This document shows, one piece after another, positions 1 through 64,000 of a DNA stretch of 64,000 nt; the stretch's first letter is position 1, and the number at the start of each line of letters is the position of its first letter. A program made the translations under genes and the position numbers. Location of the stretch: NCBI RefSeq assembly GCF_003674065.1, contig NZ_RDBE01000006.1, forward strand, positions 124,001 through 188,000. Reading direction: 5' to 3'. Below the pieces are notes generated by a model, which saw only the letters and a list, made by a program, of their open reading frames with translations, did no database searches and had not been told where the DNA came from. Source of the DNA: Nocardioides mangrovicus. Lineage in GTDB: Bacteria > Actinomycetota > Actinomycetes > Propionibacteriales > Nocardioidaceae.

Positions 1-729
1 TACCTGGAGGCCGAGTTCTACCACCGCGCGGCCTACGGTCGGGGCCTGGACAGCTCGCTGATCGGCGGCACCGGCACGCTGGGAAGCGTCTCGGGCGGTC
101 GCAAGGTCCACTTCGCCACCAAGCGGCTCCGTTCGGTGGCCCAGGAGATCGCCGGCGATGAGACCCACCACGTCGCCTTCCTGCGCCAGAACCTCGGCTC
201 GGCGGCGGTCTCGCGGCCGAAGATCGACCTGTACCACTCCTTCACCGCCGCGGCCCGTGCCGCCGGGCTGATCAAGAAGCACCAGCGGTTCGACCCCTTC
301 GCCAACGAGAACAACTTCTTGCTGGCCGCCTTCATCTTCGAGGACGTCGGGGTCACGGCCTACAAGGGCGCGGCGCCGCTGATCGGCAACTCGGCCTACC
401 TCGAGGCGGCCGCCGGCATCCTGGCCGTGGAGGCCTACCACGCCGGCATCATCCGCGAGAAGCTCTACGACCGCGGTCTGGGCTACGCCGCCGACAAGAT
501 CAGCCGGGCGCGCGACTCCCTCGACGGCACCACGGACCTGGACCAGGGTCCCGCCAAGCGCGGCTACCGCGCCAACCTGGTGCCCACCGACGCCAACGGC
601 GTGGCGTTCAGCCGCTCGCCGCAGCAGGTGCTCAACGTGGTTTACCTCAACCCGGCCGCCACCACCAGCGGTGGTTTCTACCCCAGCGGCGTCAACGGTG
701 TGGTCAACACCAGCGGCGCGAACGGTTGA
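1..729 (+). CDS. Ferritin-like domain protein (5' end outside window)
   Basis: The reading frame is open from base 1, so the N-terminus lies outside the window; about 242 codons are visible. The helices carry carboxylate/histidine patterns typical of the ferritin-like, desiccation-associated Pcc13-62-type family: EAEFYHRA near the start, EIAGDETHH, FEDVGVTAYKG and AVEAYHAG. Such four-helix bundles can hold a di-metal centre, but the metal or substrate here is unknown. The C-terminus is low-complexity, rich in Gly, Asn, Ser and Val. A possible 35-codon membrane ORF follows 5 bp downstream on the same strand. Family call is by motif only. Confidence 0.75.
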   Translation, partial: YLEAEFYHRAAYGRGLDSSLIGGTGTLGSVSGGRKVHFATKRLRSVAQEIAGDETHHVAFLRQNLGSAAVSRPKIDLYHSFTAAARAAGLIKKHQRFDPFANENNFLLAAFIFEDVGVTAYKGAAPLIGNSAYLEAAAGILAVEAYHAGIIREKLYDRGLGYAADKISRARDSLDGTTDLDQGPAKRGYRANLVPTDANGVAFSRSPQQVLNVVYLNPAATTSGGFYPSGVNGVVNTSGANG

Positions 730-734
730 TCGCG

Positions 735-842
735 ATGGACCTGATCCTGACCGAGGTCGGCACCGTCCTCGCCTCGTTGCTGCTGGTGATGGTCGTCGCC
801 CGGGCGGCCTGGCTCCTGGCCACCCAGGCGCCGCGAGCCTGA
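735..842 (+). CDS. Possible 35-aa single-pass membrane microprotein
   Basis: An ATG-started 35-codon frame begins 5 bp after the ferritin-like stop. It encodes a short acidic N-terminus followed by one hydrophobic stretch (residues about 8-29, including LLLVMVVARAAWLL), so it would be a single-pass membrane peptide. No clear ribosome binding site is visible; translation could be coupled to the upstream gene. I recognise no family. Coding status is uncertain: spacing and hydrophobicity support it, length alone does not. Confidence 0.35.
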   Translation: MDLILTEVGTVLASLLLVMVVARAAWLLATQAPRA

Positions 843-934
843 TCCTCCGACGCCCGGTCGCACCCCTCTCGCGGCCGGGCGTCGGGGCCTGCCCACGCCC
901 GGGCGCACCATTGGCGGCCGGTACATTCGCGGGC

Positions 935-1717
935 GTGCTCCTGAACCCCGGGCGCCTCGCCCACGCCACGCTGCTGCTGGCAGTCGTGGCCGCCGGTTGT
1001 GGCACCACAGCACCGGCGCGTACCGCCGCCCCCGCCGACGGCACCTGCCGTTCGCTCACCCCGCGCGACGTCGCTCGTTCCAACAACGACTCGCCGCGGG
1101 TGGCCTGCTCGCGGCGGCACACCGCGCAGACCTATCTCGTCGGCCGCTTCCCGGCCTCGCTGCGACGCGCGGCGTACGGCAGCAGTGCGCTGGGCCGCTA
1201 CGTCTACGGCGTGTGCCAGCCGGCCTTCGTCGCGCACCTGGGTGGCGATGAGTCGATCGCGCTGCGATCCCTGTTCAGCTGGGCCTGGTTCGGCCCGTCG
1301 AAGCCGGCGTGGGCCGCCCGGGCCCGCTGGTTCCGCTGCGACGTCGTCGGCGGACCCGAGGACGCACGGGCCTATCGGTCGCTGCCGCGCACCACCGCGG
1401 GCGCCCTGGCCGCCCGCCCGCCGGAGGACTGGATGGCCTGCGCCCGTGGCACCCGGCTGGCCGGCGCCCCGCGGGTACCGTGCAGCCAGGCGCACACCTG
1501 GCGGGCGGTCACCACCATCAAGGTCGGGCAGCCCCAGGACGCCTGGCCCGGCGAGCGGATCGCCCAGGTGCGCAGCCAGCAGTTCTGCTCCGACTCGGTC
1601 GGCGGCTGGCTGGGCTACCCCACGACCGACTACCGCTACGGCTCGAGCGTCGTACGCGAAGCCGACTGGGCCGCGGGCGAGCGACGCTCGGTCTGCTGGG
1701 CGGCCACCACCCGATGA
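935..1717 (+). CDS. Septum-formation-family lipoprotein, first tandem copy
   Basis: A 260-aa exported protein. I chose the GTG at 935 because it gives a signal peptide ending in a lipobox, VAAGC, at about residues 20-24; the longer frame upstream has no signal. Two copies of a Cys-x-x-x-His module (VACSRRHTAQ and VPCSQAHTWR) match the Septum_form domain of actinobacterial membrane-anchored proteins. The stop overlaps the start of the next, paralogous gene by 4 bp (ATGA), so the two are translationally coupled. The molecular function of the family is unknown to me; a role in cell envelope or division is only implied by the family name. Confidence 0.72.
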   Translation: MLLNPGRLAHATLLLAVVAAGCGTTAPARTAAPADGTCRSLTPRDVARSNNDSPRVACSRRHTAQTYLVGRFPASLRRAAYGSSALGRYVYGVCQPAFVAHLGGDESIALRSLFSWAWFGPSKPAWAARARWFRCDVVGGPEDARAYRSLPRTTAGALAARPPEDWMACARGTRLAGAPRVPCSQAHTWRAVTTIKVGQPQDAWPGERIAQVRSQQFCSDSVGGWLGYPTTDYRYGSSVVREADWAAGERRSVCWAATTR

Positions 1718-2535
1718 GGCGTCTCCTCCTCCTCGTGCTCCTCGTGCTGCTGGTCTCCGGCTGCGCGAGCGGTGGCGCGCCCGCCGCGAAGCGGTCCACG
1801 ACCCGCAGCCCCAGCCCGAGCGCCACCACCTCGCAGGCGCCCGACCCGCCGCCGCAGGTCGGCCAGTGCTACCAGCTCACCTACGACGCGGCCACCAGCC
1901 CCACCACCGACGTCCCGGCGGTGCCGTGCTCGCAGGCCCACACGGCGGTGACGATCTACGTGGGTCGCATCGACCCGGTGGTCGACGGCCACCTGCTCAC
2001 CGTCGACAGCGCCACGGTGCAGACCCAGATCGCTCAGACCTGCCCGACCAAGGTCGGCGGCTGGGTGGGCGGCGACCAGGACACCCAGCGGTTGAGCCGC
2101 TTCACCTCGATCTGGTTCAGCCCGTCGCTGACGCAGGCCGACCGCGGCGCCGACTGGTTCCGCTGCGACCTGGTCGCCGTGCGCGGCGCCGACGACCTGG
2201 CCACCCTGGCCACGACGAAGAACGTGCTCTCCGACGCCGACCGGGGCCTGGATCGCTACGGCATCTGCGGCAACTCGGCACCCTCAGCCAAGCGCTTCAG
2301 CCGCATCATCTGCGCCCAGCCCCACCAGTGGCAGGCGGTCAAGGTCGTCGCCATCGCCGCCGACGCTGCCTACCTCGGCGCCAAGGCGCAGGCCGCCGCC
2401 GACGACAGCTGCAAGGTCGAGGCCCAGCAGCGGGCCACCGATCCGCTGGTCTACAAGTGGTCCTTCGAGTGGCCCACGAAGCACGAGTGGGACGACGGGC
2501 AGCGGTACGGGCTGTGCTGGGTGCCGGCGACCTGA
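1714..2535 (+). CDS. Septum-formation-family lipoprotein, second tandem copy
   Basis: A 273-aa protein whose ATG overlaps the preceding stop. The N-terminus is a short signal peptide with lipobox VSGC (Cys at about residue 17), then a Ser/Thr/Pro-rich spacer, then two Cys/His modules (VPCSQAHTAV and IICAQPHQWQ) like those of the upstream paralog. The two proteins share layout and C-terminal motifs (ADW..., YGLCWVPAT against RSVCWAATT), so they arose by duplication. The gene is convergent with era across a repeat-rich gap. Cellular role unknown. Confidence 0.72.
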   Translation: MRRLLLLVLLVLLVSGCASGGAPAAKRSTTRSPSPSATTSQAPDPPPQVGQCYQLTYDAATSPTTDVPAVPCSQAHTAVTIYVGRIDPVVDGHLLTVDSATVQTQIAQTCPTKVGGWVGGDQDTQRLSRFTSIWFSPSLTQADRGADWFRCDLVAVRGADDLATLATTKNVLSDADRGLDRYGICGNSAPSAKRFSRIICAQPHQWQAVKVVAIAADAAYLGAKAQAAADDSCKVEAQQRATDPLVYKWSFEWPTKHEWDDGQRYGLCWVPAT

Positions 2536-2580
2536 GCGAGGCGGGCGCGGAGGTCAGGGACGACCCGTGCCCGGCCACCG

Positions 2581-2758
2581 CGGTGGGGTGATCTCGACGC
2601 GCGGCTCGCCAGGGCTCGCCTGCTGCTCGATCACCGCAGCACTACGGCTCGCCTGCTCCTCGAACACCGCAGCACCACACGGCTCGATCCGCGGCGGCAC
2701 CACGGGTGGTCGAGCAGCACGGCGAGGAACGAGCCGGCGCGTCGAGACCACCCCGCCG
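2581..2758. repeat. Composite palindromic element with 33-bp tandem units
   Basis: The gap between two convergent genes holds a nested repeat. Its outer arms (2581-2608 and 2730-2758) are an imperfect inverted repeat around the core TCTCGACGCG. Inside lie two 33-bp direct units (2613-2645 and 2646-2678, about three mismatches) beginning GGCTCGCCTGCT, and a trace of a third. The segment GCTGCTCGATCACC is also partly mirrored by GGTGGTCGAGCAGC on the right. It may end transcription from both sides or be a dispersed REP-like element. No ORF in it looks real. Confidence 0.6.
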
Positions 2759-2769
2759 GCTGCGGCAGC

Positions 2770-3684
2770 CTAGAACCCCAGCCGTCGCAGCTGACGCGGG
2801 TCGCGCTGCCAGTCCTTGGCGATCTTCACCCGCAGGTCGAGGTAGACCGGCGTCCCCAGCATCGCCTCGATGGAGGTACGGGCGCGGGTGCCGACCTCGC
2901 GCAGCCGGGCGCCCTTGTGCCCGATGACGATGCCCTTCTGGGAGTCGCGCTCGACGAAGAGGTTGGCGTGGATGTCCAGCAGCGGCTTGTCGGCGGGCCG
3001 GTCGGGGCGCAGCCCCATCTCCTCCACCACCACCGCGATCGAGTGCGGCAGCTCGTCGCGGACGCCCTCGAGCGCGGCCTCACGGACCAGCTCGGCGACG
3101 ATGGTCTCCTCCGGGGCGTCGGTGAGCTCGCCGTCGGGGTAGAGCGGCGGACCCTCGGGCAGTCGGGCCACCAGCAGGTCGGCGAGCAGGCCCACCTGGT
3201 CGCCGGAGACGGCCGAGACCGGCACCACGTCCGCCCACTCGGTGGAGGTCTGGTCGCCCAGCGCGGCGATGTCGAGCAGGTGCTCGGCCACCCGCTCGGG
3301 GCCGACGAGGTCGGTCTTGGTCGCCACCGCGAGCTTCGGGGTGCGCCGCACCTTGGCCAGCTCCTGGGTCAAGAAGCGGTCGCCCGGCCCGATCTTCTGG
3401 TCCGCCGGGAAGCACACCGCCACCACGTCGACCTCGGCCCACGTGGTGCGCACCAGGTCGTTGAGCCGCTCGCCCAGCAGCGTCCTCGGCCGGTGCAGGC
3501 CCGGGGTGTCGACCAGCACCAGCTGTGCGTCTGGCCGGTGGACGATGCCGCGCACGGTCGTCCGCGTGGTCTGCGGTCGCGAGGAGGTGATGGCCACCTT
3601 GGTGCCGACGATGGCGTTGGTCAGCGTGGACTTGCCGGCGTTGGGGCGACCGACGAAGCAGGCGAAGCCGGAACGGTGGCTCAT
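2770..3684 (-). CDS. era: GTPase Era
   Basis: A 304-aa GTPase that binds 16S rRNA and assists 30S subunit maturation. The P-loop GRPNAGKST lies at residues 12-20, followed by the TTR switch region, DTPGLH (G3) and TKTD (G4). The C-terminal half has a KH domain with IGHKGARLREVG. Length is normal for the family. The ATG at 3684 overlaps the stop of the siderophore-reductase-like gene, which fixes the start; the same frame runs open further upstream but in antisense to that gene. Its separation from ybeY/corC by about 8.6 kb of accessory genes is unusual for actinobacteria, where these are usually near neighbours. Confidence 0.95.
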   Translation of the reverse strand: MSHRSGFACFVGRPNAGKSTLTNAIVGTKVAITSSRPQTTRTTVRGIVHRPDAQLVLVDTPGLHRPRTLLGERLNDLVRTTWAEVDVVAVCFPADQKIGPGDRFLTQELAKVRRTPKLAVATKTDLVGPERVAEHLLDIAALGDQTSTEWADVVPVSAVSGDQVGLLADLLVARLPEGPPLYPDGELTDAPEETIVAELVREAALEGVRDELPHSIAVVVEEMGLRPDRPADKPLLDIHANLFVERDSQKGIVIGHKGARLREVGTRARTSIEAMLGTPVYLDLRVKIAKDWQRDPRQLRRLGF

Positions 3685-4361
3685 GAGGCCCGCAGCCGGC
3701 GGCCGCGCGCGCCGCTCCAGTAGCCCATCACGTCGAATCTCGTGGTCTCGAAGCCCACCTCGTGACGCAGGTGCTTGCGGATCTCGCGCATCTGCGCCGA
3801 CTCCCCCGCCATCCAGAAGTAGCCCGGGCCCGCGGGCCAGGTCAGCCCGCTCACCAGGTCCGCCAGCGCCGACGTCTGGCCCGACCCGTGCGCCGGCGGC
3901 TCCACCCAGGTCACCTCGCCCGCGATCGGGTCGTAGGCCACCTCGGTGCCGGCGGGCGCCTCGACGTAGGCCGTGACCCGGTGGTGGGCGGCGATCCGGG
4001 CCACCGCGGGCAGACCGGTCAGATCGGCCGCCAGCACCAGCCAGCCGGCGTCGTCGGGGAGCGCGAACGAGCCCTGCGGCAGCGAGACCAGCACCTGGTC
4101 GCCGACGCAGTCGCCGGCCGCCCAGGTGGTCACCAGCCCCTCGTCGTGGATGACCACGTCGAGCACTAGCCGCTCCCCCTCGACGTCGCGCACCGTGTAG
4201 TAGCGGGTCTGGTACTGACCCGGCACCGTGAGCGCCACCCACTCGTCGAGGACGCCGCTGCTGTGCCAGCCCGGCACCTCGACCTCGAGTCGCACCAGGT
4301 GGGCCGTGAGCTCGCGACGCGACGTGACGCGTCCGGGCAGCGGCGCGGTCCGGTGGCTCAC
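3681..4361 (-). CDS. Siderophore-interacting / ferric-siderophore reductase-like flavoprotein
   Basis: A 226-aa protein of the SIP/ViuB flavoreductase family, which reduces ferric siderophores in the cytosol with NAD(P)H. It has the FAD-binding RxYT-type motif TRYYTVR at about residues 56-62, the hinge ADLTGLPA, and a C-terminal WMAGE and VMGYW typical of the family. It precedes era and overlaps it by ATGA. No siderophore synthesis or uptake gene is nearby, so its substrate cannot be read from context. Confidence 0.82.
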   Translation of the reverse strand: MSHRTAPLPGRVTSRRELTAHLVRLEVEVPGWHSSGVLDEWVALTVPGQYQTRYYTVRDVEGERLVLDVVIHDEGLVTTWAAGDCVGDQVLVSLPQGSFALPDDAGWLVLAADLTGLPAVARIAAHHRVTAYVEAPAGTEVAYDPIAGEVTWVEPPAHGSGQTSALADLVSGLTWPAGPGYFWMAGESAQMREIRKHLRHEVGFETTRFDVMGYWSGARGRRLRAS

Positions 4362-4412
4362 CGACCCAAGGCTAGTGACACCGCGGCCGCCGTGGTCACG
4401 GGGCCGCCGACC

Positions 4413-5489
4413 TCATCCCCGGTCGGTGACGTGCAGCAGGCCGTCGGCGTCGATGGCCAGCCGGGCCACGTGGAGCCGACGCTGGTTGCGCGGATAGCCG
4501 ACGCGACCGGCGTCCCAGGCGGCGTAGGCCAGGCGCAGCTGGCCGTCGGGACCCAGCACCGGCGTCGGTCCGCCCGGGCCGGCGATGCCGCCGCCGGTGG
4601 CCAGCAGCGGCGCGGTGCTCGGACGGACGCACGGTCCCAGCACGCTCTGGCAGACCGCGTAGCCGATGGCGTAGCTCGTGGTGCGGTACTCGTTGGCGGA
4701 GTAGAAGAGGTAGATCAGCCCGTTCACCCGGATCATCGTCGGGTTCTCGATGACGTGGCCCTCCCAGGCCAGCGCGGTGCTCAGCAGCGAGGTCGGGCTG
4801 GTGCCGTCGGCCAGCGCGGTGCCGTCGGCCCGCAGCCGCTGCGACCAGAACACCGTGGGCGCGTGCCCGACGATTCCCTCGGTCTTCCAGATCAGGTACG
4901 GATGGCCGTCCTCGGCGACGTAGACCTGCGGGTCGATGGCGCCCTGGTCCGAGGGGCACACCACCGGGTGCGAGCCGTGGTCGACGAACGGACCGGTCGG
5001 CTTGGCCGCACTGGCCAGTCCGATGCAGTTCTTGCGGGCCCCGCCGGCGTCGATCGGAGCGGTGTAGGCGAGCACGAACCGGCCCTGCCCGTGCGACTGC
5101 CCGTGCACGTAGGTCACCGACGGCGCCCAGGTGCGGGTGATCGACCGCCCGCCGGACCGGATCTGCCTGGTCCAGCTGCCCGGGCTCGGCATCGAGTCGC
5201 CGTAGGCGGTCCAGTGCACGAGGTCCTTGCTGGCCAGCGTGGGCAGGTTCAGGTTGGAGGTGTTGGTGGAGTAGGCGTAGTACGTCGACCCGGCCCGGAT
5301 GACCGAGGGGTCGGGGAAGTCACCGGAGTAGGCGCGCCCGTTGTCGAAGGCTCCCGGACGCGCGGCGTCGGCCGAGGAGCCGACCAGCAGCGAGCCCAGC
5401 ATCGCGGCCACCGCGAGCAGGGCGAGCACCACCGGCGTACGTCGGCGCGGGCCGCTGTCGCGGTGCTGGCGGCGGTGGTGGGGCGGCAC
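4413..5489 (-). CDS. Secreted glycoside hydrolase family 43-like enzyme (copy 1)
   Basis: A 358-aa secreted protein. A basic N-terminus and hydrophobic stretch (residues 19-43, ending SSADA-A) form a signal peptide; the GTG start at 5489 has AGGAG upstream. The five-bladed GH43 signature residues are visible: the general-base Asp in DFPDPS (residue 60), the second Asp in AIDPQV, and the probable acid Glu in WEGHVIENP. GH43 enzymes cleave arabinose or xylose side chains and backbones of plant polysaccharides. A paralog lies immediately upstream on the same strand. The linkage specificity cannot be told by eye. Confidence 0.8.
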   Translation of the reverse strand: MPPHHRRQHRDSGPRRRTPVVLALLAVAAMLGSLLVGSSADAARPGAFDNGRAYSGDFPDPSVIRAGSTYYAYSTNTSNLNLPTLASKDLVHWTAYGDSMPSPGSWTRQIRSGGRSITRTWAPSVTYVHGQSHGQGRFVLAYTAPIDAGGARKNCIGLASAAKPTGPFVDHGSHPVVCPSDQGAIDPQVYVAEDGHPYLIWKTEGIVGHAPTVFWSQRLRADGTALADGTSPTSLLSTALAWEGHVIENPTMIRVNGLIYLFYSANEYRTTSYAIGYAVCQSVLGPCVRPSTAPLLATGGGIAGPGGPTPVLGPDGQLRLAYAAWDAGRVGYPRNQRRLHVARLAIDADGLLHVTDRG

Positions 5490-5619
5490 TGCTGCTCCTG
5501 CGGGATCCGAGAACGACTGACCCGCAAACTATCGAGCGCGACGGGTCGCTCCGTCCGGCGTTCTTGCTAAATCGGACCAAACGGACGAGAGCTTCTCGGT
5601 GATCGAGACGCTCGCGGCG

Positions 5620-6732
5620 TTATGTACCGAACCTGGCGCCGTAGTCGGCCAGCCGCAGCCGCTTGGTGCCCGGCACCCGCACGAGGCGGGCGATGTGCAT
5701 CCGACGCTGCGCGCACCCGCTGGGCTGGGTGAGGCAGGTGGTGGTCGTCGGGTAGCCGATGTTGCCCGGCGTCCAGGCGTGGTAGGCCATCCGCAGCAGT
5801 CCGTGGGCGTCGACGAACGGCGACTCGCCGCCGGGCCCGGAGATGGTCGCGGAGTTGCGCATCAGCGGGTAGCGCGTGAGCCGCTTGCACTTGGTGACCA
5901 TCGAGGTGCACAGCGAGTAGCCGATGCGGTAACGGTCACTGGCCCAGTTGTTGGCCGAGTAGAACAGGTAGAGCCGCTTGCGCCAGACCACCATGGCCGG
6001 GTTCTCGATGACCCCGCCCTCCCAGGCCAGCTTCGGCTTGAGCAGCACCCGGGCCTTTGAGCGGTGCGCGAAGCCGGTGGCGTACTTGTTCAGCTGGCGC
6101 GACCAGATCTTCGGCGGCGTGCTGGCGTTGCCCTCGGTCTTGTAGAGCAGCCAGTTCTTGCCCTTGTAGCGGAACAGGGAGGGGTCGATCGCACCTTGGT
6201 GCGCCGGGCAGACGAGCGGACCGGCGCTGGTGTCGGTGAACGGGCCCCAGGGCGAACCGGCGCGAGCGGTCGAGATGCAGTAACGGCTGTGGTCGGCCAG
6301 CTGGGTGGCGTACGCCGCGACGTAGCGGCCCTGGATGCGCGCCACCGACGGCGCCCAGACCGGCGACTTGCGGTGCCCGTTGACCACGGTGTTCTGGCTG
6401 GCCCAGACCGGGCTGTCGGGCAGCGCGTCGTTGTCGGTGGCCGAGCCCGCGGTGTAGCTGGGACGCGTGGTCCAGATCGAGAGGTCGTGAGAGGTCAGGA
6501 GCGGCAGGTTGATGTTCGCCGTCGTGGTCGAGTAGGCGAAATAGGTCGAGCCGATGCGCAGGACGGTGGGGTCGGGGAAGTCACCGGTGTACGGCGTGCC
6601 CGCGGTGAACGGGTCGCTGCCCTTCGGGTTCGGCTTGTGATCGACCGCCTGCGCCGCCGGCAGCGTCGAGGCCGTCAGCGCCGCGGCCAGCAGCCCCGTC
6701 ACGAGCGCGACCCGTCGTACCCCGTGCCTCAT
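5620..6732 (-). CDS. Secreted glycoside hydrolase family 43-like enzyme (copy 2)
   Basis: A 370-aa secreted paralog of the next gene downstream. The signal peptide ends LPAAQA-VD at about residue 30; GGGAG-type Shine-Dalgarno bases sit 7 nt before the ATG. Catalytic candidates mirror copy 1: Asp54 in DFPDPT, Asp in AIDPSLF, Glu in WEGGVIENP. Both proteins end in the same MAYxAWxxGxxGYP...ARL pattern, so they come from one duplication and probably act on related arabino- or xylo-polysaccharides. The 130-bp gap between them may carry a second promoter. Confidence 0.8.
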   Translation of the reverse strand: MRHGVRRVALVTGLLAAALTASTLPAAQAVDHKPNPKGSDPFTAGTPYTGDFPDPTVLRIGSTYFAYSTTTANINLPLLTSHDLSIWTTRPSYTAGSATDNDALPDSPVWASQNTVVNGHRKSPVWAPSVARIQGRYVAAYATQLADHSRYCISTARAGSPWGPFTDTSAGPLVCPAHQGAIDPSLFRYKGKNWLLYKTEGNASTPPKIWSRQLNKYATGFAHRSKARVLLKPKLAWEGGVIENPAMVVWRKRLYLFYSANNWASDRYRIGYSLCTSMVTKCKRLTRYPLMRNSATISGPGGESPFVDAHGLLRMAYHAWTPGNIGYPTTTTCLTQPSGCAQRRMHIARLVRVPGTKRLRLADYGARFGT

Positions 6733-6798
6733 CGTTCACTCCCGTCACCCGAGGACTTCGGGGAAGGGTAACCCAGCAGGAGTTCCGGCGGATCCGGT

Positions 6799-8091
6799 TC
6801 AGCCGTTCCAGGTCGGCCGCAGCCCGAAGTCGGCCGCGCCCCCGGGGTGGTCCTTGACCGCCAGCACCTGGTGCAGCTCGATCTCGTCGATGTCGAAGGC
6901 GAACCGCGAGCCGGCCATGTAGAGCCCCCACACCCGAGCGGTGCCCTCGCCGACCTCGGCGACGCACTCGTCCCAGTTCGCCACCAGGTTGCGGCACCAG
7001 TCGCGCAGCGTCATCGCGTAGTGCTCGCGCAGGTTCTCCTCGTGGCGTACCTCCAGGCCGTGGTCCTGGATCGCGCTGACGATGGTGCCGACGCCGGTGA
7101 GCTCGCCGTCGGGGAAGACGTAGCGGTCGATGAACGCCCCGGTGTTCTTCGGACGGTTGTCCTGGCGGGTGATGCAGTGGTTGAGCAGCCGGCCGCCGGG
7201 ACGCAGCTTGTCGCGCAGGACCGAGAAGTAGGCCGGGTAGTTCTTCACGCCGATGTGCTCGGTGAGGCCGATCGAGCTGATCGCGTCGAAGTCGCCCTCG
7301 GGGACGTCGCGGTAGTCCATGAAGCGCACCTCGGCCAGGTGGTCGAGCCCCTCGCGCTTGATCGCCTCCTGCGCCCACTCGGCCTGCTCCTGCGACAGCG
7401 TGACGCCGAGCGCCTTGACGCCGTACTTGCGCGCGGCGTGGCGCACCATGCCGCCCCAGCCGCAGCCGACGTCGAGCAGCCGGTCGCCCTCGTGCAGTCC
7501 GAGCTTGCGCGCGACCAGGTCGTACTTGAAGCCCTGGGCCTCCTCCAACGTCGCGTCGATCGTCGGGTAGCAGGCGCACGTGTAGGTCATCGAGGGACCG
7601 AGCACCAGCTCGTAGAACCGGTTGGAGACGTCGTAGTGGTGGTGGATGGCCTCGGCGTCGCGGGCCTGGGAGTGCCGCATGCCTTCCACCAGCCGGCGCC
7701 AGCGCGGCAGGTGCTCCTGCGGGGGCACCGGCGGCGGGTTGAGGTTCGACAGTCCGACCGAGCGCAGCATCCGCAGCACGTCGGTGGCCGGCGGCATCTG
7801 GAAGTGCGTGTGCTCCTTGATGCGCGCCATCGCCTCGTAGGGGTCGCCGGGGTGGACGCCGGAGATCTCCAGGTCGCCCATCACGTACGCCCGCGCCAGG
7901 CCGAGGTCGCCGGGGGCGGTGAGCAGGTAGCGCAGCCCGCGCTCGTTGGCCAGGTGGGCCTTGATCGGGGAATCCTGCGGGCCCGCCGAGCTGCCGTCGT
8001 AGGCGGTGAACGCGATCGGGAAGCCGCCCTTGAGCAGGGAGTCGAGCATCTGCCCGATGCTCATCGCCGAGGTTCCGTCCAGCAGGGTCAT
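6799..8091 (-). CDS. tmsB: CFA-synthase-family fatty acid methyltransferase, TmsB-like
   Basis: A 430-aa S-adenosylmethionine methyltransferase. Motif I LLDVGCGWGG lies at about residues 205-214, preceded by the cyclopropane-synthase signature HHYDVSNRFY. The start overlaps the stop of a flavoprotein gene by 4 bp. In mycobacteria and relatives this pairing (methyltransferase plus FAD oxidoreductase) makes 10-methylstearate (tuberculostearate) from oleoyl phospholipids: TmsB adds a methylene group and TmsA reduces it. The pairing is the main reason for preferring TmsB over a plain cyclopropane synthase; sequence alone cannot exclude the latter. Confidence 0.75.
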   Translation of the reverse strand: MTLLDGTSAMSIGQMLDSLLKGGFPIAFTAYDGSSAGPQDSPIKAHLANERGLRYLLTAPGDLGLARAYVMGDLEISGVHPGDPYEAMARIKEHTHFQMPPATDVLRMLRSVGLSNLNPPPVPPQEHLPRWRRLVEGMRHSQARDAEAIHHHYDVSNRFYELVLGPSMTYTCACYPTIDATLEEAQGFKYDLVARKLGLHEGDRLLDVGCGWGGMVRHAARKYGVKALGVTLSQEQAEWAQEAIKREGLDHLAEVRFMDYRDVPEGDFDAISSIGLTEHIGVKNYPAYFSVLRDKLRPGGRLLNHCITRQDNRPKNTGAFIDRYVFPDGELTGVGTIVSAIQDHGLEVRHEENLREHYAMTLRDWCRNLVANWDECVAEVGEGTARVWGLYMAGSRFAFDIDEIELHQVLAVKDHPGGAADFGLRPTWNG

Positions 8092-9464
8092 CCGCGTCGC
8101 ACCGCCTTGTCGTAGAGGGAGGGGAACCGCCCGGCCGGGTCGTAGCGACCCTTCACGGCGGCCAGGTTGGCGCCGTCGTAGAGCCGGTCGAAGGTCTCGG
8201 GGTCGTAGAAGGCCTCGGAGTACAGGGACTTGTGGCCGCCCAGGTCGTGCACCTCGGCCTCGATCGCGCGGTTGCGCGGGGCGTCGTCGGCCTCGGGGCC
8301 CACGTGGACGGTGCCCCAGAACCCTGCGTTGACGTAGGTACGGCCGCGCTCCAGCGGGTAGGTGGGCCACGTGGTCTCGCCGCGCAACCGCAGCGGGCAC
8401 AGCCACACCGGGCGCATCCCGACGTGCTCGTCGAACCAGGCCAGGAACTCCCCCAGCCGCTCGACGGGGACCTCGATGTCCTGCACCACGCGCTCGCGCC
8501 GCGGCCGGCCGGCGCGGCGGTCGAGCCGGTCGGCGATGTCGAAGCGCTGGTCCAGGCCCAGCAGCCGGTGGTAGACGTCGCTGCGCCGCCAGCGCCGCGG
8601 CCACACCCGGCGCAGGTAGGGGTTCTGCGCGCCGAACGCGCCGGAGCACCAGAACCAGTCGGTGTCCCAGCGCCACAGGTAGTCGTACGGCGTGAGGAGG
8701 TCGCTCTCGCGCTCGCGGATGCTGCGGAAGTAGATCTGCTGGCCGGCGTAGTCGCTGGTGGGTGCGCCGTCGCGCGCGGGCAGCCAGGTGGCCAGCGTCA
8801 GGTACGCCTCGCCCGGCTCGAAGGCGACGCCGTCCATGCCGTCGACGTGCTGGCCGTCGTACTCGCCGGTCTCGACGATCTGCTCGATCGTCTTGCCCAG
8901 CAGGCCGATGTCGTCGAACCGCACGTGACGCAGCCCCACCAGCGCGCCGATCGGCTCCAGCTCGATGCGCAGCCGGGTGGCGTAGCCGAGCGAGCCGTAG
9001 GAGTTCGGGAAGGTGGCGAACAGGTCGGCGTGCTCGTTCGTGGCGGTGGCCGTGACCACCTCGCCGGTGCCGGTGAACACGTCCATCTCCAGCACCGACT
9101 CGTGCGGCAGGCCGTTGCGGAAGCTGGTGGACTCGATGCCCAGGCCGGTGACCGCGCCGCCGAGGGTGATGGTGCGCAGCTGCGGCACCACCAGCGGGAT
9201 CAGCCCGTGCTCGAGGGTGACGTCGCACAGGTCCTCGTAGGTGCACATGCCCTGCACGTCGGCCGTGCGGTTCGCGGCGTCGACGCTGATGACCCCGGCG
9301 AGCCCTGCGACGTCGAGGCCGGGAGCGTCGCTGTCGGCCCGCGGCCGGAACAGGTTCGAGGTCCGCTTCGCCAGCCGCACCCGGCGCTCGGCCGGGATCG
9401 CGGCGTAGGAGGCGCTGAGTCGTTCGACCGCGCGGTCGTGCGCCTGCTGCCCGACGAGCCCCAT
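8088..9464 (-). CDS. tmsA: FAD-binding oxidoreductase, TmsA-like
   Basis: A 458-aa flavoprotein with a PCMH-type FAD domain in the first third (GVISVDAANRTADVQG, then LRTITLGGAVTGLGIE around residues 95-112). The rest resembles the sterol-reductase/DprE-like oxidoreductases. It is translationally coupled to the downstream methyltransferase, the arrangement known for tuberculostearate synthesis, where the flavoprotein uses NAD(P)H to reduce the 10-methylene intermediate. The gene starts 27 bp after the stop-side neighbour encoding the cytidine-deaminase-like protein, so the three probably form one operon. Confidence 0.75.
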   Translation of the reverse strand: MGLVGQQAHDRAVERLSASYAAIPAERRVRLAKRTSNLFRPRADSDAPGLDVAGLAGVISVDAANRTADVQGMCTYEDLCDVTLEHGLIPLVVPQLRTITLGGAVTGLGIESTSFRNGLPHESVLEMDVFTGTGEVVTATATNEHADLFATFPNSYGSLGYATRLRIELEPIGALVGLRHVRFDDIGLLGKTIEQIVETGEYDGQHVDGMDGVAFEPGEAYLTLATWLPARDGAPTSDYAGQQIYFRSIRERESDLLTPYDYLWRWDTDWFWCSGAFGAQNPYLRRVWPRRWRRSDVYHRLLGLDQRFDIADRLDRRAGRPRRERVVQDIEVPVERLGEFLAWFDEHVGMRPVWLCPLRLRGETTWPTYPLERGRTYVNAGFWGTVHVGPEADDAPRNRAIEAEVHDLGGHKSLYSEAFYDPETFDRLYDGANLAAVKGRYDPAGRFPSLYDKAVRRG

Positions 9465-9491
9465 ACCCGCAGGCTATAACTCCTCGCGCCC

Positions 9492-9836
9492 TCAGGTGGA
9501 GAGGGTCTCCGCCACACTCCCGCGGGGGTCTGCTCGGTGCACAGCGACGCCCTCGCCGCCGAGATCGCGCACCGCCGCCAGGTCGTTCTCGGCCACGGCG
9601 TCGGCGTCGGTGAGCACCACCACCGCCTCCACCCCCGCAGCCCCCGAGGCCACGGCCATCGCCAGCGCCACGCCCACCGCGCTGACCTGCAGGTGCGCCA
9701 AGTCGACCGTCGCCGCGGCGTACGTGCGCCCGTCGAGGTCGCGCAGCGCCGCCCCCTCCGCCGCCTGCGTCCGCGCCCGAGTCGCCCGGGCCAACGTCAC
9801 CAGCTTCTGATCCTCGGGGTCGCTCAGCTCGGGCAC
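9492..9836 (-). CDS. Cytidine-deaminase-like protein lacking zinc ligands
   Basis: A 114-aa protein that resembles the small cytidine-deaminase-fold proteins found near era in actinobacteria (LDGRTYAAATVDL followed by a helical ALAMAVASGA). It contains no cysteine at all, so the catalytic H/C-A-E...P-C-x-x-C zinc site is absent; I infer it is not an active deaminase. I chose GTG 9836 because a GTG at 9866 would place the start inside a 21-bp hairpin. It lies between the ClC gene and tmsA. Function unknown. Confidence 0.6.
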   Translation of the reverse strand: MPELSDPEDQKLVTLARATRARTQAAEGAALRDLDGRTYAAATVDLAHLQVSAVGVALAMAVASGAAGVEAVVVLTDADAVAENDLAAVRDLGGEGVAVHRADPRGSVAETLST

Positions 9837-9846
9837 GCCGCGAGGG

Positions 9847-9906
9847 TAGTCCAGACCGAGTAGCACCAGTGCGCAGGCCGAGATCGGTGCTACTCGGTCT
9901 GGACTA
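9847..9906. terminator. 21-bp perfect inverted repeat (probable terminator or operator)
   Basis: Arms 9847-9867 and 9886-9906 are perfectly complementary over 21 bp, with an 18-nt loop. The arms begin TAGTCC and end GGACTA. The element follows the ClC stop codon by 5 bp and precedes the cytidine-deaminase-like gene. It would form a very stable RNA hairpin, but no T-tract follows on either strand. A similar long hairpin with TAGTC ends lies at 11761-11819. Confidence 0.65.
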
Positions 9907-9911
9907 GGCGC

Positions 9912-11279
9912 TCAGGCGGTGGCGGGGAGGTCGCTGGGCTGCTCGAGATCGATGCCACGGCGCAACAGCTTGCGGGTGTAGACGGTGTCGGCGGAGACGA
10001 GGTGGCTGGCGCCGGTGGCCAGCACGATGGCCAGCATCATCGGCAAGATGATCGAGTACTCGCCGGTCAGCTCGAAGAGGATGACGACCGCCGTGACCGG
10101 GGCGCGCGCGGCGCCGGCGAACACGGCTCCCATCCCGATCAGCGCGTACGCCCCCGCCGGGCCGGCGCCTGGGTCGACGGCGTGCACCAGCTCACCGAAG
10201 GCCGCGCCGAGCATCGCCCCGCAGAACAGGCTGGGCGCGAAGACGCCGCCGGAGCCGCCGATGCCGATCGTGAGGCTGCAGGCGAGCATCTTGCCGGCCA
10301 GCAGCACGAGAAGGAAGCCCACCGCGTAGCGACCGTCGACGGCGTCGCCCAGCACCGGGTACCCCACCCCGTACAGCTGCGGCAGCGCCAGCAGCACCAC
10401 GCCGAGCGCGAGCCCGCCGACGCCCGGACGCAGCCACTCGGGGCCGCGGGTGCGGTGCCAGATCCAGTCGCAGACGTCTTCGACGAGGTAGAGGAACCGT
10501 GAGAAGCAGACGCCCACCACGCCCGCCACGACACCGAGTACCGCGACGAGCGCGTACTGCGTCAGGTGGGTGACCTCGAAGCCCGGCAGGGACAGGAACG
10601 GCTCGTCGCCGAGCACCGCTCGGCCGGTGACGCTGGCCGTGACCGAGGAGACGGCCACCATCCCGAACGACTCGGCGTTCCAGCGACGCAGCACCAGCTC
10701 CATCGCGAAGAAGACGCCGGCCAGCGGGGCGTTGAACGTGGCGGCGATCCCGCCGGCGGCCCCGCAGGCGACGAGCAGGCGAAGCCGCGCGGTGTCGAGC
10801 CGGAGCATCTGACCGAGTGAGGACCCCAGTGCCGACCCGATCTGGACGATCGGACCCTCCCGGCCCACCGAGCCGCCGCCGCCGATGCACAGGGCGCTGG
10901 CCAGCGACTTCACCAGCGCGACCTGCGGGCGGATACGGCCACCGTTGCGGGCTACGGCGAGCATCACCTCGGGCACGCCGTGGCCACGGGCCTCGGGCGC
11001 GAAGCGCGTGACCAGCGGCCCGTAGACCAGCCCCGCCACCACCGGCGCGACCAGCACGAAGAAGGGGCCCAGCCACGGCACCAGCGGGTTGGCGGAGTGG
11101 CCGGCGCCGGCGTAGTCGGCGTGCCCGGAGAGCAGTCGGGTGAGCCCCAGGACCAGGTAGCGGAACACGATCGCGCCGGCGCCGGCACCGAGGCCGACCA
11201 GCAGCGCGAGCAGCAGCAGCCGGACCTGCCCCGGGCCGACGCTGCGGACGTGACGGACCTTCGTGGGGATGCGATGCAC
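9912..11279 (-). CDS. ClC-family chloride channel/transporter
   Basis: A 455-aa polytopic membrane protein. The ClC signature GGGGSVGREGP (gating Glu at about residue 141), the later GSGGVFAPSL and the G-(M)-GAVFAGAARAP motif are all present. In an eye alignment with the E. coli antiporter, the internal proton-transfer Glu pair in FIIEEM appears here as FFAMEL, so only one Glu is kept. No cytoplasmic CBS domains. GTG 11279 is preferred over TTG 11294, because the latter lies inside a repeat that looks like the operator shared with the divergent MarR gene. Anion homeostasis is the likely role. Confidence 0.88.
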   Translation of the reverse strand: MHRIPTKVRHVRSVGPGQVRLLLLALLVGLGAGAGAIVFRYLVLGLTRLLSGHADYAGAGHSANPLVPWLGPFFVLVAPVVAGLVYGPLVTRFAPEARGHGVPEVMLAVARNGGRIRPQVALVKSLASALCIGGGGSVGREGPIVQIGSALGSSLGQMLRLDTARLRLLVACGAAGGIAATFNAPLAGVFFAMELVLRRWNAESFGMVAVSSVTASVTGRAVLGDEPFLSLPGFEVTHLTQYALVAVLGVVAGVVGVCFSRFLYLVEDVCDWIWHRTRGPEWLRPGVGGLALGVVLLALPQLYGVGYPVLGDAVDGRYAVGFLLVLLAGKMLACSLTIGIGGSGGVFAPSLFCGAMLGAAFGELVHAVDPGAGPAGAYALIGMGAVFAGAARAPVTAVVILFELTGEYSIILPMMLAIVLATGASHLVSADTVYTRKLLRRGIDLEQPSDLPATA

Positions 11280-11281
11280 GC

Positions 11282-11311
11282 TTGCAGTATGCAACAGTTG
11301 CAGCTATGCAA
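11282..11311. promoter_or_regulatory. Putative MarR operator: two TTGCA-N-TGCAA palindromes
   Basis: Two imperfect copies of one palindrome, TTGCAGTATGCAA (11282-11294) and TTGCAGCTATGCAA (11298-11311), lie between the divergent ClC and marR-like genes. TTGCA/TGCAA half sites are a common MarR recognition form. The second copy overlaps the marR start codon, so binding would block both promoters or translation starts (inference). Confidence 0.6.
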
Positions 11312-11740
11312 GCGAATCAGCATGAGGCGGTCGACGCCCTGCTCGACGCCTCACGCGCTCTGGTGGCGGTCTCGGCCCGCTCGATCGCGGACTCGACGTC
11401 GATGACGCTCCCCCAGTTCCGGATGCTCGTCGTGCTCACCGACGGGCCACGCCGACTGGTCGACCTCGCCGCGGCACTGGACGTCGTCCCCTCCACCGCA
11501 GCCCGGATGGTCGACCGGCTCGAGGAGGCGGGCCTGGTCGACCGCAGCATCCCGCCCGAGAACCGCCGCGAGACCCGGCTGGCCCTGACCCCGGCCGGCA
11601 AGCGCATCGTGACCAAGATCAGCAACCGCCGTCGCCGCGACCTGACCGCCGTCGTCGAACGCCTCACCGAGGAGCAGACCGCCGAGCTCACCCGGTCGAT
11701 GCGGCTGTTCGCCGACATCGCGGCCGAGCTGTGGTCGTGA
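11306..11740 (+). CDS. MarR-family transcriptional regulator
   Basis: A 144-aa winged-helix repressor: N-terminal dimer helix, then the DNA-binding helix-turn-helix LVDLAAALDVVPSTAARMVDRLEEAGLV at about residues 51-78, and the wing with ENRRETRLALTPAG. The ATG at 11306 is chosen; TTG 11282 would lie in the operator. It is divergent from the ClC gene with 26 bp between starts and probably represses itself and that transporter. The inducing ligand is not evident. Confidence 0.85.
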   Translation: MQANQHEAVDALLDASRALVAVSARSIADSTSMTLPQFRMLVVLTDGPRRLVDLAAALDVVPSTAARMVDRLEEAGLVDRSIPPENRRETRLALTPAGKRIVTKISNRRRRDLTAVVERLTEEQTAELTRSMRLFADIAAELWS

Positions 11741-11760
11741 GGCCGCCCCGCCCGGCGGCG

Positions 11761-11819
11761 TAGTCCGAGACGAAATGGCTGTCGATCGGCCTGATCGACA
11801 GCCATTTCGTCTCTGACTA
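11761..11819. terminator. Bidirectional hairpin terminator with 27-bp stem
   Basis: Arms 11761-11787 and 11793-11819 pair over 27 positions with one mismatch (11766/11814) around a 5-nt loop; the inner 21 bp are perfect (GAGACGAAATGGC...). The element lies between convergent marR-like and DUF1801 genes, and its right end includes the stop codon of the latter. It has no T-tract, but the stem is long and symmetric enough to act in both directions. Confidence 0.7.
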
Positions 11820-12254
11820 TCCCGCCACGGCGCGCTTGACCAGTTTCTCCAGCTCCGCCAGGACGGCCTCCGAGGTGCTGGTGACGGCGTACTCGGTGGG
11901 CCACAGGTCGCCGTCGTCGAGGGAGGCGGTGTCGTTGAAGCCGAAGGTGGAGTAGCGGGCACCGAACTTGGCGGAGTGCTTGTAGAAGCAGACCACCTTG
12001 TCTGCAGCGTTCGCGTAGGCCGGCATCCCGTACCAGGTCTTCGGGCGCAGGCCCTGGGCGACGTCGGTGACGATGGCGTGGATGCGCTCGCCGATGGCGC
12101 GGTCGAGGCCCTCCATCTTCTCGATCGCCTCGAGGCAGGCCTCGGCCTCCTCGGCCTTCTTCTTCCCGCCGCGGCCGGAGGACTGCAGCTCCTCGGTGCG
12201 CGCCTTCATGGCCTCGCGCTCCTCGGCGGTGAACCCGGACTTGCTGCTGGGCAT
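11817..12254 (-). CDS. DUF1801-type (YdhG-like) protein
   Basis: A 145-aa cytosolic protein. The core IVTDVAQGLRPKTWYGMPAY and VVCFYKHSAKFGARYSTFGF match the DUF1801/YdhG fold, some members of which are described as iron chaperones. A charged, Lys/Glu-rich N-terminal third (residues 1-45) precedes it. The stop codon is embedded in the terminator hairpin shared with marR. The gene probably has its own promoter in the 52-bp gap before corC. Function in this organism unknown. Confidence 0.72.
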   Translation of the reverse strand: MPSSKSGFTAEEREAMKARTEELQSSGRGGKKKAEEAEACLEAIEKMEGLDRAIGERIHAIVTDVAQGLRPKTWYGMPAYANAADKVVCFYKHSAKFGARYSTFGFNDTASLDDGDLWPTEYAVTSTSEAVLAELEKLVKRAVAG

Positions 12255-12306
12255 CGTGACTCCTGTCGGTGGGTGCGTCGTGTCGTGAGGATGACGTGCG
12301 AGGTCG

Positions 12307-13608
12307 TCAGGATGTGACAGGGCGGATCGACACCGTGCCGATCCGGTTGCGACGGCCGGCGGCCTGCTCGGCCTCGAAGATCAGGCCGTCGATGACCACG
12401 ATCGAGCCGGGGATCGGCACCTTGCCCAGGTGCTTGGCCATCAGACCTCCCACCGAGTCGATCTCGTCGTCGACGATCCGCACCCCCACGACGTCCTCGA
12501 GGTCGTCGACCGGGAAGCGCGAGGGCAGCCGCACGGTGCCGTCCGGCAGCCGCTCGACCTCCTCGGCGGCCGGGTCGTACTCGTCGACGATCTCGCCGAC
12601 GATCTCCTCCAAGATGTCCTCGATGGTCACCACGCCCGCGGTGCCGCCGTACTCGTCGACCACGACGGCGATGTGGCGACGGTCGGCCTGCATCTCGCGC
12701 AGCAGGTCGTCGACCGGCTTGGTGTCGGGCACCCACAGCACCGGCCGCATCACCGACTCGACCTTCTCCTTGGCCTCGGCCTCGTGCCGGTCGAAGACCC
12801 GGCGCGAGAGGTCCTTGAGGTAGGCGAAGCCGACCACGTCGTCCAGGTCGTCCTCGACGACCGGGATCCGGGAGTAGCCGCTGCGCAGCAGCAGCGACAT
12901 CGCCTGCCGCAGCGTCTTCGTGCGCTCGATGTAGACGACGTCGGTGCGCGGCACCATCACCTCGCGGGCGATGGTGTCGCCGAGCTCGAAGACCGACTGG
13001 ATCATCCGCTGCTCGCCGACCTCCACCAGCCCCGAGGCCTCGGCCAGGTCGACCAGCTCGCGCAGCTCGGCCTCGGAGGCGAACGGGCCCTCGCGGAAGC
13101 CTCGGCCGGGCGTGAGGGCGTTGCCGATGAGGATGAGCAGCCGCGGTACCGGTCCCAGCACCCGGGTCAGCCAGATCAGGGCGCCGGCCGAGAGCAGCGC
13201 GACGGTCTCCGCGTGCTGGCGGCCCAGCGTGCGGGGCGCGACCCCGATGAAGACGAACGAGATGACGAGCATGACGGCGATGGAGACCACCACCGACGGC
13301 CAGCGGTGGGTGACGACGCTGGTCTCGTCGCCGCGGATCGAGCCCAGCAGGTCGAAGACGACGGCGGTGGCCAGCACGACGGCGCTGGTCTCGGCCAGCA
13401 GCCGCAGCAGCAGCAGCGTGGCCATCACCCGGGGCGGGTCGTCGACCACGGCCAGCAGCGCCCGCGAGCCCGGTCGCTTCTCCTCGGCCAGCTCGCTCGC
13501 CCGGGCGCGCGAGAAGCTCGACAGCGCGGCCTCGGCGCTGCTGAGGAGCCCGGCCACCACCACCAGTCCCACGACCAGGACCAGCAACCACAGGTTCTGC
13601 GCGGTCAC
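12307..13608 (-). CDS. CorC/HlyC-type CNNM transporter-like protein with CBS pair
   Basis: A 433-aa protein: DUF21/CNNM membrane domain with about four hydrophobic segments in residues 1-165, two CBS domains (MVPRTDVVYIERT and SVMRPVLWVPDTKPV), and a C-terminal CorC_HlyC transporter-associated domain ending near residue 425. CNNM proteins are linked to Mg2+ efflux or homeostasis. The GTG start lies 1 bp before the ybeY stop side, and ybeY-corC-phoH clustering is conserved in actinobacteria, so co-transcription is likely. Confidence 0.88.
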   Translation of the reverse strand: MTAQNLWLLVLVVGLVVVAGLLSSAEAALSSFSRARASELAEEKRPGSRALLAVVDDPPRVMATLLLLRLLAETSAVVLATAVVFDLLGSIRGDETSVVTHRWPSVVVSIAVMLVISFVFIGVAPRTLGRQHAETVALLSAGALIWLTRVLGPVPRLLILIGNALTPGRGFREGPFASEAELRELVDLAEASGLVEVGEQRMIQSVFELGDTIAREVMVPRTDVVYIERTKTLRQAMSLLLRSGYSRIPVVEDDLDDVVGFAYLKDLSRRVFDRHEAEAKEKVESVMRPVLWVPDTKPVDDLLREMQADRRHIAVVVDEYGGTAGVVTIEDILEEIVGEIVDEYDPAAEEVERLPDGTVRLPSRFPVDDLEDVVGVRIVDDEIDSVGGLMAKHLGKVPIPGSIVVIDGLIFEAEQAAGRRNRIGTVSIRPVTS

Positions 13609-13609
13609 G

Positions 13610-14080
13610 TCAGGGGCTGGCGTCGCCGGCCAGCTCGGTGCGCCACAGCTCGAGCAGCTTGTCTTGCAGGCCGAACATCTCCGCGTGCTCCTCGGGCAGC
13701 GCGTGGTCGTAGCCGAGCAGGTGCAGCAGGCCGTGGACGGTGAGCAGGTCCAGCTCCTCGGTGGTGGAGTGGCCGGCCGTCTCGGCCTGCCGCGCGGCGA
13801 CCGCCGGGCACAGCACCAGGTCGCCCAGCACGCCCTCCTCGGGCTCGGCGTCGACCAGGCCCGGACGCAGCTCGTCCATCGGGAAGGCGAGCACGTCGGT
13901 CGGGCCCTCCGCCTCCATCCAGCGTCCGTTGAGCTCGGCGATGGTGTCCTCGTCGACAGCGGTCACGCACAGCTCGGCCTGCGGGTGCACGCGCAGCTGG
14001 CCCATCACGAACCGGGCGAGCCGCTGGGTGCGGTGGGGGTCCAGGTCCAGCCCGGACTCGTTGAGGACCTCGATGCTCAT
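13610..14080 (-). CDS. ybeY: Endoribonuclease YbeY
   Basis: A 156-aa metalloprotein needed for 16S rRNA 3' maturation and ribosome quality control. The zinc-binding signature [11 protein letters not shown], fitting H-x3-H-x5-H, is complete at about residues 115-125. Normal length. It lies 31 bp after phoH and 1 bp before corC, the usual phoH-ybeY-corC operon. Confidence 0.93.
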
Positions 14081-14111
14081 CGGGTGACCACCTGGTCCTC
14101 GTCGCTGGTCC

Positions 14112-15134
<1,023 letters not shown>

Positions 15135-15231
15135 GGATGCCCGGGTGGGGGCCCTTCCTGGTGGGGCGGTGCGGCTCGCTCCATGCTACTGGCGCGCGCC
15201 GACAACCTCATCCGCGTTCTACGCTGGCCCC

Positions 15232-15480
15232 ATGACCGGCGGCCCCGAGCACGACGAGGAGCAGCGGGCGACCCGCGACTGGGGTCCGCACGAGCCCTTC
15301 GGCACCGAGGACGCCGCCCGCATCGGGCTGGACCGCAACACCCTGGAGGGCGCGCAGCTGGCGTTCTTCTCGCACCTGGACCCGCGCAAGCCCAGCCACA
15401 AGCTCGTGGCGTGGGTCGCACTGCTGCTCCTCGTCGGCTGGCCGCTGCTCGTGACCGTCATGCACCTGCTCGGTCACTGA
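15232..15480 (+). CDS. Small (82 aa) membrane protein
   Basis: Divergent from phoH with 97 bp between starts. Residues 1-55 are polar and acidic (DEEQRATRDWGPHEPF); residues 58-80 form one hydrophobic helix (LVAWVALLLLVGWPLLVTVM). It therefore looks like a tail-anchored or single-pass membrane protein. No family recognised. Coding is supported by ATG start, composition and a clean convergent neighbour. Confidence 0.65.
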   Translation: MTGGPEHDEEQRATRDWGPHEPFGTEDAARIGLDRNTLEGAQLAFFSHLDPRKPSHKLVAWVALLLLVGWPLLVTVMHLLGH

Positions 15481-15505
15481 GTGAATCGGCTCGGGGCAGG
15501 TCGGC

Positions 15506-16054
15506 TCAGGCCGTGACGTCGACCAGGAAGCCGCTCTGCAGCGTCGAGGCGACCTGCGAGAGCGAGATCCCCTTGTCCTGCAGCAGCTGACCGAGGTCGG
15601 CACCCTGCGAGAGCTGCGAGGACAGGTCGTCGGAGGTCGTGCCGAGCAGGCTGCTCAACGAGTCCAGCAGCTCGCTCTGCGAGGAGGTCAGGTTGCCGCT
15701 GAGCACGCCGCTGCCACCGGGCGGCGGACCCGGGGGCGGACCGGGCGGCGGACCCGACGGCCCACCGGTGCGCGAGGCGATGTTCTCGACCATGGAGTCA
15801 AGCTCGCTGGTGCCCTGCAGCTCCTGCGGCGCACCCGCCTTGAGGGCGGCGATCAGGTCGTCGTGGGAGACGCCCTTGTCCTTGGCGAGATCGTCGAGGC
15901 TGGTGCCGTTGGAGACGGCCTTCGCGATGTCGTCGGCGCTCATGTCGAGCAGCGACGAGACCGCGTCGTAGGGGCTCTTGCCCCGTTGCGTGTTCTGCGT
16001 CGCCAGCGTGCTCAGCGTGGAGCTGAGGCTGGAGACGGAGCTGATGCTGGTCAT
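15506..16054 (-). CDS. Ser-rich protein with duplicated helical motif and Pro/Gly hinge
   Basis: A 182-aa hypothetical protein; ATG 16054 is preferred to starts further upstream, which add a Cys/Arg-rich stretch unlike the rest. It contains two copies of one motif, DAVSSLLDMSADDI...TSLDDLAKDKGVS (about residues 31-63) and DSLSSLLGTTSDDL...ADLGQLLQDKGIS (about 135-168), separated by a PPPG repeat linker. The duplication suggests a two-lobed or self-associating protein. No signal peptide or transmembrane segment. Function unknown. Confidence 0.68.
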   Translation of the reverse strand: MTSISSVSSLSSTLSTLATQNTQRGKSPYDAVSSLLDMSADDIAKAVSNGTSLDDLAKDKGVSHDDLIAALKAGAPQELQGTSELDSMVENIASRTGGPSGPPPGPPPGPPPGGSGVLSGNLTSSQSELLDSLSSLLGTTSDDLSSQLSQGADLGQLLQDKGISLSQVASTLQSGFLVDVTA

Positions 16055-16161
16055 GTCGCTGGCATCGGCCTCGCCCTCGCACGACCTGAGCGGCGAGGCG
16101 GCTTTCACAGGCAGGACGCGCCATTCACAGGCTCTTGACGGCCTGCTGCCAGCCTGGCTCG

Positions 16162-16512
16162 TCAGCCGGGCGGCCACTCCAGCTGCCGGCCACCCAGCAG
16201 GTGCAGGTGGACGTGGAAGACCGTCTGGCCGGCCTCCGCTCCGGTGTTGAACACCAGCCGGTAGCCGGTGTCGAGACCCTCGGCCACCGCGACCTGACCG
16301 GCCGCCGAGACCACCGCCACCAGGCTCTCGGGGTCCTCCGCGGCCAGCTCCGCGGCGTTGCGGTGGTGGCTGCGGGGCACCACCAGCACGTGGGTGGGCG
16401 CCTGCGGGTTGACGTCGCGGAAGGCGACAGTGCGCTCGTCGGTGTGCACCACCTCGGCCGGCACGTCGCCGGCGACGATCTTGCAGAACAGGCAGTCCGG
16501 GTCGGTGCTCAC
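16162..16512 (-). CDS. HIT-family nucleotide-binding hydrolase
   Basis: A 116-aa histidine-triad protein. CLFCKI near the N-terminus supplies Zn-type cysteines, and the triad HVHLHLLGG lies near residue 104. HINT-type proteins hydrolyse purine nucleotide phosphoramidates. The GTG start overlaps the upstream kinase stop by GTGA. A HIT gene is regularly found near rsmE/phoH in actinobacteria, in agreement with its place here. Confidence 0.9.
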   Translation of the reverse strand: MSTDPDCLFCKIVAGDVPAEVVHTDERTVAFRDVNPQAPTHVLVVPRSHHRNAAELAAEDPESLVAVVSAAGQVAVAEGLDTGYRLVFNTGAEAGQTVFHVHLHLLGGRQLEWPPG

Positions 16513-17396
16513 GCGCCCGACTCTAGGACCCGGGCGATGGTGCGCCGGCCCATCCGGGCCATCGCCGGGTTGGTGTCCGCGTAGTACCAGACCGCGCCGA
16601 GGGCCTGCTGCAGCGCCCACGCCCGGCCCCGCTGCCACTCGACGTCGTCGCAGCCCAGCGCGTCGCGCACCACCTGCCGCGGGGCCGCGTCGAGCAGGTG
16701 CCAGGCGCCGACGAGGTCCAGGGCGGGGTCGGCCGGTCCGGTGCCCCCGGTGTCGAGCACGCCGGCCAGGCGCAGGTCGGCCGAGACGAGCACGTTGCCT
16801 GTGGTCAGGTCGCCGTGCGTGGTGCGGTCGGGACCGGTCGGTGGCAGCTCCCGCAGCTCGGACCACAGCGCCGCCGCGCCCGCGACGTCGATCAGGCCGG
16901 TGCTCTGCTCCAGGCAGTGGGCCACCCACGCGTCGCTGTCGCGCAGGTCGCCACCGCGCCCGTCGCCGGAGAAGGTCCGGCCGCCGGTGTCGATCGCCCG
17001 GACCTGGGCGACGAAGCCCGCCAGGTCCTCGGCGAACGCACGCGAGGACGCCGGGTCGCGGACGTCGGCGGTCTCCCCCGCCAGCCAGGTCTGCACCGAC
17101 CACGGCAGCGGGTAGCCGCGTCCGGGCCGGCCCAGGAAGAGCGGCTCGGGAGTCGGCACGGTGGTGGCGGCGGCGAGGGCCGCACCGGCCTCGGCCTCCC
17201 GCGACAGCCTGACGACCTCGCCGTCGCGAGCCCGCAGCGGCAGCCGCGCTGCCACCACGCCGCCGACGCAGAAGATCGCGTTGACGGTGCCCGCGTGGCC
17301 GGTGCGCACCACCGGCAGGCCCGCCCACTGCGGGAACTGGTCGGCGACGAGGCCGGCCACGACGTGCTCGTCCACGTCGAGCTGGTCGGGATGCAT
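16509..17396 (-). CDS. Aminoglycoside-phosphotransferase-fold kinase
   Basis: A 295-aa APH/choline-kinase-like protein. The Brenner motif THGDLTTGNVLV carries the catalytic Asp and Asn, and GVLDTGGTG supplies the metal-binding Asp. The glycine-loop region (TGHAGTVNAIFCVG) is at the N-terminus. ATG 17396 gives the family start. It is coupled to the HIT gene. Many such proteins phosphorylate small metabolites rather than antibiotics; nothing in the context indicates a substrate. Confidence 0.8.
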   Translation of the reverse strand: MHPDQLDVDEHVVAGLVADQFPQWAGLPVVRTGHAGTVNAIFCVGGVVAARLPLRARDGEVVRLSREAEAGAALAAATTVPTPEPLFLGRPGRGYPLPWSVQTWLAGETADVRDPASSRAFAEDLAGFVAQVRAIDTGGRTFSGDGRGGDLRDSDAWVAHCLEQSTGLIDVAGAAALWSELRELPPTGPDRTTHGDLTTGNVLVSADLRLAGVLDTGGTGPADPALDLVGAWHLLDAAPRQVVRDALGCDDVEWQRGRAWALQQALGAVWYYADTNPAMARMGRRTIARVLESGA

Positions 17397-17489
17397 CACG
17401 CACAGCACCCTGACGGCGTGGGGTCCGCACGGCCAGCGGGTTTCGGCACGGTGCGTGAACCGCGGGCGACGCTGGTGCGTCGGACTGAC

Positions 17490-18416
17490 GTGAAGATGCA
17501 CCAGGCCCCGGCACCGGACCGGGAGTCGCGCGGCTGGGTGGTCGTCGCCGCCGTGGTGGTGCTGCTGGTCGCGGTGGCCGCGGTGGTGGCGCTCGTACGC
17601 GGGCAGCAGCCGGAGCGGCACTCCGACGCCACCGCTCAGCCTTCGCGCGTGTCGGGCGCCGCGACGCCATCGAGCAGCCCGCCCGCCACCCCCGTCGGCA
17701 GCGACGTCCGTGCGCCGGTCTACTACGCCGGACAGGCGGCCCGCGGGGTCCGGCTCTACCGCGAGCTGCTGTCGCTGCCGGGCGTGACCCCCGCCCAGGA
17801 GCTGCAGCGTGCGGTACAGGTGGCCGTCGGCGGCACCGCGAGCGATCCCGACTACCGCAGCCTGTGGCCGGGCGGCACCGTCGCCAGCATCACGTCGAGC
17901 ACCGCCGACGGGGTCACCGTCGACCTCCACGGCAGCGCCGACGCCCTCACGGCGGCACCGTCCGGCGGCGGCAGCGTCGGCGTGCAGGCGGTGGTGTACA
18001 CGGTCGACGCCGTGCTTGGTCAGCCTGTGCCGGTCACGTTCACCATCGACGGCGAGGCGGTGCCGAGCGTGCTCGGCGTCGACACGAGCGCCCCGGTCGC
18101 GAGGGCCGACCCGCTCCAGGTGCAGGCCCCCGTGTGGGTGACGAGCCCGACGGACGGTGCCTCCGTGGGCTCGACCATCACGGTTCGCGGTGTCGCCGCG
18201 ACGTTCGAGGCCACCGTGGTCTGGGAGCTGAAGCAGGGATCGCGAGTGGTCCAGCGCGGCCACGCCACGGCGCGCGAGTGCTGTATGCCCTCGCCGTACC
18301 GGTTCACGGTCAGCGGCGTGCCCGCGGGCAGCTACACGCTGGTGGTGCATGACAGCGACGAGTCGGGCCAGGGCCGACCAGTCAGCCAGGACACGAAGAC
18401 GGTTAACGTCCGTTAA
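17490..18416 (+). CDS. Membrane-anchored GerMN/Gmad2 domain protein
   Basis: A 308-aa protein, anchored by a hydrophobic helix at residues about 19-38, followed by a Ser/Pro/Thr-rich spacer, a GerMN-like domain (YYAGQAARGVRLYRELLSLPG onwards) and a C-terminal Gmad2 Ig-like domain (PTDGASVGSTITVRGVAATFEATVVWEL ...). Gmad2/GerMN proteins are envelope proteins of Gram-positives; outside sporulation their role is poorly known. The GTG at 17490 is chosen; ATG 17496 is nearly equal. Its TAA stop overlaps the TAA of the opposite-strand VOC gene. Confidence 0.78.
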   Translation: MKMHQAPAPDRESRGWVVVAAVVVLLVAVAAVVALVRGQQPERHSDATAQPSRVSGAATPSSSPPATPVGSDVRAPVYYAGQAARGVRLYRELLSLPGVTPAQELQRAVQVAVGGTASDPDYRSLWPGGTVASITSSTADGVTVDLHGSADALTAAPSGGGSVGVQAVVYTVDAVLGQPVPVTFTIDGEAVPSVLGVDTSAPVARADPLQVQAPVWVTSPTDGASVGSTITVRGVAATFEATVVWELKQGSRVVQRGHATARECCMPSPYRFTVSGVPAGSYTLVVHDSDESGQGRPVSQDTKTVNVR

Positions 18417-18817
18417 CCATTGGGCATCTCGTACTCGGCGAGCTCCTCGGCGGTGAGCGCGCGGAGTACGCACAGCTCGTTGCCCACCGGGTCGGCCAGC
18501 ACGACCCACGACTGCGAACCGTCCTGACCGACCTCGACCCGCGTAGCGCCGAGACCCTCCAGGCGGGCCACCTCGGTGGCCTGGTCGTCGGGACGCAGGT
18601 CGAGGTGGAGCCGGTTCTTGCCGGCCTTCTCCTCCGGCACCCGCAGGAACAGCAGGTCCGGGCTGACGCCGTCCTCGGGGCTGCCCGCCGGCGGCTCGAG
18701 GACCACCTCGGCATCCGAGGAGTGGGTACGCCGCCAGCCCAGGGCGGCCTCCCAGAAGTCCGCCGCCACCTCGGGCTCGGCGACGTCGACGCACAGGCAC
18801 TGCCAGCGAAGGGTCAT
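18413..18817 (-). CDS. VOC (glyoxalase/bleomycin-resistance fold) family protein
   Basis: A 134-aa protein with two beta-alpha-beta-beta-beta modules: WQCLCVDVAEPEVAADFWEAALGW at the N-terminus and LHLDLRPDD...VVLADPVGNELCVL in the second half. Many actinobacterial homologues of this length have no assigned substrate. It is convergent with the Gmad2 gene; the two TAA stops share a TTAA palindrome at 18413-18416. Confidence 0.8.
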   Translation of the reverse strand: MTLRWQCLCVDVAEPEVAADFWEAALGWRRTHSSDAEVVLEPPAGSPEDGVSPDLLFLRVPEEKAGKNRLHLDLRPDDQATEVARLEGLGATRVEVGQDGSQSWVVLADPVGNELCVLRALTAEELAEYEMPNG

Positions 18818-18852
18818 GCCGCCACCCTGCTCCGTTCGTCTAGCGTTTTTCC

Positions 18853-19887
18853 GTGCAGCTCACCGCCCGCGCGCTCGACCGCACGCTGCTGCTGCGTCAG
18901 CACCTCCTCGAGCGGACGGACGTCGAACCACTGGCGATGGTCGAGCACCTCGTGGGACTGCAGGCCCAGGAGCCGTTGCCGCCGTACCTCTCGCTGGCCG
19001 CCCGGGTGGCCGGCTTCGACCCGCTCGCGCTGTCCGCGCACCTGGAGCGCCGCGAGGCCGTGCGGCTGCTCACCATGCGCGGCACCATCCACCTGCTCGC
19101 ACCGGCCGACGCGCTGGCGCTGCGACCGTGGGTGCAGCCGTTCCTCGACCGGCAGCTGCGCAGCGACCGGCAGGCCCGACCCGCAGCGCACCTCGCTCGC
19201 GAGGAACTGGCCGCCGCCGCGAATGCCCACGTACCCGTGCCGGCGGCCGAGCTGCGCGAGCGCTTCACCGCGGCGTTCCCCGAGACCTCTGCCGATGCCA
19301 CGCTGCAGGCGGCCCGCAGTCGGCTCCCGCTGGTGCAAGCACCGCCGCGCGGGCTGTGGCAGCGCGCCGGCGGCGTCAGCTACGTCGATGTGGAGCATTG
19401 GCTCGGTGCTCCGCAGACCGAGATCGACCTGCCGACGCTGGTGCGGCGCTGGCTGCGTGCGTACGGCCCGGCGACGGCGAGCGACCTGACCACCTGGTCC
19501 GGTGTGACCCGGCTCGGCCCCGTGCTCGCCGACCTCGTCCTGACACGCCACACCGGGCCCGACGGCGCCGTGCTCCTCGACGTGCCCGACGCCCCGATCG
19601 CCGAGGAGGACACCGCCGCCCCGGCCCGACTGCTCGGGCGCTACGACAACCTCTGGCTCTCCCACACCAAACGCGACCGGGTGCTGGCCGGGGAGGACCG
19701 GAAGCGCTGGATGGGGACCAACGGCGGCGTCGGGCAGCTGGTGCTCCTCGACGGCGCCGGGGCCGGGTTCTGGCGGCTGGAGAAAGGCAGGGTGGTCCTC
19801 GACCTGTGGCGCGAGCCGACCCGCTCGGAGCGCGAGGAGCTGGCCGAGGAGGTCGAGCGGGTGGAGCGGTTGCTGGCCGTGCGGTGA
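18853..19887 (+). CDS. AlkZ-type (HTH_42) DNA glycosylase-like protein
   Basis: A 344-aa winged-helix protein of the HTH_42 superfamily. At residues 37-39 it has Gln-Ala-Gln within LVGLQAQEP, which matches the QxQ catalytic motif of AlkZ, the Streptomyces glycosylase that unhooks alkyl and interstrand crosslink lesions. RGTIHLL and LLGRYDNLWLSH are further family blocks. GTG start about 35 bp after a divergent gene, with little leader. Family assignment is good; activity on DNA adducts is inferred from the motif. It is followed by three palindromic elements. Confidence 0.78.
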   Translation: MQLTARALDRTLLLRQHLLERTDVEPLAMVEHLVGLQAQEPLPPYLSLAARVAGFDPLALSAHLERREAVRLLTMRGTIHLLAPADALALRPWVQPFLDRQLRSDRQARPAAHLAREELAAAANAHVPVPAAELRERFTAAFPETSADATLQAARSRLPLVQAPPRGLWQRAGGVSYVDVEHWLGAPQTEIDLPTLVRRWLRAYGPATASDLTTWSGVTRLGPVLADLVLTRHTGPDGAVLLDVPDAPIAEEDTAAPARLLGRYDNLWLSHTKRDRVLAGEDRKRWMGTNGGVGQLVLLDGAGAGFWRLEKGRVVLDLWREPTRSEREELAEEVERVERLLAVR

Positions 19888-19904
19888 GTGGCGGCGGGCC
19901 CGGG

Positions 19905-20002
19905 GTGCGCCAACCCAACACTTGCGCAGTTAGGTGGACCGATTCCTACCGGCAAGTCCGACACGCCGGACTCGCAACTCCGCAAGTGCGGGGCTTTGGC
20001 GC
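19905..20002. repeat. Palindromic element, family A, copy 1
   Basis: Arms at 19905-19932 and 19976-20002 are an imperfect inverted repeat with outer CGCCAA/TTTGGCG and inner CACTTGCG/CGCAAGTG. Inside is a 6-bp hairpin AGTCCG...CGGACT. It is a near duplicate of the element 143 bp downstream. It begins 17 bp after the AlkZ-like stop. Confidence 0.7.
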
Positions 20003-20052
20003 TTCCGGGCTGGACGCCGACTGAGCTTTTCCCCGACGACCCATCACGTGCG

Positions 20053-20145
20053 GCAACTCAACACTTGCGCAGTTAGGGGGCCCGATTCGTGGCGGCAAGT
20101 CCGACACGCCGGACTCGCAACTGCGCAAGTGCGGAGTTTTGACGC
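20053..20145. repeat. Palindromic element, family A, copy 2
   Basis: Direct duplicate of copy 1 over about 85 bp with roughly ten differences. The core arms CACTTGCGCAGTT (20062-20074) and its complement (20119-20131) are perfect over 13 bp. The same inner hairpin AGTCCGACACGCCGGACT is conserved exactly. The 50 bp between copies 1 and 2 hold no gene. Confidence 0.72.
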
Positions 20146-20202
20146 CGGCACCATGCACGCCGGCCCCACAGCCGGCTAGCCCCCGCACAGGACCGCCCCG
20201 GG

Positions 20203-20287
20203 GTGCGCCCACTGCACACGTGCGCACCCGGCACGCCACATGCGTCCCATTCCGCGCGCCGTCTTCGCACGTGCGCGGTGGGCGCAC
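20203..20287. repeat. Palindromic element, family A, copy 3 (variant)
   Basis: 22-nt arms at 20203-20224 and 20266-20287, two mismatches, with core TGCACACGTGCG. Loop about 41 nt. The right arm abuts the rsmE stop codon, so the three copies fill nearly all of the 399-bp gap between the convergent AlkZ-like gene and rsmE. No gene is visible in this gap. Confidence 0.68.
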
Positions 20288-21030
20288 TACCCCCAGCGCC
20301 GGGTGCGGGCCAGCAACGCGGCGACGGCGGCGACGCCGGCGGTGGAGGTACGCAGCACCGAGGATCCCAGCCGGACGGGCTCGGCGCCGACGGCGGCGAA
20401 GGCCTCGAGCTCCGCGGGCGAGATGCCGCCCTCGGGGCCGACGACCACGACGATGGAGCCGCGGCCGGGGATGGGCAGGTTGCCGATCGGGCCGGACGCC
20501 GCCTCGTCGAGGACGACCGGCACGCTGGCGCCGGCGAGCAGGGCGGCGACGTCGTCGGTCGTCGCGGGCTCGGCCACCGTGGGGAACCAGACCCGCCGGG
20601 CCTGCTTGGCGGCCTCGCGGGCCGTCGCGCGCCACTTGGCCAGTGCCTTGGCGGTCTTCTCCTCGCCCTTCCACACCGCGACGCACCGCTCGGCGGCCCA
20701 GGGCACGATCTCGTCGACGCCGACCTCGGTGAGCACCTCGACGGCCAGGTCGGCGCGCTCGCCCTTGGGGATGGCCTGCACCACGGTCACCCGCGGCTCC
20801 TCGGCCGGGCGCACCTCGGCCTCCTCCACCACGCCGGTCAGCGAGGCCTTCGCGGCGTCGGTCACGAGCACGGTGGCGGCGGCGCCGGCGCCGTCGGTGA
20901 GCACCACCCGCTCCCCCGCGGCCGTGCGCCGGACGGTCACCGCGTGGCGGCCCTCGTCGCCGTCGAGGACGACGTCGTCACCGGCGCGCAGCGACGCGGT
21001 GCCGTCGTGGACGTAGACCGGCAGCGTCAC
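20287..21030 (-). CDS. rsmE: 16S rRNA (uracil1498-N3)-methyltransferase RsmE
   Basis: A 247-aa SPOUT methyltransferase. Residues 1-70 form the PUA-like RNA-binding part; the knot region has [13 protein letters not shown] and [11 protein letters not shown], the signatures of RsmE. GTG 21030 overlaps the dnaJ stop by GTGA, so it is translationally coupled to the heat-shock operon hrcA-dnaJ-rsmE. Its 3' end abuts palindromic element copy 3. Confidence 0.92.
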
Positions 21031-22187
21031 TTGAAGGCGTCCTTGAACCGGCCGAAGACCGACTTGTGCGCCGGCTCGACGCGGCCGTCGGGCGACTCCT
21101 CGTGACGCAAGACGGCCAGCTCGCGCAGCAGCTCCTGCTGGCGCTCGTCGAGGCGCGCTGGCGTCTCCACGACGACGGTGACGACGACGTCGCCGCGACC
21201 GCCGCTGCGCAGCGACGGCACCCCACGGCCGCGGATGCGCTGCTCGGCGCCGGACTGCGTGCCGGCGCGGATGTCGAAGGCGACCGAGGTCTCCAGCTCC
21301 GGGTCGGAGGACTCCAGGTCGGCCTCGAGCAGCGGCAGGTCGATCGTGGTGCCGAGCGCCGCGGCGGTCATCGGCAGCACGACGTGGCACAGCAGGTCGT
21401 TTCCCTCGCGCGTGAAGGTCTCGTGCGGCGCGACGCGGACCTCGACGTAGAGGTCGCCGGCCGGGCCGCCACCGGGGCCGACCTCGCCCTGCTCGGTCAG
21501 CTGCACCCGGGTTCCGGTGTCAACGCCCGCGGGGATCTTCACGGTCAGCGCGCGGCGCGAACGCACGCGCCCGTCGCCGGCGCACTCGCGGCACGGCTCG
21601 GGGATGATCTCTCCGAAGCCGCGGCAGGCCGCGCACGGACGCAGCGTGCGGACCTCGCCGAGGAACGAGCGCTGCACCTGCTGCACCTCGCCACGGCCGT
21701 GGCAGGTCTCGCAGGTGACGGGCCGCGTGCCGGCCGCCGCGCCCGAGCCGTGGCAGGTGCTGCACAGCACGGCGGTGTCGACCTTGAGCTCGCGGGTGGT
21801 GCCGAACGCCGCCTCGGCCAGGGTGACGTCGAGCCGCACCAGCGCGTCCTGCCCGCGGCGGGTGCGGGGCCGGGGTCCATGGCCGCCACCGGCCGCGGCG
21901 CCGCCGAAGAAGGCGTCCATGATGTCGGTGAAGGAGAAGCCGGCGCCCTGGCCGGCGAACCCACCGCCCATGCCACCGCCCATGGGGTCGCCGCCGAGGT
22001 CGTACATCCGCCGCTTCTGCGGGTCGGAGAGCACCTCGTAGGCGGCCGAGACCTCCTTGAACCGCTCCTGGCTGTCGGGGTCGGGGTTGACGTCGGGGTG
22101 GTACTGCCGCGCAAGCCGGCGGTAGGACTTCTTGATGGTGTCGTCGTCGGCATCGCGGTCGACGCCGAGGATCTCGTACGGGTTCAC
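21027..22187 (-). CDS. dnaJ: Chaperone DnaJ (DnaJ2 type)
   Basis: A 386-aa J-protein: J domain with HPD at residues 30-32, Gly/Phe-rich region about 70-110 ([15 protein letters not shown]), four CxxCxGxG zinc repeats ([32 protein letters not shown]), then the substrate-binding C-terminal domains. It works with DnaK and GrpE. It lies 27 bp after hrcA, and the pair is preceded by a CIRCE element, so heat induction through HrcA is expected. This is the HrcA-linked DnaJ2 rather than the dnaK-operon copy. Confidence 0.95.
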
Positions 22188-22214
22188 GTGGGTGGTTACT
22201 CAGCCTTCGTCGGG

Positions 22215-23246
22215 TCAGGTCTCGTTGAGGATGGCGGAGACGTAGCGGGCAACGGCCCGGACGGCCGCGATGGTGCCCGGGTAGTCCATGCGGGTGGGGC
22301 CCACGATGCCCAGCGCGGCCAAGGCGTCGGACCCCGGGCCGTAGCCGCTGGCGACGACCGAGGTCGACGAGAGCTCCTGCAGCGGCCCCTCGGCGCCGAT
22401 GCGCACGGTGACGGCGGGCGAGGCCCCGGCCTCACCGAGGAGCTTGAGCAGCACCACGTGCTCCTCCAGCGCCTCGAGCAGCGGCTTCAGCGAGCTGTCG
22501 AAGGAGTCGCCGAACCGGGCCAGGTTGGCCGTGCCGCCGACGGCCACGCGGCCCTCGGAGCGGTGGTCGGACATCGCCTCGACGAGGGCCTCGACGAGCT
22601 GGCCGGCGACCTCCTGCTGGGCCGGCGAGATCGTCTCGGGCAGCCCGCGCAGCGAGGCGACGGCGTCGGCGATCCGGGCGCCGCTGACCAGGCCGAGCAT
22701 CTGGCGGCGCAGGTCGGCCAGCTCGTCCTCCGAGGGAGCCGGCTGGTCGGCCGGCACCTCCACCAGCCGCTGCTCGACGCGGCCGGTGCTCAAGATCAGC
22801 ACCACCAGCAGCCGGCTCGGCGCGATGGCGACCAGCTCGACGTGACGCACCGTGGACCCCGACAGCGTCGGGTACTGCACGATCGCGACCTGGTGCGTGA
22901 GCTGCGCCAGCAGCCGGACGCTGCGCTGCACGACGTCGTCGAGGTCGACCGCGCCGTCGAGGAAGGTCGCGATGGCCCGCCGCTCCCCGGCCGACATCGG
23001 TTTGATCGCGGTGAGCCGGTCGACGAAGAGCCGGTAGCCCGCGTCGGTGGGCACCCGGCCCGCGCTGGTGTGGGGCTGGGTGATCAAGCCCTCCTCCTCC
23101 AGCGCGGCCATGTCGTTGCGGATCGTGGCCGGGGAGACACCGAGCCGGTGGCGCTCCACCAGCGTCTTCGAGCCCACCGGCTCGCGGGTCTCGACGTAGT
23201 CCTGGACGATCGCCCGCAGCACGGCGAGCCGCCGCTCCTCCTGCAT
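22215..23246 (-). CDS. hrcA: Heat-inducible transcription repressor HrcA
   Basis: A 343-aa repressor with an N-terminal winged helix ([27 protein letters not shown], then [18 protein letters not shown]) and a C-terminal GAF-like dimer domain. It binds CIRCE and is folded by GroE. An intact CIRCE site lies 30 bp upstream of the ATG, so the gene is autoregulated together with dnaJ and rsmE. Confidence 0.95.
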
Positions 23247-23275
23247 GGCAACCCTCCTCCGCCGACCGTGGTCCC

Positions 23276-23300
23276 TGGCACTCGTGTCCCCTGAGTGCCA
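23276..23300. promoter_or_regulatory. CIRCE operator
   Basis: TGGCACTC at 23276-23283 and GAGTGCCA at 23293-23300 are perfect inverted 8-mers separated by exactly 9 nt. This is the classical CIRCE layout (TTAGCACTC-N9-GAGTGCTAA) with GC-shifted outer bases. It lies 30 bp upstream of hrcA and 20 bp upstream of a divergent hydrolase gene, which may also fall under HrcA control. Confidence 0.92.
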
Positions 23301-23319
23301 AGCGTACTAGCGTGCCGGT

Positions 23320-24183
23320 GTGGTCCTGCTGCAGCGCGACGCCGGGTTCGTCGAGGTCGCCGACCGGGTATGGGTCTCGCGGCACACCCCGTTCGACGTG
23401 AGCACGAGCGTCGTCGCCGGCGCCCGGGGCTTCGTCATGGTCGACACCCTGTGGTCCGAGCGCGCGGCGGCTGCCGCCGTCGACGCCGCACGTGGCCTGG
23501 GCGTCGGCGAGCTGGTCGGGGTCGTCGACACCCACGTCCACTTCGACCACAGCCTCGGCAACGCCGCCGGCGACGTGGCGATCTACGCCCACGAGGACGC
23601 CGCCGCCGCGATGCCGGCCCACCTGGCGCAGGTGCAGCAGGCCTGCCGCGACGACCCCGACCAGCACCACCGCGAGGAGATGATCGAGAGCCGCGTGGCG
23701 CTGCCGACCCACACGTTCTCCTCGGTGCAGGTGGTCGACCTCGGCGACCGTGCGGTCGAGCTGGTCCACCCCGGCCGGGGTCACACCGGCGGTGACGTGG
23801 TGGTGCGCCTCGACGACGCCGACGTCGTCCTCGCCGGCGACCTGGTCGAGGAGTCGGACCGCTCCGCCGCCCCGGGCTTCGGGGCCGAGTGCTTCCCGAT
23901 GTCGTGGCCGCTCTCCCTCGACCTGGTGCTCAACCTGGTCGGCCCCGACACCGTCGTGGTGCCCGGCCACGGCAACCCGGTGGGCCGCGGGTTCGTGGAG
24001 GAGCAGCGGGCCGCGATCGGCGTCGTCGCCGAGACGATCCGCGACCTGGCCGGCCGCGGCGTCCCCGTGGCCGACGCCCTCGACGCCGCCGAGTGGCCCT
24101 ACCCCCGCGAGGAGCTGGGGCAGGCCGTGGTGCGGGGGTACGCCGAGCTGCCCCGGGCGGCGCGGCACCTGCCGCTGCTCTGA
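23320..24183 (+). CDS. Metallo-beta-lactamase-fold hydrolase
   Basis: A 287-aa cytosolic protein with the metal site THVHFDHS (HxHxDH, about residues 71-76), a later HPGRGHTGGD His, the bridging AGDLVEE Asp, and VVPGHG. No signal peptide, so it is not a secreted beta-lactamase; glyoxalase-II-like or other thioester/lactone hydrolase activity is possible. The GTG start lies almost at the expected transcription start, consistent with a leaderless mRNA. It is divergent from hrcA across the CIRCE site. Confidence 0.82.
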   Translation: MVLLQRDAGFVEVADRVWVSRHTPFDVSTSVVAGARGFVMVDTLWSERAAAAAVDAARGLGVGELVGVVDTHVHFDHSLGNAAGDVAIYAHEDAAAAMPAHLAQVQQACRDDPDQHHREEMIESRVALPTHTFSSVQVVDLGDRAVELVHPGRGHTGGDVVVRLDDADVVLAGDLVEESDRSAAPGFGAECFPMSWPLSLDLVLNLVGPDTVVVPGHGNPVGRGFVEEQRAAIGVVAETIRDLAGRGVPVADALDAAEWPYPREELGQAVVRGYAELPRAARHLPLL

Positions 24184-24187
24184 GGGG

Positions 24188-24254
24188 GTCCGTTCACCAC
24201 GGCACCGTGGTGAACGGACGGTTCCCACGGTGTGCGCACCGTGGGAACCGTCCG
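24188..24254. terminator. Two overlapping long hairpins at a convergent junction
   Basis: Hairpin 1: arms 24188-24202 and 24205-24219, 15 bp perfect, 2-nt loop CA. Hairpin 2: arms 24215-24232 and 24237-24254, 18 bp perfect, 4-nt loop. They share 24215-24219, so only one can form fully at a time. They separate the hydrolase stop (24183) from the DUF1707 gene stop (24269). Bidirectional transcription termination is the simplest reading. Confidence 0.75.
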
Positions 24255-24268
24255 TCCGTCGTGGGAGG

Positions 24269-24667
24269 TCACCAACCCCGACGATGCGTCCAGTGCCGGC
24301 CGCGCAGCAGACAGAACCCGAGGAAGGCCAGCGGCAGCAGCCAGAACCCGTGGAAGGCCACGAACACCACGGCGAGCACGAGCAGCGGCAGCAACGGGAA
24401 CGGCAACCCGCGGGGGCCGGGCCGGCGGAACGTGCCGGCCGCGACAGCCGGCGTCGGTGCGCCGGGAGGCGTGGTCCGGGGTCCGTGCGGTGGGGGCAGG
24501 TCGGCGAACAGCGGCCGCAGGTCCTGGTTGGTGCGGGCGGCCAGCGCCCGTTCGGAGCGCTCGTCGAACTCCGCGGCGTCCAGGCGCCCGGCGGCGTAGT
24601 GCTCGCCGAGCGCCTGGAGGGCGGAGTGGCGGTCACCGTCGGTGATCCGCCACTCCTCGGCACTCAC
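24269..24667 (-). CDS. DUF1707 membrane protein
   Basis: A 132-aa protein. The N-terminal 55 residues (ITDGDRHSALQALGEHYAAGRLDAAEF..., RTNQDLRPLFADLP) match the DUF1707 domain found in many actinobacterial membrane proteins. After a Pro-rich linker comes a hydrophobic pair (residues about 90-123). The start overlaps the PadR stop by ATGA. It is probably the target or partner of the PadR regulator with which it is coupled. Confidence 0.82.
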   Translation of the reverse strand: MSAEEWRITDGDRHSALQALGEHYAAGRLDAAEFDERSERALAARTNQDLRPLFADLPPPHGPRTTPPGAPTPAVAAGTFRRPGPRGLPFPLLPLLVLAVVFVAFHGFWLLPLAFLGFCLLRGRHWTHRRGW

Positions 24668-25335
24668 TGCGGGTCACCCTCGGCGAGGATGGTGTAGAGC
24701 TTGCGCCGGGTCTCGGCGAGCACCTCGGCGGCCTGCTCCACCTGGGCGGTGGTGCCGGTCGAGGCGAGCTGCCAGACGGCGGCCATGGTCTGGCCGATGA
24801 CCTTCTTCAGGTCCGCGGACCCGTCCTCGGCCTGCTCCTCGGCGAAGGGCGCCCACACGGCGGCCATCTCCTCGGGGTGCTCGGCGACGTAGGCGCGGCC
24901 GGCGTCGGTGAGGTGCAGCGTCTTGCGGCTGCCGTCCTCCCTCTGCACGACCAGCTCCTCGTCCTCGAGCTGGGAGACGGTCGGGTAGACCGACCCGGGG
25001 CTGGGCTTCCACACGCCCTCGGTGCGCTCGGCGATCCGCTGGATCACCGCGTAGCCGTTGAGCGGCGTGGCGTTCTCGCCCCGGTCCTCGGCGAGGACGT
25101 CGAGGATGGCGGCGCGCACGTCGCCGCGACGCGCCCGGGGACCGCGGCCGCCGGGACCGCCAGGACCGCCGAAGCCGTGACGGCCGCGTCCGCGACCGCC
25201 CTGGTTGAACATCTCGGCCAGCCACGGCGGACCGCCGAAGCCAGGGCCGGGACCGAAGCCGCCGCGGTTGCGGCGGCGGGCGAACTCCGCGAGCTCGTCC
25301 TGGGTGTACTGCTGGGTGAAGTGATGGCGTCCCAT
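24664..25335 (-). CDS. PadR-family transcriptional regulator with Gly/Arg-rich N-terminus
   Basis: A 223-aa regulator. The winged helix (RAAILDVLAEDRG...GYAVIQRIAE...WKPSPGSVYPTVSQLEDEELV) starts near residue 70. It is preceded by an unusual region rich in Gly, Arg and Pro (residues 20-68, FGPGPGFGG, GGRGRGRHGFGGPGG). The C-terminal part is helical. An AGGAGG-type site (GGAGGT) lies upstream of the ATG. A CGATATATCG palindrome 56 bp upstream is a plausible autoregulatory operator. Operon with DUF1707. Confidence 0.85.
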   Translation of the reverse strand: MGRHHFTQQYTQDELAEFARRRNRGGFGPGPGFGGPPWLAEMFNQGGRGRGRHGFGGPGGPGGRGPRARRGDVRAAILDVLAEDRGENATPLNGYAVIQRIAERTEGVWKPSPGSVYPTVSQLEDEELVVQREDGSRKTLHLTDAGRAYVAEHPEEMAAVWAPFAEEQAEDGSADLKKVIGQTMAAVWQLASTGTTAQVEQAAEVLAETRRKLYTILAEGDPQ

Positions 25336-25390
25336 GGTGGGACCTCCTTTGTTGTTCGAGATCGAGAGAAGAACACTCCCGATGCATTGA

Positions 25391-25400
25391 CGATATATCG
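25391..25400. promoter_or_regulatory. Putative PadR operator CGATATATCG
   Basis: A perfect 10-bp palindrome, unusually AT-rich for this genome, 56 bp upstream of padR and 83 bp upstream of the divergent DUF3097 gene. The AT-rich dyad lies where the padR promoter is expected. ATAT-centred dyads are typical of PadR sites; binding is inferred. Confidence 0.5.
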
Positions 25401-25482
25401 CGAACGCTCGTCGCGCAAGAGTTGTTCCCGGCCGCGTTTCGCTGCGCGGAGCTGTCGGTGGCGCGCTCTAGCGTTGAGCGCC

Positions 25483-26328
25483 GTGGATCGATACGGGACC
25501 GACGTCCTCAACACCGACTGGCGGATGCCCAAGCGCGGTCGTGCCGTGGAGACGGTCGCCGACCTCGGGCTGGTGGTCGAGGAGGTCACCACCGACTGGT
25601 GCGGCGAGATCGTCAAGGTCGAGCGCGACCTCGGCACGCTGACGCTGGAGGACCGGCGCGGCAGGCACCGCACCTTCCCGCTGGGTCCGGGCTTCCTGCT
25701 CGAGGGCGTCCCGGTCTCGCTCGTGGCGCCGACGAAGGCCGGACCGGCCGCGCCCACGCGCACGGCGTCGGGCTCGGTCGCGGTGCCCGGCACGCAGGCC
25801 CGCGTGGCGCGCGCGAGCCGGATCTTCGTCGAGGGCCGCCACGACGCCGAGCTGGTGGAGAAGGTCTGGGGCGACGACCTGCGCGTGGAGGGCGTGGTGG
25901 TGGAGTACCTCGAGGGCGTCGACGACCTGCCCGCGCACCTGCGCGACTTCCGGCCCGGCCCCGAGCGGAAGGTCGGCGTGCTGGTCGACCACCTCGTCCC
26001 CGGCTCCAAGGAGAGCCGCATCGCCCAGGCGGTGGCCAAGAGCCCGGAGGGCAAGCACGTCCTGGTGGTCGGTCACCCCTACGTCGACGTCTGGCAGGCG
26101 GTGAAGCCGCAGCGGCTCGGCAAGAAGGCCTGGCCGGTCGTGCCGCGCCAGCTGGAGTGGAAGAAGGGCGTGTGCCAGGCCTGGGGCTGGCCGCACCGCG
26201 ATCAGGCCGACGTCGCGCGCGCCTGGAAGCACATCCTGGGGGGCGTCCGCGACTACAACGACCTCGAGCCGGCGTTCCTGGGCCGGGTCGAGGAGCTCAT
26301 CGACTTCGTCACGGGTCCTGGCGCGTGA
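25483..26328 (+). CDS. DUF3097 family protein
   Basis: A 281-aa conserved actinobacterial protein. Recognisable blocks: DRYGTDVL...WRMPKRG at the N-terminus, a beta-rich part with TLEDRRGRHRTFPLGPGFLLEG, and a Toprim-like segment IFVEGRHDAELVEKVWGDDLRVEGVV followed by VLVDHLVPGSKE and VGHPYVDVW. The E...D-x-D-like acidic pattern suggests nucleic-acid metabolism (inference). GTG 25483 starts the conserved part. Its last 20 bp overlap the 3' end of an opposite small gene. Confidence 0.85.
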   Translation: MDRYGTDVLNTDWRMPKRGRAVETVADLGLVVEEVTTDWCGEIVKVERDLGTLTLEDRRGRHRTFPLGPGFLLEGVPVSLVAPTKAGPAAPTRTASGSVAVPGTQARVARASRIFVEGRHDAELVEKVWGDDLRVEGVVVEYLEGVDDLPAHLRDFRPGPERKVGVLVDHLVPGSKESRIAQAVAKSPEGKHVLVVGHPYVDVWQAVKPQRLGKKAWPVVPRQLEWKKGVCQAWGWPHRDQADVARAWKHILGGVRDYNDLEPAFLGRVEELIDFVTGPGA

Positions 26329-26569
26329 ACGTCTCCAACCGCCGGTAGTCGTCGTCGGCGCGCAGCTCGCTCAACCGGCCCCACCGGGCCTGCACGCTTT
26401 CGGTGCTCCGGTCGCTCTGCAGCCACACCCGGTAGAAGCGACGCGCCCCGAGCGCGAGTCGACGCAGCAGGCCGCCACCATGGCGACGGCGCACACGCGG
26501 CGCCACGGGCGCCGGTTCCGGTGCGGACATGGCCTCCAGGTGCCGCTGCGCCTCGCTACGTCGGTCCAT
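26309..26569 (-). CDS. Small basic hypothetical protein
   Basis: An 86-aa frame, Arg-rich in the centre (RVRRRHGGGLLRRLALGARRF) with a conserved-looking C-terminus (VWLQSDRSTESVQARWGRLSEL). It overlaps the DUF3097 gene tail-to-tail by 20 bp. ATG start with ordinary high-GC codon use; no family recognised. Coding is plausible, not certain. Confidence 0.5.
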   Translation of the reverse strand: MDRRSEAQRHLEAMSAPEPAPVAPRVRRRHGGGLLRRLALGARRFYRVWLQSDRSTESVQARWGRLSELRADDDYRRLETFTRQDP

Positions 26570-26612
26570 GCCGACGTTCTACCCCCTCGCCGAGGGTCGC
26601 CAACCAGCCGGC

Positions 26613-27827
26613 TCACGGGTCGAGCAGGCGTCGCACCACCAGGTCGGCCAGCAGCCGGCCACGGCGGGTGAGCACCAACGACTCCTCACGCAGCTCCGCG
26701 AGCCCGTCGCCGACGATGCCGGCCACCTGGTCGCGGCCGGAGGCGTCGAGCCGGTCGAGCGACAACCCCTCGGCCAGCCGCACCTCCAGCAGCACCTGCT
26801 CGACGCGACGGGTCTCCGCGTCGAGCGCCTCACGGGCGTGGGCCGGCGAGACGGCCTCGGCCAGGCGCGCGGCGTAGGCGGCCGGATGCTTGACGTTCCA
26901 CCACCGCACCCCGCCGACGTGGGAGTGCGCGCCCGGCCCGACGCCCCACCAGTCGGCACCGGTCCAGTAGAGCCGGTTGTGCTCGCACCGGGCGTCGGGG
27001 CCGGTGGCCCAGTTCGAGACCTCGTACCAGGCCAGCCCGGCGGCGCCGAGTGCGTCGTCGGCCTGCAGGTACTTGTCGGCCAGGTCGTCCTCGTCGGGCA
27101 TCGGCAACACTCCCGAGCGCACCTGGCGCGCGAGCGCGGTGCCGTCCTCGACGATGAGCGAGTACGCCGAGACGTGGTCGGGCCGGCTGGCCAGGGCCGC
27201 GTCGAGGGAGGCCTGCCAGTCGGCACCGGTCTCCCCCGGCGTGCCGTAGATGAGGTCCAGGCTCACCTGGGCGATGCCGGCCGCGCGAGCCTGCTCGACC
27301 ACCAGCGACACCCGGTCGGGGTCGTGGGTGCGGTCCAGGACGGCCAGCACCCGCGGCACCGCGGACTGCATGCCGAACGAGACCCGCGTGAACCCGGCCT
27401 CGGCCAGCTGCGTCAGCGACTTCGGCGTCACGCTGTCGGGGTTGGCCTCGGTGGTGACCTCCGCACCGGGCGCCAGACCGAGCTCGTCGCGCACCGCCTG
27501 CAGCACGCGGGCGAGGTCCTCGGCGGGCAGCAGCGTCGGGGTGCCCCCGCCCAGGAACACCGTGGCCACCTGCGGTGCGCGGTCGCCCAGCACCCGGGCG
27601 GCGAGCCGGACCTCGGCCACCGCCTGGTCGGCGTAGGTCGCGCGCGAGGCGCCGGAGCCCAGCTCCTCGGCGGTGTAGGTGTTGAAGTCGCAGTAGCCAC
27701 AGCGCACCCGGCAGAACGGCACGTGGACGTAGAGCCCGAGCGGCCTCTCCCCCAGCCCGGCCAGGGCGTGCTCGGGCAGGGATCCGTCGGCCGGGGCGGC
27801 GTCGCCCTCGGGCAGGGTGCTGGGCAT
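26613..27827 (-). CDS. hemW: Radical SAM heme chaperone HemW
   Basis: A 404-aa radical SAM protein with [4Fe-4S] cysteines C39, C43 and C46 (CRVRCGYCDF). The residue two after the third Cys is Phe, the HemW pattern C-x3-C-x2-C-x-F, not the extra Cys of true coproporphyrinogen oxidase HemN. GGGTPTLL and the C-terminal HemN_C domain follow. ATG 27827 is chosen: an earlier start would read through a palindromic repeat. The lepA-hemW-hrcA order is the actinobacterial norm, here interrupted by about 6 kb. Confidence 0.92.
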   Translation of the reverse strand: MPSTLPEGDAAPADGSLPEHALAGLGERPLGLYVHVPFCRVRCGYCDFNTYTAEELGSGASRATYADQAVAEVRLAARVLGDRAPQVATVFLGGGTPTLLPAEDLARVLQAVRDELGLAPGAEVTTEANPDSVTPKSLTQLAEAGFTRVSFGMQSAVPRVLAVLDRTHDPDRVSLVVEQARAAGIAQVSLDLIYGTPGETGADWQASLDAALASRPDHVSAYSLIVEDGTALARQVRSGVLPMPDEDDLADKYLQADDALGAAGLAWYEVSNWATGPDARCEHNRLYWTGADWWGVGPGAHSHVGGVRWWNVKHPAAYAARLAEAVSPAHAREALDAETRRVEQVLLEVRLAEGLSLDRLDASGRDQVAGIVGDGLAELREESLVLTRRGRLLADLVVRRLLDP

Positions 27828-27841
27828 CAGCGGGTCCGGAC

Positions 27842-27927
27842 GTGCGCCAACTGCGCAGTTGCGCACTCGGCGCGCCGGGACCGACGGATCACGCGCGCCA
27901 TCTTCGCAAGTGCGCAGTTGGCGCAAC
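27842..27927. repeat. Palindromic element, family A, copy 4
   Basis: Arms 27842-27863 and 27905-27927 match over 21 bp with one mismatch, with the core GCGCCAACTGCGCA. It sits in the 108-bp gap between the acyl-CoA synthetase stop side and the hemW start, on a co-directional boundary, unlike most copies. If read in the hemW frame it would add a false N-terminal extension. Confidence 0.72.
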
Positions 27928-27935
27928 CCCCGGGC

Positions 27936-29768
27936 TCAGCCGTACAGCGCGTCGATCCGATCGGCGTTGTTGGTCTCGACGACCTTCCGCTTGACCTTGA
28001 GCGAGGGGGTGAGCTCGCCGGACTCGATGGTGAGGTCGTGCTCGAGGATCTCGAACTTCTTGACCGTCTCCCACCGGTTGAGGCCTGAGTTGAGCTCGTC
28101 GACGTAGCCCTGCACCATCTCGCGGCACTTCGGCGAGGTGACGATGGCGGTGTAATCGCCGCTGACGCCGTTGCGCTCGGCCCACTCCGCGATCGCCTCG
28201 GGGTCCAGGGCCACCAGGGCGATGCAGTAGTTGCGCTCGTTGCCGATCACCAGGAAGTTGCTGACGTAGGGGCACACGGCCTTGAACCGCGACTCGATGG
28301 CCGAGGGCGCGACGTACTTGCCGCCGGAGGTCTTGAACAGGTCCTTCTTGCGGTCGGTGATGCGCAGGTAGCCGTCGTCGTCGAGCTCGCCGATGTCGCC
28401 GGTGTGCAGCCAGCCGTCGACCAGCGCGGACGCCGTCTCCTCGGGCAGCCGGTGGTAGCCGTCCATGATGTTCGGGCCCTTGAGCAGTACCTCGCCGTCC
28501 TCGGCGATGCGTACCTCCTCGCCGGGGAAGACCGGGCCGACCGTGCCGAACTTGTTCTTGTCCGGGTGGTTCACGAACGCGCCGGCCGAGGTCTCGGTCA
28601 GGCCGTAGCCCTCGAGGATCACGATGCCGGCGGCGTTGAACCACAGCGCGACGTCGCGGTTGAGCGCCGCGGACCCGGAGATGAAGAAGCGCACCCGGCC
28701 ACCGAACCGCTCGCGCACCTTGGCGAAGACCAGCCGGTCGAACAGGGCGTGCTGGGCGGCCAGCAGCGGCGGCACCGAGCGGCCCTCGCGCCGGCGGGCG
28801 TCGACGTCGAGACCGACGGCGAAGGCGCGGTCGAAGATCGCCTTCTTCAGCCCGCCCTCGGCTTCGGTCATGGTCGTGATCCGGCCGTAGGCCTTCTCGA
28901 AGATCCGCGGCGCGGCGCCCATGAAGGTCGGCCGGACGACGGCCAGGTTGTCGATGATCTTGTCGACCCGGCCGTCCACGGCGGTCGGGAAGCCGCAGGC
29001 CAGCTGCGAGCACAGCAGCACCTTGCCGAACACGTGCGACATCGGCAGCCACAGGTACTGCAGGTCGTCCTCGGTAAGGAAGCCGTAGGCCTGGATCACC
29101 ACGCCCTCGTACACCCACGAGTCGTGGCGCAGCCGCACGCCCTTCGGCCGGCCGGTGGTGCCCGAGGTGTACACGAGCGTGGCCAGCGCGTCGGAGGGGA
29201 TCTCACCGGCGATGGTGTCGATCTCCTCGGGCTGGTCGGCCAGTCGCTTCTCCCCCAGCGCGGCCAGGTCGTCCAGGCCGATGACCCAGTCGCCGTCGCC
29301 CGAGCCGGTGAAGGTGACAACCTTCTCCAGCTTCGGCAGCTCGGCCCGTTGCTCGACGAGCTTGGCCAGCTGGTCGTCGTCCTCGACGAACACGAACCGG
29401 CACTCGGAGTCGGCCAGGATGTAGCCGGTGTCGTCGGCGCGCGTGGAGGGGTAGACGGTGGTCGTGGCCCCGCCGGCGCACATCACCGCCAGGTCGGCCA
29501 GGATCCACTCGTATCGGGTGGCCGAGGCGATGCCGACGCGCTGCTCGCGCTCGAGACCGAGCTCGAGGAGACCGGCGGCGTAGTGGCGCACCCGCTCGCC
29601 GACCTCGTCCCAGGTCAGCGAGGACCAACCACCGCTCGCAGCGGGGTCGGGATAGCGGTAGGCCTCGCGGCTGCCGCTGCGGCGTACCCGATCGAGGAAC
29701 TGCGCGGCGACGTTGGCCGGCCGCCCCTCGATCACGGAGGCGTCGTAGTCCTCGGGTCCGTGGGGCAC
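27936..29768 (-). CDS. Long-chain fatty-acid--CoA ligase (FadD15-like)
   Basis: A 610-aa AMP-forming acyl-CoA synthetase. The ATP motif LVYTSGTTGRPKGV, GYGLTETSAG, and the C-terminal hinge/lid HTGDIGELDDDGYLRITDRKKD followed by KTSGGKYV are all intact. It activates fatty acids for oxidation or lipid synthesis. It lies 28 bp after the MFS gene and probably shares its transcript. Chain-length preference is inferred from similarity to the long-chain clade. Confidence 0.9.
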   Translation of the reverse strand: MPHGPEDYDASVIEGRPANVAAQFLDRVRRSGSREAYRYPDPAASGGWSSLTWDEVGERVRHYAAGLLELGLEREQRVGIASATRYEWILADLAVMCAGGATTTVYPSTRADDTGYILADSECRFVFVEDDDQLAKLVEQRAELPKLEKVVTFTGSGDGDWVIGLDDLAALGEKRLADQPEEIDTIAGEIPSDALATLVYTSGTTGRPKGVRLRHDSWVYEGVVIQAYGFLTEDDLQYLWLPMSHVFGKVLLCSQLACGFPTAVDGRVDKIIDNLAVVRPTFMGAAPRIFEKAYGRITTMTEAEGGLKKAIFDRAFAVGLDVDARRREGRSVPPLLAAQHALFDRLVFAKVRERFGGRVRFFISGSAALNRDVALWFNAAGIVILEGYGLTETSAGAFVNHPDKNKFGTVGPVFPGEEVRIAEDGEVLLKGPNIMDGYHRLPEETASALVDGWLHTGDIGELDDDGYLRITDRKKDLFKTSGGKYVAPSAIESRFKAVCPYVSNFLVIGNERNYCIALVALDPEAIAEWAERNGVSGDYTAIVTSPKCREMVQGYVDELNSGLNRWETVKKFEILEHDLTIESGELTPSLKVKRKVVETNNADRIDALYG

Positions 29769-29796
29769 AGGTGTTCTCCTCGCTGAGTGGCGACGA

Positions 29797-31119
29797 TCAC
29801 GTCGGCGGTGACCAGACAGTAGCCGAGGGTGTCTCCCCCGACCTCGGCACGACCAGATCCGCTCTCGCCCGCGACCTCTCGGCCCACCGGGCCGCGGGTC
29901 CGAGCAGCAGGCCGGCGACCAGCATCAAGGCCCCGAGCACCCACCATCCCGGTGGTCCGATCCGCAGCGGCAGCACGGCGATCACCGTCGGCCCGACCAG
30001 GGCCGAGAGGGTCATCGCCGAGCCGAACAGGCCCTGGTACTGGCCCTGGGCGTGCTCGGGGGCGAGGTCGAAGCCGAGGACGAAGGAGGAGGCGGCCTGC
30101 GTGATCTCGCCGACGACCTGCAGCAGCAGCGCCGCGACCAGCACCAGGGAGGCGATCACCAGCCCGCCGCTGCTGCTCAGCCCGAACACGACGCACGACT
30201 CGAACAGCAGCAGACCGCTCACCGCGCTGGCCGTGATCGCGTGGCGCAGCGTCACGATCCGCCGTGCGACCGCCACCTGGCAGGTGACCACCACGACGGT
30301 GTTGAGCACCAGCAGCACCGAGACCAGCCACTTGGGGGCACTGGTGTGGTTGACCACCCACAGCGGCACCCCGATGGCGAGCATCTCGTAGTGCAGCGCC
30401 AGCACGGCCGAGAGGCCGGTGACGGTCAGGTACGGCAGGTCCCTGACGGCGGTCAGGATCCCCGCCGCCTCCTCACGAGGGGGCGCCGACACCTTCGGCA
30501 GGCCGACCGCGAGGAAGGCGCACAGCACGTAGCTGACGACGTCGATCAGCATCACCACGATGTAGGAGGGCCGGTCGTCGGCATGGAGCGCCAGCGCGGC
30601 CAGGGCCGTGCCCAGTCCCGTTCCGACGTTGGTCACCGCCCGGACGTAGGCCCTCGACACCGAGCGCTCGGCCCCGGTGGCCAGGGCCGCGATCAGCGCG
30701 TTGCGCACCGCCGAGGCACCCGCCGTGGCGAAGCTGAAGACGCAAGCCATCACCACGAATTGCCAGTAGCTGGTCACCAGGAGCAGCAGGCCGTCCGCGA
30801 TGCCGGCCAGCACCAGGGTGAGCACCAGGATCTCCCGCGGACCGCGCCGGTCGGCCAGGTGCCCGACGGGGATGCCGGCCACGAGCCCGGCGATGCCGGC
30901 GATGGAGAGGCCCAGCGCCACCTCGAGCACGGGAAGGCCGACGATGCGCGTGAAGTAGAGCGCACTCAGGGCGTAGAACGCCCCGTTGCCGGTGCTGTTG
31001 ACCAGGCTGAGGACCGCGATCAGCCGCGTCGGTCCCGGGGGCGGCAGCAGTCGCGACAGCCGCGACGTCGAGCGCGCCTGGTGCCGAGGTCCGGCGTTCG
31101 GAGGGTCGGCGGTCGGCAC
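29797..31119 (-). CDS. MFS transporter
   Basis: A membrane protein of about 440 residues with some 12 hydrophobic segments. The A-motif-like GHLADRRGPREI follows the second segment, and similar loops recur in the second half. I picked GTG 31119; a TTG at 31191 would add 24 polar residues and cannot be excluded. It is encoded just upstream of the acyl-CoA synthetase. Substrate unknown; drug or metabolite export is the usual family role. Confidence 0.82.
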   Translation of the reverse strand: MPTADPPNAGPRHQARSTSRLSRLLPPPGPTRLIAVLSLVNSTGNGAFYALSALYFTRIVGLPVLEVALGLSIAGIAGLVAGIPVGHLADRRGPREILVLTLVLAGIADGLLLLVTSYWQFVVMACVFSFATAGASAVRNALIAALATGAERSVSRAYVRAVTNVGTGLGTALAALALHADDRPSYIVVMLIDVVSYVLCAFLAVGLPKVSAPPREEAAGILTAVRDLPYLTVTGLSAVLALHYEMLAIGVPLWVVNHTSAPKWLVSVLLVLNTVVVVTCQVAVARRIVTLRHAITASAVSGLLLFESCVVFGLSSSGGLVIASLVLVAALLLQVVGEITQAASSFVLGFDLAPEHAQGQYQGLFGSAMTLSALVGPTVIAVLPLRIGPPGWWVLGALMLVAGLLLGPAARWAERSRARADLVVPRSGETPSATVWSPPT

Positions 31120-31202
31120 GGAAGGATTCTCGGCGACCAGGCCGACTTCCTCGCCCTCATTAGGCAACTGGACACCTGCGAAGGTGTGCAACGCTCGGTT
31201 GC

Positions 31203-31526
31203 ATGATCTTCATCGTCGTCAAGTTCGAGACCAAGCGCGAGTGGTCCGACCGGTGGATGGACCTCGTGGCCGACTTCACGCGCGACACCCGCGCCGAGCC
31301 GGGCAACCTGTGGTTCGAGTGGTCGCGCAGCGTCGAGGACCCGGCCGAGTTCGTGCTGGTCGAGGCGTTCACCGACGATGGCGCCGGCCCGCACGTCTCG
31401 AGCGACCACTTCCAGCAGGCGATGCGCGAGCTCGGCCAAGCCCTGGTCAGTCGACCCAGGATCGTCAGCCGTCAGGTCGACGGCGAGGGCTGGGACGAGC
31501 TCGGCGAGGTGCAGATGCCGGAGTAG
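31203..31526 (+). CDS. Antibiotic biosynthesis monooxygenase-type (ABM) protein
   Basis: A 107-aa dimeric ferredoxin-like ABM-domain protein: MIFIVVKFETKREWSDRW, TRAEPGNLWFEWSRS, EFVLVEAFTDD and the conserved DHFQQAMRELG. Members are cofactor-free quinol monooxygenases or heme-degrading enzymes; which applies is unclear. ATG start, divergent from the MFS gene. It ends 6 bp from the opposite-strand aldo/keto reductase stop, with a short GTAGCG...CGCTAC dyad across the junction. Confidence 0.8.
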   Translation: MIFIVVKFETKREWSDRWMDLVADFTRDTRAEPGNLWFEWSRSVEDPAEFVLVEAFTDDGAGPHVSSDHFQQAMRELGQALVSRPRIVSRQVDGEGWDELGEVQMPE

Positions 31527-31532
31527 CGCCCG

Positions 31533-32399
31533 CTACGACGCGGCCTTGTCCAGCTCGGCCAGATCCTCGGCGGAGAGCTCGATGTCACCCACCGCCAGGT
31601 TCTCCTCCAGGTGGGCGATCGACGACGTACCCGGGATGAGCAGCACGTTGTCGGCCTGGGCCAGCAGCCAGGCCAGACCCACCTGCGAGGGCGTGTGCCC
31701 GGTGCGCTCGGCCACGGCCTGCACCGTCACGTCGTCCACCACCTTGGGCATGTGCTCGAACGCCGAGCCGAGCGGGAAGTACGGGGCGTAGGAGATGCCC
31801 TGCTCGCGGCAGTACTCCAGGGTCGGCCGGTCGTCTTGGGAGAGCAGGCTGAACGCGTTCTGGACGGTCACGAGGCCGACGCTCTCGTGGGCCTGGCGCA
31901 CCATCTCCAGCGGCACGGTCGAGATACCGATGCCGGCGATCTTGCCCTCCTCGCGCAGGGCGGCCATCTCGGCGAGCTGGTCCTCGAGCGGCACCGCCTC
32001 GACGCCCTCGTGCTCGTCCATGCGCCGCAGGTTGACCGCGGCCAGCCGCTCCACGTCGAGCCGCTTCAGGTTGTCCTCGACGCCCTGCCGCAGCTGCGCG
32101 GGGGTCTGGCCGGGCAGCCAGTTGCCGGCGTCGTCGCGGAAGGCGCCCACCTTGGAGACGAGGGCCAGGCCCTCCGGGTAGGGCGCCAGCGCCTCGCGGA
32201 TCAGGTCGTTGGACACGTAGGGGCCGTAGAAGTCGGCGGTGTCGATGTGGTCCACGCCCAGCTCGATCGCCCGGCGCAGCACCCGCAGCGCCTCGTCGTG
32301 GTCGCGCGGCGGGCCCATCACTCCGGGGCCCGGCAGCTGCATGGCGCCGTAGCCGACGCGGTGGACCGAGTAGTCACCGATGACGTAAGTGGAGGTCAT
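31533..32399 (-). CDS. Aldo/keto reductase-family oxidoreductase with altered catalytic His
   Basis: A 288-aa TIM-barrel protein. Catalytic Asp53 (DTADFYG), Tyr58 and Lys83 (VSKVG) are present. The expected histidine of the tetrad aligns with Arg in VNLRRMD (about residue 125). NADPH site residues near the end (LIPGTSSIAHLEENL) are typical. The His-to-Arg change may shift activity away from ordinary carbonyl reduction, but variants exist in actinobacterial homologues. Substrate unknown. Confidence 0.85.
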   Translation of the reverse strand: MTSTYVIGDYSVHRVGYGAMQLPGPGVMGPPRDHDEALRVLRRAIELGVDHIDTADFYGPYVSNDLIREALAPYPEGLALVSKVGAFRDDAGNWLPGQTPAQLRQGVEDNLKRLDVERLAAVNLRRMDEHEGVEAVPLEDQLAEMAALREEGKIAGIGISTVPLEMVRQAHESVGLVTVQNAFSLLSQDDRPTLEYCREQGISYAPYFPLGSAFEHMPKVVDDVTVQAVAERTGHTPSQVGLAWLLAQADNVLLIPGTSSIAHLEENLAVGDIELSAEDLAELDKAAS

Positions 32400-32438
32400 G
32401 TCCGGTTACGTTACCCCGGTCTCCGCGCAGCGCAACCG

Positions 32439-33281
32439 CTAGTCCTGCACGGCCTTCGCGATGGCCACGCACCGCGTCGGATCCAGGTCGTCCGCGGCCA
32501 CCACCATGCGCAGCACCACCCAGTCGCGCGCACGGTCCTCGTCGAGCCCGGCCGCGTCGACGACGGCGTGGAACCGGGCCCGGGTGCCGCGCCGGACGTC
32601 GCCGGCGAGCTCGTCGAACCGGTTCCACAGCAGTGGCGCCACCTCGTAGTGCGGGTCGCCCGACATCGGCTTGGGGTCGATCGCCAGCCACGGCTCGCGC
32701 TCGGCGGCCAGCACGTTCTCGTAGTGCAGGTCCGTGTGGATCAGCGTGCCGTCGGTGGCGGGGTCGCCGGCGAGGTCGCGTGCGATCGACATCGCCTGCT
32801 GCACCAGCCGCGGCGGCATCGCGACCTCGGCGCGGGCGAGCTCCTCGGCCCAGCGGGCGACCGACGACGACAGCGTCCGCAGCTGCGGTAGCGCCGGCAC
32901 GTGCAGGCGCCGATAGAGGTCGCCGACCACCTCGCAGGCGGCGACGTCCCACTCCTCGCGCAGGTCGCGGTACTCCAAGCGCTCGAGCAGCAGCGCCCAG
33001 CGACCCGGGTCGGCCCGCAGCAGCTCGACCGCACCGTCGCCCGCCCAGCGCTTGAGGGCCAGGTGCTCGTGCTCGGCCTCGGGGTGCGGCACGACGACCT
33101 GGTGGTTGAGCAGCCCGCGAGGGACGAGCGAGCGCGTCGAAACCTTGAGGACGGCCGGGACGTCGTCGGCGGTCAGCACCGGGGTGACGACCGCGGTGCG
33201 ACCGCGCATCGGGGCACCGTCGACCCGCAGGTCCCACTCGGCGAGCAGGTCGTCGGTCAACGCCACGGGTGCCATCATCAC
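32439..33281 (-). CDS. Streptomycin-6-kinase-like phosphotransferase
   Basis: A 280-aa APH-fold kinase. HTDLHYENVL (catalytic Asp, Asn) and AIDPKPMSGDPHYEVAPLLWNR match the APH(6)/hydroxyurea phosphotransferase clade. The N-terminal MMMAP offers three possible ATG starts; the first is given. Actinobacterial genomes carry many such kinases, so resistance should not be assumed. It is followed, on its 5' side, by a 32-bp repeat array. Confidence 0.8.
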   Translation of the reverse strand: MMMAPVALTDDLLAEWDLRVDGAPMRGRTAVVTPVLTADDVPAVLKVSTRSLVPRGLLNHQVVVPHPEAEHEHLALKRWAGDGAVELLRADPGRWALLLERLEYRDLREEWDVAACEVVGDLYRRLHVPALPQLRTLSSSVARWAEELARAEVAMPPRLVQQAMSIARDLAGDPATDGTLIHTDLHYENVLAAEREPWLAIDPKPMSGDPHYEVAPLLWNRFDELAGDVRRGTRARFHAVVDAAGLDEDRARDWVVLRMVVAADDLDPTRCVAIAKAVQD

Positions 33282-33285
33282 GGCC

Positions 33286-33428
33286 GCCGAGGCGTCGCAA
33301 CCTCGCGGGTCACTGGCGCCGAGGCGTCGCCACCTCGTCAGTCATCGGCGCCGAGGCGTCGCATCATCCGCACCGTCGGGACGCGACGCCTCACCGGCCA
33401 CGACGCGCGACAACACGACGCCTCGGCG
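33286..33428. repeat. Repeat array, family C: three direct and two inverted units
   Basis: The 13-mer GCCGAGGCGTCGC occurs three times in direct orientation at 33286, 33318 and 33350, exactly 32 bp apart. It recurs inverted as GCGACGCCTC (33383-33392) and CGACGCCTCGGCG (33416-33428). The second half of each 32-bp unit is only loosely conserved. The array fills the 159-bp gap upstream of the phosphotransferase and downstream of the GNAT gene. No ORF seems real here. Confidence 0.72.
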
Positions 33429-33440
33429 GTTGCTCGGGTG

Positions 33441-33932
33441 TCACCCGCCGATGATCCACACGTCGGGCGGGATCTCCGGCTTGCCGGGCACCGGGCGCCG
33501 CTCCTCGCGCCAGCCGTCGGGGAACGCCTCGTCGGCGATGCGGCGCCAGAACGACGCGGCACGGGGGTTCTCCTCCTGGAAGGCGATCTCCCACGGCCCG
33601 GGGTGCCGGCGGATCGTCTCCAGCGCGAGGTCGCGACCGAGGCCGGTGCGACGCACCCGCCGGGTCACGAAGAACGCCATCATGTGCCACTCGCCGCGCT
33701 CCCCCGCCGTCACCAACGAGAAGCCCACCGGCACCTCGCCGCGCCCCTGACCCGGATCGGTCAGGGCGAGATACGCCGTCCCCGTGCCGCGGGCCCGGTC
33801 GAGGTGGTCGTGGGTGAACCGGCCGTCGGGACGCGGGTAGGAGTCGCGGAACTCCGAGAGGTCGTGACCGTAGGCCTGCCACAGCCACTCCAGCACCGGC
33901 CACTCGTCGTCACGAGCCGGGCGGAGGATCAC
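33441..33932 (-). CDS. GNAT-family acetyltransferase
   Basis: A 163-aa N-acetyltransferase-fold protein: [19 protein letters not shown] start, acetyl-CoA loop [13 protein letters not shown] (the R/Q-x-x-G-x-G/A pattern) at about residue 88, and [20 protein letters not shown] near the end. GTG 33932 overlaps the lepA stop by GTGA, so its translation is coupled to lepA. Substrate unknown. Confidence 0.82.
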
Positions 33933-35779
33933 TTCGCCTTCTTCTCCGCCGGGGCGTTGGTGGAGAGCGCGGCGACGAACGCCTCCTGCGGCACCTCGAC
34001 GCGGCCGACCATCTTCATCCGCTTCTTGCCCTCCTTCTGCTTCTCCAGCAGCTTGCGCTTGCGGGTGATGTCACCGCCGTAGCACTTGGCCAGCACGTCC
34101 TTGCGGATGGCGCGGATCGTCTCCCGCGCGATCACCCGGGTGCCGATCGCGGCCTGGATCGGTACCTCGAACTGCTGCCGCGGGATGAGCTCGCGCAGCT
34201 TGCCGGCCAGCATGACCCCGTAGGAGTACGCCGCCTCGCGGTGCACGATCGCGCTGAAGGCGTCGACCGGCTCGCCCTGCAGGAGGATGTCGACCTTGAC
34301 CAGGTCGGCGGCCTGCTCGCCGGTGGTCTCGTAGTCCAAGGAGGCGTAGCCCTTGGTGCGCGACTTCAGCTGGTCGAAGAAGTCGAAGACGATCTCGGCC
34401 AGCGGCAGCGTGTAGCGCATCTCGACGCGGTCGGCGGAGAGGTAGTCCATGCCGTCGAGCTGGCCGCGCTTGGACTGGCAGAGCTCCATGATCGTGCCGA
34501 TGTAGTCGCTGGGACTGAGGACGGTCGCCTTGACCATCGGCTCGTGCACCTCGGCGATCTTGCCGTCGGGGAACTCGCTGGGGTTGGTGACGACGTGCTC
34601 GCTGCCGTCCTCCATCACCACGCGGTAGACCACGCTGGGCGCGGTCGAGATCAGGTCGAGGCCGAACTCGCGCTCGAGCCGGTCACGCGTGATCTCCATG
34701 TGCAGCAGCCCGAGGAACCCGCAGCGGAACCCGAACCCGAGGGCGCCCGACGTCTCCGGCTCGTAGGCCAGGGCCGCGTCGTTGAGCTGCAGCTTGTCCA
34801 GCGCCTCGCGCAGGTCGGGGTACTGGTCGCCGTCGATCGGGTACAGCCCGGCGAAGACCATCGGCTTGGGGTGCTCGTAGCCGCCGAGCGGCTCGCCGGC
34901 GCCGTCGTGCTGGCTGGTCACGGTGTCACCGACGCGCGACTGGCGCACGTCCTTCACACCGGTGATCAGGTAGCCGACCTCGCCGACCCCGATGTGGTCG
35001 GCCTTCACCGGCTCGGGACTGATGACGCCGACCTCGAGCATCTCGTGCACGGCGCCGGTCGACATCATCTTGATCCGGTCGCGGTGCTTGAGCTCGCCGT
35101 CGACCACACGGACGTAGGTGACGACGCCGCGGTAGGTGTCGTAGACCGAGTCGAAGATGAGGGCTCGCGCGGGCTGGTCGGCGTCGCCCACCGGAGGCGG
35201 GGTCTGGGCCACGATCTCGTCGAGCAGCGCCGCGACACCGTCGCCGGTCTTGGCGCTGACCTTCAAGACGTCGCCCGGGTCGCAGCCGATGATGCCGGCC
35301 AGCTCCTCGGCGTACTTCTCCGGCTGCGCGCTGGGCAGGTCGATCTTGTTGAGCACCGGGACGATGTGCAGGTCGGCGCCGATGGCCAGGTACAGGTTGG
35401 CCAGCGTCTGCGCCTCGATGCCCTGGGCTGCGTCGACCAGCAGCACCGCCGCCTCGCACGCGGCCAGCGAGCGGGAGACCTCGTAGGTGAAGTCGACGTG
35501 GCCGGGGGTGTCGATCATGTTGAGCACGTACGGCGTCTCGCCCACCGTCCACGGCATGCGGACCGCCTGGGACTTGATGGTGATGCCGCGCTCGCGCTCG
35601 ATGTCCATCCGGTCCAGGTACTGCGCACGCGCGCTGCGCTCGTCAACGACGCCGGTCAGCTGCAGCATCCGATCGGCCAGCGTGGACTTGCCGTGGTCGA
35701 TGTGGGCGATGATGCAGAAGTTCCGGAGGACGGCCGGGTCGGTGCGGCCAGGAACGGGAGCGGTGCGGGTCACGGACAT
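33929..35779 (-). CDS. lepA: Elongation factor 4 (LepA)
   Basis: A 616-aa translational GTPase: G1 AHIDHGKST (residues 25-33), G3 DTPGHVDF, G4 NKIDLP, domains II, III and V, and the LepA-specific C-terminal domain ending with a Lys-rich [16 protein letters not shown] region. It acts on stalled or mis-translocated ribosomes and in 30S biogenesis. Full length. A 117-bp gap upstream separates it from the pyruvate oxidase gene; no gene is seen in that gap. Confidence 0.96.
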
Positions 35780-35896
35780 CTTTCAGGCTCGGCGTGCGTC
35801 GGGCTTGCCCAATACTCCCACGGCATCGGCTGGGGCGAGAGCGCGGCGACGTTCACGGAGCCCATCGCGGAACCGGTCTCGTGCTGAGCGTCGGTC

Positions 35897-37621
35897 CTAC
35901 TCCGGTGCGACCAGGAACTCCTTGGACTTGGCGATCGCGAAGCCCCAGCCCTGCTCGAGCGTGGGCTTGGGCGGGATGGCGATCTCGTCGGGGTTGGTGA
36001 GGACGTCGAGCAGCACCGGGCCGTCGTGGGCGAAGGCGTCGCGGACCGCGCCGTCGACGTCGCGCGGGTCGGTGATCCGGACGCCGTGCATGCCGATCGC
36101 CTGGGCCAGGGCGGCGAAGTCCGGGTTGTGCAGCACGGTGCCGAACTCGGCCAGGCCGACCTGCTCCATCTCGAGCTTGACCATGCCCAGCCGGCCGTTG
36201 TCGAAGACGACGATCTTGACCGGCAGCCGGTGGCTGACCGCGGTGATGAGGTCGCCGAGGAGCATGGTCAGCCCGCCGTCGCCCGAGAACGAGACCACCT
36301 GACGGGCGCGGTCCAATGCCTGGGCGCCGAGCGCCTGCGGCATCGCGTTGGCCATCGAGCCGAGGTTGTAGGAACCGATCAGCCGCCGGCCGCCGGTCAT
36401 GCGCACGAAGCGGGAGAGCCAGACCGTCGACATGCCGGTGTCGGTGGTGAAGATCGCGTCGGGCGCCGCGTGCCTCTCGACCGCCGCCGCGACCAGCTCG
36501 GGGCGGATGCGTCGCTCGGGGTTGTCGACCTTGCGGCGCAGCCGGCCGAACAGCTTCTTGTCGTAGTCGGGGTCGGCCAGGTGGGCCTGCAGCCGACCCC
36601 ACTCCTCGTAGACCTTCCGGGCGGCGTCGAGGTGACGGCTGCTCTCCTGGTGCTCCAGCAGCGGCAGCAGCGACTGCAGCGTCAGCCGGCTGTCGCCCAC
36701 CAACGGGTGCGTCACCGGAGTGCGCCGGCCGACGTGCTGGCCGCGCGAGTCCAGCTGCACCACGGTCTTACCGGTGGGCAGGAAGTTGCGGTAGGGGAAG
36801 TCCGTGCCGAGGAGGAACAGCACGTCGCAGGTGGCGAACGCCTCGGCGGTGGCCGGGTTGCCGATCAACCCGGACTGGCCGATCTCGAAGCGGTTGTCGT
36901 CGTCGAAGCCGTCCTTGGCCTTGAGCGTGAGCACCATCGGCGCCTGCAGCCGCTCGGCCAGGTCGAGCACCTCGGCCCGCGCGTGCCGGGCTCCCTGGCC
37001 CACCAGCAGCGTGACCCGCTTGGCCTCGTTGAGCACGCTGGCCACGGCGCGCACGGTGTCGGCGTCCGCGGCGGCCGGCGGGGCCGGTCGGACGAAGGCG
37101 CAGCTGCGGGTCCCCTTCGGCAGCTCGAGTGCGCCGACGTCGCCGGGGATCGAGAGCACGGCCACGCCCTGGGTGGAGATCGCGGTGTTGACCGCCTCCT
37201 CCAGCAGGTGCGGCATCTGGTCCACTGAGGTCAAGGTGCCGCTCCAGCTGGCGACGTCGGCGAAGACGACGTCGTTGTCGACCTCCTGGAAGAAGTCGGT
37301 GCCGATGTCCTCGCGGGGCACCTGGCCCACGATGGCCAGCACGGGCGCGTGCGACTTCTTGGCGTCGTAGAGGCCGTTGAGCAGGTGCAGGGCGCCCGGG
37401 CCCACCGTGCCCATGCAGACCGCGAGCTCGCCGGTCAGCTGCGCCTGCGCCGACGCCGCGAAGGCGCCGGCCTCCTCGTGGCGCACGCCCACCCACTCGA
37501 TGCGGTCCTCGCGCCGGATCGCGTCGGTGACGGGGTTGAGGGCGTCGCCGACCACACCCCACACGGAGGTGACGCCGTGGTCGGCGAGGGCGTCGATGAT
37601 GAGCTCGGCAACGGTGGTCAT
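35897..37621 (-). CDS. poxB: Thiamine-diphosphate pyruvate oxidase / quinone-dependent pyruvate dehydrogenase
   Basis: A 574-aa ThDP enzyme of the PoxB/acetolactate-synthase fold: N-terminal Pyr domain with the Glu in VGVRHEEAGAFAA (about residue 50), central FAD domain, and C-terminal ThDP motif GDGGLTMLLGD...VFDNG. It would decarboxylate pyruvate to acetate and CO2, passing electrons to quinone. Start ATG 37621. An SDR and a glutamate-synthase-like flavoprotein lie just upstream, possibly in the same transcript. Acetolactate synthase is less likely given the PoxB-like C-terminus. Confidence 0.85.
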   Translation of the reverse strand: MTTVAELIIDALADHGVTSVWGVVGDALNPVTDAIRREDRIEWVGVRHEEAGAFAASAQAQLTGELAVCMGTVGPGALHLLNGLYDAKKSHAPVLAIVGQVPREDIGTDFFQEVDNDVVFADVASWSGTLTSVDQMPHLLEEAVNTAISTQGVAVLSIPGDVGALELPKGTRSCAFVRPAPPAAADADTVRAVASVLNEAKRVTLLVGQGARHARAEVLDLAERLQAPMVLTLKAKDGFDDDNRFEIGQSGLIGNPATAEAFATCDVLFLLGTDFPYRNFLPTGKTVVQLDSRGQHVGRRTPVTHPLVGDSRLTLQSLLPLLEHQESSRHLDAARKVYEEWGRLQAHLADPDYDKKLFGRLRRKVDNPERRIRPELVAAAVERHAAPDAIFTTDTGMSTVWLSRFVRMTGGRRLIGSYNLGSMANAMPQALGAQALDRARQVVSFSGDGGLTMLLGDLITAVSHRLPVKIVVFDNGRLGMVKLEMEQVGLAEFGTVLHNPDFAALAQAIGMHGVRITDPRDVDGAVRDAFAHDGPVLLDVLTNPDEIAIPPKPTLEQGWGFAIAKSKEFLVAPE

Positions 37622-37644
37622 GGGTCCAACCTCTCGATCGGGGA

Positions 37645-38385
37645 TCAGGCTTGGGCGGTGGAGCGGAGCACGATCTCGCCGACGTCGACCGACTCCGGCT
37701 GCTCCAGGGCGTAGGCGACAGCGCGGGCGACGGCCTCGGGCGGCATCGCGATCTCGTCGCGGCGGGCGATCATGGCCGCCGCGATCTCGGGGTCGCTGCC
37801 CTTGCCGATGCCCTCGGTGTGGGTGAAGCCGGGCGAGACCAGCGAGACCCGCAGGTCGGGGGCCAGCTCCTGGCGCAGCCCGTCGGTGAGCACCCGCACC
37901 GCGGTCTTGGTGGCGGCGTACAGCGCCTGCTGCGGCACCACCTTGTAGGCCGCCGTCGAGGCGATGTGCACGAAGTGACCGCGACCCTGCTCGCGGAACA
38001 CCGGCAGCGCGGCGGCGATCCCGTGCAGCACACCGCGCAGGTTGACGTCGATCATCAGGTCCCAGTCGTCGACCCTGAGGTCGTCCATCAAGGAGACCGG
38101 CATCGCGCCGGCGTTGGAGACCATCACGTCGAGGCCACCGAAGTGCTCGCGAGCGGTGGCGACCAGGGCCTCGACGTCCTCGCGACGGCGTACGTCGGTG
38201 GCGCGGTGGACCGCTCGACCCCCCGCCGACTCGATGCGACCGGCCACCTCGCGCAGCGCGTCCTCACCGCGAGCGCCGAGCACCACGTGCGCGCCACGCT
38301 CGGCCAGGTGCAGCGCGATCGCCTCGCCGATGCCGCTGCTGGCGCCGGTGACGACGACGACGCGGCCCTCGAGCCCCTCGGTCAC
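37645..38385 (-). CDS. Short-chain dehydrogenase/reductase
   Basis: A 246-aa classical SDR: cofactor motif TGASSGIG at about residues 14-21, NAG, catalytic Ser in HIASTAAYK, and the Y-x3-K in LYAATKTAV. GTG 38385 overlaps the stop of the flavoprotein gene by GTGA. Serine, tyrosine and lysine are intact, so it should be active; substrate unknown. Confidence 0.87.
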   Translation of the reverse strand: MTEGLEGRVVVVTGASSGIGEAIALHLAERGAHVVLGARGEDALREVAGRIESAGGRAVHRATDVRRREDVEALVATAREHFGGLDVMVSNAGAMPVSLMDDLRVDDWDLMIDVNLRGVLHGIAAALPVFREQGRGHFVHIASTAAYKVVPQQALYAATKTAVRVLTDGLRQELAPDLRVSLVSPGFTHTEGIGKGSDPEIAAAMIARRDEIAMPPEAVARAVAYALEQPESVDVGEIVLRSTAQA

Positions 38386-39962
38386 GGGGTGAACCGGTCG
38401 GCGTCGGCGAGCTCCCAGTCGCGCTCCCAGTCCGCGGGCGGCGTCGCGAGCAGCTCGCCGGGCTGCAGGGGCCGGTAGATCTCCGCGTAGCTCTTGATGG
38501 TGCCGTGGCTGACGTTGCGGCGCAGCATGTGCGGGCGCAGCTCGGTGAAGGAGCTCAGCCCCATCGAGGCGACGACCTGCATCGCCTGCTCGACCACCTG
38601 CTGCTGGTAGCGGTGCACGCGTTCGGCCTTGGACGGCACGTCGAGCGCGCGAGCTCGCCGAGGGTCCTGCGTGGCGACGCCGACCGGACAGGTGTTGGTG
38701 TGGCAGGTCTGGGCCTGGATGCAGCCGACCGCCATCATCATCGAGCGCGCGGAGTTGGTGTAGTCGGCGCCCTGGATGATGCGCTTGACGATGTCGACGC
38801 CGTTGGTGACCTTGCCGCTGGCGCCAACCTTGATCGTGTCGCGCAGCCCCACGCCGCGCAGCGCGTTGTCGACCGTCATCAGCCCCTCGGTCAGCGGCAC
38901 ACCGATGTGGTCCTCGTACTCCTGAGGCGCCGCGCCGGTGCCGCCCTCCGCGCCGTCGACGATGATGAAGTCCGGGGTCGTGCCCTCCTCGACCATCGCC
39001 TTGCAGATGGACAAGAAGTCCGAGCGCGAGCCCAGGCACAGCTTGAAGCCCACCGGCTTGCCGCCCGACAGGTTGCGCATGTGGGCCAGGAAGTGCACCA
39101 GCTCGCGCGGGGTGTGGAAGGCCTTGTGGTAGGCCGGGGAGACGCACTTCTCCCCCTGCGGCACGTCGCGCGCCTCGGCGATCTCCTTGGTCACCTTCTT
39201 GCCCGGGAGCACGCCGCCGATGCCGGGCTTGGCGCCCTGGCTGAGCTTGAGGCTGGTCATCCGCACCTGGTCGCCGGAGGCCACCTCGGCGAACTTGTCG
39301 GCGTCGAACCCGCCGTCGTCGGTGCGGCAGCCGAAGTAGCCCGACCCGATCTCCCAGACCAGGTCGCCGCCCTGCCGGTGGTACTTCGAGAGCCCGCCCT
39401 CGCCGGTGTCGTGGGCGAAGCCGCCCATCGCCGCCCCCTTGTTGAGGGCCTCGATGGCGTTGCCCGACAGGGCGCCGAAGCTCATCGCCGAGACGTTCAT
39501 CAGCGCCATGTCGTAGGGCTTGGTGCAGGCCTGCGTGCCGATGCGCACGCGCGGCGCCTCGCTCATGGTCTCGACCGGCGCCGTGGAGTGGACGAGGTAC
39601 TCGTAGCCCACCTCGTAGACGTCGCGCTCGGTGCCGAACGGCGCCTCCTCCTTCGTGCTTTTCGCCCGCTGGTAGATGGCGCTGCGGGTGTCGCGGTCGA
39701 AGGGCCGCCCGTCGTAGTTGCGCTCGATGAAGTACTGCTGCAGCTCGGGGCGGATGCCCTCGAGCAGGAACCGCATGTGACCCAGCACCGGGTAGTTGCG
39801 CAGGATCGCGTGCTTCTTCTGCACCAGGTCCCACACACCGACCCCGAGCAGGACCACCAGCAAGGCGACCAGGAACCACCACGCCAGCCCGCCGATCGAA
39901 CCGGCGACCACGGTGACCACGAGGAGGAAGAACAGGCCGCCGAGGACGAAGAATCGCAGCAC
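38382..39962 (-). CDS. Membrane-anchored FMN-binding glutamate-synthase-like protein
   Basis: A 526-aa protein. Two N-terminal hydrophobic helices (about residues 4-45) are followed by the glutamate synthase central/FMN barrel: MSFGALSGNAIEALNKGA, VDGAEGGTGAAPQEYEDH, and the 3Fe-4S cysteines C-x5-C-x4-C in CIQAQTCHTNTC. It lacks the glutaminase and FAD/NADPH domains of GltB/GltD, so it is a stand-alone flavin/iron-sulfur oxidoreductase of uncertain substrate. GTG 39962, probably leaderless, divergent from the MOSC gene by 33 bp. Confidence 0.85.
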   Translation of the reverse strand: MLRFFVLGGLFFLLVVTVVAGSIGGLAWWFLVALLVVLLGVGVWDLVQKKHAILRNYPVLGHMRFLLEGIRPELQQYFIERNYDGRPFDRDTRSAIYQRAKSTKEEAPFGTERDVYEVGYEYLVHSTAPVETMSEAPRVRIGTQACTKPYDMALMNVSAMSFGALSGNAIEALNKGAAMGGFAHDTGEGGLSKYHRQGGDLVWEIGSGYFGCRTDDGGFDADKFAEVASGDQVRMTSLKLSQGAKPGIGGVLPGKKVTKEIAEARDVPQGEKCVSPAYHKAFHTPRELVHFLAHMRNLSGGKPVGFKLCLGSRSDFLSICKAMVEEGTTPDFIIVDGAEGGTGAAPQEYEDHIGVPLTEGLMTVDNALRGVGLRDTIKVGASGKVTNGVDIVKRIIQGADYTNSARSMMMAVGCIQAQTCHTNTCPVGVATQDPRRARALDVPSKAERVHRYQQQVVEQAMQVVASMGLSSFTELRPHMLRRNVSHGTIKSYAEIYRPLQPGELLATPPADWERDWELADADRFTP

Positions 39963-39995
39963 GGTTCGGACAGTAGACCCACCTACTCTGGGGTG

Positions 39996-40634
39996 GTGGC
40001 GACCGTGTGCTCCGTCAACGTCGGCTCGCGCGAGCCGAACCCGTGGAAGCGGGCGGGCTGGACCGGCATCGGCAAGGAGCCGGTCGACGGCCCGGTCCGG
40101 GTGGGCGTCCCCAGGGCCGGCGACAGTGGGCTCGACGGCGACTTCATCGGCGACCGCCGGCACCACGGTGGCCCCGACCAGGCCGTCTACGCGTTCGCTG
40201 CCGAGGATCTGGGCCACTGGGAGCGCACCTTGGGTGCGCTACTGCCGGACGGTTCGTTCGGCGAGAACCTGACGACGTCGGGCATCGACGTCAACGCCTC
40301 GCCGTTGGGCGAGCGCTGGCGGGTCGGCCGCACGGTCGAGCTCGTGGTCACGGTGCCGCGCATCCCGTGCGGCACCTTCGCCGGCGTGATGGGCACCAAG
40401 GGCTGGCTGAAGCAGTTCACGGCCGAGGCGAGACCCGGTGCGTACCTGTCGGTGGCCGTGCCGGGGCTCGTCCAGCAGGACGACCCGATCGAGGTCCTGC
40501 ACCGCCCCGACCACGGCGTCACCATCAGCCAGTGCTTCCGGGCACTGACCACCCAGCCCGAGCTGCTCCCAGGCCTCGCCTCCGCAGGGTCGGACCTCAC
40601 CCCCGAGCTCGCTGCGCGGGTGCGCGGCCGCTGA
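39996..40634 (+). CDS. MOSC-domain protein (YiiM-like)
   Basis: A 212-aa MOSC protein. The conserved Cys lies in VPRIPCGTFAGV at about residue 125; GDRRHHGGPDQAVYAFA and FGENLTTSGID are standard MOSC blocks. Bacterial YiiM-type proteins use a molybdenum cofactor to reduce N-hydroxylated compounds. GTG codons at 39993, 39996 and 40005 compete; the middle one is given. Convergent with a GNAT gene after 15 bp. Confidence 0.85.
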   Translation: MATVCSVNVGSREPNPWKRAGWTGIGKEPVDGPVRVGVPRAGDSGLDGDFIGDRRHHGGPDQAVYAFAAEDLGHWERTLGALLPDGSFGENLTTSGIDVNASPLGERWRVGRTVELVVTVPRIPCGTFAGVMGTKGWLKQFTAEARPGAYLSVAVPGLVQQDDPIEVLHRPDHGVTISQCFRALTTQPELLPGLASAGSDLTPELAARVRGR

Positions 40635-40649
40635 TCGGCAGCCGTCGGG

Positions 40650-41114
40650 TCAGCGGTCCGTGGCCACCCAGTAGCGCAGCTTGCCGCCGCGCTCGTCCTC
40701 GAAGACGCCGCCGTTGGCCTCGATGGTGCGGCGCGAGGCGACGTTGTCGGTGTCGCAGGTGATGAGCGCCGGGTCGATGCCCAGCGCGTGGGCGGTCGGC
40801 AGAGCGGCGGCGAGCATGGCGGTGGCGTGGCCCTGCCGGCGCCGGGAGGGTCGGACGTCGTAGCCGATGTGACCGCCGAGCTCGGCCAGCCAGTCGTCGA
40901 GCTCGTGGCGGACGCCGATCCGGCCCAGGTACTCCTCGCCCGCGACCCACCACAGGTGCGTGCAGCGCACCTTGCCCGGCTCGGGCCGCCACTGCTCGTC
41001 CACCAGGTTGGCCACCTCGGCCGCGACGTCGGTGGGCGGCTCGCGGTCGAGCTCGCGGTAGGCGGCGCGGTAGGACTCGGCGTAGCGGACGTGCGGGGTC
41101 ACCAGCTCGGGCAC
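40650..41114 (-). CDS. GNAT-family acetyltransferase
   Basis: A 154-aa acetyltransferase: RCTHLWWVAGEEYLGRIGVRHEL, acetyl-CoA loop YDVRPSRRRQGHATAML, and DTDNVASRRTIEANGG. GTG 41114 is preferred since further upstream the frame turns Arg/Pro-rich and approaches the divergent kinase gene (starts 45 bp apart). GTG 41102 is an alternative. Substrate unknown. Confidence 0.8.
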   Translation of the reverse strand: MPELVTPHVRYAESYRAAYRELDREPPTDVAAEVANLVDEQWRPEPGKVRCTHLWWVAGEEYLGRIGVRHELDDWLAELGGHIGYDVRPSRRRQGHATAMLAAALPTAHALGIDPALITCDTDNVASRRTIEANGGVFEDERGGKLRYWVATDR

Positions 41115-41158
41115 CGGGTCAGTGTCCTCGACGACCGGGGTTTGCGAGGATCGGGTTC

Positions 41159-42103
41159 GTGACCAGGGCCGTGATGGACGACGTCGAGCCGGTGCCGCAC
41201 GGGCGGACGGCACGGCGGCTCACGTGGGAGTTCCTGCCGCCCAAGCTGCGCGGTGAGATCCAGCGACGCCTCGGGTCGCGCGTGGTCTCGGGCGAGTCGC
41301 GCGACGCGGGGTTCACGCCCGGGTTCGCCTCGGTGCTGACCGGCGAGGACGGCCGCCAGGTCTTCGTGAAGGCGGCCTCGAAGGTCGCCCAGGCCTACGC
41401 CGCGGACTCCTACCGCGACGAGGCCCGCAAGCTCACCGCGCTGCCGGCCTCGGTGCCGGCGCCGGAGCTCCTGTGGGTGCACGAGGACGACCTCTGGATC
41501 GCGGTCGGCATGCGGGTCGTGGCCGGGCGCCCGCCCACCCGTCCGTGGGTGCGCGAGGAGCTCGACCGCGCCCTCGAGGTCGCCGAGCAGATCGCCGAGG
41601 CCACCGCTCCGGTGCCGGCGATGGGACTGGAGCCGATCACCGCCGTGATCGGCGGGTTCGACCGGTTCTGGTTCCGTGCCGCCGACCGGCCCCACCGAGA
41701 CGAGGCGGCCGAGCTGGCCGCGGCGTACGTCGAGCTGCCGATGGACGCCTTCTGCCACACCGACCTGCGCGACGACAACATCCTGCTGACCGCCGAGCCC
41801 GCGGGCGACGTCGCCGTGGACTGGAACTGGCCGACGCTGGCCACACCGTGGCAGGACAGCGTCGACCTGCTGGTCTCGGCGTGGGGCGACGGACTGGACG
41901 CCGACGCCGTGCTGGCCCAGCGGCGGCTCACCCGCGACGTCGACCCCGAGCACATCGACATGTGGCTGGCCGCGCTGTGCGGCTACATGGTGGAGAGCTC
42001 ACGGAAGAAGGCGCCGAGCAACTCGCCGTACCTGCGCGTCCACGGCCGGTGGTACGCGGCGGCGCTGTGGGGCTGGCTCGGCGAGCGGCGGGGCTGGTCG
42101 TGA
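41159..42103 (+). CDS. APH-fold phosphotransferase
   Basis: A 314-aa kinase-like protein: FCHTDLRDDNILL is the catalytic loop (Asp and Asn) and AVDWNWP replaces the usual IDxE/DFG metal motif. The N-terminal nucleotide site is weak (SRDAGFTPGFASVL). It precedes the aldolase gene by 23 bp and probably shares its transcript. GTG start. Substrate unknown; a small-metabolite kinase is as likely as resistance. Confidence 0.8.
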   Translation: MTRAVMDDVEPVPHGRTARRLTWEFLPPKLRGEIQRRLGSRVVSGESRDAGFTPGFASVLTGEDGRQVFVKAASKVAQAYAADSYRDEARKLTALPASVPAPELLWVHEDDLWIAVGMRVVAGRPPTRPWVREELDRALEVAEQIAEATAPVPAMGLEPITAVIGGFDRFWFRAADRPHRDEAAELAAAYVELPMDAFCHTDLRDDNILLTAEPAGDVAVDWNWPTLATPWQDSVDLLVSAWGDGLDADAVLAQRRLTRDVDPEHIDMWLAALCGYMVESSRKKAPSNSPYLRVHGRWYAAALWGWLGERRGWS

Positions 42104-42126
42104 GGTCGCGGGAGCAGGATGGGGCC

Positions 42127-43047
42127 ATGAGCTCGGAGCAGATCGCGCAGCAGATGTCGGAGCAGATGTTGGAGCAGATGTCGCAGCGGCCGGGGTTCAT
42201 CGCCGCGCTGGACCAGAGCGGCGGCTCGACGCCCAAGGCGCTGGCCGGGTACGGCGTGCCGGAGGACTCCTGGAGCAGCGAGGCGGAGATGTTCGCGCTG
42301 ATCCACCAGATGCGCGTACGGATCATGACCGCGCCGGCGTTCACCGGCGAGCGCGTGCTGGCCACGATCCTCTTCGAGCAGACCATGGACGGCGAGGTCG
42401 AGGGAGCCCCGGCGCCGACGTACCTGTGGCGCGAGCGGGGCATCGTCCCGATCGTCAAGGTCGACCAGGGCCTGGCCGAGGAGGCCGACGGCGTGCAGAC
42501 GATGAAGCCGATGCCCGGCCTCGACGACCTCCTGGACCGCGCGGTGGGACTCGGGGTCTTCGGCACGAAGATGCGCTCGGTGGTCCAGCACGCCTCCCGC
42601 TCGGGCATCGCGGCGGTGGTCGGCCAGCAGCTGGAGATCGGCGAGCACATCTCGACCTACGGCCTGGTGCCCATCCTCGAGCCGGAGGTCTCCATCGACG
42701 CACCCGACAAGGCCGAGGCCGAGGGCATGCTGCTGGACGAGCTGCGGGCCGGGCTGGACGCGCTGCCCGCCGGGCGCCAGGTGATGCTCAAGCTGAGCAT
42801 CCCGACCATCCCCGACCTCTACCGGCCGCTGGTCGAGCACGACCGGGTGATGCGCGTCGTGGCCCTCTCGGGCGGCTACTCCCGCGACGAGGCCTGCGAG
42901 CGACTGGCCCACGACCACGCCATGATCGCCAGCTTCTCCCGCGCCCTGATCTCCGACCTGCGCCGCGACATGGGCCAGGAGGAGTTCGACGCGGCCCTGG
43001 CGGCCGCCGTCGAGCAGATCTACGCCGCCTCGACCGAGAAGTCCTGA
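42127..43047 (+). CDS. Class I fructose-bisphosphate aldolase
   Basis: A 306-aa Schiff-base aldolase: FIAALDQSGGSTPKAL, GIVPIVKVDQGL, FGTKMRSVV, VPILEPEV, and VMLKLSIPT, with lysines at the expected barrel positions. It cleaves fructose-1,6-bisphosphate. The N-terminus has a Met/Gln-rich repeat (QQMSEQMLEQMSQ) from three near-identical 12-15-bp segments. ATG 42127. Followed by rpsT, which has its own promoter. Confidence 0.88.
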   Translation: MSSEQIAQQMSEQMLEQMSQRPGFIAALDQSGGSTPKALAGYGVPEDSWSSEAEMFALIHQMRVRIMTAPAFTGERVLATILFEQTMDGEVEGAPAPTYLWRERGIVPIVKVDQGLAEEADGVQTMKPMPGLDDLLDRAVGLGVFGTKMRSVVQHASRSGIAAVVGQQLEIGEHISTYGLVPILEPEVSIDAPDKAEAEGMLLDELRAGLDALPAGRQVMLKLSIPTIPDLYRPLVEHDRVMRVVALSGGYSRDEACERLAHDHAMIASFSRALISDLRRDMGQEEFDAALAAAVEQIYAASTEKS

Positions 43048-43065
43048 GCGCGCCCGCGACGCGAT

Positions 43066-43095
43066 TTGGGCCCCGTGAGCCGGCGTTGGTATTGT
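43066..43095 (+). promoter_or_regulatory. Probable sigma-70-type promoter of rpsT
   Basis: TTGGGC (43066-43071) and TATTGT (43090-43095) are spaced by 18 bp and fit -35 and -10 boxes. The predicted start near 43102 leaves a leader of about 65 nt before rpsT. The AT-rich TATTGTT stands out in this GC-rich sequence. Confidence 0.5.
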
Positions 43096-43167
43096 TGGCG
43101 GCTGTGTCCGGCGCGACTCGGACCCTCGACTTTCCTCTCTCCACCAGCAACGTAAAGGGCGCACCCA

Positions 43168-43428
43168 GTGGCGAACATCAAGTCCCAGATCAAGCGGATC
43201 CGGCAGAACGACGCCGCGCACGAGCGCAACAAGGCGGTCAAGTCGGCGCTGAAGACCTCCATCCGCAAGTTCCGCGAGGCCGCCGACGCCGGCAACGCCG
43301 CCGAGGCCCAGCAGCTGGCCGGCGCCGCCGGTCGTGCGCTGGACAAGGCCGCCAGCAAGGGCGTCATCCACAAGAACCAGGCGGCCAACCGCAAGTCGGC
43401 GATCGCCCGCCGCGCGAGCAGCGTCTGA
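43168..43428 (+). CDS. rpsT: 30S ribosomal protein S20
   Basis: An 86-aa, highly basic, helical protein binding 16S r[18 protein letters not shown] and the C-terminal [15 protein letters not shown] are diagnostic. The GTG start has AAAGGG 7-8 nt upstream. Its own promoter and terminator flank it. Divergent orientation relative to the neighbouring holA operon is normal. Confidence 0.97.
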
Positions 43429-43442
43429 CGCTGCTCGTCTCG

Positions 43443-43484
43443 AGCCCCGTCGGGATCCGTCAGGATCCTGGGCGGGGCTTCTTC
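43443..43484 (+). terminator. rpsT intrinsic terminator
   Basis: AGCCCCG (43443-43449) pairs with CGGGGCT (43473-43479), enclosing a pair of GGATCC segments, followed by TTCTTC. It is a stable hairpin with a short pyrimidine tail, 15 bp after the rpsT stop. Confidence 0.7.
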
Positions 43485-43537
43485 ATGCCCTGGCCCAGCT
43501 GGCCCAGCTGGCCCGGTGAGGGCCGACCGCGCCCGGC

Positions 43538-44605
43538 TCAGCCGGTGCGGCCGCGCAGGTCGGCCACCGTCATGACCATCCGCTCGAGCGCGTAGGAGGC
43601 GTCGGCGGCCTGCCCCTTGACGTCGGCGTCGGCCACCGCGACCGCTCGCACCGCGAGGGCGAGGGCGTCGGGGTGCCACTCCCGTAGCTGGGCGCGCACC
43701 GACTTCAGCTTCCAGTCCGGCATCCCGACGCTGCGGGCCAGGTCGGCGTCGCGGGTGCCGGAGGCGGCACTGCCGACCTTCACCAGCTGCCGCAGGCTGT
43801 TGGAGACCGCACTGGTCACCAGCACCGGCGCGAGCCCGGTGGACAGACCCCACCGCAGCTCGGCCAGGGCCTCGGCGCGTCGACCGCCCACCGTGAGGTC
43901 GGCGATGTCGAACGAGCGCGCCTCGGCCCGGCCCCCGAAGTACTGCTTGACCAGGTCGGAGCCGATGACCGTGCCGCGACCACCCGAGCCGGAGCCGAGC
44001 GCCGCGGCATCGGAGGCGAGCTGGTGACAGGCCGAGGCGAGGCCTCGCAGGTCCTGCCCCACGGCCGCCACCAGCGCGGACGCCGCGTCGGGCTCGATGC
44101 GTGCGTTGAGCGCCCGCAGCTCCGAGACGACGAAGCGCGGGTACTCACTGGGCTTGGGCGAGGTGGTGCGCTCCTCGCGGACACCGTCGACCTTGCGCAG
44201 CTTGGTGAGCAGTCCGCTGCCCCGCTGACCACCGGAGTGCACCAGCACGAGGGCGACGTCCTCGGCCGGCGCCGCGGCGTAGGCGAGGATGCCGCCCGTC
44301 GACTCCTCGGGCAGGTCCTCGAGCCGCCGGACCACCACGCACCGGGTGCTGGAGAACAGCGACGGGGCGCTCAGCTCTCCCAGCGTGGCCAGGCTGAGCT
44401 GGTCGGCGGTGGTCTCGCTGAACTCGGCCTCGGCGTCGAGCGCGCGCACGGCGGTCCGCACCCGGCCGATGGTCCGCTCGGCGAGGAACTCCTCGGGTCC
44501 CGAGACCAGCAGCACCCCGCCCAGCCCAGCCGCACCGTCGTCCGCCACGCCCACGACCCTCTCACGCAGCGCCGACACCGGACGCCCGCAGCCGGCGGTG
44601 ATCAC
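43538..44605 (-). CDS. holA: DNA polymerase III subunit delta
   Basis: A 355-aa clamp-loader subunit. LLVSGPEEFLAERTIGRVRTAV at the N-terminus, then the AAA+-like and collar domains (LVKQYFGGRAEARSFDIAD, MPDWKLKSVRAQLREW, LERMVMTVADLRG). Length is normal. GTG 44605 overlaps the comEC stop by GTGA. It is the end of the comEA-comEC-holA operon. Confidence 0.9.
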   Translation of the reverse strand: MITAGCGRPVSALRERVVGVADDGAAGLGGVLLVSGPEEFLAERTIGRVRTAVRALDAEAEFSETTADQLSLATLGELSAPSLFSSTRCVVVRRLEDLPEESTGGILAYAAAPAEDVALVLVHSGGQRGSGLLTKLRKVDGVREERTTSPKPSEYPRFVVSELRALNARIEPDAASALVAAVGQDLRGLASACHQLASDAAALGSGSGGRGTVIGSDLVKQYFGGRAEARSFDIADLTVGGRRAEALAELRWGLSTGLAPVLVTSAVSNSLRQLVKVGSAASGTRDADLARSVGMPDWKLKSVRAQLREWHPDALALAVRAVAVADADVKGQAADASYALERMVMTVADLRGRTG

Positions 44606-46962
44606 CCCACCCCGCCCGGGGGCGGCCGGACCGCCGGCATCCGGTGGGCGGTGCCGAGCCGTCCCCCGCCGTCGACCGTGACCGCGACGTCGCCCTCGGT
44701 GTCGGTGCGCGCGACGCTCGCGCCGGCCTGAGCCAGCAGCCGCAGCGTCGAGGGAGCGGGATGGCCGTAGACGTTGCGGACCCCGACCGAGATGACCGCC
44801 AGCCGCGGGCGCAGCGCGCGGACCAGGTCGGGGTCCTGCTTCGCCGAGCCGTGGTGGGCGACCTTGAGCACGTCGACCCGCAGTCCGGGGACGACCTGGG
44901 CCAGCCGCTCCTGCGACCAGGGCTCCTGGTCGCCGGTCAGCAAGATGGTGATGCCCCGGGTCCTCACCAGCATCGCGATGCTGGCGTCGTTGGGTGGGGA
45001 GTCGGAGTCGTCCGGTGGTGGACCGCTCGGGGCCAGGACCTGCCAGGTCAGCGCGCCGAGGTGCACCTTCTCCCCCACCTGCACGACGCGCGAGGCGACG
45101 CCGGCGGCCCTGGTCTCACGGACCACGTCGGCGTACTCGGCGGCGGGCTGGTCGAACGTCGTCACCTCGACCAGCCCCACCCGTCGACCGCGCAGCACTC
45201 CGGTGAGGCCGCCGACGTGGTCGGCGTGGAAGTGGGTGAGCACGACCAGCGGCACGCTGCTGACGTGGAGCCGGCGCAGGCAGTTGTCGATGAACTGCGG
45301 GTCGGGCCCGGTGTCGACGACGATCCCGACACCGTCGGCGACCCGCAGCACCAGCCCGTCACCCTGACCGACGTCGCAGGCGACCATCACCCAGTCGCCC
45401 GGTGGCCAACCGGGCGTGGGCAGGCCGCCCGGCACCACCATCGCCGCCAGCGCCACCGCGCACGTGCCCACCGTCGCGACGCGCCGGGCGAGCAGGCCGC
45501 GCATCGCCAGCGCCAGCGCGACGCACACCAGGCTGAGCACCAGCAGCGACACCGGGTCGGCCGACCAGCCCACCGCCGCCGTCGGCAGCGCCGCGCCGCG
45601 GTGGGCCACCAGGAGTAGCCACGACGCGCACCAGCCCGCCGGCACCCCCAGTGGCACCCCCAGCGGCGCCCACAGCGCCGAGAGCACCCCGCCCGCAAGA
45701 CCGAGCACCGTCGCCGGCCCCACCACCGGCGCCGCGAGCAGGTTCGCGACCACCGCCACCAGGCTCACCTGTCCTGAGAGGCTCGCGACCACCGGCGTGC
45801 AGACCAGCTGGGCGGCCAGCGGCACGGTGAACGCCTCCGCCGCCCACCGGGGCAGCCATCGGCACATCGCCTCACGCCAGCCCGGCGCCAGGTAGACGAT
45901 GCCCGTCGTGGCCAGCGCGGACAGCGCGAACCCGACCTGCTGGGCCAGCCACGGATCGACCAGCATCAGCACCAGCACGGCGACGCCGAGCGTGCGGCCC
46001 GCCCGCGTGGTGCCGCCACTGCCCATGCCGAGCAGGGCCACCGACCCCATCGCCGCCGCACGCAGCACCGACGGCTCGGGGCGGGCCAGCATGACGAACC
46101 CGACGACACCGAGCGCCCCCACGACGACCAGTCCTCGGGCCCGCACCCGAGCGGAGCGCGCCAGCAGCAACAACGCTCCGACGACCAGCGTGAGATTGGT
46201 TCCCGAGACCGCGAGCAGGTGGGTCATGCCCGTGGTCTGGAACTCGGTGCGGGTCTGCTGGGACAGGCCCGCCTCGTCGCCGTCGACGAGCGCGGGCACC
46301 AGCGCACCGGGCTGCCGCCCCGCCGGAGCGGTCGCATCGCGGACGCCGTGCCTGACCCGGTCGACCACCCGCCACCACGGCGCCGGCTCGGCGACCACCG
46401 CGGGCGGCCCGCGCGGTGTCACCAACGCGGCCAGGTCGTCCCCCCGGGCCATCCCCAGCCGCGCCGAGGACCGCAGCGTCTGCCCCCACCTGGTGCCGGC
46501 CCAGCTGCGCGGTGCGAGCACCAGCACCGGCTCGCGCAGCCCCTGCCAGCTGCGACCGCGAGCCACCAGCTGCCGCACCGATCCGCGCAGCAGCACGTAG
46601 CCGCCGAACCGACCGTCCCGGGCGGCCGGGTCGCTGGTCACCCGCAGCGTCACCTGGGCCACCGCCCGCTCCTGGGCGAGGGTGTCGACCGGCCCCCCGT
46701 GGACGGCCCCGGCGCGCAGGGCAGTGACCAGCCCGACGACCAGGGCCACGCCCAGCCAGGCCAGGTGCTCCGGCCGCGGGCCGCGGCGGACCGCGAACCA
46801 GGTCGCGGCGCCCGCCCCCAGCAACCAGCCGCTCGCCACCGTGGCGTGCGGTAGCCGCAGCGTCGCGAGGGCCGCCGCCCACGCGACCACCCCCAGCGCC
46901 ACCGCCCGCAGGTCGTGGCGCGCCCGGCTGCGAGACGACCGTGGGACCTCATCGGTGCTCAC
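44602..46962 (-). CDS. comEC: ComEC/Rec2 family DNA internalisation protein
   Basis: A 786-aa protein: N-terminal hydrophobic helices and an OB-like region, the Competence membrane domain (about residues 220-480; MTHLLAVSGTNLTLVVGAL), and a C-terminal metallo-beta-lactamase domain with LTHFHADHVGGL. It would form the channel and nuclease of DNA uptake. Coupled to comEA and holA by GTGA overlaps. Other competence genes (pili, comF) are not in the window, so competence is unproven. Confidence 0.92.
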   Translation of the reverse strand: MSTDEVPRSSRSRARHDLRAVALGVVAWAAALATLRLPHATVASGWLLGAGAATWFAVRRGPRPEHLAWLGVALVVGLVTALRAGAVHGGPVDTLAQERAVAQVTLRVTSDPAARDGRFGGYVLLRGSVRQLVARGRSWQGLREPVLVLAPRSWAGTRWGQTLRSSARLGMARGDDLAALVTPRGPPAVVAEPAPWWRVVDRVRHGVRDATAPAGRQPGALVPALVDGDEAGLSQQTRTEFQTTGMTHLLAVSGTNLTLVVGALLLLARSARVRARGLVVVGALGVVGFVMLARPEPSVLRAAAMGSVALLGMGSGGTTRAGRTLGVAVLVLMLVDPWLAQQVGFALSALATTGIVYLAPGWREAMCRWLPRWAAEAFTVPLAAQLVCTPVVASLSGQVSLVAVVANLLAAPVVGPATVLGLAGGVLSALWAPLGVPLGVPAGWCASWLLLVAHRGAALPTAAVGWSADPVSLLVLSLVCVALALAMRGLLARRVATVGTCAVALAAMVVPGGLPTPGWPPGDWVMVACDVGQGDGLVLRVADGVGIVVDTGPDPQFIDNCLRRLHVSSVPLVVLTHFHADHVGGLTGVLRGRRVGLVEVTTFDQPAAEYADVVRETRAAGVASRVVQVGEKVHLGALTWQVLAPSGPPPDDSDSPPNDASIAMLVRTRGITILLTGDQEPWSQERLAQVVPGLRVDVLKVAHHGSAKQDPDLVRALRPRLAVISVGVRNVYGHPAPSTLRLLAQAGASVARTDTEGDVAVTVDGGGRLGTAHRMPAVRPPPGGVG

Positions 46963-47969
46963 AAGGTGGCGTGCGGGGCGATGTCGGCCAGCGTCTTGTC
47001 GCCGATGCCGTCGACCTCGAGCAGCTGGTCGACGGAGGTGAAGGCGCCGTGCGCGGTGCGGTACTCCATGATCTTCTGGGCGGTGACGGGACCGACTCCC
47101 GGCAGATCCTGCAGCTGGGTGAGCGTCGCGGAGTTCAGGTTGACCAGACCGCCCTCGGGCGCGGTCGTGGCGCTCGCCATCGACGGCGCGGCCCCGGCGG
47201 CCCCCGGCACGCCGACGAGGATCTGCTCGCCGTCGACCAGCACCCGCGCCAGGTTGAGCGAGCCGGCGGCCACGCCCACCCGCAGGCCGCCCGCGCGGCT
47301 GATGGCGTCCTGCACGCGCGAGCCGGTGGGCAGCGTGACGACCCCCGGCCGACGCACCTTGCCGGCGACGTCGACCACCACGGTGCCCGCCGAGCCGCCC
47401 GCGCTGGTCGGAGCACCAGCGCCTCCCGAGGCGACGGGGCTGGCCGGTGACGCAGCACTCGAGGCGGCCGCGCCCGACCCGGTGGTAGTGGCCGTGCCGG
47501 AGGCGAACCGGGCGGCCGGGACGGTCTCGCCGTGCCCCCGGTGCAGCGTCATCCAGCCGGTGAGGAGGAGCACCACGGCCAGCACCGCCGCGAGCAGCGT
47601 GAGGTGGTGTCCCTGCAGCGAGACGCGACCGCGCCAGGCCGAGGGGACCCGCTCCCCCACCCAGTCCGGCACCCAGTCGGGCACCACCTCGGCCGAGCCG
47701 TCGCTCGTGCCGCGGCGTGGCACGGCGTGACGCCCCGGGGCCCGCACCGGCGCCGGGGACTGCGGGAGCGGACGACCGTGCGGGGCGTAGAGCACGTCGC
47801 GGTGCGCGTCGAGCCCGGCCGGTGGGCCGGCCGAGACCGGCTCGGGCTCCTCGAAGAAGGGCGTGGTCTCCTTCGCCCGGCTCCCCCGCAGTCCGGCGAG
47901 CTCGGCCTCGAGCAGCTGGAGCCGGCGTCGGGCGGCGACGGCGGCCTCGTCTCGTTCTCTCCTGCGCAT
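46959..47969 (-). CDS. comEA: ComEA-like helix-hairpin-helix DNA receptor
   Basis: A 336-aa protein: charged cytosolic N-terminus (residues 1-125), one transmembrane helix (LTLLAAVLAVVLLLTG), an Ala/Ser/Gly-rich spacer, SLBB domain (VVVDVAGKVRRPGVVTLPTGSRV) and C-terminal HhH pair (LNSATLTQLQDLPGVGPVTAQKI, LLEVDGIGDKTLADI). The long N-terminal segment is larger than in Bacillus ComEA. First gene of the comEA-comEC-holA operon. Confidence 0.9.
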   Translation of the reverse strand: MRRRERDEAAVAARRRLQLLEAELAGLRGSRAKETTPFFEEPEPVSAGPPAGLDAHRDVLYAPHGRPLPQSPAPVRAPGRHAVPRRGTSDGSAEVVPDWVPDWVGERVPSAWRGRVSLQGHHLTLLAAVLAVVLLLTGWMTLHRGHGETVPAARFASGTATTTGSGAAASSAASPASPVASGGAGAPTSAGGSAGTVVVDVAGKVRRPGVVTLPTGSRVQDAISRAGGLRVGVAAGSLNLARVLVDGEQILVGVPGAAGAAPSMASATTAPEGGLVNLNSATLTQLQDLPGVGPVTAQKIMEYRTAHGAFTSVDQLLEVDGIGDKTLADIAPHATL

Positions 47970-48069
47970 GCGATCGAACCTAGGAAGGCGGTGCGGTGAG
48001 CGACAGGGTCAGTTCGTAGCCTGTGGACAACCACCGGCGACCCTCGTCTGTGGACACGAAAGGACCTTC

Positions 48070-48714
48070 ATGCGCGTCGTCATCGCCGGTGGACACGGCC
48101 AGATCGCCCAGCACCTCGAGCGCGAGCTGCAGGCCGCCGGGCACCAGGCGGTCGGCATGGTCCGCAGGGCCGAGCAGGTCCCCGACCTGGAGGACAACGG
48201 GGCCGAGGCCGTCGTCGTCGACCTGGAGGCCACCGACGTAGCGACCCTGGCCGGCATCGTCGAGGGCGCCGGCGCCGTCGTGTTCGCCGCCGGCGGTGGC
48301 GCCGACGGCAACGCCGCCCGCAAGGAGACCGTCGACAAGGGCGCCGCGATCATGCTCGCCGACGCCGCCGAACAGGCAGGAGTGCGGCGCTACCTGATGG
48401 TCTCGGCCATGGGCACCGAGAACGCCGACCCCGACAGCGAGGATGTCTTCCAGGTCTACCTGCGCGCCAAGCAGGCCGCCGACGACGACCTGCGTCGCCG
48501 CGACCTGGATTGGACGATCGTGCGGCCAGGAAGACTGACCGACGAGCCCGGCACCGGGCTGGTGCAGGTCGGCTCGCTGGATCGAGGCGAGGTGACCCGC
48601 GAGGACGTGGCGGCGGTGCTGGTGCACTGCCTGGACCGGGTGTCGACGGTCGGCAAGACCTTCGACCTCCTCAACGGCGAGCAGGAGATCGACGAGGCGC
48701 TGCGGCGGGTGTAG
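48070..48714 (+). CDS. NAD(P)-binding Rossmann protein (atypical SDR, YwnB/YhfK-like)
   Basis: A 214-aa protein. The nucleotide motif is VVIAGGHGQIAQHL (GxxGxxG variant) at residues 3-16; RRYLMVSAMGTENAD and WTIVRPGRLTDEPG place it among atypical SDRs that lack the Tyr-Lys pair. AAAGGA lies 6 nt before the ATG. Redox or NAD(P)-sensing role possible. Its stop is followed at once by a palindromic element. Confidence 0.85.
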   Translation: MRVVIAGGHGQIAQHLERELQAAGHQAVGMVRRAEQVPDLEDNGAEAVVVDLEATDVATLAGIVEGAGAVVFAAGGGADGNAARKETVDKGAAIMLADAAEQAGVRRYLMVSAMGTENADPDSEDVFQVYLRAKQAADDDLRRRDLDWTIVRPGRLTDEPGTGLVQVGSLDRGEVTREDVAAVLVHCLDRVSTVGKTFDLLNGEQEIDEALRRV

Positions 48715-48797
48715 GTGCGCCAACTGCACACGTGCGACGTCGGCGCGCCGAATCGGCGTCGGACCGCGTGCCGGGTGCCGGGTGTGCAGTTGGCGCA
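48715..48797. repeat. Palindromic element, family A, copy 5
   Basis: TGCGCCAACTGCACAC at 48716-48731 and its complement at 48782-48797 are perfect over 16 bp; the left arm extends with GTGCG as in copy 3. It starts directly at the stop codon of the Rossmann gene. Loop about 50 nt, itself GC-rich and partly palindromic. Confidence 0.72.
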
Positions 48798-48821
48798 GAT
48801 TCGGCGGACCCGCACCCGACC

Positions 48822-48904
48822 GCCAAAACTCCACACTTGCGTGGGTTCACCGGCCGGATGACCGATATGTCCGGCACAAAACTTCGCAAGTGCGCGACTT
48901 TGGC
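48822..48904. repeat. Palindromic element, family A, copy 6
   Basis: Arms 48822-48841 and 48885-48904 match at about 15 of 20 positions, ending CACTTGCG/CGCAAGTG and GCCAAA/TTTGGC as in copies 1 and 2. A CCGGA...TCCGG dyad lies inside. Copies 5 and 6 together fill most of the 203-bp convergent gap before degV; no gene is visible. Confidence 0.65.
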
Positions 48905-48917
48905 ACGCGAGGCGGAC

Positions 48918-49790
48918 CTACACCACCGGCGCGACGGAGACCGCGACGAACCCCGGCCCCACGTGGGCGCCGAGGACCCCGCCCAGCTCGCTGACGTGCA
49001 CCGGCCGGCCCTCGAGCGCGCCCTCCAGGCGGGTCGCGAGGGACGCCGCGAGGTGCTCGGCGCGCTCGGCGGCGGCCAGGTGCGAGACGGCGACATCCAC
49101 GGTGCCGCCAGTCCCCCCGGTTCCACGGGTGCCGGCCTCGACCGCGAGGTCCTCGAGCCGGGCCAGGGCCCGCCCGGAGGTGCGGACGCGCTCGAGGGGG
49201 CCGACCCGGCCGTCCTGCAGGGCGAGGATCGGCTTGACCGCGAGCGCCGAGCCCAGCATGGCGCGGGCGGCGCCGATGCGGCCGCCGCGGCGCAGGTACT
49301 CCAAGGTGTCGACGTAGAACAGCGAGGTCGTGGCCAGCGCGCGCGAGCGGGCGGCCTCGGCGACGTCGGCGGGGGCGCCGCCGTCGGCGACCCGGGCCGC
49401 GGCGGTCATCACGGCGAAGCCCAGGCTCGGGCCGACCTGGCGGGAGTCGACCACCTCCACCGGGAGCGACGCCTCCTGGGCCGCCAGCTGGGCGGACTCG
49501 AAGGTGCCGCTGAGGTCGGCGGAGAGGTGGACCGACACCACGGCCGTCGCCCCCGACGCCGCGGCCTGCTCGTAGACCGCGCGCATCACGCGCGGCGTGG
49601 GGCGTGAGGTGCTGACCGGCACCTTCTCGCGCAGCGCCTTGGCGACGACGGCCGGCGAGGCCTCTTCGGAGCCCTCGTCGAAGGAGGTGGTGCCGATGAC
49701 CACCTGCAGCGGCACCACGACCACGCCGTGCTCGTCGGCGAAACCCTCGGGCAGCGACGCCGTCGAGTCCGTGACGAGGGCAACGGGCAT
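48918..49790 (-). CDS. DegV-family fatty-acid-binding protein
   Basis: A 290-aa DegV protein: MPVALVTDSTASLP at the N-terminus, VVPLQVVIGTTSFDEG, TSRPTPRVM, VSVHLSADLSGTFESA, VEVVDSRQVGPSLGF. Such proteins bind free fatty acids, in Firmicutes delivering them to a fatty acid kinase (FakA); no fakA is nearby here. Its C-terminal end HVSELGGVLGAHVGPGFVAV is complete. Confidence 0.88.
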   Translation of the reverse strand: MPVALVTDSTASLPEGFADEHGVVVVPLQVVIGTTSFDEGSEEASPAVVAKALREKVPVSTSRPTPRVMRAVYEQAAASGATAVVSVHLSADLSGTFESAQLAAQEASLPVEVVDSRQVGPSLGFAVMTAAARVADGGAPADVAEAARSRALATTSLFYVDTLEYLRRGGRIGAARAMLGSALAVKPILALQDGRVGPLERVRTSGRALARLEDLAVEAGTRGTGGTGGTVDVAVSHLAAAERAEHLAASLATRLEGALEGRPVHVSELGGVLGAHVGPGFVAVSVAPVV

Positions 49791-49821
49791 GTCGGCAACC
49801 TACCGACCGCGGCAACCGGCC

Positions 49822-50967
49822 TCACCCCAGCGCCAGCACCAGCTCCAGCACCCGTTCGGGGTCGTCGAGGTCGTCGCCGAAGAGCTCGCGCAGCCGGCCG
49901 ACGCGGTAGCGCACTGTCTGCGGGTGCACGTGCAGCAGCTCGGCCACCTGCTCGCGACGGCCGCGGCACAGCAGCCAGGCGCGCAGCGTCTCGCCGAGCT
50001 TGTCCGCCGTGCTCTCGCGCACCTCGGCCAGCGGGGCCAGCGCGCGGGCGCGCAGGTCGGCCAGGGCCTGACGATCGGCGGCGAGCACCAGGCGCGGCAG
50101 CTCGGCGTCGGTGTCGCCGACCACCTCGAGCGCGCGGGCGCGCAGCGCGCGCTGGTAGGAGCCGCTCACCTCGCGCCACCCCACCGTCGGGCCCACGACC
50201 GCGCGGCGCCCCTCCAGGGCGCGCAGCAGCACGGCCCGGTGGACGTCGGGCACGACCAGCACAGCAGCCTCGGGGTCGTCGACGCCGGGCAGGTCCTCCA
50301 CCGCTACCAGCGTCGCCGAGCTCAGCGCGGGCAGCACACCGCGCACCTGCGACGTCGGCAGCACCACGGCGGTCAGCGTGGTGGGCAGCGACCACTCGGC
50401 CCGTCGGGCGGCCACCTCGACGGTGGCCTCGGGGCTGCCGGCCAGGAGCTGGCGCGCCAGCCGCTCGAGCAGCCGCTGGCGCACCCGGCCCGAGTTCTCG
50501 AGCTCGTCGGCGTGACCGGCGGCGCTGGCGGCCGACAGCTGGTCGATGTAGGCGAAGACCAGCTCGGCGAAGGCGGCGACCTGCTCGGCGGGCAGCCCGG
50601 CCGCGACACCGCGCCCCGCCAGCGAACGCCACGCCACCCTCGCGCCCACCCGGTAGGCGGCGAGCAGCGCCTCCATCGACCGGCCCGAGCGCACCTCGCC
50701 CTGGCCCAGCCGGTAGGCCCCCTCGACCACGGTCTCGATGGCCTGCTGGCCCTCGGGCTCGATCCCGCGGCCGGCCAGCTCGAGGAAGCCGTCGAGGGCG
50801 AGGGCGACGGCCTGCTCGATGGTCGCGCCCATCGGGCCGGCGAACGCGTCGCGGTAGTCGGGCACCTCGGCGACGATGGCCGCCACCACCTCGGTTCCGG
50901 TGCGCCGCAGGTCACCCCGCATGGCCTCGGCCACCAGCGGTTGCAACGCCACCTCTGACTTGTTCAC
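49822..50967 (-). CDS. PucR/CdaR-type transcriptional regulator
   Basis: A 381-aa regulator with a C-terminal PucR-type helix-turn-helix (RREQVAELLHVHPQTVRYRVGRLRELFG, about residues 336-363) and a GGDEF-like degenerate middle. GTG 50967 is chosen; TTG 50976 would add three residues. Divergent from the reductase/desaturase operon. A CTTGTTC/GAACAAG dyad overlaps its start. In mycobacteria a similar regulator neighbours desaturase genes, so it probably controls unsaturated fatty acid synthesis (inference). Confidence 0.82.
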   Translation of the reverse strand: MNKSEVALQPLVAEAMRGDLRRTGTEVVAAIVAEVPDYRDAFAGPMGATIEQAVALALDGFLELAGRGIEPEGQQAIETVVEGAYRLGQGEVRSGRSMEALLAAYRVGARVAWRSLAGRGVAAGLPAEQVAAFAELVFAYIDQLSAASAAGHADELENSGRVRQRLLERLARQLLAGSPEATVEVAARRAEWSLPTTLTAVVLPTSQVRGVLPALSSATLVAVEDLPGVDDPEAAVLVVPDVHRAVLLRALEGRRAVVGPTVGWREVSGSYQRALRARALEVVGDTDAELPRLVLAADRQALADLRARALAPLAEVRESTADKLGETLRAWLLCRGRREQVAELLHVHPQTVRYRVGRLRELFGDDLDDPERVLELVLALG

Positions 50968-50977
50968 TGCGAACAAG
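50959..50977. promoter_or_regulatory. Putative operator CTTGTTC-N5-GAACAAG
   Basis: A perfect 7-bp inverted repeat spaced by 5 nt, overlapping the pucR start codon and 65 bp upstream of the divergent reductase gene. GTTCACCGTTCA follows as a possible third half-site. It is well placed for autoregulation and control of the desaturase operon. Confidence 0.55.
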
Positions 50978-51041
50978 AAACCGGGTCGAGTTCACCGTTC
51001 ATGATGATGAGTTTACCTCCGGCAGCGGTCACGATGGAGTC

Positions 51042-52133
51042 ATGGCAAGGATGCGGGTCCGCGACCGGGTCACCCGGGTCGCCGAGGCGGTCACCACGCC
51101 GCTGCTGCCCGCCGACTACCTCGACCTCTTCCACCCCCTGCGCTCCGGCGCGCCGCTGCGCGGACGCATCGAGCACGTCCAGCCCGAGACGGCCGACGCC
51201 GCCACCATCGTCATCCGCCCCGGCGCGGACTGGGCCGGCCACGTGCCCGGCCAGTACGTGCGCCTGGGCATCGACGTCGACGGCGTACGGCTGTGGCGGG
51301 CCTACTCGCTCACCCACGGCCCGCGCGCCGACGGCCGGATCTCGATCACCGTCAAGGCGGTCGCCGACGGCAAGGTCAGCCACCACCTGGTCCACGGGAT
51401 GCCGGTGGGCAGCCTGGTGCACCTGGAGCAGGCCACCGGCGACTTCGTGCTGCCCCCCGAGGGCGGCAAGCTGCTCTTCGTCACCGCCGGGTCGGGCATC
51501 ACCCCGGTCATCGGCATGCTGCGCAACCTGTTCCCGGTCACCGACGACGGCGTCGTTCGGCTCCCCCGCAGCGACGCCTTCGACATCACCGTGCTCCACG
51601 TCGCGCCGGGCGAGCCGCACTCGATCTTCGCCGCCGACCTGCGCGCCCTCGCCGCCGCCGGGGCCATCGACCTGATCGCCCGCTACGACGACGTGCACGG
51701 CGTGCTCGACGTCGAGGACCTGAGCCGCCTCGTGCCCGACCTCGACGCGCGTACCACCTTCGCCTGCGGGCCCGCCGGGCTGCTCGACGCCCTCGAGGCG
51801 CACCATTCCGGCCGCGGCTTGGAGCTGTTCACCGAGCAGTTCCGGCCCACCACCCGCGTCGTGGGCGAGGGCGGCACGGTCACCTACGCCCGCACCGGCA
51901 CCGTCGTCGAGGCCGACGGCGCCACCGCCCTGCTCGACGCCGGCGAGGCCGCCGGCGTCCTCATGCCCAGCGGATGCCGGATGGGCGTCTGCTTCGGCTG
52001 TGTCCTGCCGCTGCGGCAGGGCTCGGTCCGCGACCTCCGCAACGGGGAGGTCACCACCGCCGAACCCGGCGACGGCGTCGTGGTGCAGACCTGCATCAAC
52101 GCCGCCGCCGGTCCCTGCGAGCTCGAGATCTAG
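51042..52133 (+). CDS. Ferredoxin reductase with C-terminal 2Fe-2S domain (desaturase electron donor)
   Basis: A 363-aa three-domain electron-transfer protein: FAD domain with RAYSLTH (about 87-93), NAD(P) domain with TAGSGITPVIGML, and a plant-type 2Fe-2S domain with C312, C317, C320 and C351. It is encoded 10 bp before the desaturase, as for the Rv3230c/DesA3 pair of M. tuberculosis, so it should feed electrons from NADPH to that enzyme. Confidence 0.88.
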   Translation: MARMRVRDRVTRVAEAVTTPLLPADYLDLFHPLRSGAPLRGRIEHVQPETADAATIVIRPGADWAGHVPGQYVRLGIDVDGVRLWRAYSLTHGPRADGRISITVKAVADGKVSHHLVHGMPVGSLVHLEQATGDFVLPPEGGKLLFVTAGSGITPVIGMLRNLFPVTDDGVVRLPRSDAFDITVLHVAPGEPHSIFAADLRALAAAGAIDLIARYDDVHGVLDVEDLSRLVPDLDARTTFACGPAGLLDALEAHHSGRGLELFTEQFRPTTRVVGEGGTVTYARTGTVVEADGATALLDAGEAAGVLMPSGCRMGVCFGCVLPLRQGSVRDLRNGEVTTAEPGDGVVVQTCINAAAGPCELEI

Positions 52134-52143
52134 GAGACGACGC

Positions 52144-53313
52144 ATGACCACGATCCAGAAGAAGGCCGCCAACCCCGCCGCCCACCTCTCCCCCGAGGAC
52201 GTCGAGGAGATCGGCCGCCGGCTCGACGAGATCCGGCAGTCGGTGCTCGACACCCGCGGCGAGCGCGACGCCGCCTACATCCGCCGCGTCATCGACGCCC
52301 AGCGCAAGCTCGAGCTCGGCTCGCGCGCCGTGCTGCTCTTCTCGATCCTGCCGCCGGCGTGGGTGGTCGGCACCACCGGCCTGGCGATCGCCAAGATCAT
52401 CGAGAACATGGAGATCGGCCACAACGTCATGCACGGCCAGTGGGACTGGATGCGCGACCCCAAGATCCACTCCACCACCTGGGAGTGGGACAACGCCTCG
52501 CCGGCCGACCAGTGGAAGCACTCCCACAATGAGCTGCACCACACCTACACGAACGTCGTGGGCAAGGACAACGACCTCGGCTACGGCATCATGCGCGTCG
52601 ACGAGGAGCAGCGCTGGCACCCGATGTACCTGGCGCAGCCGCTGTGGAACTTCATCAACGCCTGCTTCTTCGAGTACGGCATCGCGGCCTACGACCTCGA
52701 GCTGGGCAAGAACCTGGCCAGCAAGAAGCGTCGCAGCAGCCCCGACTTCAAGGCGCGCGCCAAGGTGACGCTGAAGAAGATCCGCAACCAGATGACCAAG
52801 GACTACGTGCTGCACCCGCTGCTCTCGGGTCCCTCGGCGCTGACCACGCTGAGCGCCAACTTCACCGCCAACCTGGTGCGCAACCTGTGGACGCACTCGG
52901 TCATCATGTGCGGTCACTTCCCCGAGGGCGTCGAGACCTTCGAGAAGACCTCGATCGACGGCGAGACCCGCGGCGAGTGGTACCTGCGCCAGATGCTCGG
53001 CTCGGCCAACATCTCCGGCTCCCAGGCGATGCACTTCATGACCGGCAACCTGTCCCACCAGGTCGAGCACCACCTGTTCCCCGACCTGCCCAGCAACCGG
53101 TACGCCGAGATCGCCCCGCAGGTGAGGGCCCTCTTCGACGAGTACGGCCTGCGCTACCACTCCGCTCCCCTGGTCGCCCAGGTCGCCAGCGCGTGGCACA
53201 AGGTGTTCCGGCTCTCGCTGCCCAACGGCTTCATGGAGGCCCCGGCGTCGTCGGTGACGCTGCTGGCCACCAAGCGGGGCCGCCGCGAGCTGCGGCGCCG
53301 CCCGGCCGCGTAG
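52144..53313 (+). CDS. Membrane acyl-CoA delta-9 desaturase, DesA3-like
   Basis: A 389-aa membrane di-iron desaturase with three His boxes: HNVMH (93-97), HSHNELHH (126-133) and HQVEHH near residue 305. Two hydrophobic segments flank the first box. With the adjacent reductase it would make oleoyl-CoA from stearoyl-CoA. That product is the natural substrate of the TmsB/TmsA pair elsewhere in the window. GGAGACG precedes the ATG. Confidence 0.88.
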   Translation: MTTIQKKAANPAAHLSPEDVEEIGRRLDEIRQSVLDTRGERDAAYIRRVIDAQRKLELGSRAVLLFSILPPAWVVGTTGLAIAKIIENMEIGHNVMHGQWDWMRDPKIHSTTWEWDNASPADQWKHSHNELHHTYTNVVGKDNDLGYGIMRVDEEQRWHPMYLAQPLWNFINACFFEYGIAAYDLELGKNLASKKRRSSPDFKARAKVTLKKIRNQMTKDYVLHPLLSGPSALTTLSANFTANLVRNLWTHSVIMCGHFPEGVETFEKTSIDGETRGEWYLRQMLGSANISGSQAMHFMTGNLSHQVEHHLFPDLPSNRYAEIAPQVRALFDEYGLRYHSAPLVAQVASAWHKVFRLSLPNGFMEAPASSVTLLATKRGRRELRRRPAA

Positions 53314-53359
53314 CCACCGTCGAGCCGGGCGGCTGGGTCGGACCTGCCAGGATCGGCGG

Positions 53360-54037
53360 GTGCGCAAGCTCCTCGTCGCGGTCGTCGTCCTGCTGGTGCT
53401 GGTCGCCGCGGCCGACCGGGTGGCGGTCTTCGCCGCCGACCACGTCGTGGCGAGCCGGATCAGGACCACGCAGCAGCTGACGAGCGACCCGACGGTCGAC
53501 ATCCGGGGCTTCCCGTTCCTGACCCAGTTCGCCTCCGGTCGCTACGCGCACGTGACCGCCACGGCCAGCGAGGTGCCGGTCGCCGAGACCGGGCTAAAGC
53601 TGAGCCGGCTCGACCTGAGCTTCCGCGACGTCACCGCGAGCCGCGACTTCCGCACCTTCACCGCACGGGCCGGTCGCGCCACCGCCGTGATCTCCTACAC
53701 CGACCTCGGTGCGGCGCTCGGCGTCACTCTGGGCTACGCCGGCGACGGACGCATCCGGGTCACCAAGACCTTCACCGTCGGCGGCGCGACGCTGAAGCCG
53801 TCGGCCACCGTGACGCCGCGCCTGAGCGGCGAGGTGCTCACCTTCGCCGACGCCACCATCAACGGCGTCGGCGAGCTGCCCGCCGCCGTGCAGGCCGTGC
53901 TGCGGCAGGCCTTCGGCAAGCGACTGGACCTCTCCGGACTGCCCTTCGACGTCCGGGTGAAGCGACTGGCGGTCTCCGACGCCGGGATCACGCTGACGCT
54001 CTCGGGCACCGGGCTGCGTTACACCGGCTCGTCCTAG
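53360..54037 (+). CDS. DUF2993 exported/anchored protein (copy A)
   Basis: A 225-aa protein with an N-terminal signal-anchor (residues 3-25) and the DUF2993 beta fold: VDIRGFPFLTQFASGRYAHVTA, LSGLPFDVRVKRLAV, ITLTLSGTGL. Function unknown; the fold suggests lipid binding. GTG start. Its 3' end overlaps the stop of the opposite-strand signal peptidase gene by 4 bp. A paralog lies on the far side of the SipW module. Confidence 0.8.
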   Translation: MRKLLVAVVVLLVLVAAADRVAVFAADHVVASRIRTTQQLTSDPTVDIRGFPFLTQFASGRYAHVTATASEVPVAETGLKLSRLDLSFRDVTASRDFRTFTARAGRATAVISYTDLGAALGVTLGYAGDGRIRVTKTFTVGGATLKPSATVTPRLSGEVLTFADATINGVGELPAAVQAVLRQAFGKRLDLSGLPFDVRVKRLAVSDAGITLTLSGTGLRYTGSS

Positions 54038-54618
54038 GAGCGCACCGGCCGCAGCAGGTCCTCCAGCGCGTTCGAGCGGGACCGCTGGCGCGGGATCCTG
54101 GGTCTGCGAGCCCGGGCCCGCGGTGCGCGAACCGGTGCGGGCGCGGGGAAGAACAGCCCCCACAGCAGCAGGGCCGACAGCACGCTGGTCAGCAGGGCAC
54201 CGATGCCCGCGGGCACCTGCAGGAAGCGTGCGACGTAGCCCATCGCGGGCAGACTGCCCACCGCGACGCCTCGCACCTGGTCCGGCGCGATCGTCCAGGC
54301 GTCGTCCGTCGCGTTGGCGTCGCCCTTGGTGGAGATGCCGGCCGCGGTGACCTTGACGATGCGGTGGGTGACCAGGTCGTCGTCGCCCTCGCCGTGGCTG
54401 AAGGTGATGACGCTGCCCACGGCGTAGGCCTCGTGACGCTTGATGAGCACCAGGTCGCCGCTGCGGTAGGTCGGCGTCATCGAGCCGGTATGCACGATGT
54501 AGGGCCGGTAGCCCGCGTGCCAGCCCAGACCGGCGTAGGTGAGCACGAAGCCCAGGCCGAACACCATCAGCACCTGGACGGCCCGTCTCGCCCAGAGCGC
54601 GCTGCCGGTCAGCACCAT
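54034..54618 (-). CDS. SipW-type signal peptidase I
   Basis: A 194-aa membrane protease. One N-terminal helix (residues 12-31), the catalytic Ser46 in TGSMTPTY, and His85 in DDLVTHRIV where ordinary bacterial LepB has Lys: the Ser-His arrangement of the SipW/archaeal/ER class. TKGDAN is the following conserved block. A second helix (about 138-157) and a basic C-terminal tail follow. It lies downstream of a TasA-like gene, its likely substrate, behind an intercistronic hairpin. Confidence 0.88.
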   Translation of the reverse strand: MVLTGSALWARRAVQVLMVFGLGFVLTYAGLGWHAGYRPYIVHTGSMTPTYRSGDLVLIKRHEAYAVGSVITFSHGEGDDDLVTHRIVKVTAAGISTKGDANATDDAWTIAPDQVRGVAVGSLPAMGYVARFLQVPAGIGALLTSVLSALLLWGLFFPAPAPVRAPRARARRPRIPRQRSRSNALEDLLRPVRS

Positions 54619-54640
54619 GTCGTCCCCCCTCCGCGGTGAC

Positions 54641-54670
54641 CCGTCGGCCGGGCCCGAGCCCGGCCGACGG
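54641..54670 (-). terminator. Intercistronic 13-bp hairpin between TasA-like and sipW-like genes
   Basis: CCGTCGGCCGGGC (54641-54653) and its exact complement (54658-54670) enclose CCGA. It begins 7 bp after the TasA-like stop. A stem this strong would attenuate read-through or protect the upstream mRNA, giving much more substrate than peptidase. Confidence 0.65.
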
Positions 54671-54676
54671 AGTGGC

Positions 54677-55345
54677 TCAGTTGTTGACGTCGTCGGGTCG
54701 GACGCCGTGCTGGGTCGCCACGATCTTGTAGGTCGCCAGCCTCGTGCTGGGCGCGCCCTGGGGGCCGGTCAGCAGCTTCGTGAACCCGAACTCCACGGTC
54801 GCGGTCTTGGTCGACCCGGACGGCAGTGCGCTGTAGAGCAGGATGGCGTGCGGTGCGCCGCACTCGGCGATCGGCGGTTGCGAGGCGCTCGTCGCCTCCT
54901 CGTTGCTGCCTCCCCAGCCCCTGCTGTCGACCTTGCAGTCGACACGGCCGGTGTCGTCGTAGCTACGGAGGTTGTTCGACACGAAGTGCGCGCCACCCTC
55001 GCTCGTGAGCTTGAAGTGGCCGTAGCGACCCAGAGCGTTCGAGCTCTGGTCCCCGGTCAGCGCCGACCCCGCGGGCATGACCATCCAGATGTCCTCCGGG
55101 GCAGTGCCGTCGTTGCGGAAGCTGACGGTCTGCGTCTTGTAGTCGCCGGGCAGGAGATCGCTGAAGTTCAGGGTGGTGCCACTGGGCGATGAGACCTTCA
55201 CACTGCCCGTGCTGGTGTTGATCGACCCGTCCTTGCTGTCGGTGAAGTACGCACCGGTGGTGTGCACGGCCGCACCCACGAGCGCTGCGGAGCAGCCGAG
55301 CGCTCCGATGAACCCGGCGAGCCGGGCGGTCCTGGACTTGTTCAC
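54677..55345 (-). CDS. TasA/camelysin-like secreted protein with SipW-dependent signal
   Basis: A 222-aa secreted protein. GTG 55345 has AGGGGAGA about 6 nt upstream. The signal peptide is hydrophobic at residues 8-30 and ends GAYFTDS (31-37), the hallmark of SipW substrates (TasA, CalY). The mature part is beta-rich, includes the DLLPGDYKTQTVSFRNDG segment typical of these proteins, and has two Cys that could pair. TasA forms biofilm fibres in Bacillus; fibre formation here is inferred only. Confidence 0.82.
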   Translation of the reverse strand: MNKSRTARLAGFIGALGCSAALVGAAVHTTGAYFTDSKDGSINTSTGSVKVSSPSGTTLNFSDLLPGDYKTQTVSFRNDGTAPEDIWMVMPAGSALTGDQSSNALGRYGHFKLTSEGGAHFVSNNLRSYDDTGRVDCKVDSRGWGGSNEEATSASQPPIAECGAPHAILLYSALPSGSTKTATVEFGFTKLLTGPQGAPSTRLATYKIVATQHGVRPDDVNN

Positions 55346-55411
55346 TAGGAAATCTCCCCTGTTGCGTGGCCGACCCCGTGCCGACACGTGAGGACTGTCA
55401 CGTCACACGAT

Positions 55412-55433
55412 CGAAACCTCAGCGAAACCTCAG
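55412..55433. promoter_or_regulatory. 11-bp tandem direct repeat (candidate response-regulator site)
   Basis: CGAAACCTCAG occurs twice in immediate succession (55412-55422, 55423-55433). An 11-bp direct repeat equals about one helical turn and is the layout of OmpR/PhoB-family sites. It lies 67 bp upstream of the TasA-like gene. The 246-bp divergent gap (55346-55591) contains no gene. Confidence 0.45.
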
Positions 55434-55591
55434 AAGGAGTCCGATCCGCCCCGAATGTCGTCCCACTCGTCCGGTTCGCGGCCCGGTTCTTGCTGGGGAT
55501 TTCCTGAACCCGCAAGGAGACGACCGTCTCACGGCAACCCACCTCGGGTGGCGTGAGCGAAGCGAGGCAGTGGATCTGGCACGCTGATCCG

Positions 55592-56266
55592 GTGTCGAGG
55601 AAGTCGATCGTGGTCACGATCATCGTCGTCATCGTGCTGCTCGTGGCCGACGTCGCCGCTGCATCCGTGCAGAACCACAAGGCGGCCGACGCCTTCGTCG
55701 CCAGCCAGCACCTGCCCGCCAGCCCGTACGTGCACATCAACGGCTGGCCGTTCGTGCTGCAGGGCATCCGCGGCAGCTACCGCTACATCACGGTGCAGGC
55801 CGACCCCGCCCGCACCAGCGGCGACGCGGACCTCGACGTGCACCCCATGCGCCTCTCGCTGTACGGCGTCCACACGCACGGCGGGTTCGCCGACGCCACG
55901 GTCGAGCGCGCGACGGGCACGGCCCGGATCGGCTACCGAAGCCTGAGCAAGGGGCTCGGCAAGCGGGTGGTGTTCGCCGGCGCCGACCGGATCAGCGTCA
56001 CCTCGAAGACGACGGTCGACGGTCGCACCTACCGGCCCTCGGTCTCGGCCCGGCCCGAGGTCAGCGACGGCGCCCTGGTCTTCCATCAGGTGACGACCAC
56101 CGACCAGAAGGGCCTCCCGTCCGCGGACCTGAAGACCCTGGAGCAGATCTTCTCCGGTCGCTTCGAGCTGGGCCGGTTCCCGTTCGGCGTCCACCCGACG
56201 AAGGTGACGATGCTCCCCGAGGGCATGGTCTTCCGGGTCACCGGCCACGACCTGCGTCTCGGCTGA
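55592..56266 (+). CDS. DUF2993 exported/anchored protein (copy B)
   Basis: A 224-aa paralog of copy A: signal-anchor at residues 5-27, then VHINGWPFVLQGIRGSYRYITVQA and a C-terminal GRFPFGVHPTKVTMLPEGMVFRVTG, which line up with copy A. GTG 55592 is chosen over an ATG at 55553, which adds 13 polar residues ahead of the membrane helix. The stop overlaps the ATG of the SHMT-like gene by one base (TGATG). Confidence 0.78.
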   Translation: MSRKSIVVTIIVVIVLLVADVAAASVQNHKAADAFVASQHLPASPYVHINGWPFVLQGIRGSYRYITVQADPARTSGDADLDVHPMRLSLYGVHTHGGFADATVERATGTARIGYRSLSKGLGKRVVFAGADRISVTSKTTVDGRTYRPSVSARPEVSDGALVFHQVTTTDQKGLPSADLKTLEQIFSGRFELGRFPFGVHPTKVTMLPEGMVFRVTGHDLRLG

Positions 56267-57588
56267 TGCGCCTCTCGCCGCGGTCCTGGGTGCCGGCGGA
56301 CGTCGAGACCAAGGTCGGCGCGACAGCGTCGAGGGTCGCCGGTGCCGAGGACGCCGACGTGCTGGCGCTGCTCGACGGCCTGGTCGAGGAGAACCACCGC
56401 ATCCACGACGTCGAGTGCCTTAACCTCAACCCGGCCACGAACGTGATGAACCCGCGCGCCGAGGCGATGCTCTCCGCCGGGCTGGGCACGCGGGCGTCGC
56501 TGGGCTACCCCGGGGAGAAGTACGAGACCGGGCTGGAGGCGATCGAGGAGATCGAGTCGGTCGCGGCCGCGCTGGTGGCCGAGGTGTTCGATGCCGGATT
56601 CGCCGAGGTCCGGGTGCCCTCGGGCGCGATCGCCAACCTGTACGCGTTCCTGGCCACCTGCCGGCCCGGCGACACCATCGTCGCGCCGCCGGCGACGATC
56701 GGCGGTCACGTCACCCACCACACCGCCGGCGCCGCGGGGCTCTACGGCCTCGAGGTGGTGCCGGCGCCGGTGTCGGCCGACGGTTACACCGTCGACGTCG
56801 AGGCGCTGCGCGAGCTCGTGCACCGCGTGCAGCCGGCGCTGATCACCGTCGGTGGCAGCCTCAACCTTTTCCCGCACCCGGTGGCCGAGGTGCGCCAGGT
56901 GGCCGACGAGGTGGGCGCCCGGGTGCTCTTCGACGCCGCCCACCTGTGCGGGATGGTGGCCGGCGGCAGCTGGCCGCACCCGCTGCGCGAGGGTGCCGAC
57001 CTGATGACCATGAGCACCTACAAGAGCCTCGGCGGCCCCGCCGGCGGACTGGTCGTGACCGACGATCCCGACCTGGCCGAGCGGATCGACCAGATCGCCT
57101 ACCCCGGTCTCACCGCCAACTTCGACGCCGGCCGGGTGGCCGCCCTGGCGGTGACGATGCTCGACTGGCGCGCCCACGGCCGGGCGTACGCCGCGGCCAT
57201 GGTGGCCAACGCCGCGGCCCTCGCCGCGGCTCTGACCGAGCTCGGCGTGCCCCTCTTCGCCGCCGCGCGCGGCGCCACCCGGTCGCACCAGCTCGCGGTG
57301 CTCGCCGCCCGCTACGGCGGGGGGCAGACTGCGGCCCGACGCCTGCGCCGGGCCAACCTGCTGGCTTGCGGCATCGGCCTCCCGGTGGCGGCGGACCTGC
57401 TGGTGAATGGAGACCTGGCCGGCCTGCGCCTGGGCACCCCGGAGATCACGCGCCTGGGCATGGGCCCCGACGACATGCCCACGCTGGCCGGCTTCATCGC
57501 CCGCGGACTCGGCGACGACCCGGAGTCCGTCGCGCCGGAGGTCACCGCCTGGCGCAGCGGGTTCTCAGGCGTGCACTTCACGGTCTGA
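56266..57588 (+). CDS. PLP-dependent SHMT-family enzyme
   Basis: A 440-aa fold-type I PLP protein resembling serine hydroxymethyltransferase: NLNPATNVMNPRAEAML, GYPGEKYETG, LFDAAHLCGMVAGG, and the Schiff-base lysine in MSTYKSLGGPAGG. In SHMT the motif is usually TTTHKTLRGPRGG; here His and Arg are changed, so a related amino-acid or carbon-unit activity is possible. It is coupled to DUF2993 copy B. A repeat pair follows before leuS. Confidence 0.82.
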   Translation: MRLSPRSWVPADVETKVGATASRVAGAEDADVLALLDGLVEENHRIHDVECLNLNPATNVMNPRAEAMLSAGLGTRASLGYPGEKYETGLEAIEEIESVAAALVAEVFDAGFAEVRVPSGAIANLYAFLATCRPGDTIVAPPATIGGHVTHHTAGAAGLYGLEVVPAPVSADGYTVDVEALRELVHRVQPALITVGGSLNLFPHPVAEVRQVADEVGARVLFDAAHLCGMVAGGSWPHPLREGADLMTMSTYKSLGGPAGGLVVTDDPDLAERIDQIAYPGLTANFDAGRVAALAVTMLDWRAHGRAYAAAMVANAAALAAALTELGVPLFAAARGATRSHQLAVLAARYGGGQTAARRLRRANLLACGIGLPVAADLLVNGDLAGLRLGTPEITRLGMGPDDMPTLAGFIARGLGDDPESVAPEVTAWRSGFSGVHFTV

Positions 57589-57637
57589 AGCTGACTCGGT
57601 ACGCAGAACGGGCCAGATCGGACGGTGTCTGCCCGAA

Positions 57638-57705
57638 ACTCGTCTCGGCGACCGCTTCTGGAGCGGATTTCCGGGGGGTTTTGCCGGGCACCCGGCAAAA
57701 CCCCC
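57638..57705. repeat. Hairpin repeat, family B, copy 1
   Basis: Begins ACTCGTCTC and ends in a hairpin with 15-bp perfect arms (57674-57688, 57691-57705), sequence GGGGGTTTTGCCGGG, loop CA. A near copy lies 135 bp downstream. On either strand it has the look of an intrinsic terminator with a T/A run inside the stem. Confidence 0.72.
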
Positions 57706-57772
57706 GCCACCGAGATCTGGACCCGGGAGGCCGTGGGGACACTCCAGGCACATCGGACTGTGACCCCACGGA

Positions 57773-57838
57773 ACTCGTCTCATCGACCGTTTCTGGAGCG
57801 AAATTCGGGGGGTTTTGCCGGGCACCCGGCAAAACCCC
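57773..57838. repeat. Hairpin repeat, family B, copy 2
   Basis: Same sequence as copy 1 with few changes: ACTCGTCTC..CGACCG.TTCTGGAGCG, then a 14-bp hairpin (57809-57822, 57825-57838) with the same CA loop. Between the copies, CCGTGGGG (57731-57738) and CCCCACGG (57764-57771) form another dyad. The two copies fill most of the 283-bp gap between SHMT-like and leuS; no gene is seen there. Confidence 0.72.
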
Positions 57839-57871
57839 GCGCCGCCGAGACCGCCCAGAACCCGCCCCGCC

Positions 57872-60370
57872 TCACCCCGTGACGACGTTGACCAGTTTCG
57901 GAGCCCGGACGATCACCTTGCGCACCGTGGCGCCCTCCAGCGCCTTCTGCACCGCTGGGTCGGCCATCGCCGCGGCCTCGAGGTCGGCGTCGGAGACGTC
58001 GGCAGGGACCTCGACGCGGCCGCGCACCTTGCCCTGCACCTGGACGACCGCGGTGACGGTGTCCTCGACCAGCAGCGCCTCGTCGTAGGTCGGCCAACTG
58101 GTGCGGGCGATCGGCGGCTGGTGGCCCAGCCGCTCCCACATCTCCTCGGCCACGTAGGGCGCCACCAGCGACAGCAGCTGGGCGACGGTCTCGGTGGCGG
58201 CGCGGACGGCGGGGTCGGCGGCACCGCCGGCGTCGATCACCTTGCGGGTGGCGTTCACCAGCTCCATGACGCGCGCCACCATGACGTTGAAGCGGTGGCT
58301 CTCCACCAGCTCGGCGGCGTCGTGCACCGTCCGGGCGCGGGCCTTCTGGAGTGAGACGTCCCCGCCGTCGACCGTCCCCGGAGCGCTGGTGACGTCGCCG
58401 GAGAGCCGCCACGCCCGCTGCAGGAACCGCAGCGACCCCGCGGGCGACATGTCGGCCCAGTCGATGTCGTCCTCGGGCGGGCCGGCGAAGACCAGCGTCA
58501 GCCGTACGGCGTCGACGCCGAACTCCTCCAGCTGCGCGCCCAGGTTGACGCCGTTGCCCAGCGACTTCGACATCTTCTTACCCTGGTTGATGACGATGCC
58601 CTGGTTCAGCTGCGCGGCGAACGGCTCCTCGAAGTCGACCATGCCCATGTCGTGCAGCACCTTGGTGAAGAACCGCGCGTACAGCAGGTGCAGCACCGCG
58701 TGCTCGACGCCCCCGACGTAGATGTCGCACGGCATCCAGGCCCGCACCAGGTCCTCGTCGAACGGGCCGTCCTCGAAGTGCGGCGAGCAGTAGCGCAGGA
58801 AGTACCACGAGGAGTCGACGAAGGTGTCCATTGTGTCGGTGTCGCGCTTCGCCGGGCCGCCGCACTGCGGGCAGCTGACGTTGACCCAGTCGTCCGCGGC
58901 GGCCAGCGGCGAGACGCCCTTGGGCTTCAGGTCGGCGCCGCGCAGGTCGGGCAGCTGCAGCGGCAGCTCCTCGTAAGGCACGGCGACCTCGCCGTCGGTC
59001 GGGCAGTGCACGATCGGGATCGGCACGCCCCAGTAGCGCTGCCGCGAGAGCAGCCAGTCGCGCAGCCGGAAGTTCACCGTGCCCTCGCCGACGCCGTCGG
59101 CCTGCAACTGCTCGATGACCGTGCGGATGCCGGTGGCCTTGTCGCTCAGCCCGTCCAGCGGCCCGGAGTTCACGTAGCTGCCGTTGCCGGTGGTGGCGAC
59201 GAAGCTGACCGCCGGGTCCTCCTCGCCGGTGTCGACCACCATCCGCACCGGCAGCCCGAACTCACGGGCGAAGTCCAGGTCGCGCTGGTCGTGCGCGGGG
59301 ACGGCCATGATCGCGCCGGTGCCATAGTCGGCCAGCACGTAGTCGGCCGCCCACACCGGGACCTGCTCGCCGGTCACCGGGTTGGTGGCAGTGACGCCCA
59401 GGTCGACGCCGGTCTTGGGCCGCTCGGTCGACATCCGCTCGATGTCGGAGGCCTTGCGCACCTGCTCCACGTACGCCTCGTAGGCCGGCCGCTGCTCATT
59501 GGTGACCAGCTCGGCGGCCAGCTTGGCATCGGCCGCGACCACCATGAACGTGGCGCCGTAGAGGGTGTCGGGCCGCGTCGTGTAGACCGTGACGACCCGA
59601 TCGCCCACCACGAAGTCGACGTGCGCACCCTCGGAGCGGCCGATCCAGTTCCGCTGCGCGGTGACGACGCGCTCGGGCCAGGTCGCCTCCAAGTCGTCGA
59701 GCCGGTCCAGCAGCGCCTGGGCGTAGTCGGTGATCTTGAAGTACCACTGGCTCAGCTCGCGCTTGGTGACCTCGGCGCCGCAGCGCTCGCAGCGGCCGTC
59801 GACGACCTGCTCGTTGGCCAGCACCGTCTGGTCGTTGGGGCACCAGTTCACCGGCGCCAGCTTGCGGTAGGCCAGCCCTCGCTCGCGGAACTTCAAGAAC
59901 AGCCACTGCGTCCAGCGGTAGTACTCGGGGTCGGAGGTGTGCAGCCGCCGGGTCCAGTCGAAGCCGACCGCGTAGCGCTTGAACGACTCGTACTGGGTCT
60001 CGATGTTGGCGTAGGTGTAGGTGGCGGGGTGCTCGTCGTTGCGGATCGCGGCGTTCTCCGCGGGCAACCCGAAGGAGTCCCAGCCCATCGGGTTGAGCAC
60101 CTCGAAGCCGCGCAGCTTCCAGTAGCGCGAGATCACGTCGTGCAGCGCGGTGACCTCGGCGTGACCCATGTGCAGGTCGCCACTGGGGTAGGGGAACATC
60201 GTCAATGCGTAGCGCTTCTCCGCGGCCGAGTCGTCGTCGGCCTTGAACGGCTCCAGCTCGTCCCACACCGGCAGCCACTTCGCCTGCACGGCCGCGACGT
60301 CGTAGCGGTCGGCCTCGGACGGGTCGGCACGGAAGGTGTCCTGCTCGCTCATCTGGTCGCTCTCTCTCAT
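57872..60370 (-). CDS. leuS: Leucyl-tRNA synthetase
   Basis: An 832-aa class I synthetase. HIGH is seen as HMGH in [19 protein letters not shown] as [10 protein letters not shown]; the CP1 editing domain and zinc-type cysteines ([16 protein letters not shown]) are present. ATG 60370 is chosen because an AGGAG lies just before it, although spacing is short; ATG 60352 is the main alternative. A structured leader precedes it. Confidence 0.95.
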
Positions 60371-60476
60371 CTGCTCCTGACATGACAAAGCCCTCCACAT
60401 GGGAGGGCGGCCGCGCGGGGTGAGAACCCGGCGCGGCTAGGCAAGGAGCAGGGACGTCTGCACGGGCCCATGTTAA
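60371..60476 (-). promoter_or_regulatory. Structured leader of leuS: hairpins and ribosome-site sequestration
   Basis: A TAACAT (60471-60476, minus) fits a -10 box, so transcription may start near 60463. The leader then holds a strong hairpin (60410-60416 with 60431-60437), a GCCCTCC/GGAGGGC hairpin (60390-60408) followed by TTTGT, and AGGAGCAG at the leuS start (60371-60378) that can pair with CTGCTCCT upstream (60444-60451). This could switch between open and closed ribosome site. Confidence 0.5.
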
Positions 60477-60484
60477 CTGACCCC

Positions 60485-60952
60485 ATGAGCGTCGACCGCC
60501 ACGAGGACTCGATCGTGATCGCCGCACCGCTCGCCGACGTCTACGCCGTCGTCTCCGACGTCACGCGCGTGGGCGAGTGGAGCCCGGTGTGCCGCGCCTG
60601 CTGGTGGGAGGACGACGCCGAGCGCGGCGTCGGCGCCTGGTTCGGCGGCCGCAACGAGTCCGGCGGCCGGGTCTGGGAGACCCGCTCACAGGTGAAGGAG
60701 GCCGAGCCCGGCGTCGCCTTCGCCTGGCAGGTCGACGGCAACCTCGTGGCGTGGGCCTACCGGCTGCGCGCGGTCGAGGGCGGCACCGAGCTGAGCGAGT
60801 CGTGGGCCATCAACGACGCCACCAAGCAGGTGTTCGTCGAGAAGTACGGCGAGCACGCCGACCGCGTGATCGACGACCGCCGGCAGGAGGCGCTCACCGG
60901 TATCCCGGCCACGCTGGCCCGCATCAGGCAGATCGTCGAGGGAGCCGCTTGA
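60485..60952 (+). CDS. SRPBCC-family (polyketide cyclase-like) protein
   Basis: A 155-aa START/Bet-v1-fold protein: VIAAPLADVYAVVSDVTRVGEWSP at the N-terminus, then FGGRNESGGRVWETRSQV, AFAWQVDGN and a long C-terminal helix. It binds small hydrophobic ligands; no catalytic assignment. ATG 60485 matches the family start. Divergent from leuS. Confidence 0.82.
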   Translation: MSVDRHEDSIVIAAPLADVYAVVSDVTRVGEWSPVCRACWWEDDAERGVGAWFGGRNESGGRVWETRSQVKEAEPGVAFAWQVDGNLVAWAYRLRAVEGGTELSESWAINDATKQVFVEKYGEHADRVIDDRRQEALTGIPATLARIRQIVEGAA

Positions 60953-61083
60953 GCCTGCCACGAGGTGTCACAGGCCGGGCCCAGCGCCGAGCCAGCGCGC
61001 CTCGCTAGGGTCACAGTCATGGACCATCCCGTGACGTCTCGCACCGCTGCTCCGCTCCCCCGGAAGACGTTGCGAGGGCCACG

Positions 61084-62088
61084 GTGAAGGTCCTCGTCAC
61101 CGGCGGCGCCGGCTACATCGGGTCCACGGTCTGCAAGGCGCTCGAGGAGGCCGGCCACACGCCGGTGGTGCTCGACTCGCTGCTCACCGGTCCGCGGGCG
61201 TTCGTGCGCGACCGGATCTTCTACGAGGGCGACATCGGCGACCGGAGCCTGCTGACACGCGTCGTCGAGGAGCACCCCGACCTCGACGCGACGATCCACA
61301 TGGCCGCGCGCATCATCGTGCCCGAGTCGGTGGCCCAGCCCTATGAGTACTACCGCGACAACGTGGCGAAGTCGCTGGAGCTCTTCGACCAGCTCCAGCA
61401 GCTCGGCAAGCCGCGGGTGCTGTTCTCCTCCTCGGCGTCGCTGTACGCGCTGAAGGACGACTTCGAGGTCGTCGAGACCGACCCGCTCGCGCCGGGGTCG
61501 CCCTACGCCCGGACCAAGCTGATGATGGAGATGGCGCTGAGCGACATCGCGGCGGCCACCGACCTGCGGGCGGTGATCCTGCGGTACTTCAACCCCATCG
61601 GCTCCGACCCGGACCTGGAGTCCGGCATCTACGCCAAGGAGCCCTCGCACGTGCTGGGCCAGCTGGTGCTCGCCGCACGCGGCCAGCAGGACGCCTTCAC
61701 CATCACCGGGACCGACCTGCCGACCCGCGATGGCACCGGCATCCGCGACTACATCCACGTCTGGGACGTCGCCCGCGCGCACGTCGCCGTCGTGGAGCGG
61801 TTCGACGACGTCATCGCCGCCGAGGGCTCGACCAGCTCGGTGATGAACATCGGCACCGGTGACGGCACCACGGTGCGCGAGCTGGTCGCCGCCTTCGAGC
61901 GCGTCTTCGGCGCCGAGGTGCCGATCCGCGAGGCCCCGCCACGGCCGGGTGATGCCGTCGGCGCCTTCGCAGCAGTCGACAAGATCCGCGAGGTGGTGGG
62001 CTGGTCGGCCACCGAGAGCATCGACGACGCCATCGCCTCGGCGCTGGCCTGGGCCGACAAGCGAGAGCAGGTGCTGGGCTATGAGTGA
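61084..62088 (+). CDS. galE: UDP-glucose 4-epimerase
   Basis: A 334-aa extended SDR: GGAGYIGS (residues 7-14), catalytic Ser in LFSSSASLYA, Y-x3-K in SPYARTKLMME, and RYFNPIGSDPDLESG. It interconverts UDP-glucose and UDP-galactose for envelope glycans. The second SDR gene starts 8 bp before its stop, so they are co-translated. GTG start. Confidence 0.88.
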   Translation: MKVLVTGGAGYIGSTVCKALEEAGHTPVVLDSLLTGPRAFVRDRIFYEGDIGDRSLLTRVVEEHPDLDATIHMAARIIVPESVAQPYEYYRDNVAKSLELFDQLQQLGKPRVLFSSSASLYALKDDFEVVETDPLAPGSPYARTKLMMEMALSDIAAATDLRAVILRYFNPIGSDPDLESGIYAKEPSHVLGQLVLAARGQQDAFTITGTDLPTRDGTGIRDYIHVWDVARAHVAVVERFDDVIAAEGSTSSVMNIGTGDGTTVRELVAAFERVFGAEVPIREAPPRPGDAVGAFAAVDKIREVVGWSATESIDDAIASALAWADKREQVLGYE

Positions 62089-62851
62089 GCCGACCACGCT
62101 GGACCGGTTCCGCCTCGACGGCCGGGTCGCCATCGTCACGGGCGCGTCCTCCGGACTGGGCGTCGCCTTCGCGCAGGCGCTGGCCGAGGCCGGCGCCGAC
62201 GTGGTGCTGGGGGCGCGCCGCGTCGACCGGCTGGCGCAGACCAAGGAGCTGGTGGAGTCGGTGGGCCGTCGCGCCGAGGCGGTGGCCACCGACGTCGCCG
62301 ATCCGGACTCCTGCCAGGCGCTGGTCGACGCCGCGGTCGAGCGGCTGGGCCGGGTCGACGTGCTGGTCAACAACGCCGGCGTCGGCACCGCGGTGCCGGC
62401 CACGCGCGAGACGCCCGAGCAGTTCCGGCAGGTCATCGACGTCAACCTCAACGGCTGCTACTGGATGGCGCAGGCCTGTGGCCGGGTGATGGAGCCGGGG
62501 TCGAGCATCGTCAACATCTCCTCCATCCTGGGCCTGACGACCGCCGGGCTCCCGCAGGCGGCGTACTCAGCGTCCAAGGCGGCACTCGTGGGGCTGACCC
62601 GCGACCTGGCCGCCCAGTGGACCGGCCGCAAGGGCATCCGGGTGAACGCGCTGGCCCCCGGGTTCTTCGAGTCCGAGATGACCGACCAGTACCCCGACGG
62701 CTACCTCGACCTGGCCATGCAGCGCGTGCCGATGGGACGCAAGGGCGACCCGGCCGAGCTCGCCGCGACCCTGGTCTGGCTGGTCTCGCCGGCGGGCGGC
62801 TACGTGACCGGACAGACGCTGGCGGTGGACGGAGGTATCACCATCACCTGA
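62081..62851 (+). CDS. Short-chain dehydrogenase/reductase
   Basis: A 256-aa classical SDR: TGASSGLG, NNAG, Ser in VNISSILGL, Y-x3-K in AYSASKAALVG, GYVTGQTLAVDGG at the end. The intact YSASK and SS motifs indicate an active NAD(P)-dependent alcohol/ketone enzyme. Overlaps galE by 8 bp. Substrate unknown; FabG- or gluconate-dehydrogenase-like by appearance. Confidence 0.87.
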   Translation: MSEPTTLDRFRLDGRVAIVTGASSGLGVAFAQALAEAGADVVLGARRVDRLAQTKELVESVGRRAEAVATDVADPDSCQALVDAAVERLGRVDVLVNNAGVGTAVPATRETPEQFRQVIDVNLNGCYWMAQACGRVMEPGSSIVNISSILGLTTAGLPQAAYSASKAALVGLTRDLAAQWTGRKGIRVNALAPGFFESEMTDQYPDGYLDLAMQRVPMGRKGDPAELAATLVWLVSPAGGYVTGQTLAVDGGITIT

Positions 62852-62908
62852 ACCAAAGGGCCGTGGTTGAACCTTTCACCACGTGGAGGGGGCACGTAGG
62901 TTCGACGG

Positions 62909-64000
62909 ATGACCGCCTCCCTGCGCTGGCTGCTGGTGGCGCTGGTGGCGGTGGCCGTCGCAGCGCCCCCGACCGTGCTGCGGCTCTGGCCGGCGTCGGG
63001 GTCCGGCCTCAGCGCCGCCCAGGTGGCCGACCGCGTGCGAGCCGCCGAGAAGCTCGGCTGGAGCGGCGAGGTGCACACCGTCGGCTCGCTGAAGGTGCCC
63101 GGCACCGCCGGCTTCGCCAACCTCTCCTCCCTGGCGGGCGGCACCAGCGACCTACGGGTCTGGTGGCGCAGCGCCACGAGCTGGCGCGTGGACCGGACCC
63201 GTAGCAGCGGCGAGTCCGACCTCGCCCGCGACGACGACCGGGTCGTGCGCTGGACCTACGAGAGCCGGCGTGCCGTCACCACCAGCTACAGCCCGGTCCG
63301 GCTCCCCGACGAGTCCGACCTGCTGCCCCCCACCCTGGCCGCGCGGGCGCTGTCCGGCGCCCGGGACGACGAGCTCACCCGGCTGGCCCCCCAGCGCATC
63401 GCCGGCCACAGCGCCGTCGGGCTCCGGCTGGTGCCCGACCAGGCCGGCACGACGATCTCCCACGTCGACCTGTGGGCCGACGAGGCCAGCGGCCTGCCGC
63501 TGCGGGTCGCGGTGTACGCCGCGGGCAGCCGGGTGCCCGTCCTCACCACCCAGGCCTCCTCGGTGCACCTGGGGGCGCCGTCGGCCTCGACCACCCGCTT
63601 CGACTTCCCCTCAGGGGTGAAGGTGCACACCAGCTACGCCATCGACGACGCGGCCGGCGCCAACGCGTTCGCCCCGTTCACGATGCCGTCCTCGCTGGCG
63701 GGCATGAAGCGACGCGGCGACCCGGCCGACTTCGGCGCGGTCGGCATCTACGGGCGCGGCCTCACCGACGTCCTGGTGATCCCGCTGCGCCACCAGGTCG
63801 CGCACGAGCTCTACGACCAGCTGGCCCAGAGCCCGGCGGCGACGACGACCCGCAGCCGCACCGAGGCCCGGCTCACGCTGCGGCTCGGCCCGCTCTCGGT
63901 GGCGCTGGTCTTCGACCGCACGGGCCACTTCCTGCTCGCCGGCACGGTGACCCCGCAGAAGCTGCTGACCGCCGTGCCCGAGCTGCGCGAGGGCGTGGGG
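62909..64000 (+). CDS. Secreted LolA/RseB-like protein (3' end outside window)
   Basis: A frame open from ATG 62909 to the end of the window: 364 codons seen. An N-terminal signal or anchor (residues 5-27, LRWLLVALVAVAVAA) is followed by a region like the LolA/RseB lipoprotein-carrier fold: EVHTVGSLKVPGTAGF, WWRSATSWRVDRTRS, WADEASGLPLRVAVYA, TRFDFPSGVKV. In actinobacteria such proteins often precede ABC transporter genes; that region lies outside the window. Confidence 0.7.
   Translation, partial: MTASLRWLLVALVAVAVAAPPTVLRLWPASGSGLSAAQVADRVRAAEKLGWSGEVHTVGSLKVPGTAGFANLSSLAGGTSDLRVWWRSATSWRVDRTRSSGESDLARDDDRVVRWTYESRRAVTTSYSPVRLPDESDLLPPTLAARALSGARDDELTRLAPQRIAGHSAVGLRLVPDQAGTTISHVDLWADEASGLPLRVAVYAAGSRVPVLTTQASSVHLGAPSASTTRFDFPSGVKVHTSYAIDDAAGANAFAPFTMPSSLAGMKRRGDPADFGAVGIYGRGLTDVLVIPLRHQVAHELYDQLAQSPAATTTRSRTEARLTLRLGPLSVALVFDRTGHFLLAGTVTPQKLLTAVPELREGVG

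Follow-up and report, generated by a model that had tools for sequence, protein, structure and literature searches.

A stretch of 64,000 nt from Nocardioides mangrovicus (assembly GCF_003674065.1, contig NZ_RDBE01000006.1, positions 124,001–188,000, forward strand), referred to here as the window, carries on its minus strand an exported substrate gene, a hairpin and a signal peptidase gene, in this order. The substrate gene (54677–55345, minus strand) is supported by its open reading frame, by profile searches and by 16 actinomycete family members, and the intercistronic hairpin (54641–54670, minus strand) by its inverted repeat, by folding and by comparison of 16 loci. The leader of the peptidase gene with its RBS (54619–54640, minus strand) was read from the sequence, and the ER-type (S26B, Ser-His-Asp) signal peptidase gene (54034–54618, minus strand) was assigned by the TIGR02228 model, an alignment with SEC11 and its place in a clade (99/87). 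A first-pass annotation of this DNA had proposed a compact SipW/TasA-like secretion module made of these parts, and every element was found on the minus strand. It had also counted only one substrate and no sortase or anchor. The latter holds for the locus as read. For the former, the family profile (at E values up to 10) and PF12389 were each run against the whole genome, and 54677–55345 was the only match, with no second recognizable substrate of the same kind. TIGR02228, too, had a single match above its cut-off in the whole genome.

On each side of the cassette, on the opposite strand, lies one of two LmeA-like (PF11209) paralogues with about 31% identity (53360–54037 and 55595–56266, both plus). 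The first of them, lmeA1, shares 4 nt with the 3' end of the peptidase gene. Upstream of the substrate start, by about 70–90 nt, the 11-bp CTGAGGTTTCG (coding strand) occurs twice head-to-tail (55412–55433, minus strand). This tandem repeat has one match in the window against 0.01 expected by chance and is absent upstream of the remaining family members. It is a candidate regulator site, and copies placed one helix turn apart would be in keeping with a regulator of the OmpR/PhoB type.

The substrate is a protein of 222 aa, with a GTG start preceded by AGGGGAGA. It has a SipW-type signal, which is short, hydrophobic and ends in TTGAYFTDS about 30 residues from the start; the GAYFTDS-type signal reported earlier is therefore present, and cleavage is predicted at ALVGAAVHTTGA^YFTDS. 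The C-terminus carries the YKIVATQHGVRP motif, which is common to the family. The camelysin/TasA model PF12389 (Peptidase_M73) scored 20.2–20.5 bits, below its gathering cut-off of 22.5, and the substrate gene was its sole match in the whole genome. The TasA equivalog NF046066 gave 18.3 bits against a cut-off of 450, neither TIGR04088 (SipW-dependent signal domain) nor TIGR04089 matched at E 0.1, and no model of NCBIfam or Pfam reached its cut-off on this protein. The similarity to TasA/camelysin is weak and confined to the N-terminal half, the sequence beyond residue 90 being mostly without a known relative. By hand alignment, the mature N-terminus has the TasA spacing, F-x-D then G-x-[LVI]-x-[LVI].

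As to the jelly-roll fold of the camelysin/TasA family, AlphaFold gave poor models both times (pLDDT 44 and 38) with the sequences of the window substrate and of the homologue in Lacisediminihabitans (L003). Foldseek against 350,542 PDB chains returned the TasA fibre 8aur as a best but weak match (E 5e-3, TM 0.36), and a profile search of solved structures found TasA at E 0.28. A search of plasmids for TasA relatives found nothing. The earlier term TasA-like is thus reasonable, while identity as TasA does not stand, as the protein falls below every curated cut-off; what survives of the earlier interpretation is a SipW-type peptidase with a dedicated adjoining substrate and a positionally conserved hairpin. 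The best reading from these comparisons is that the substrate is a TasA/CalY-like exported subunit, and by analogy the formation of fibres is plausible. The protein could instead be a soluble secreted or surface protein, which we regard as quite possible though not the favoured case: there is no confident fold, and most of the chain past residue 90 lacks a known relative, against which stand the TasA/CalY-like N-terminal half seen in several weak searches and the absence of a visible HExxH zinc motif from the sequence.

The peptidase, a SipW-like protein of 194 aa with an ATG start, has hydrophobic segments at either end. It scored 71.4 bits with TIGR02228 (cut-off 51.85) and 60.5 bits with the Bacillus SipW equivalog NF046067, whose cut-off is 190, so that it belongs to the former and falls short of the latter. 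The catalytic residues are Ser46 (in GSM), His85 (in THR) and Asp100 (in KGDAN). They align with those of human SEC11A/SEC11C, which makes the enzyme of the Ser-His(-Asp) and not the Ser-Lys type, and they are invariant across three members compared. The Ser-His catalytic pair of SipW that had been read from the sequence at first is borne out by the SEC11 alignment and TIGR02228. The adjoining peptidase probably cuts the substrate.

The substrate family was collected with a three-row and then a seven-row profile. Its 16 members come from at least six families of actinomycetes. The curated libraries have no model of it, and it is rare: it was found in 2 of 24 genomes of the genus, in about 1% of the class sample and in 8 of 250 genomes in the family of G378. 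The members share a GAYFSD-type signal, LLPG, LGxYG, FxSxNL, a C-terminal YKIVATQHG and partly conserved cysteines, and the only curated models to match them at E 0.01 or better were TasA and PF12389 (4 of 16 members each). The peptidase gene follows the substrate gene in all 16 loci. The other neighbours vary by locus, except among close relatives and for a kinase-regulator pair in two loci, and a conserved operon partner other than the peptidase was rejected, as none recurs across the loci. In those two loci, which belong to different families, a histidine kinase and a LuxR-type response regulator lie beside the cassette on opposite sides (L122, 6221–8526; L126, 10472–12585). In a tree of 79 peptidases, the 16 group together as a single clade (99/87), and the SipW-type peptidases sampled from the window's own family fall outside it. 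Given the invariant gene order and the single peptidase clade, substrate and peptidase are most likely a dedicated pair that has been inherited together.

In a congener (G028, L174) the corresponding region (6227–13340) has a reductase, a desaturase, lmeA1, two other genes and leuS. It lacks the cassette as well as lmeA2 and the SHMT-like gene found at 56266–57588 in the window, which indicates that the cassette was gained or lost locally. The low GC content (67.4% vs 72.2%) and the low codon adaptation of the substrate would fit a foreign origin, though they are only suggestive.

Between the two genes, the 13-bp perfect hairpin noticed earlier was found with arms at 54641–54653 and 54658–54670, 100% complementary around a loop of 4 nt. 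It starts 6 nt past the substrate stop and ends about 21–22 nt ahead of the peptidase start, and the intergenic gap folds at -40 kcal/mol. In the window the MFE z-score is modest (-1.3 to -2.1, for a single sequence in a GC-rich context), so selection is not proven by the window alone and support comes from the comparative test. The hairpin tail is TCACCGCG, without the U-tract that follows the stem of a Rho-independent terminator; the hairpin is also not among the terminator-like sites found, and Rfam gave no match. Masking of the RBS by the hairpin was rejected, as the purine-rich RBS of the peptidase leader (GGAGGGGGG) lies outside the stem. That the peptidase of the window has its own promoter was also rejected, since the roughly 21 nt between hairpin and start leave no room for one.

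The 100 nt downstream of the substrate stop were scanned for hairpins in the 16 members, and 86 co-directional gaps of 50–130 nt from four member genomes, with simple gene calling, served as controls. A strong stem-loop reached a score of at least 31 in 15 of 16 members and at least 36 in 14 of 16 (mean MFE z -3.7 over all 16), compared with 16 of 86 control gaps (19%) at 31 and 15% at 36. The difference between 15/16 and 16/86 gives a Fisher p of about 1e-8, a value that overstates independence because the members are related. Among other SipW cassettes in the window's bacterial family with gaps of 45–160 nt, 23 of 32 have a hairpin (p about 1e-7, to be read with the same caution), and those with close gaps are mostly without one. 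The stems in the members mostly begin about 10 nt past the stop and end a median of 32 nt from the peptidase start. Position and pairing are kept, whereas the stem sequence mostly is not, apart from some close relatives that share it; the stems of L055 and L057 differ, by eye, in one compensatory pair, T-A to C-G. Such positional conservation is expected if the hairpin has a function.

These comparisons bear on whether the hairpin could be incidental. In such genomes stops are often followed by strong GC-rich palindromes, about 19% of comparable gaps have one, and the window z-score is modest, so a hairpin with no effect on the ratio of the two products could be envisaged. This is improbable, since a hairpin is present in 15 of the 16 members and in 23 of the 32 other SipW cassettes, with sequences mostly unlike between families. 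As actinobacterial relatives keep this order and almost all have a hairpin, the hairpin is probably not due to chance, and the arrangement is real and probably functional. That the palindrome is instead a protein-binding DNA site is very improbable: a perfect inverted repeat may serve as an operator, yet members that differ in sequence have retained the pairing and the place (typically about 10 nt after the stop), and the palindrome follows the first gene and is itself followed by no promoter. A second member from the window's genus (G060; L051, ~2107) has a substrate stop that overlaps the peptidase start and shows no clear hairpin, so the hairpin is not essential; this locus offers a natural comparison for its role.

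Taken together, the locus is probably a self-contained export cassette, in which a subunit is encoded with its private peptidase and the hairpin reduces the amount of peptidase mRNA compared with that of the substrate. A single promoter ahead of the substrate gene would give one mRNA for both genes. The substrate would enter the Sec route by its SipW-type signal and be cut by the adjoining ER-type peptidase, probably right before YFTDS. The released mature protein, presumably beta-rich with a TasA/CalY-like N-terminal half, would most likely assemble outside the cell, as TasA forms fibres (PMC9674648) and the SipW-dependent BsaA of Clostridium perfringens polymerises (PMC7395162). The hairpin would act in the RNA, either by blocking 3'-to-5' decay or by partly stopping transcription, and the hairpin of malE and other intercistronic hairpins with a protective role likewise lack a U-tract (PMC5927463). 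The outcome would be more substrate than peptidase mRNA and hence many subunits and few enzyme molecules. An excess of substrate brought about by the hairpin would agree with the first-pass prediction. Codon use gives no support to it: as an expression proxy, codon adaptation gave the substrate no advantage (10 of 16 loci, p 0.45) and is poor for both genes in the window.

The same excess could arise by another mechanism, if the hairpin, though it lacks a U-tract, works as a partial intrinsic terminator (attenuator) and readthrough provides the peptidase. We consider this a real possibility, though less likely than the cassette as set out above. Two members (L053 and L054) have CTTTTC tails, which would suit an attenuator. 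None of the 15 hairpin tails has five or more T in eight, which speaks against one. The work of Czyz et al. in 2014 reportedly found that the mycobacterial polymerase needs a U-tract, which would speak against it. On the other side, terminators without a U-trail in Mycobacterium tuberculosis, Streptomyces and phage phiC31 are cited in PMC8355165, and a predicted terminator with readthrough lies past the fibre gene in the sipW-bsaA region of C. perfringens (PMC7395162).

The SipW-type system itself is not rare in actinobacteria; the rare part is the substrate family of the window. TIGR02228 is above its cut-off in 127 of 198 genomes of the window's family, with up to 8 matches per genome. These peptidases usually have a secreted-looking partner directly upstream, and the three typical partners tested in relatives all match TIGR04089. 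SipW/TasA export has been studied mainly in Bacillota, and no paper on an actinobacterial version was found in the literature searched. The design is already known, but the sources searched seem to hold no description of this substrate family, of the peptidase clade that goes with it or of the recurring hairpin. A wider proposal, which we hold to be somewhat unlikely, is that the members are a donor-strand fibre family of actinobacteria, undescribed in the curated libraries searched, each made by a two-gene cassette whose positionally conserved hairpin, lacking a U-tract, sets how much subunit is made relative to its private peptidase; the same RNA device would recur in TIGR04089 cassettes and so be a general rule of actinobacterial SipW export. 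If the cassette reading is right, this would be a very small export unit of this kind, with one subunit and one peptidase; its family would be one that curated libraries lack, and there would be a simple rule, open to testing, for keeping subunit and enzyme in proportion.

Compared with the tapA-sipW-tasA operon of Bacillus subtilis, the cassette likewise has a dedicated SipW-type peptidase adjoining a TasA-like substrate, but the substrate comes first, the peptidase second, and TapA is absent. The C-terminal half of the substrate is unrelated by sequence to that of TasA and has partly conserved cysteines and the YKIVATQHG tail. The sipW-bsaABCRSD operon of C. perfringens also encodes a SipW-dependent secreted protein, there a polymer, with a step in expression after the fibre gene (PMC7395162); its peptidase gene comes first, and it has several more genes and a two-component system. 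The actinobacterial cassettes of TIGR04089 (exp_by_SipW_III) resemble that of the window in having a substrate directly upstream of a SipW-type peptidase and a frequent hairpin at gaps of 45–160 nt, whereas their substrate family and peptidase clade are different. Finally, the hairpins of malE-malF and puf are stable, lack a U-tract and follow a gene needed in excess (PMC5927463), and by analogy the hairpin of the window may play a comparable role.
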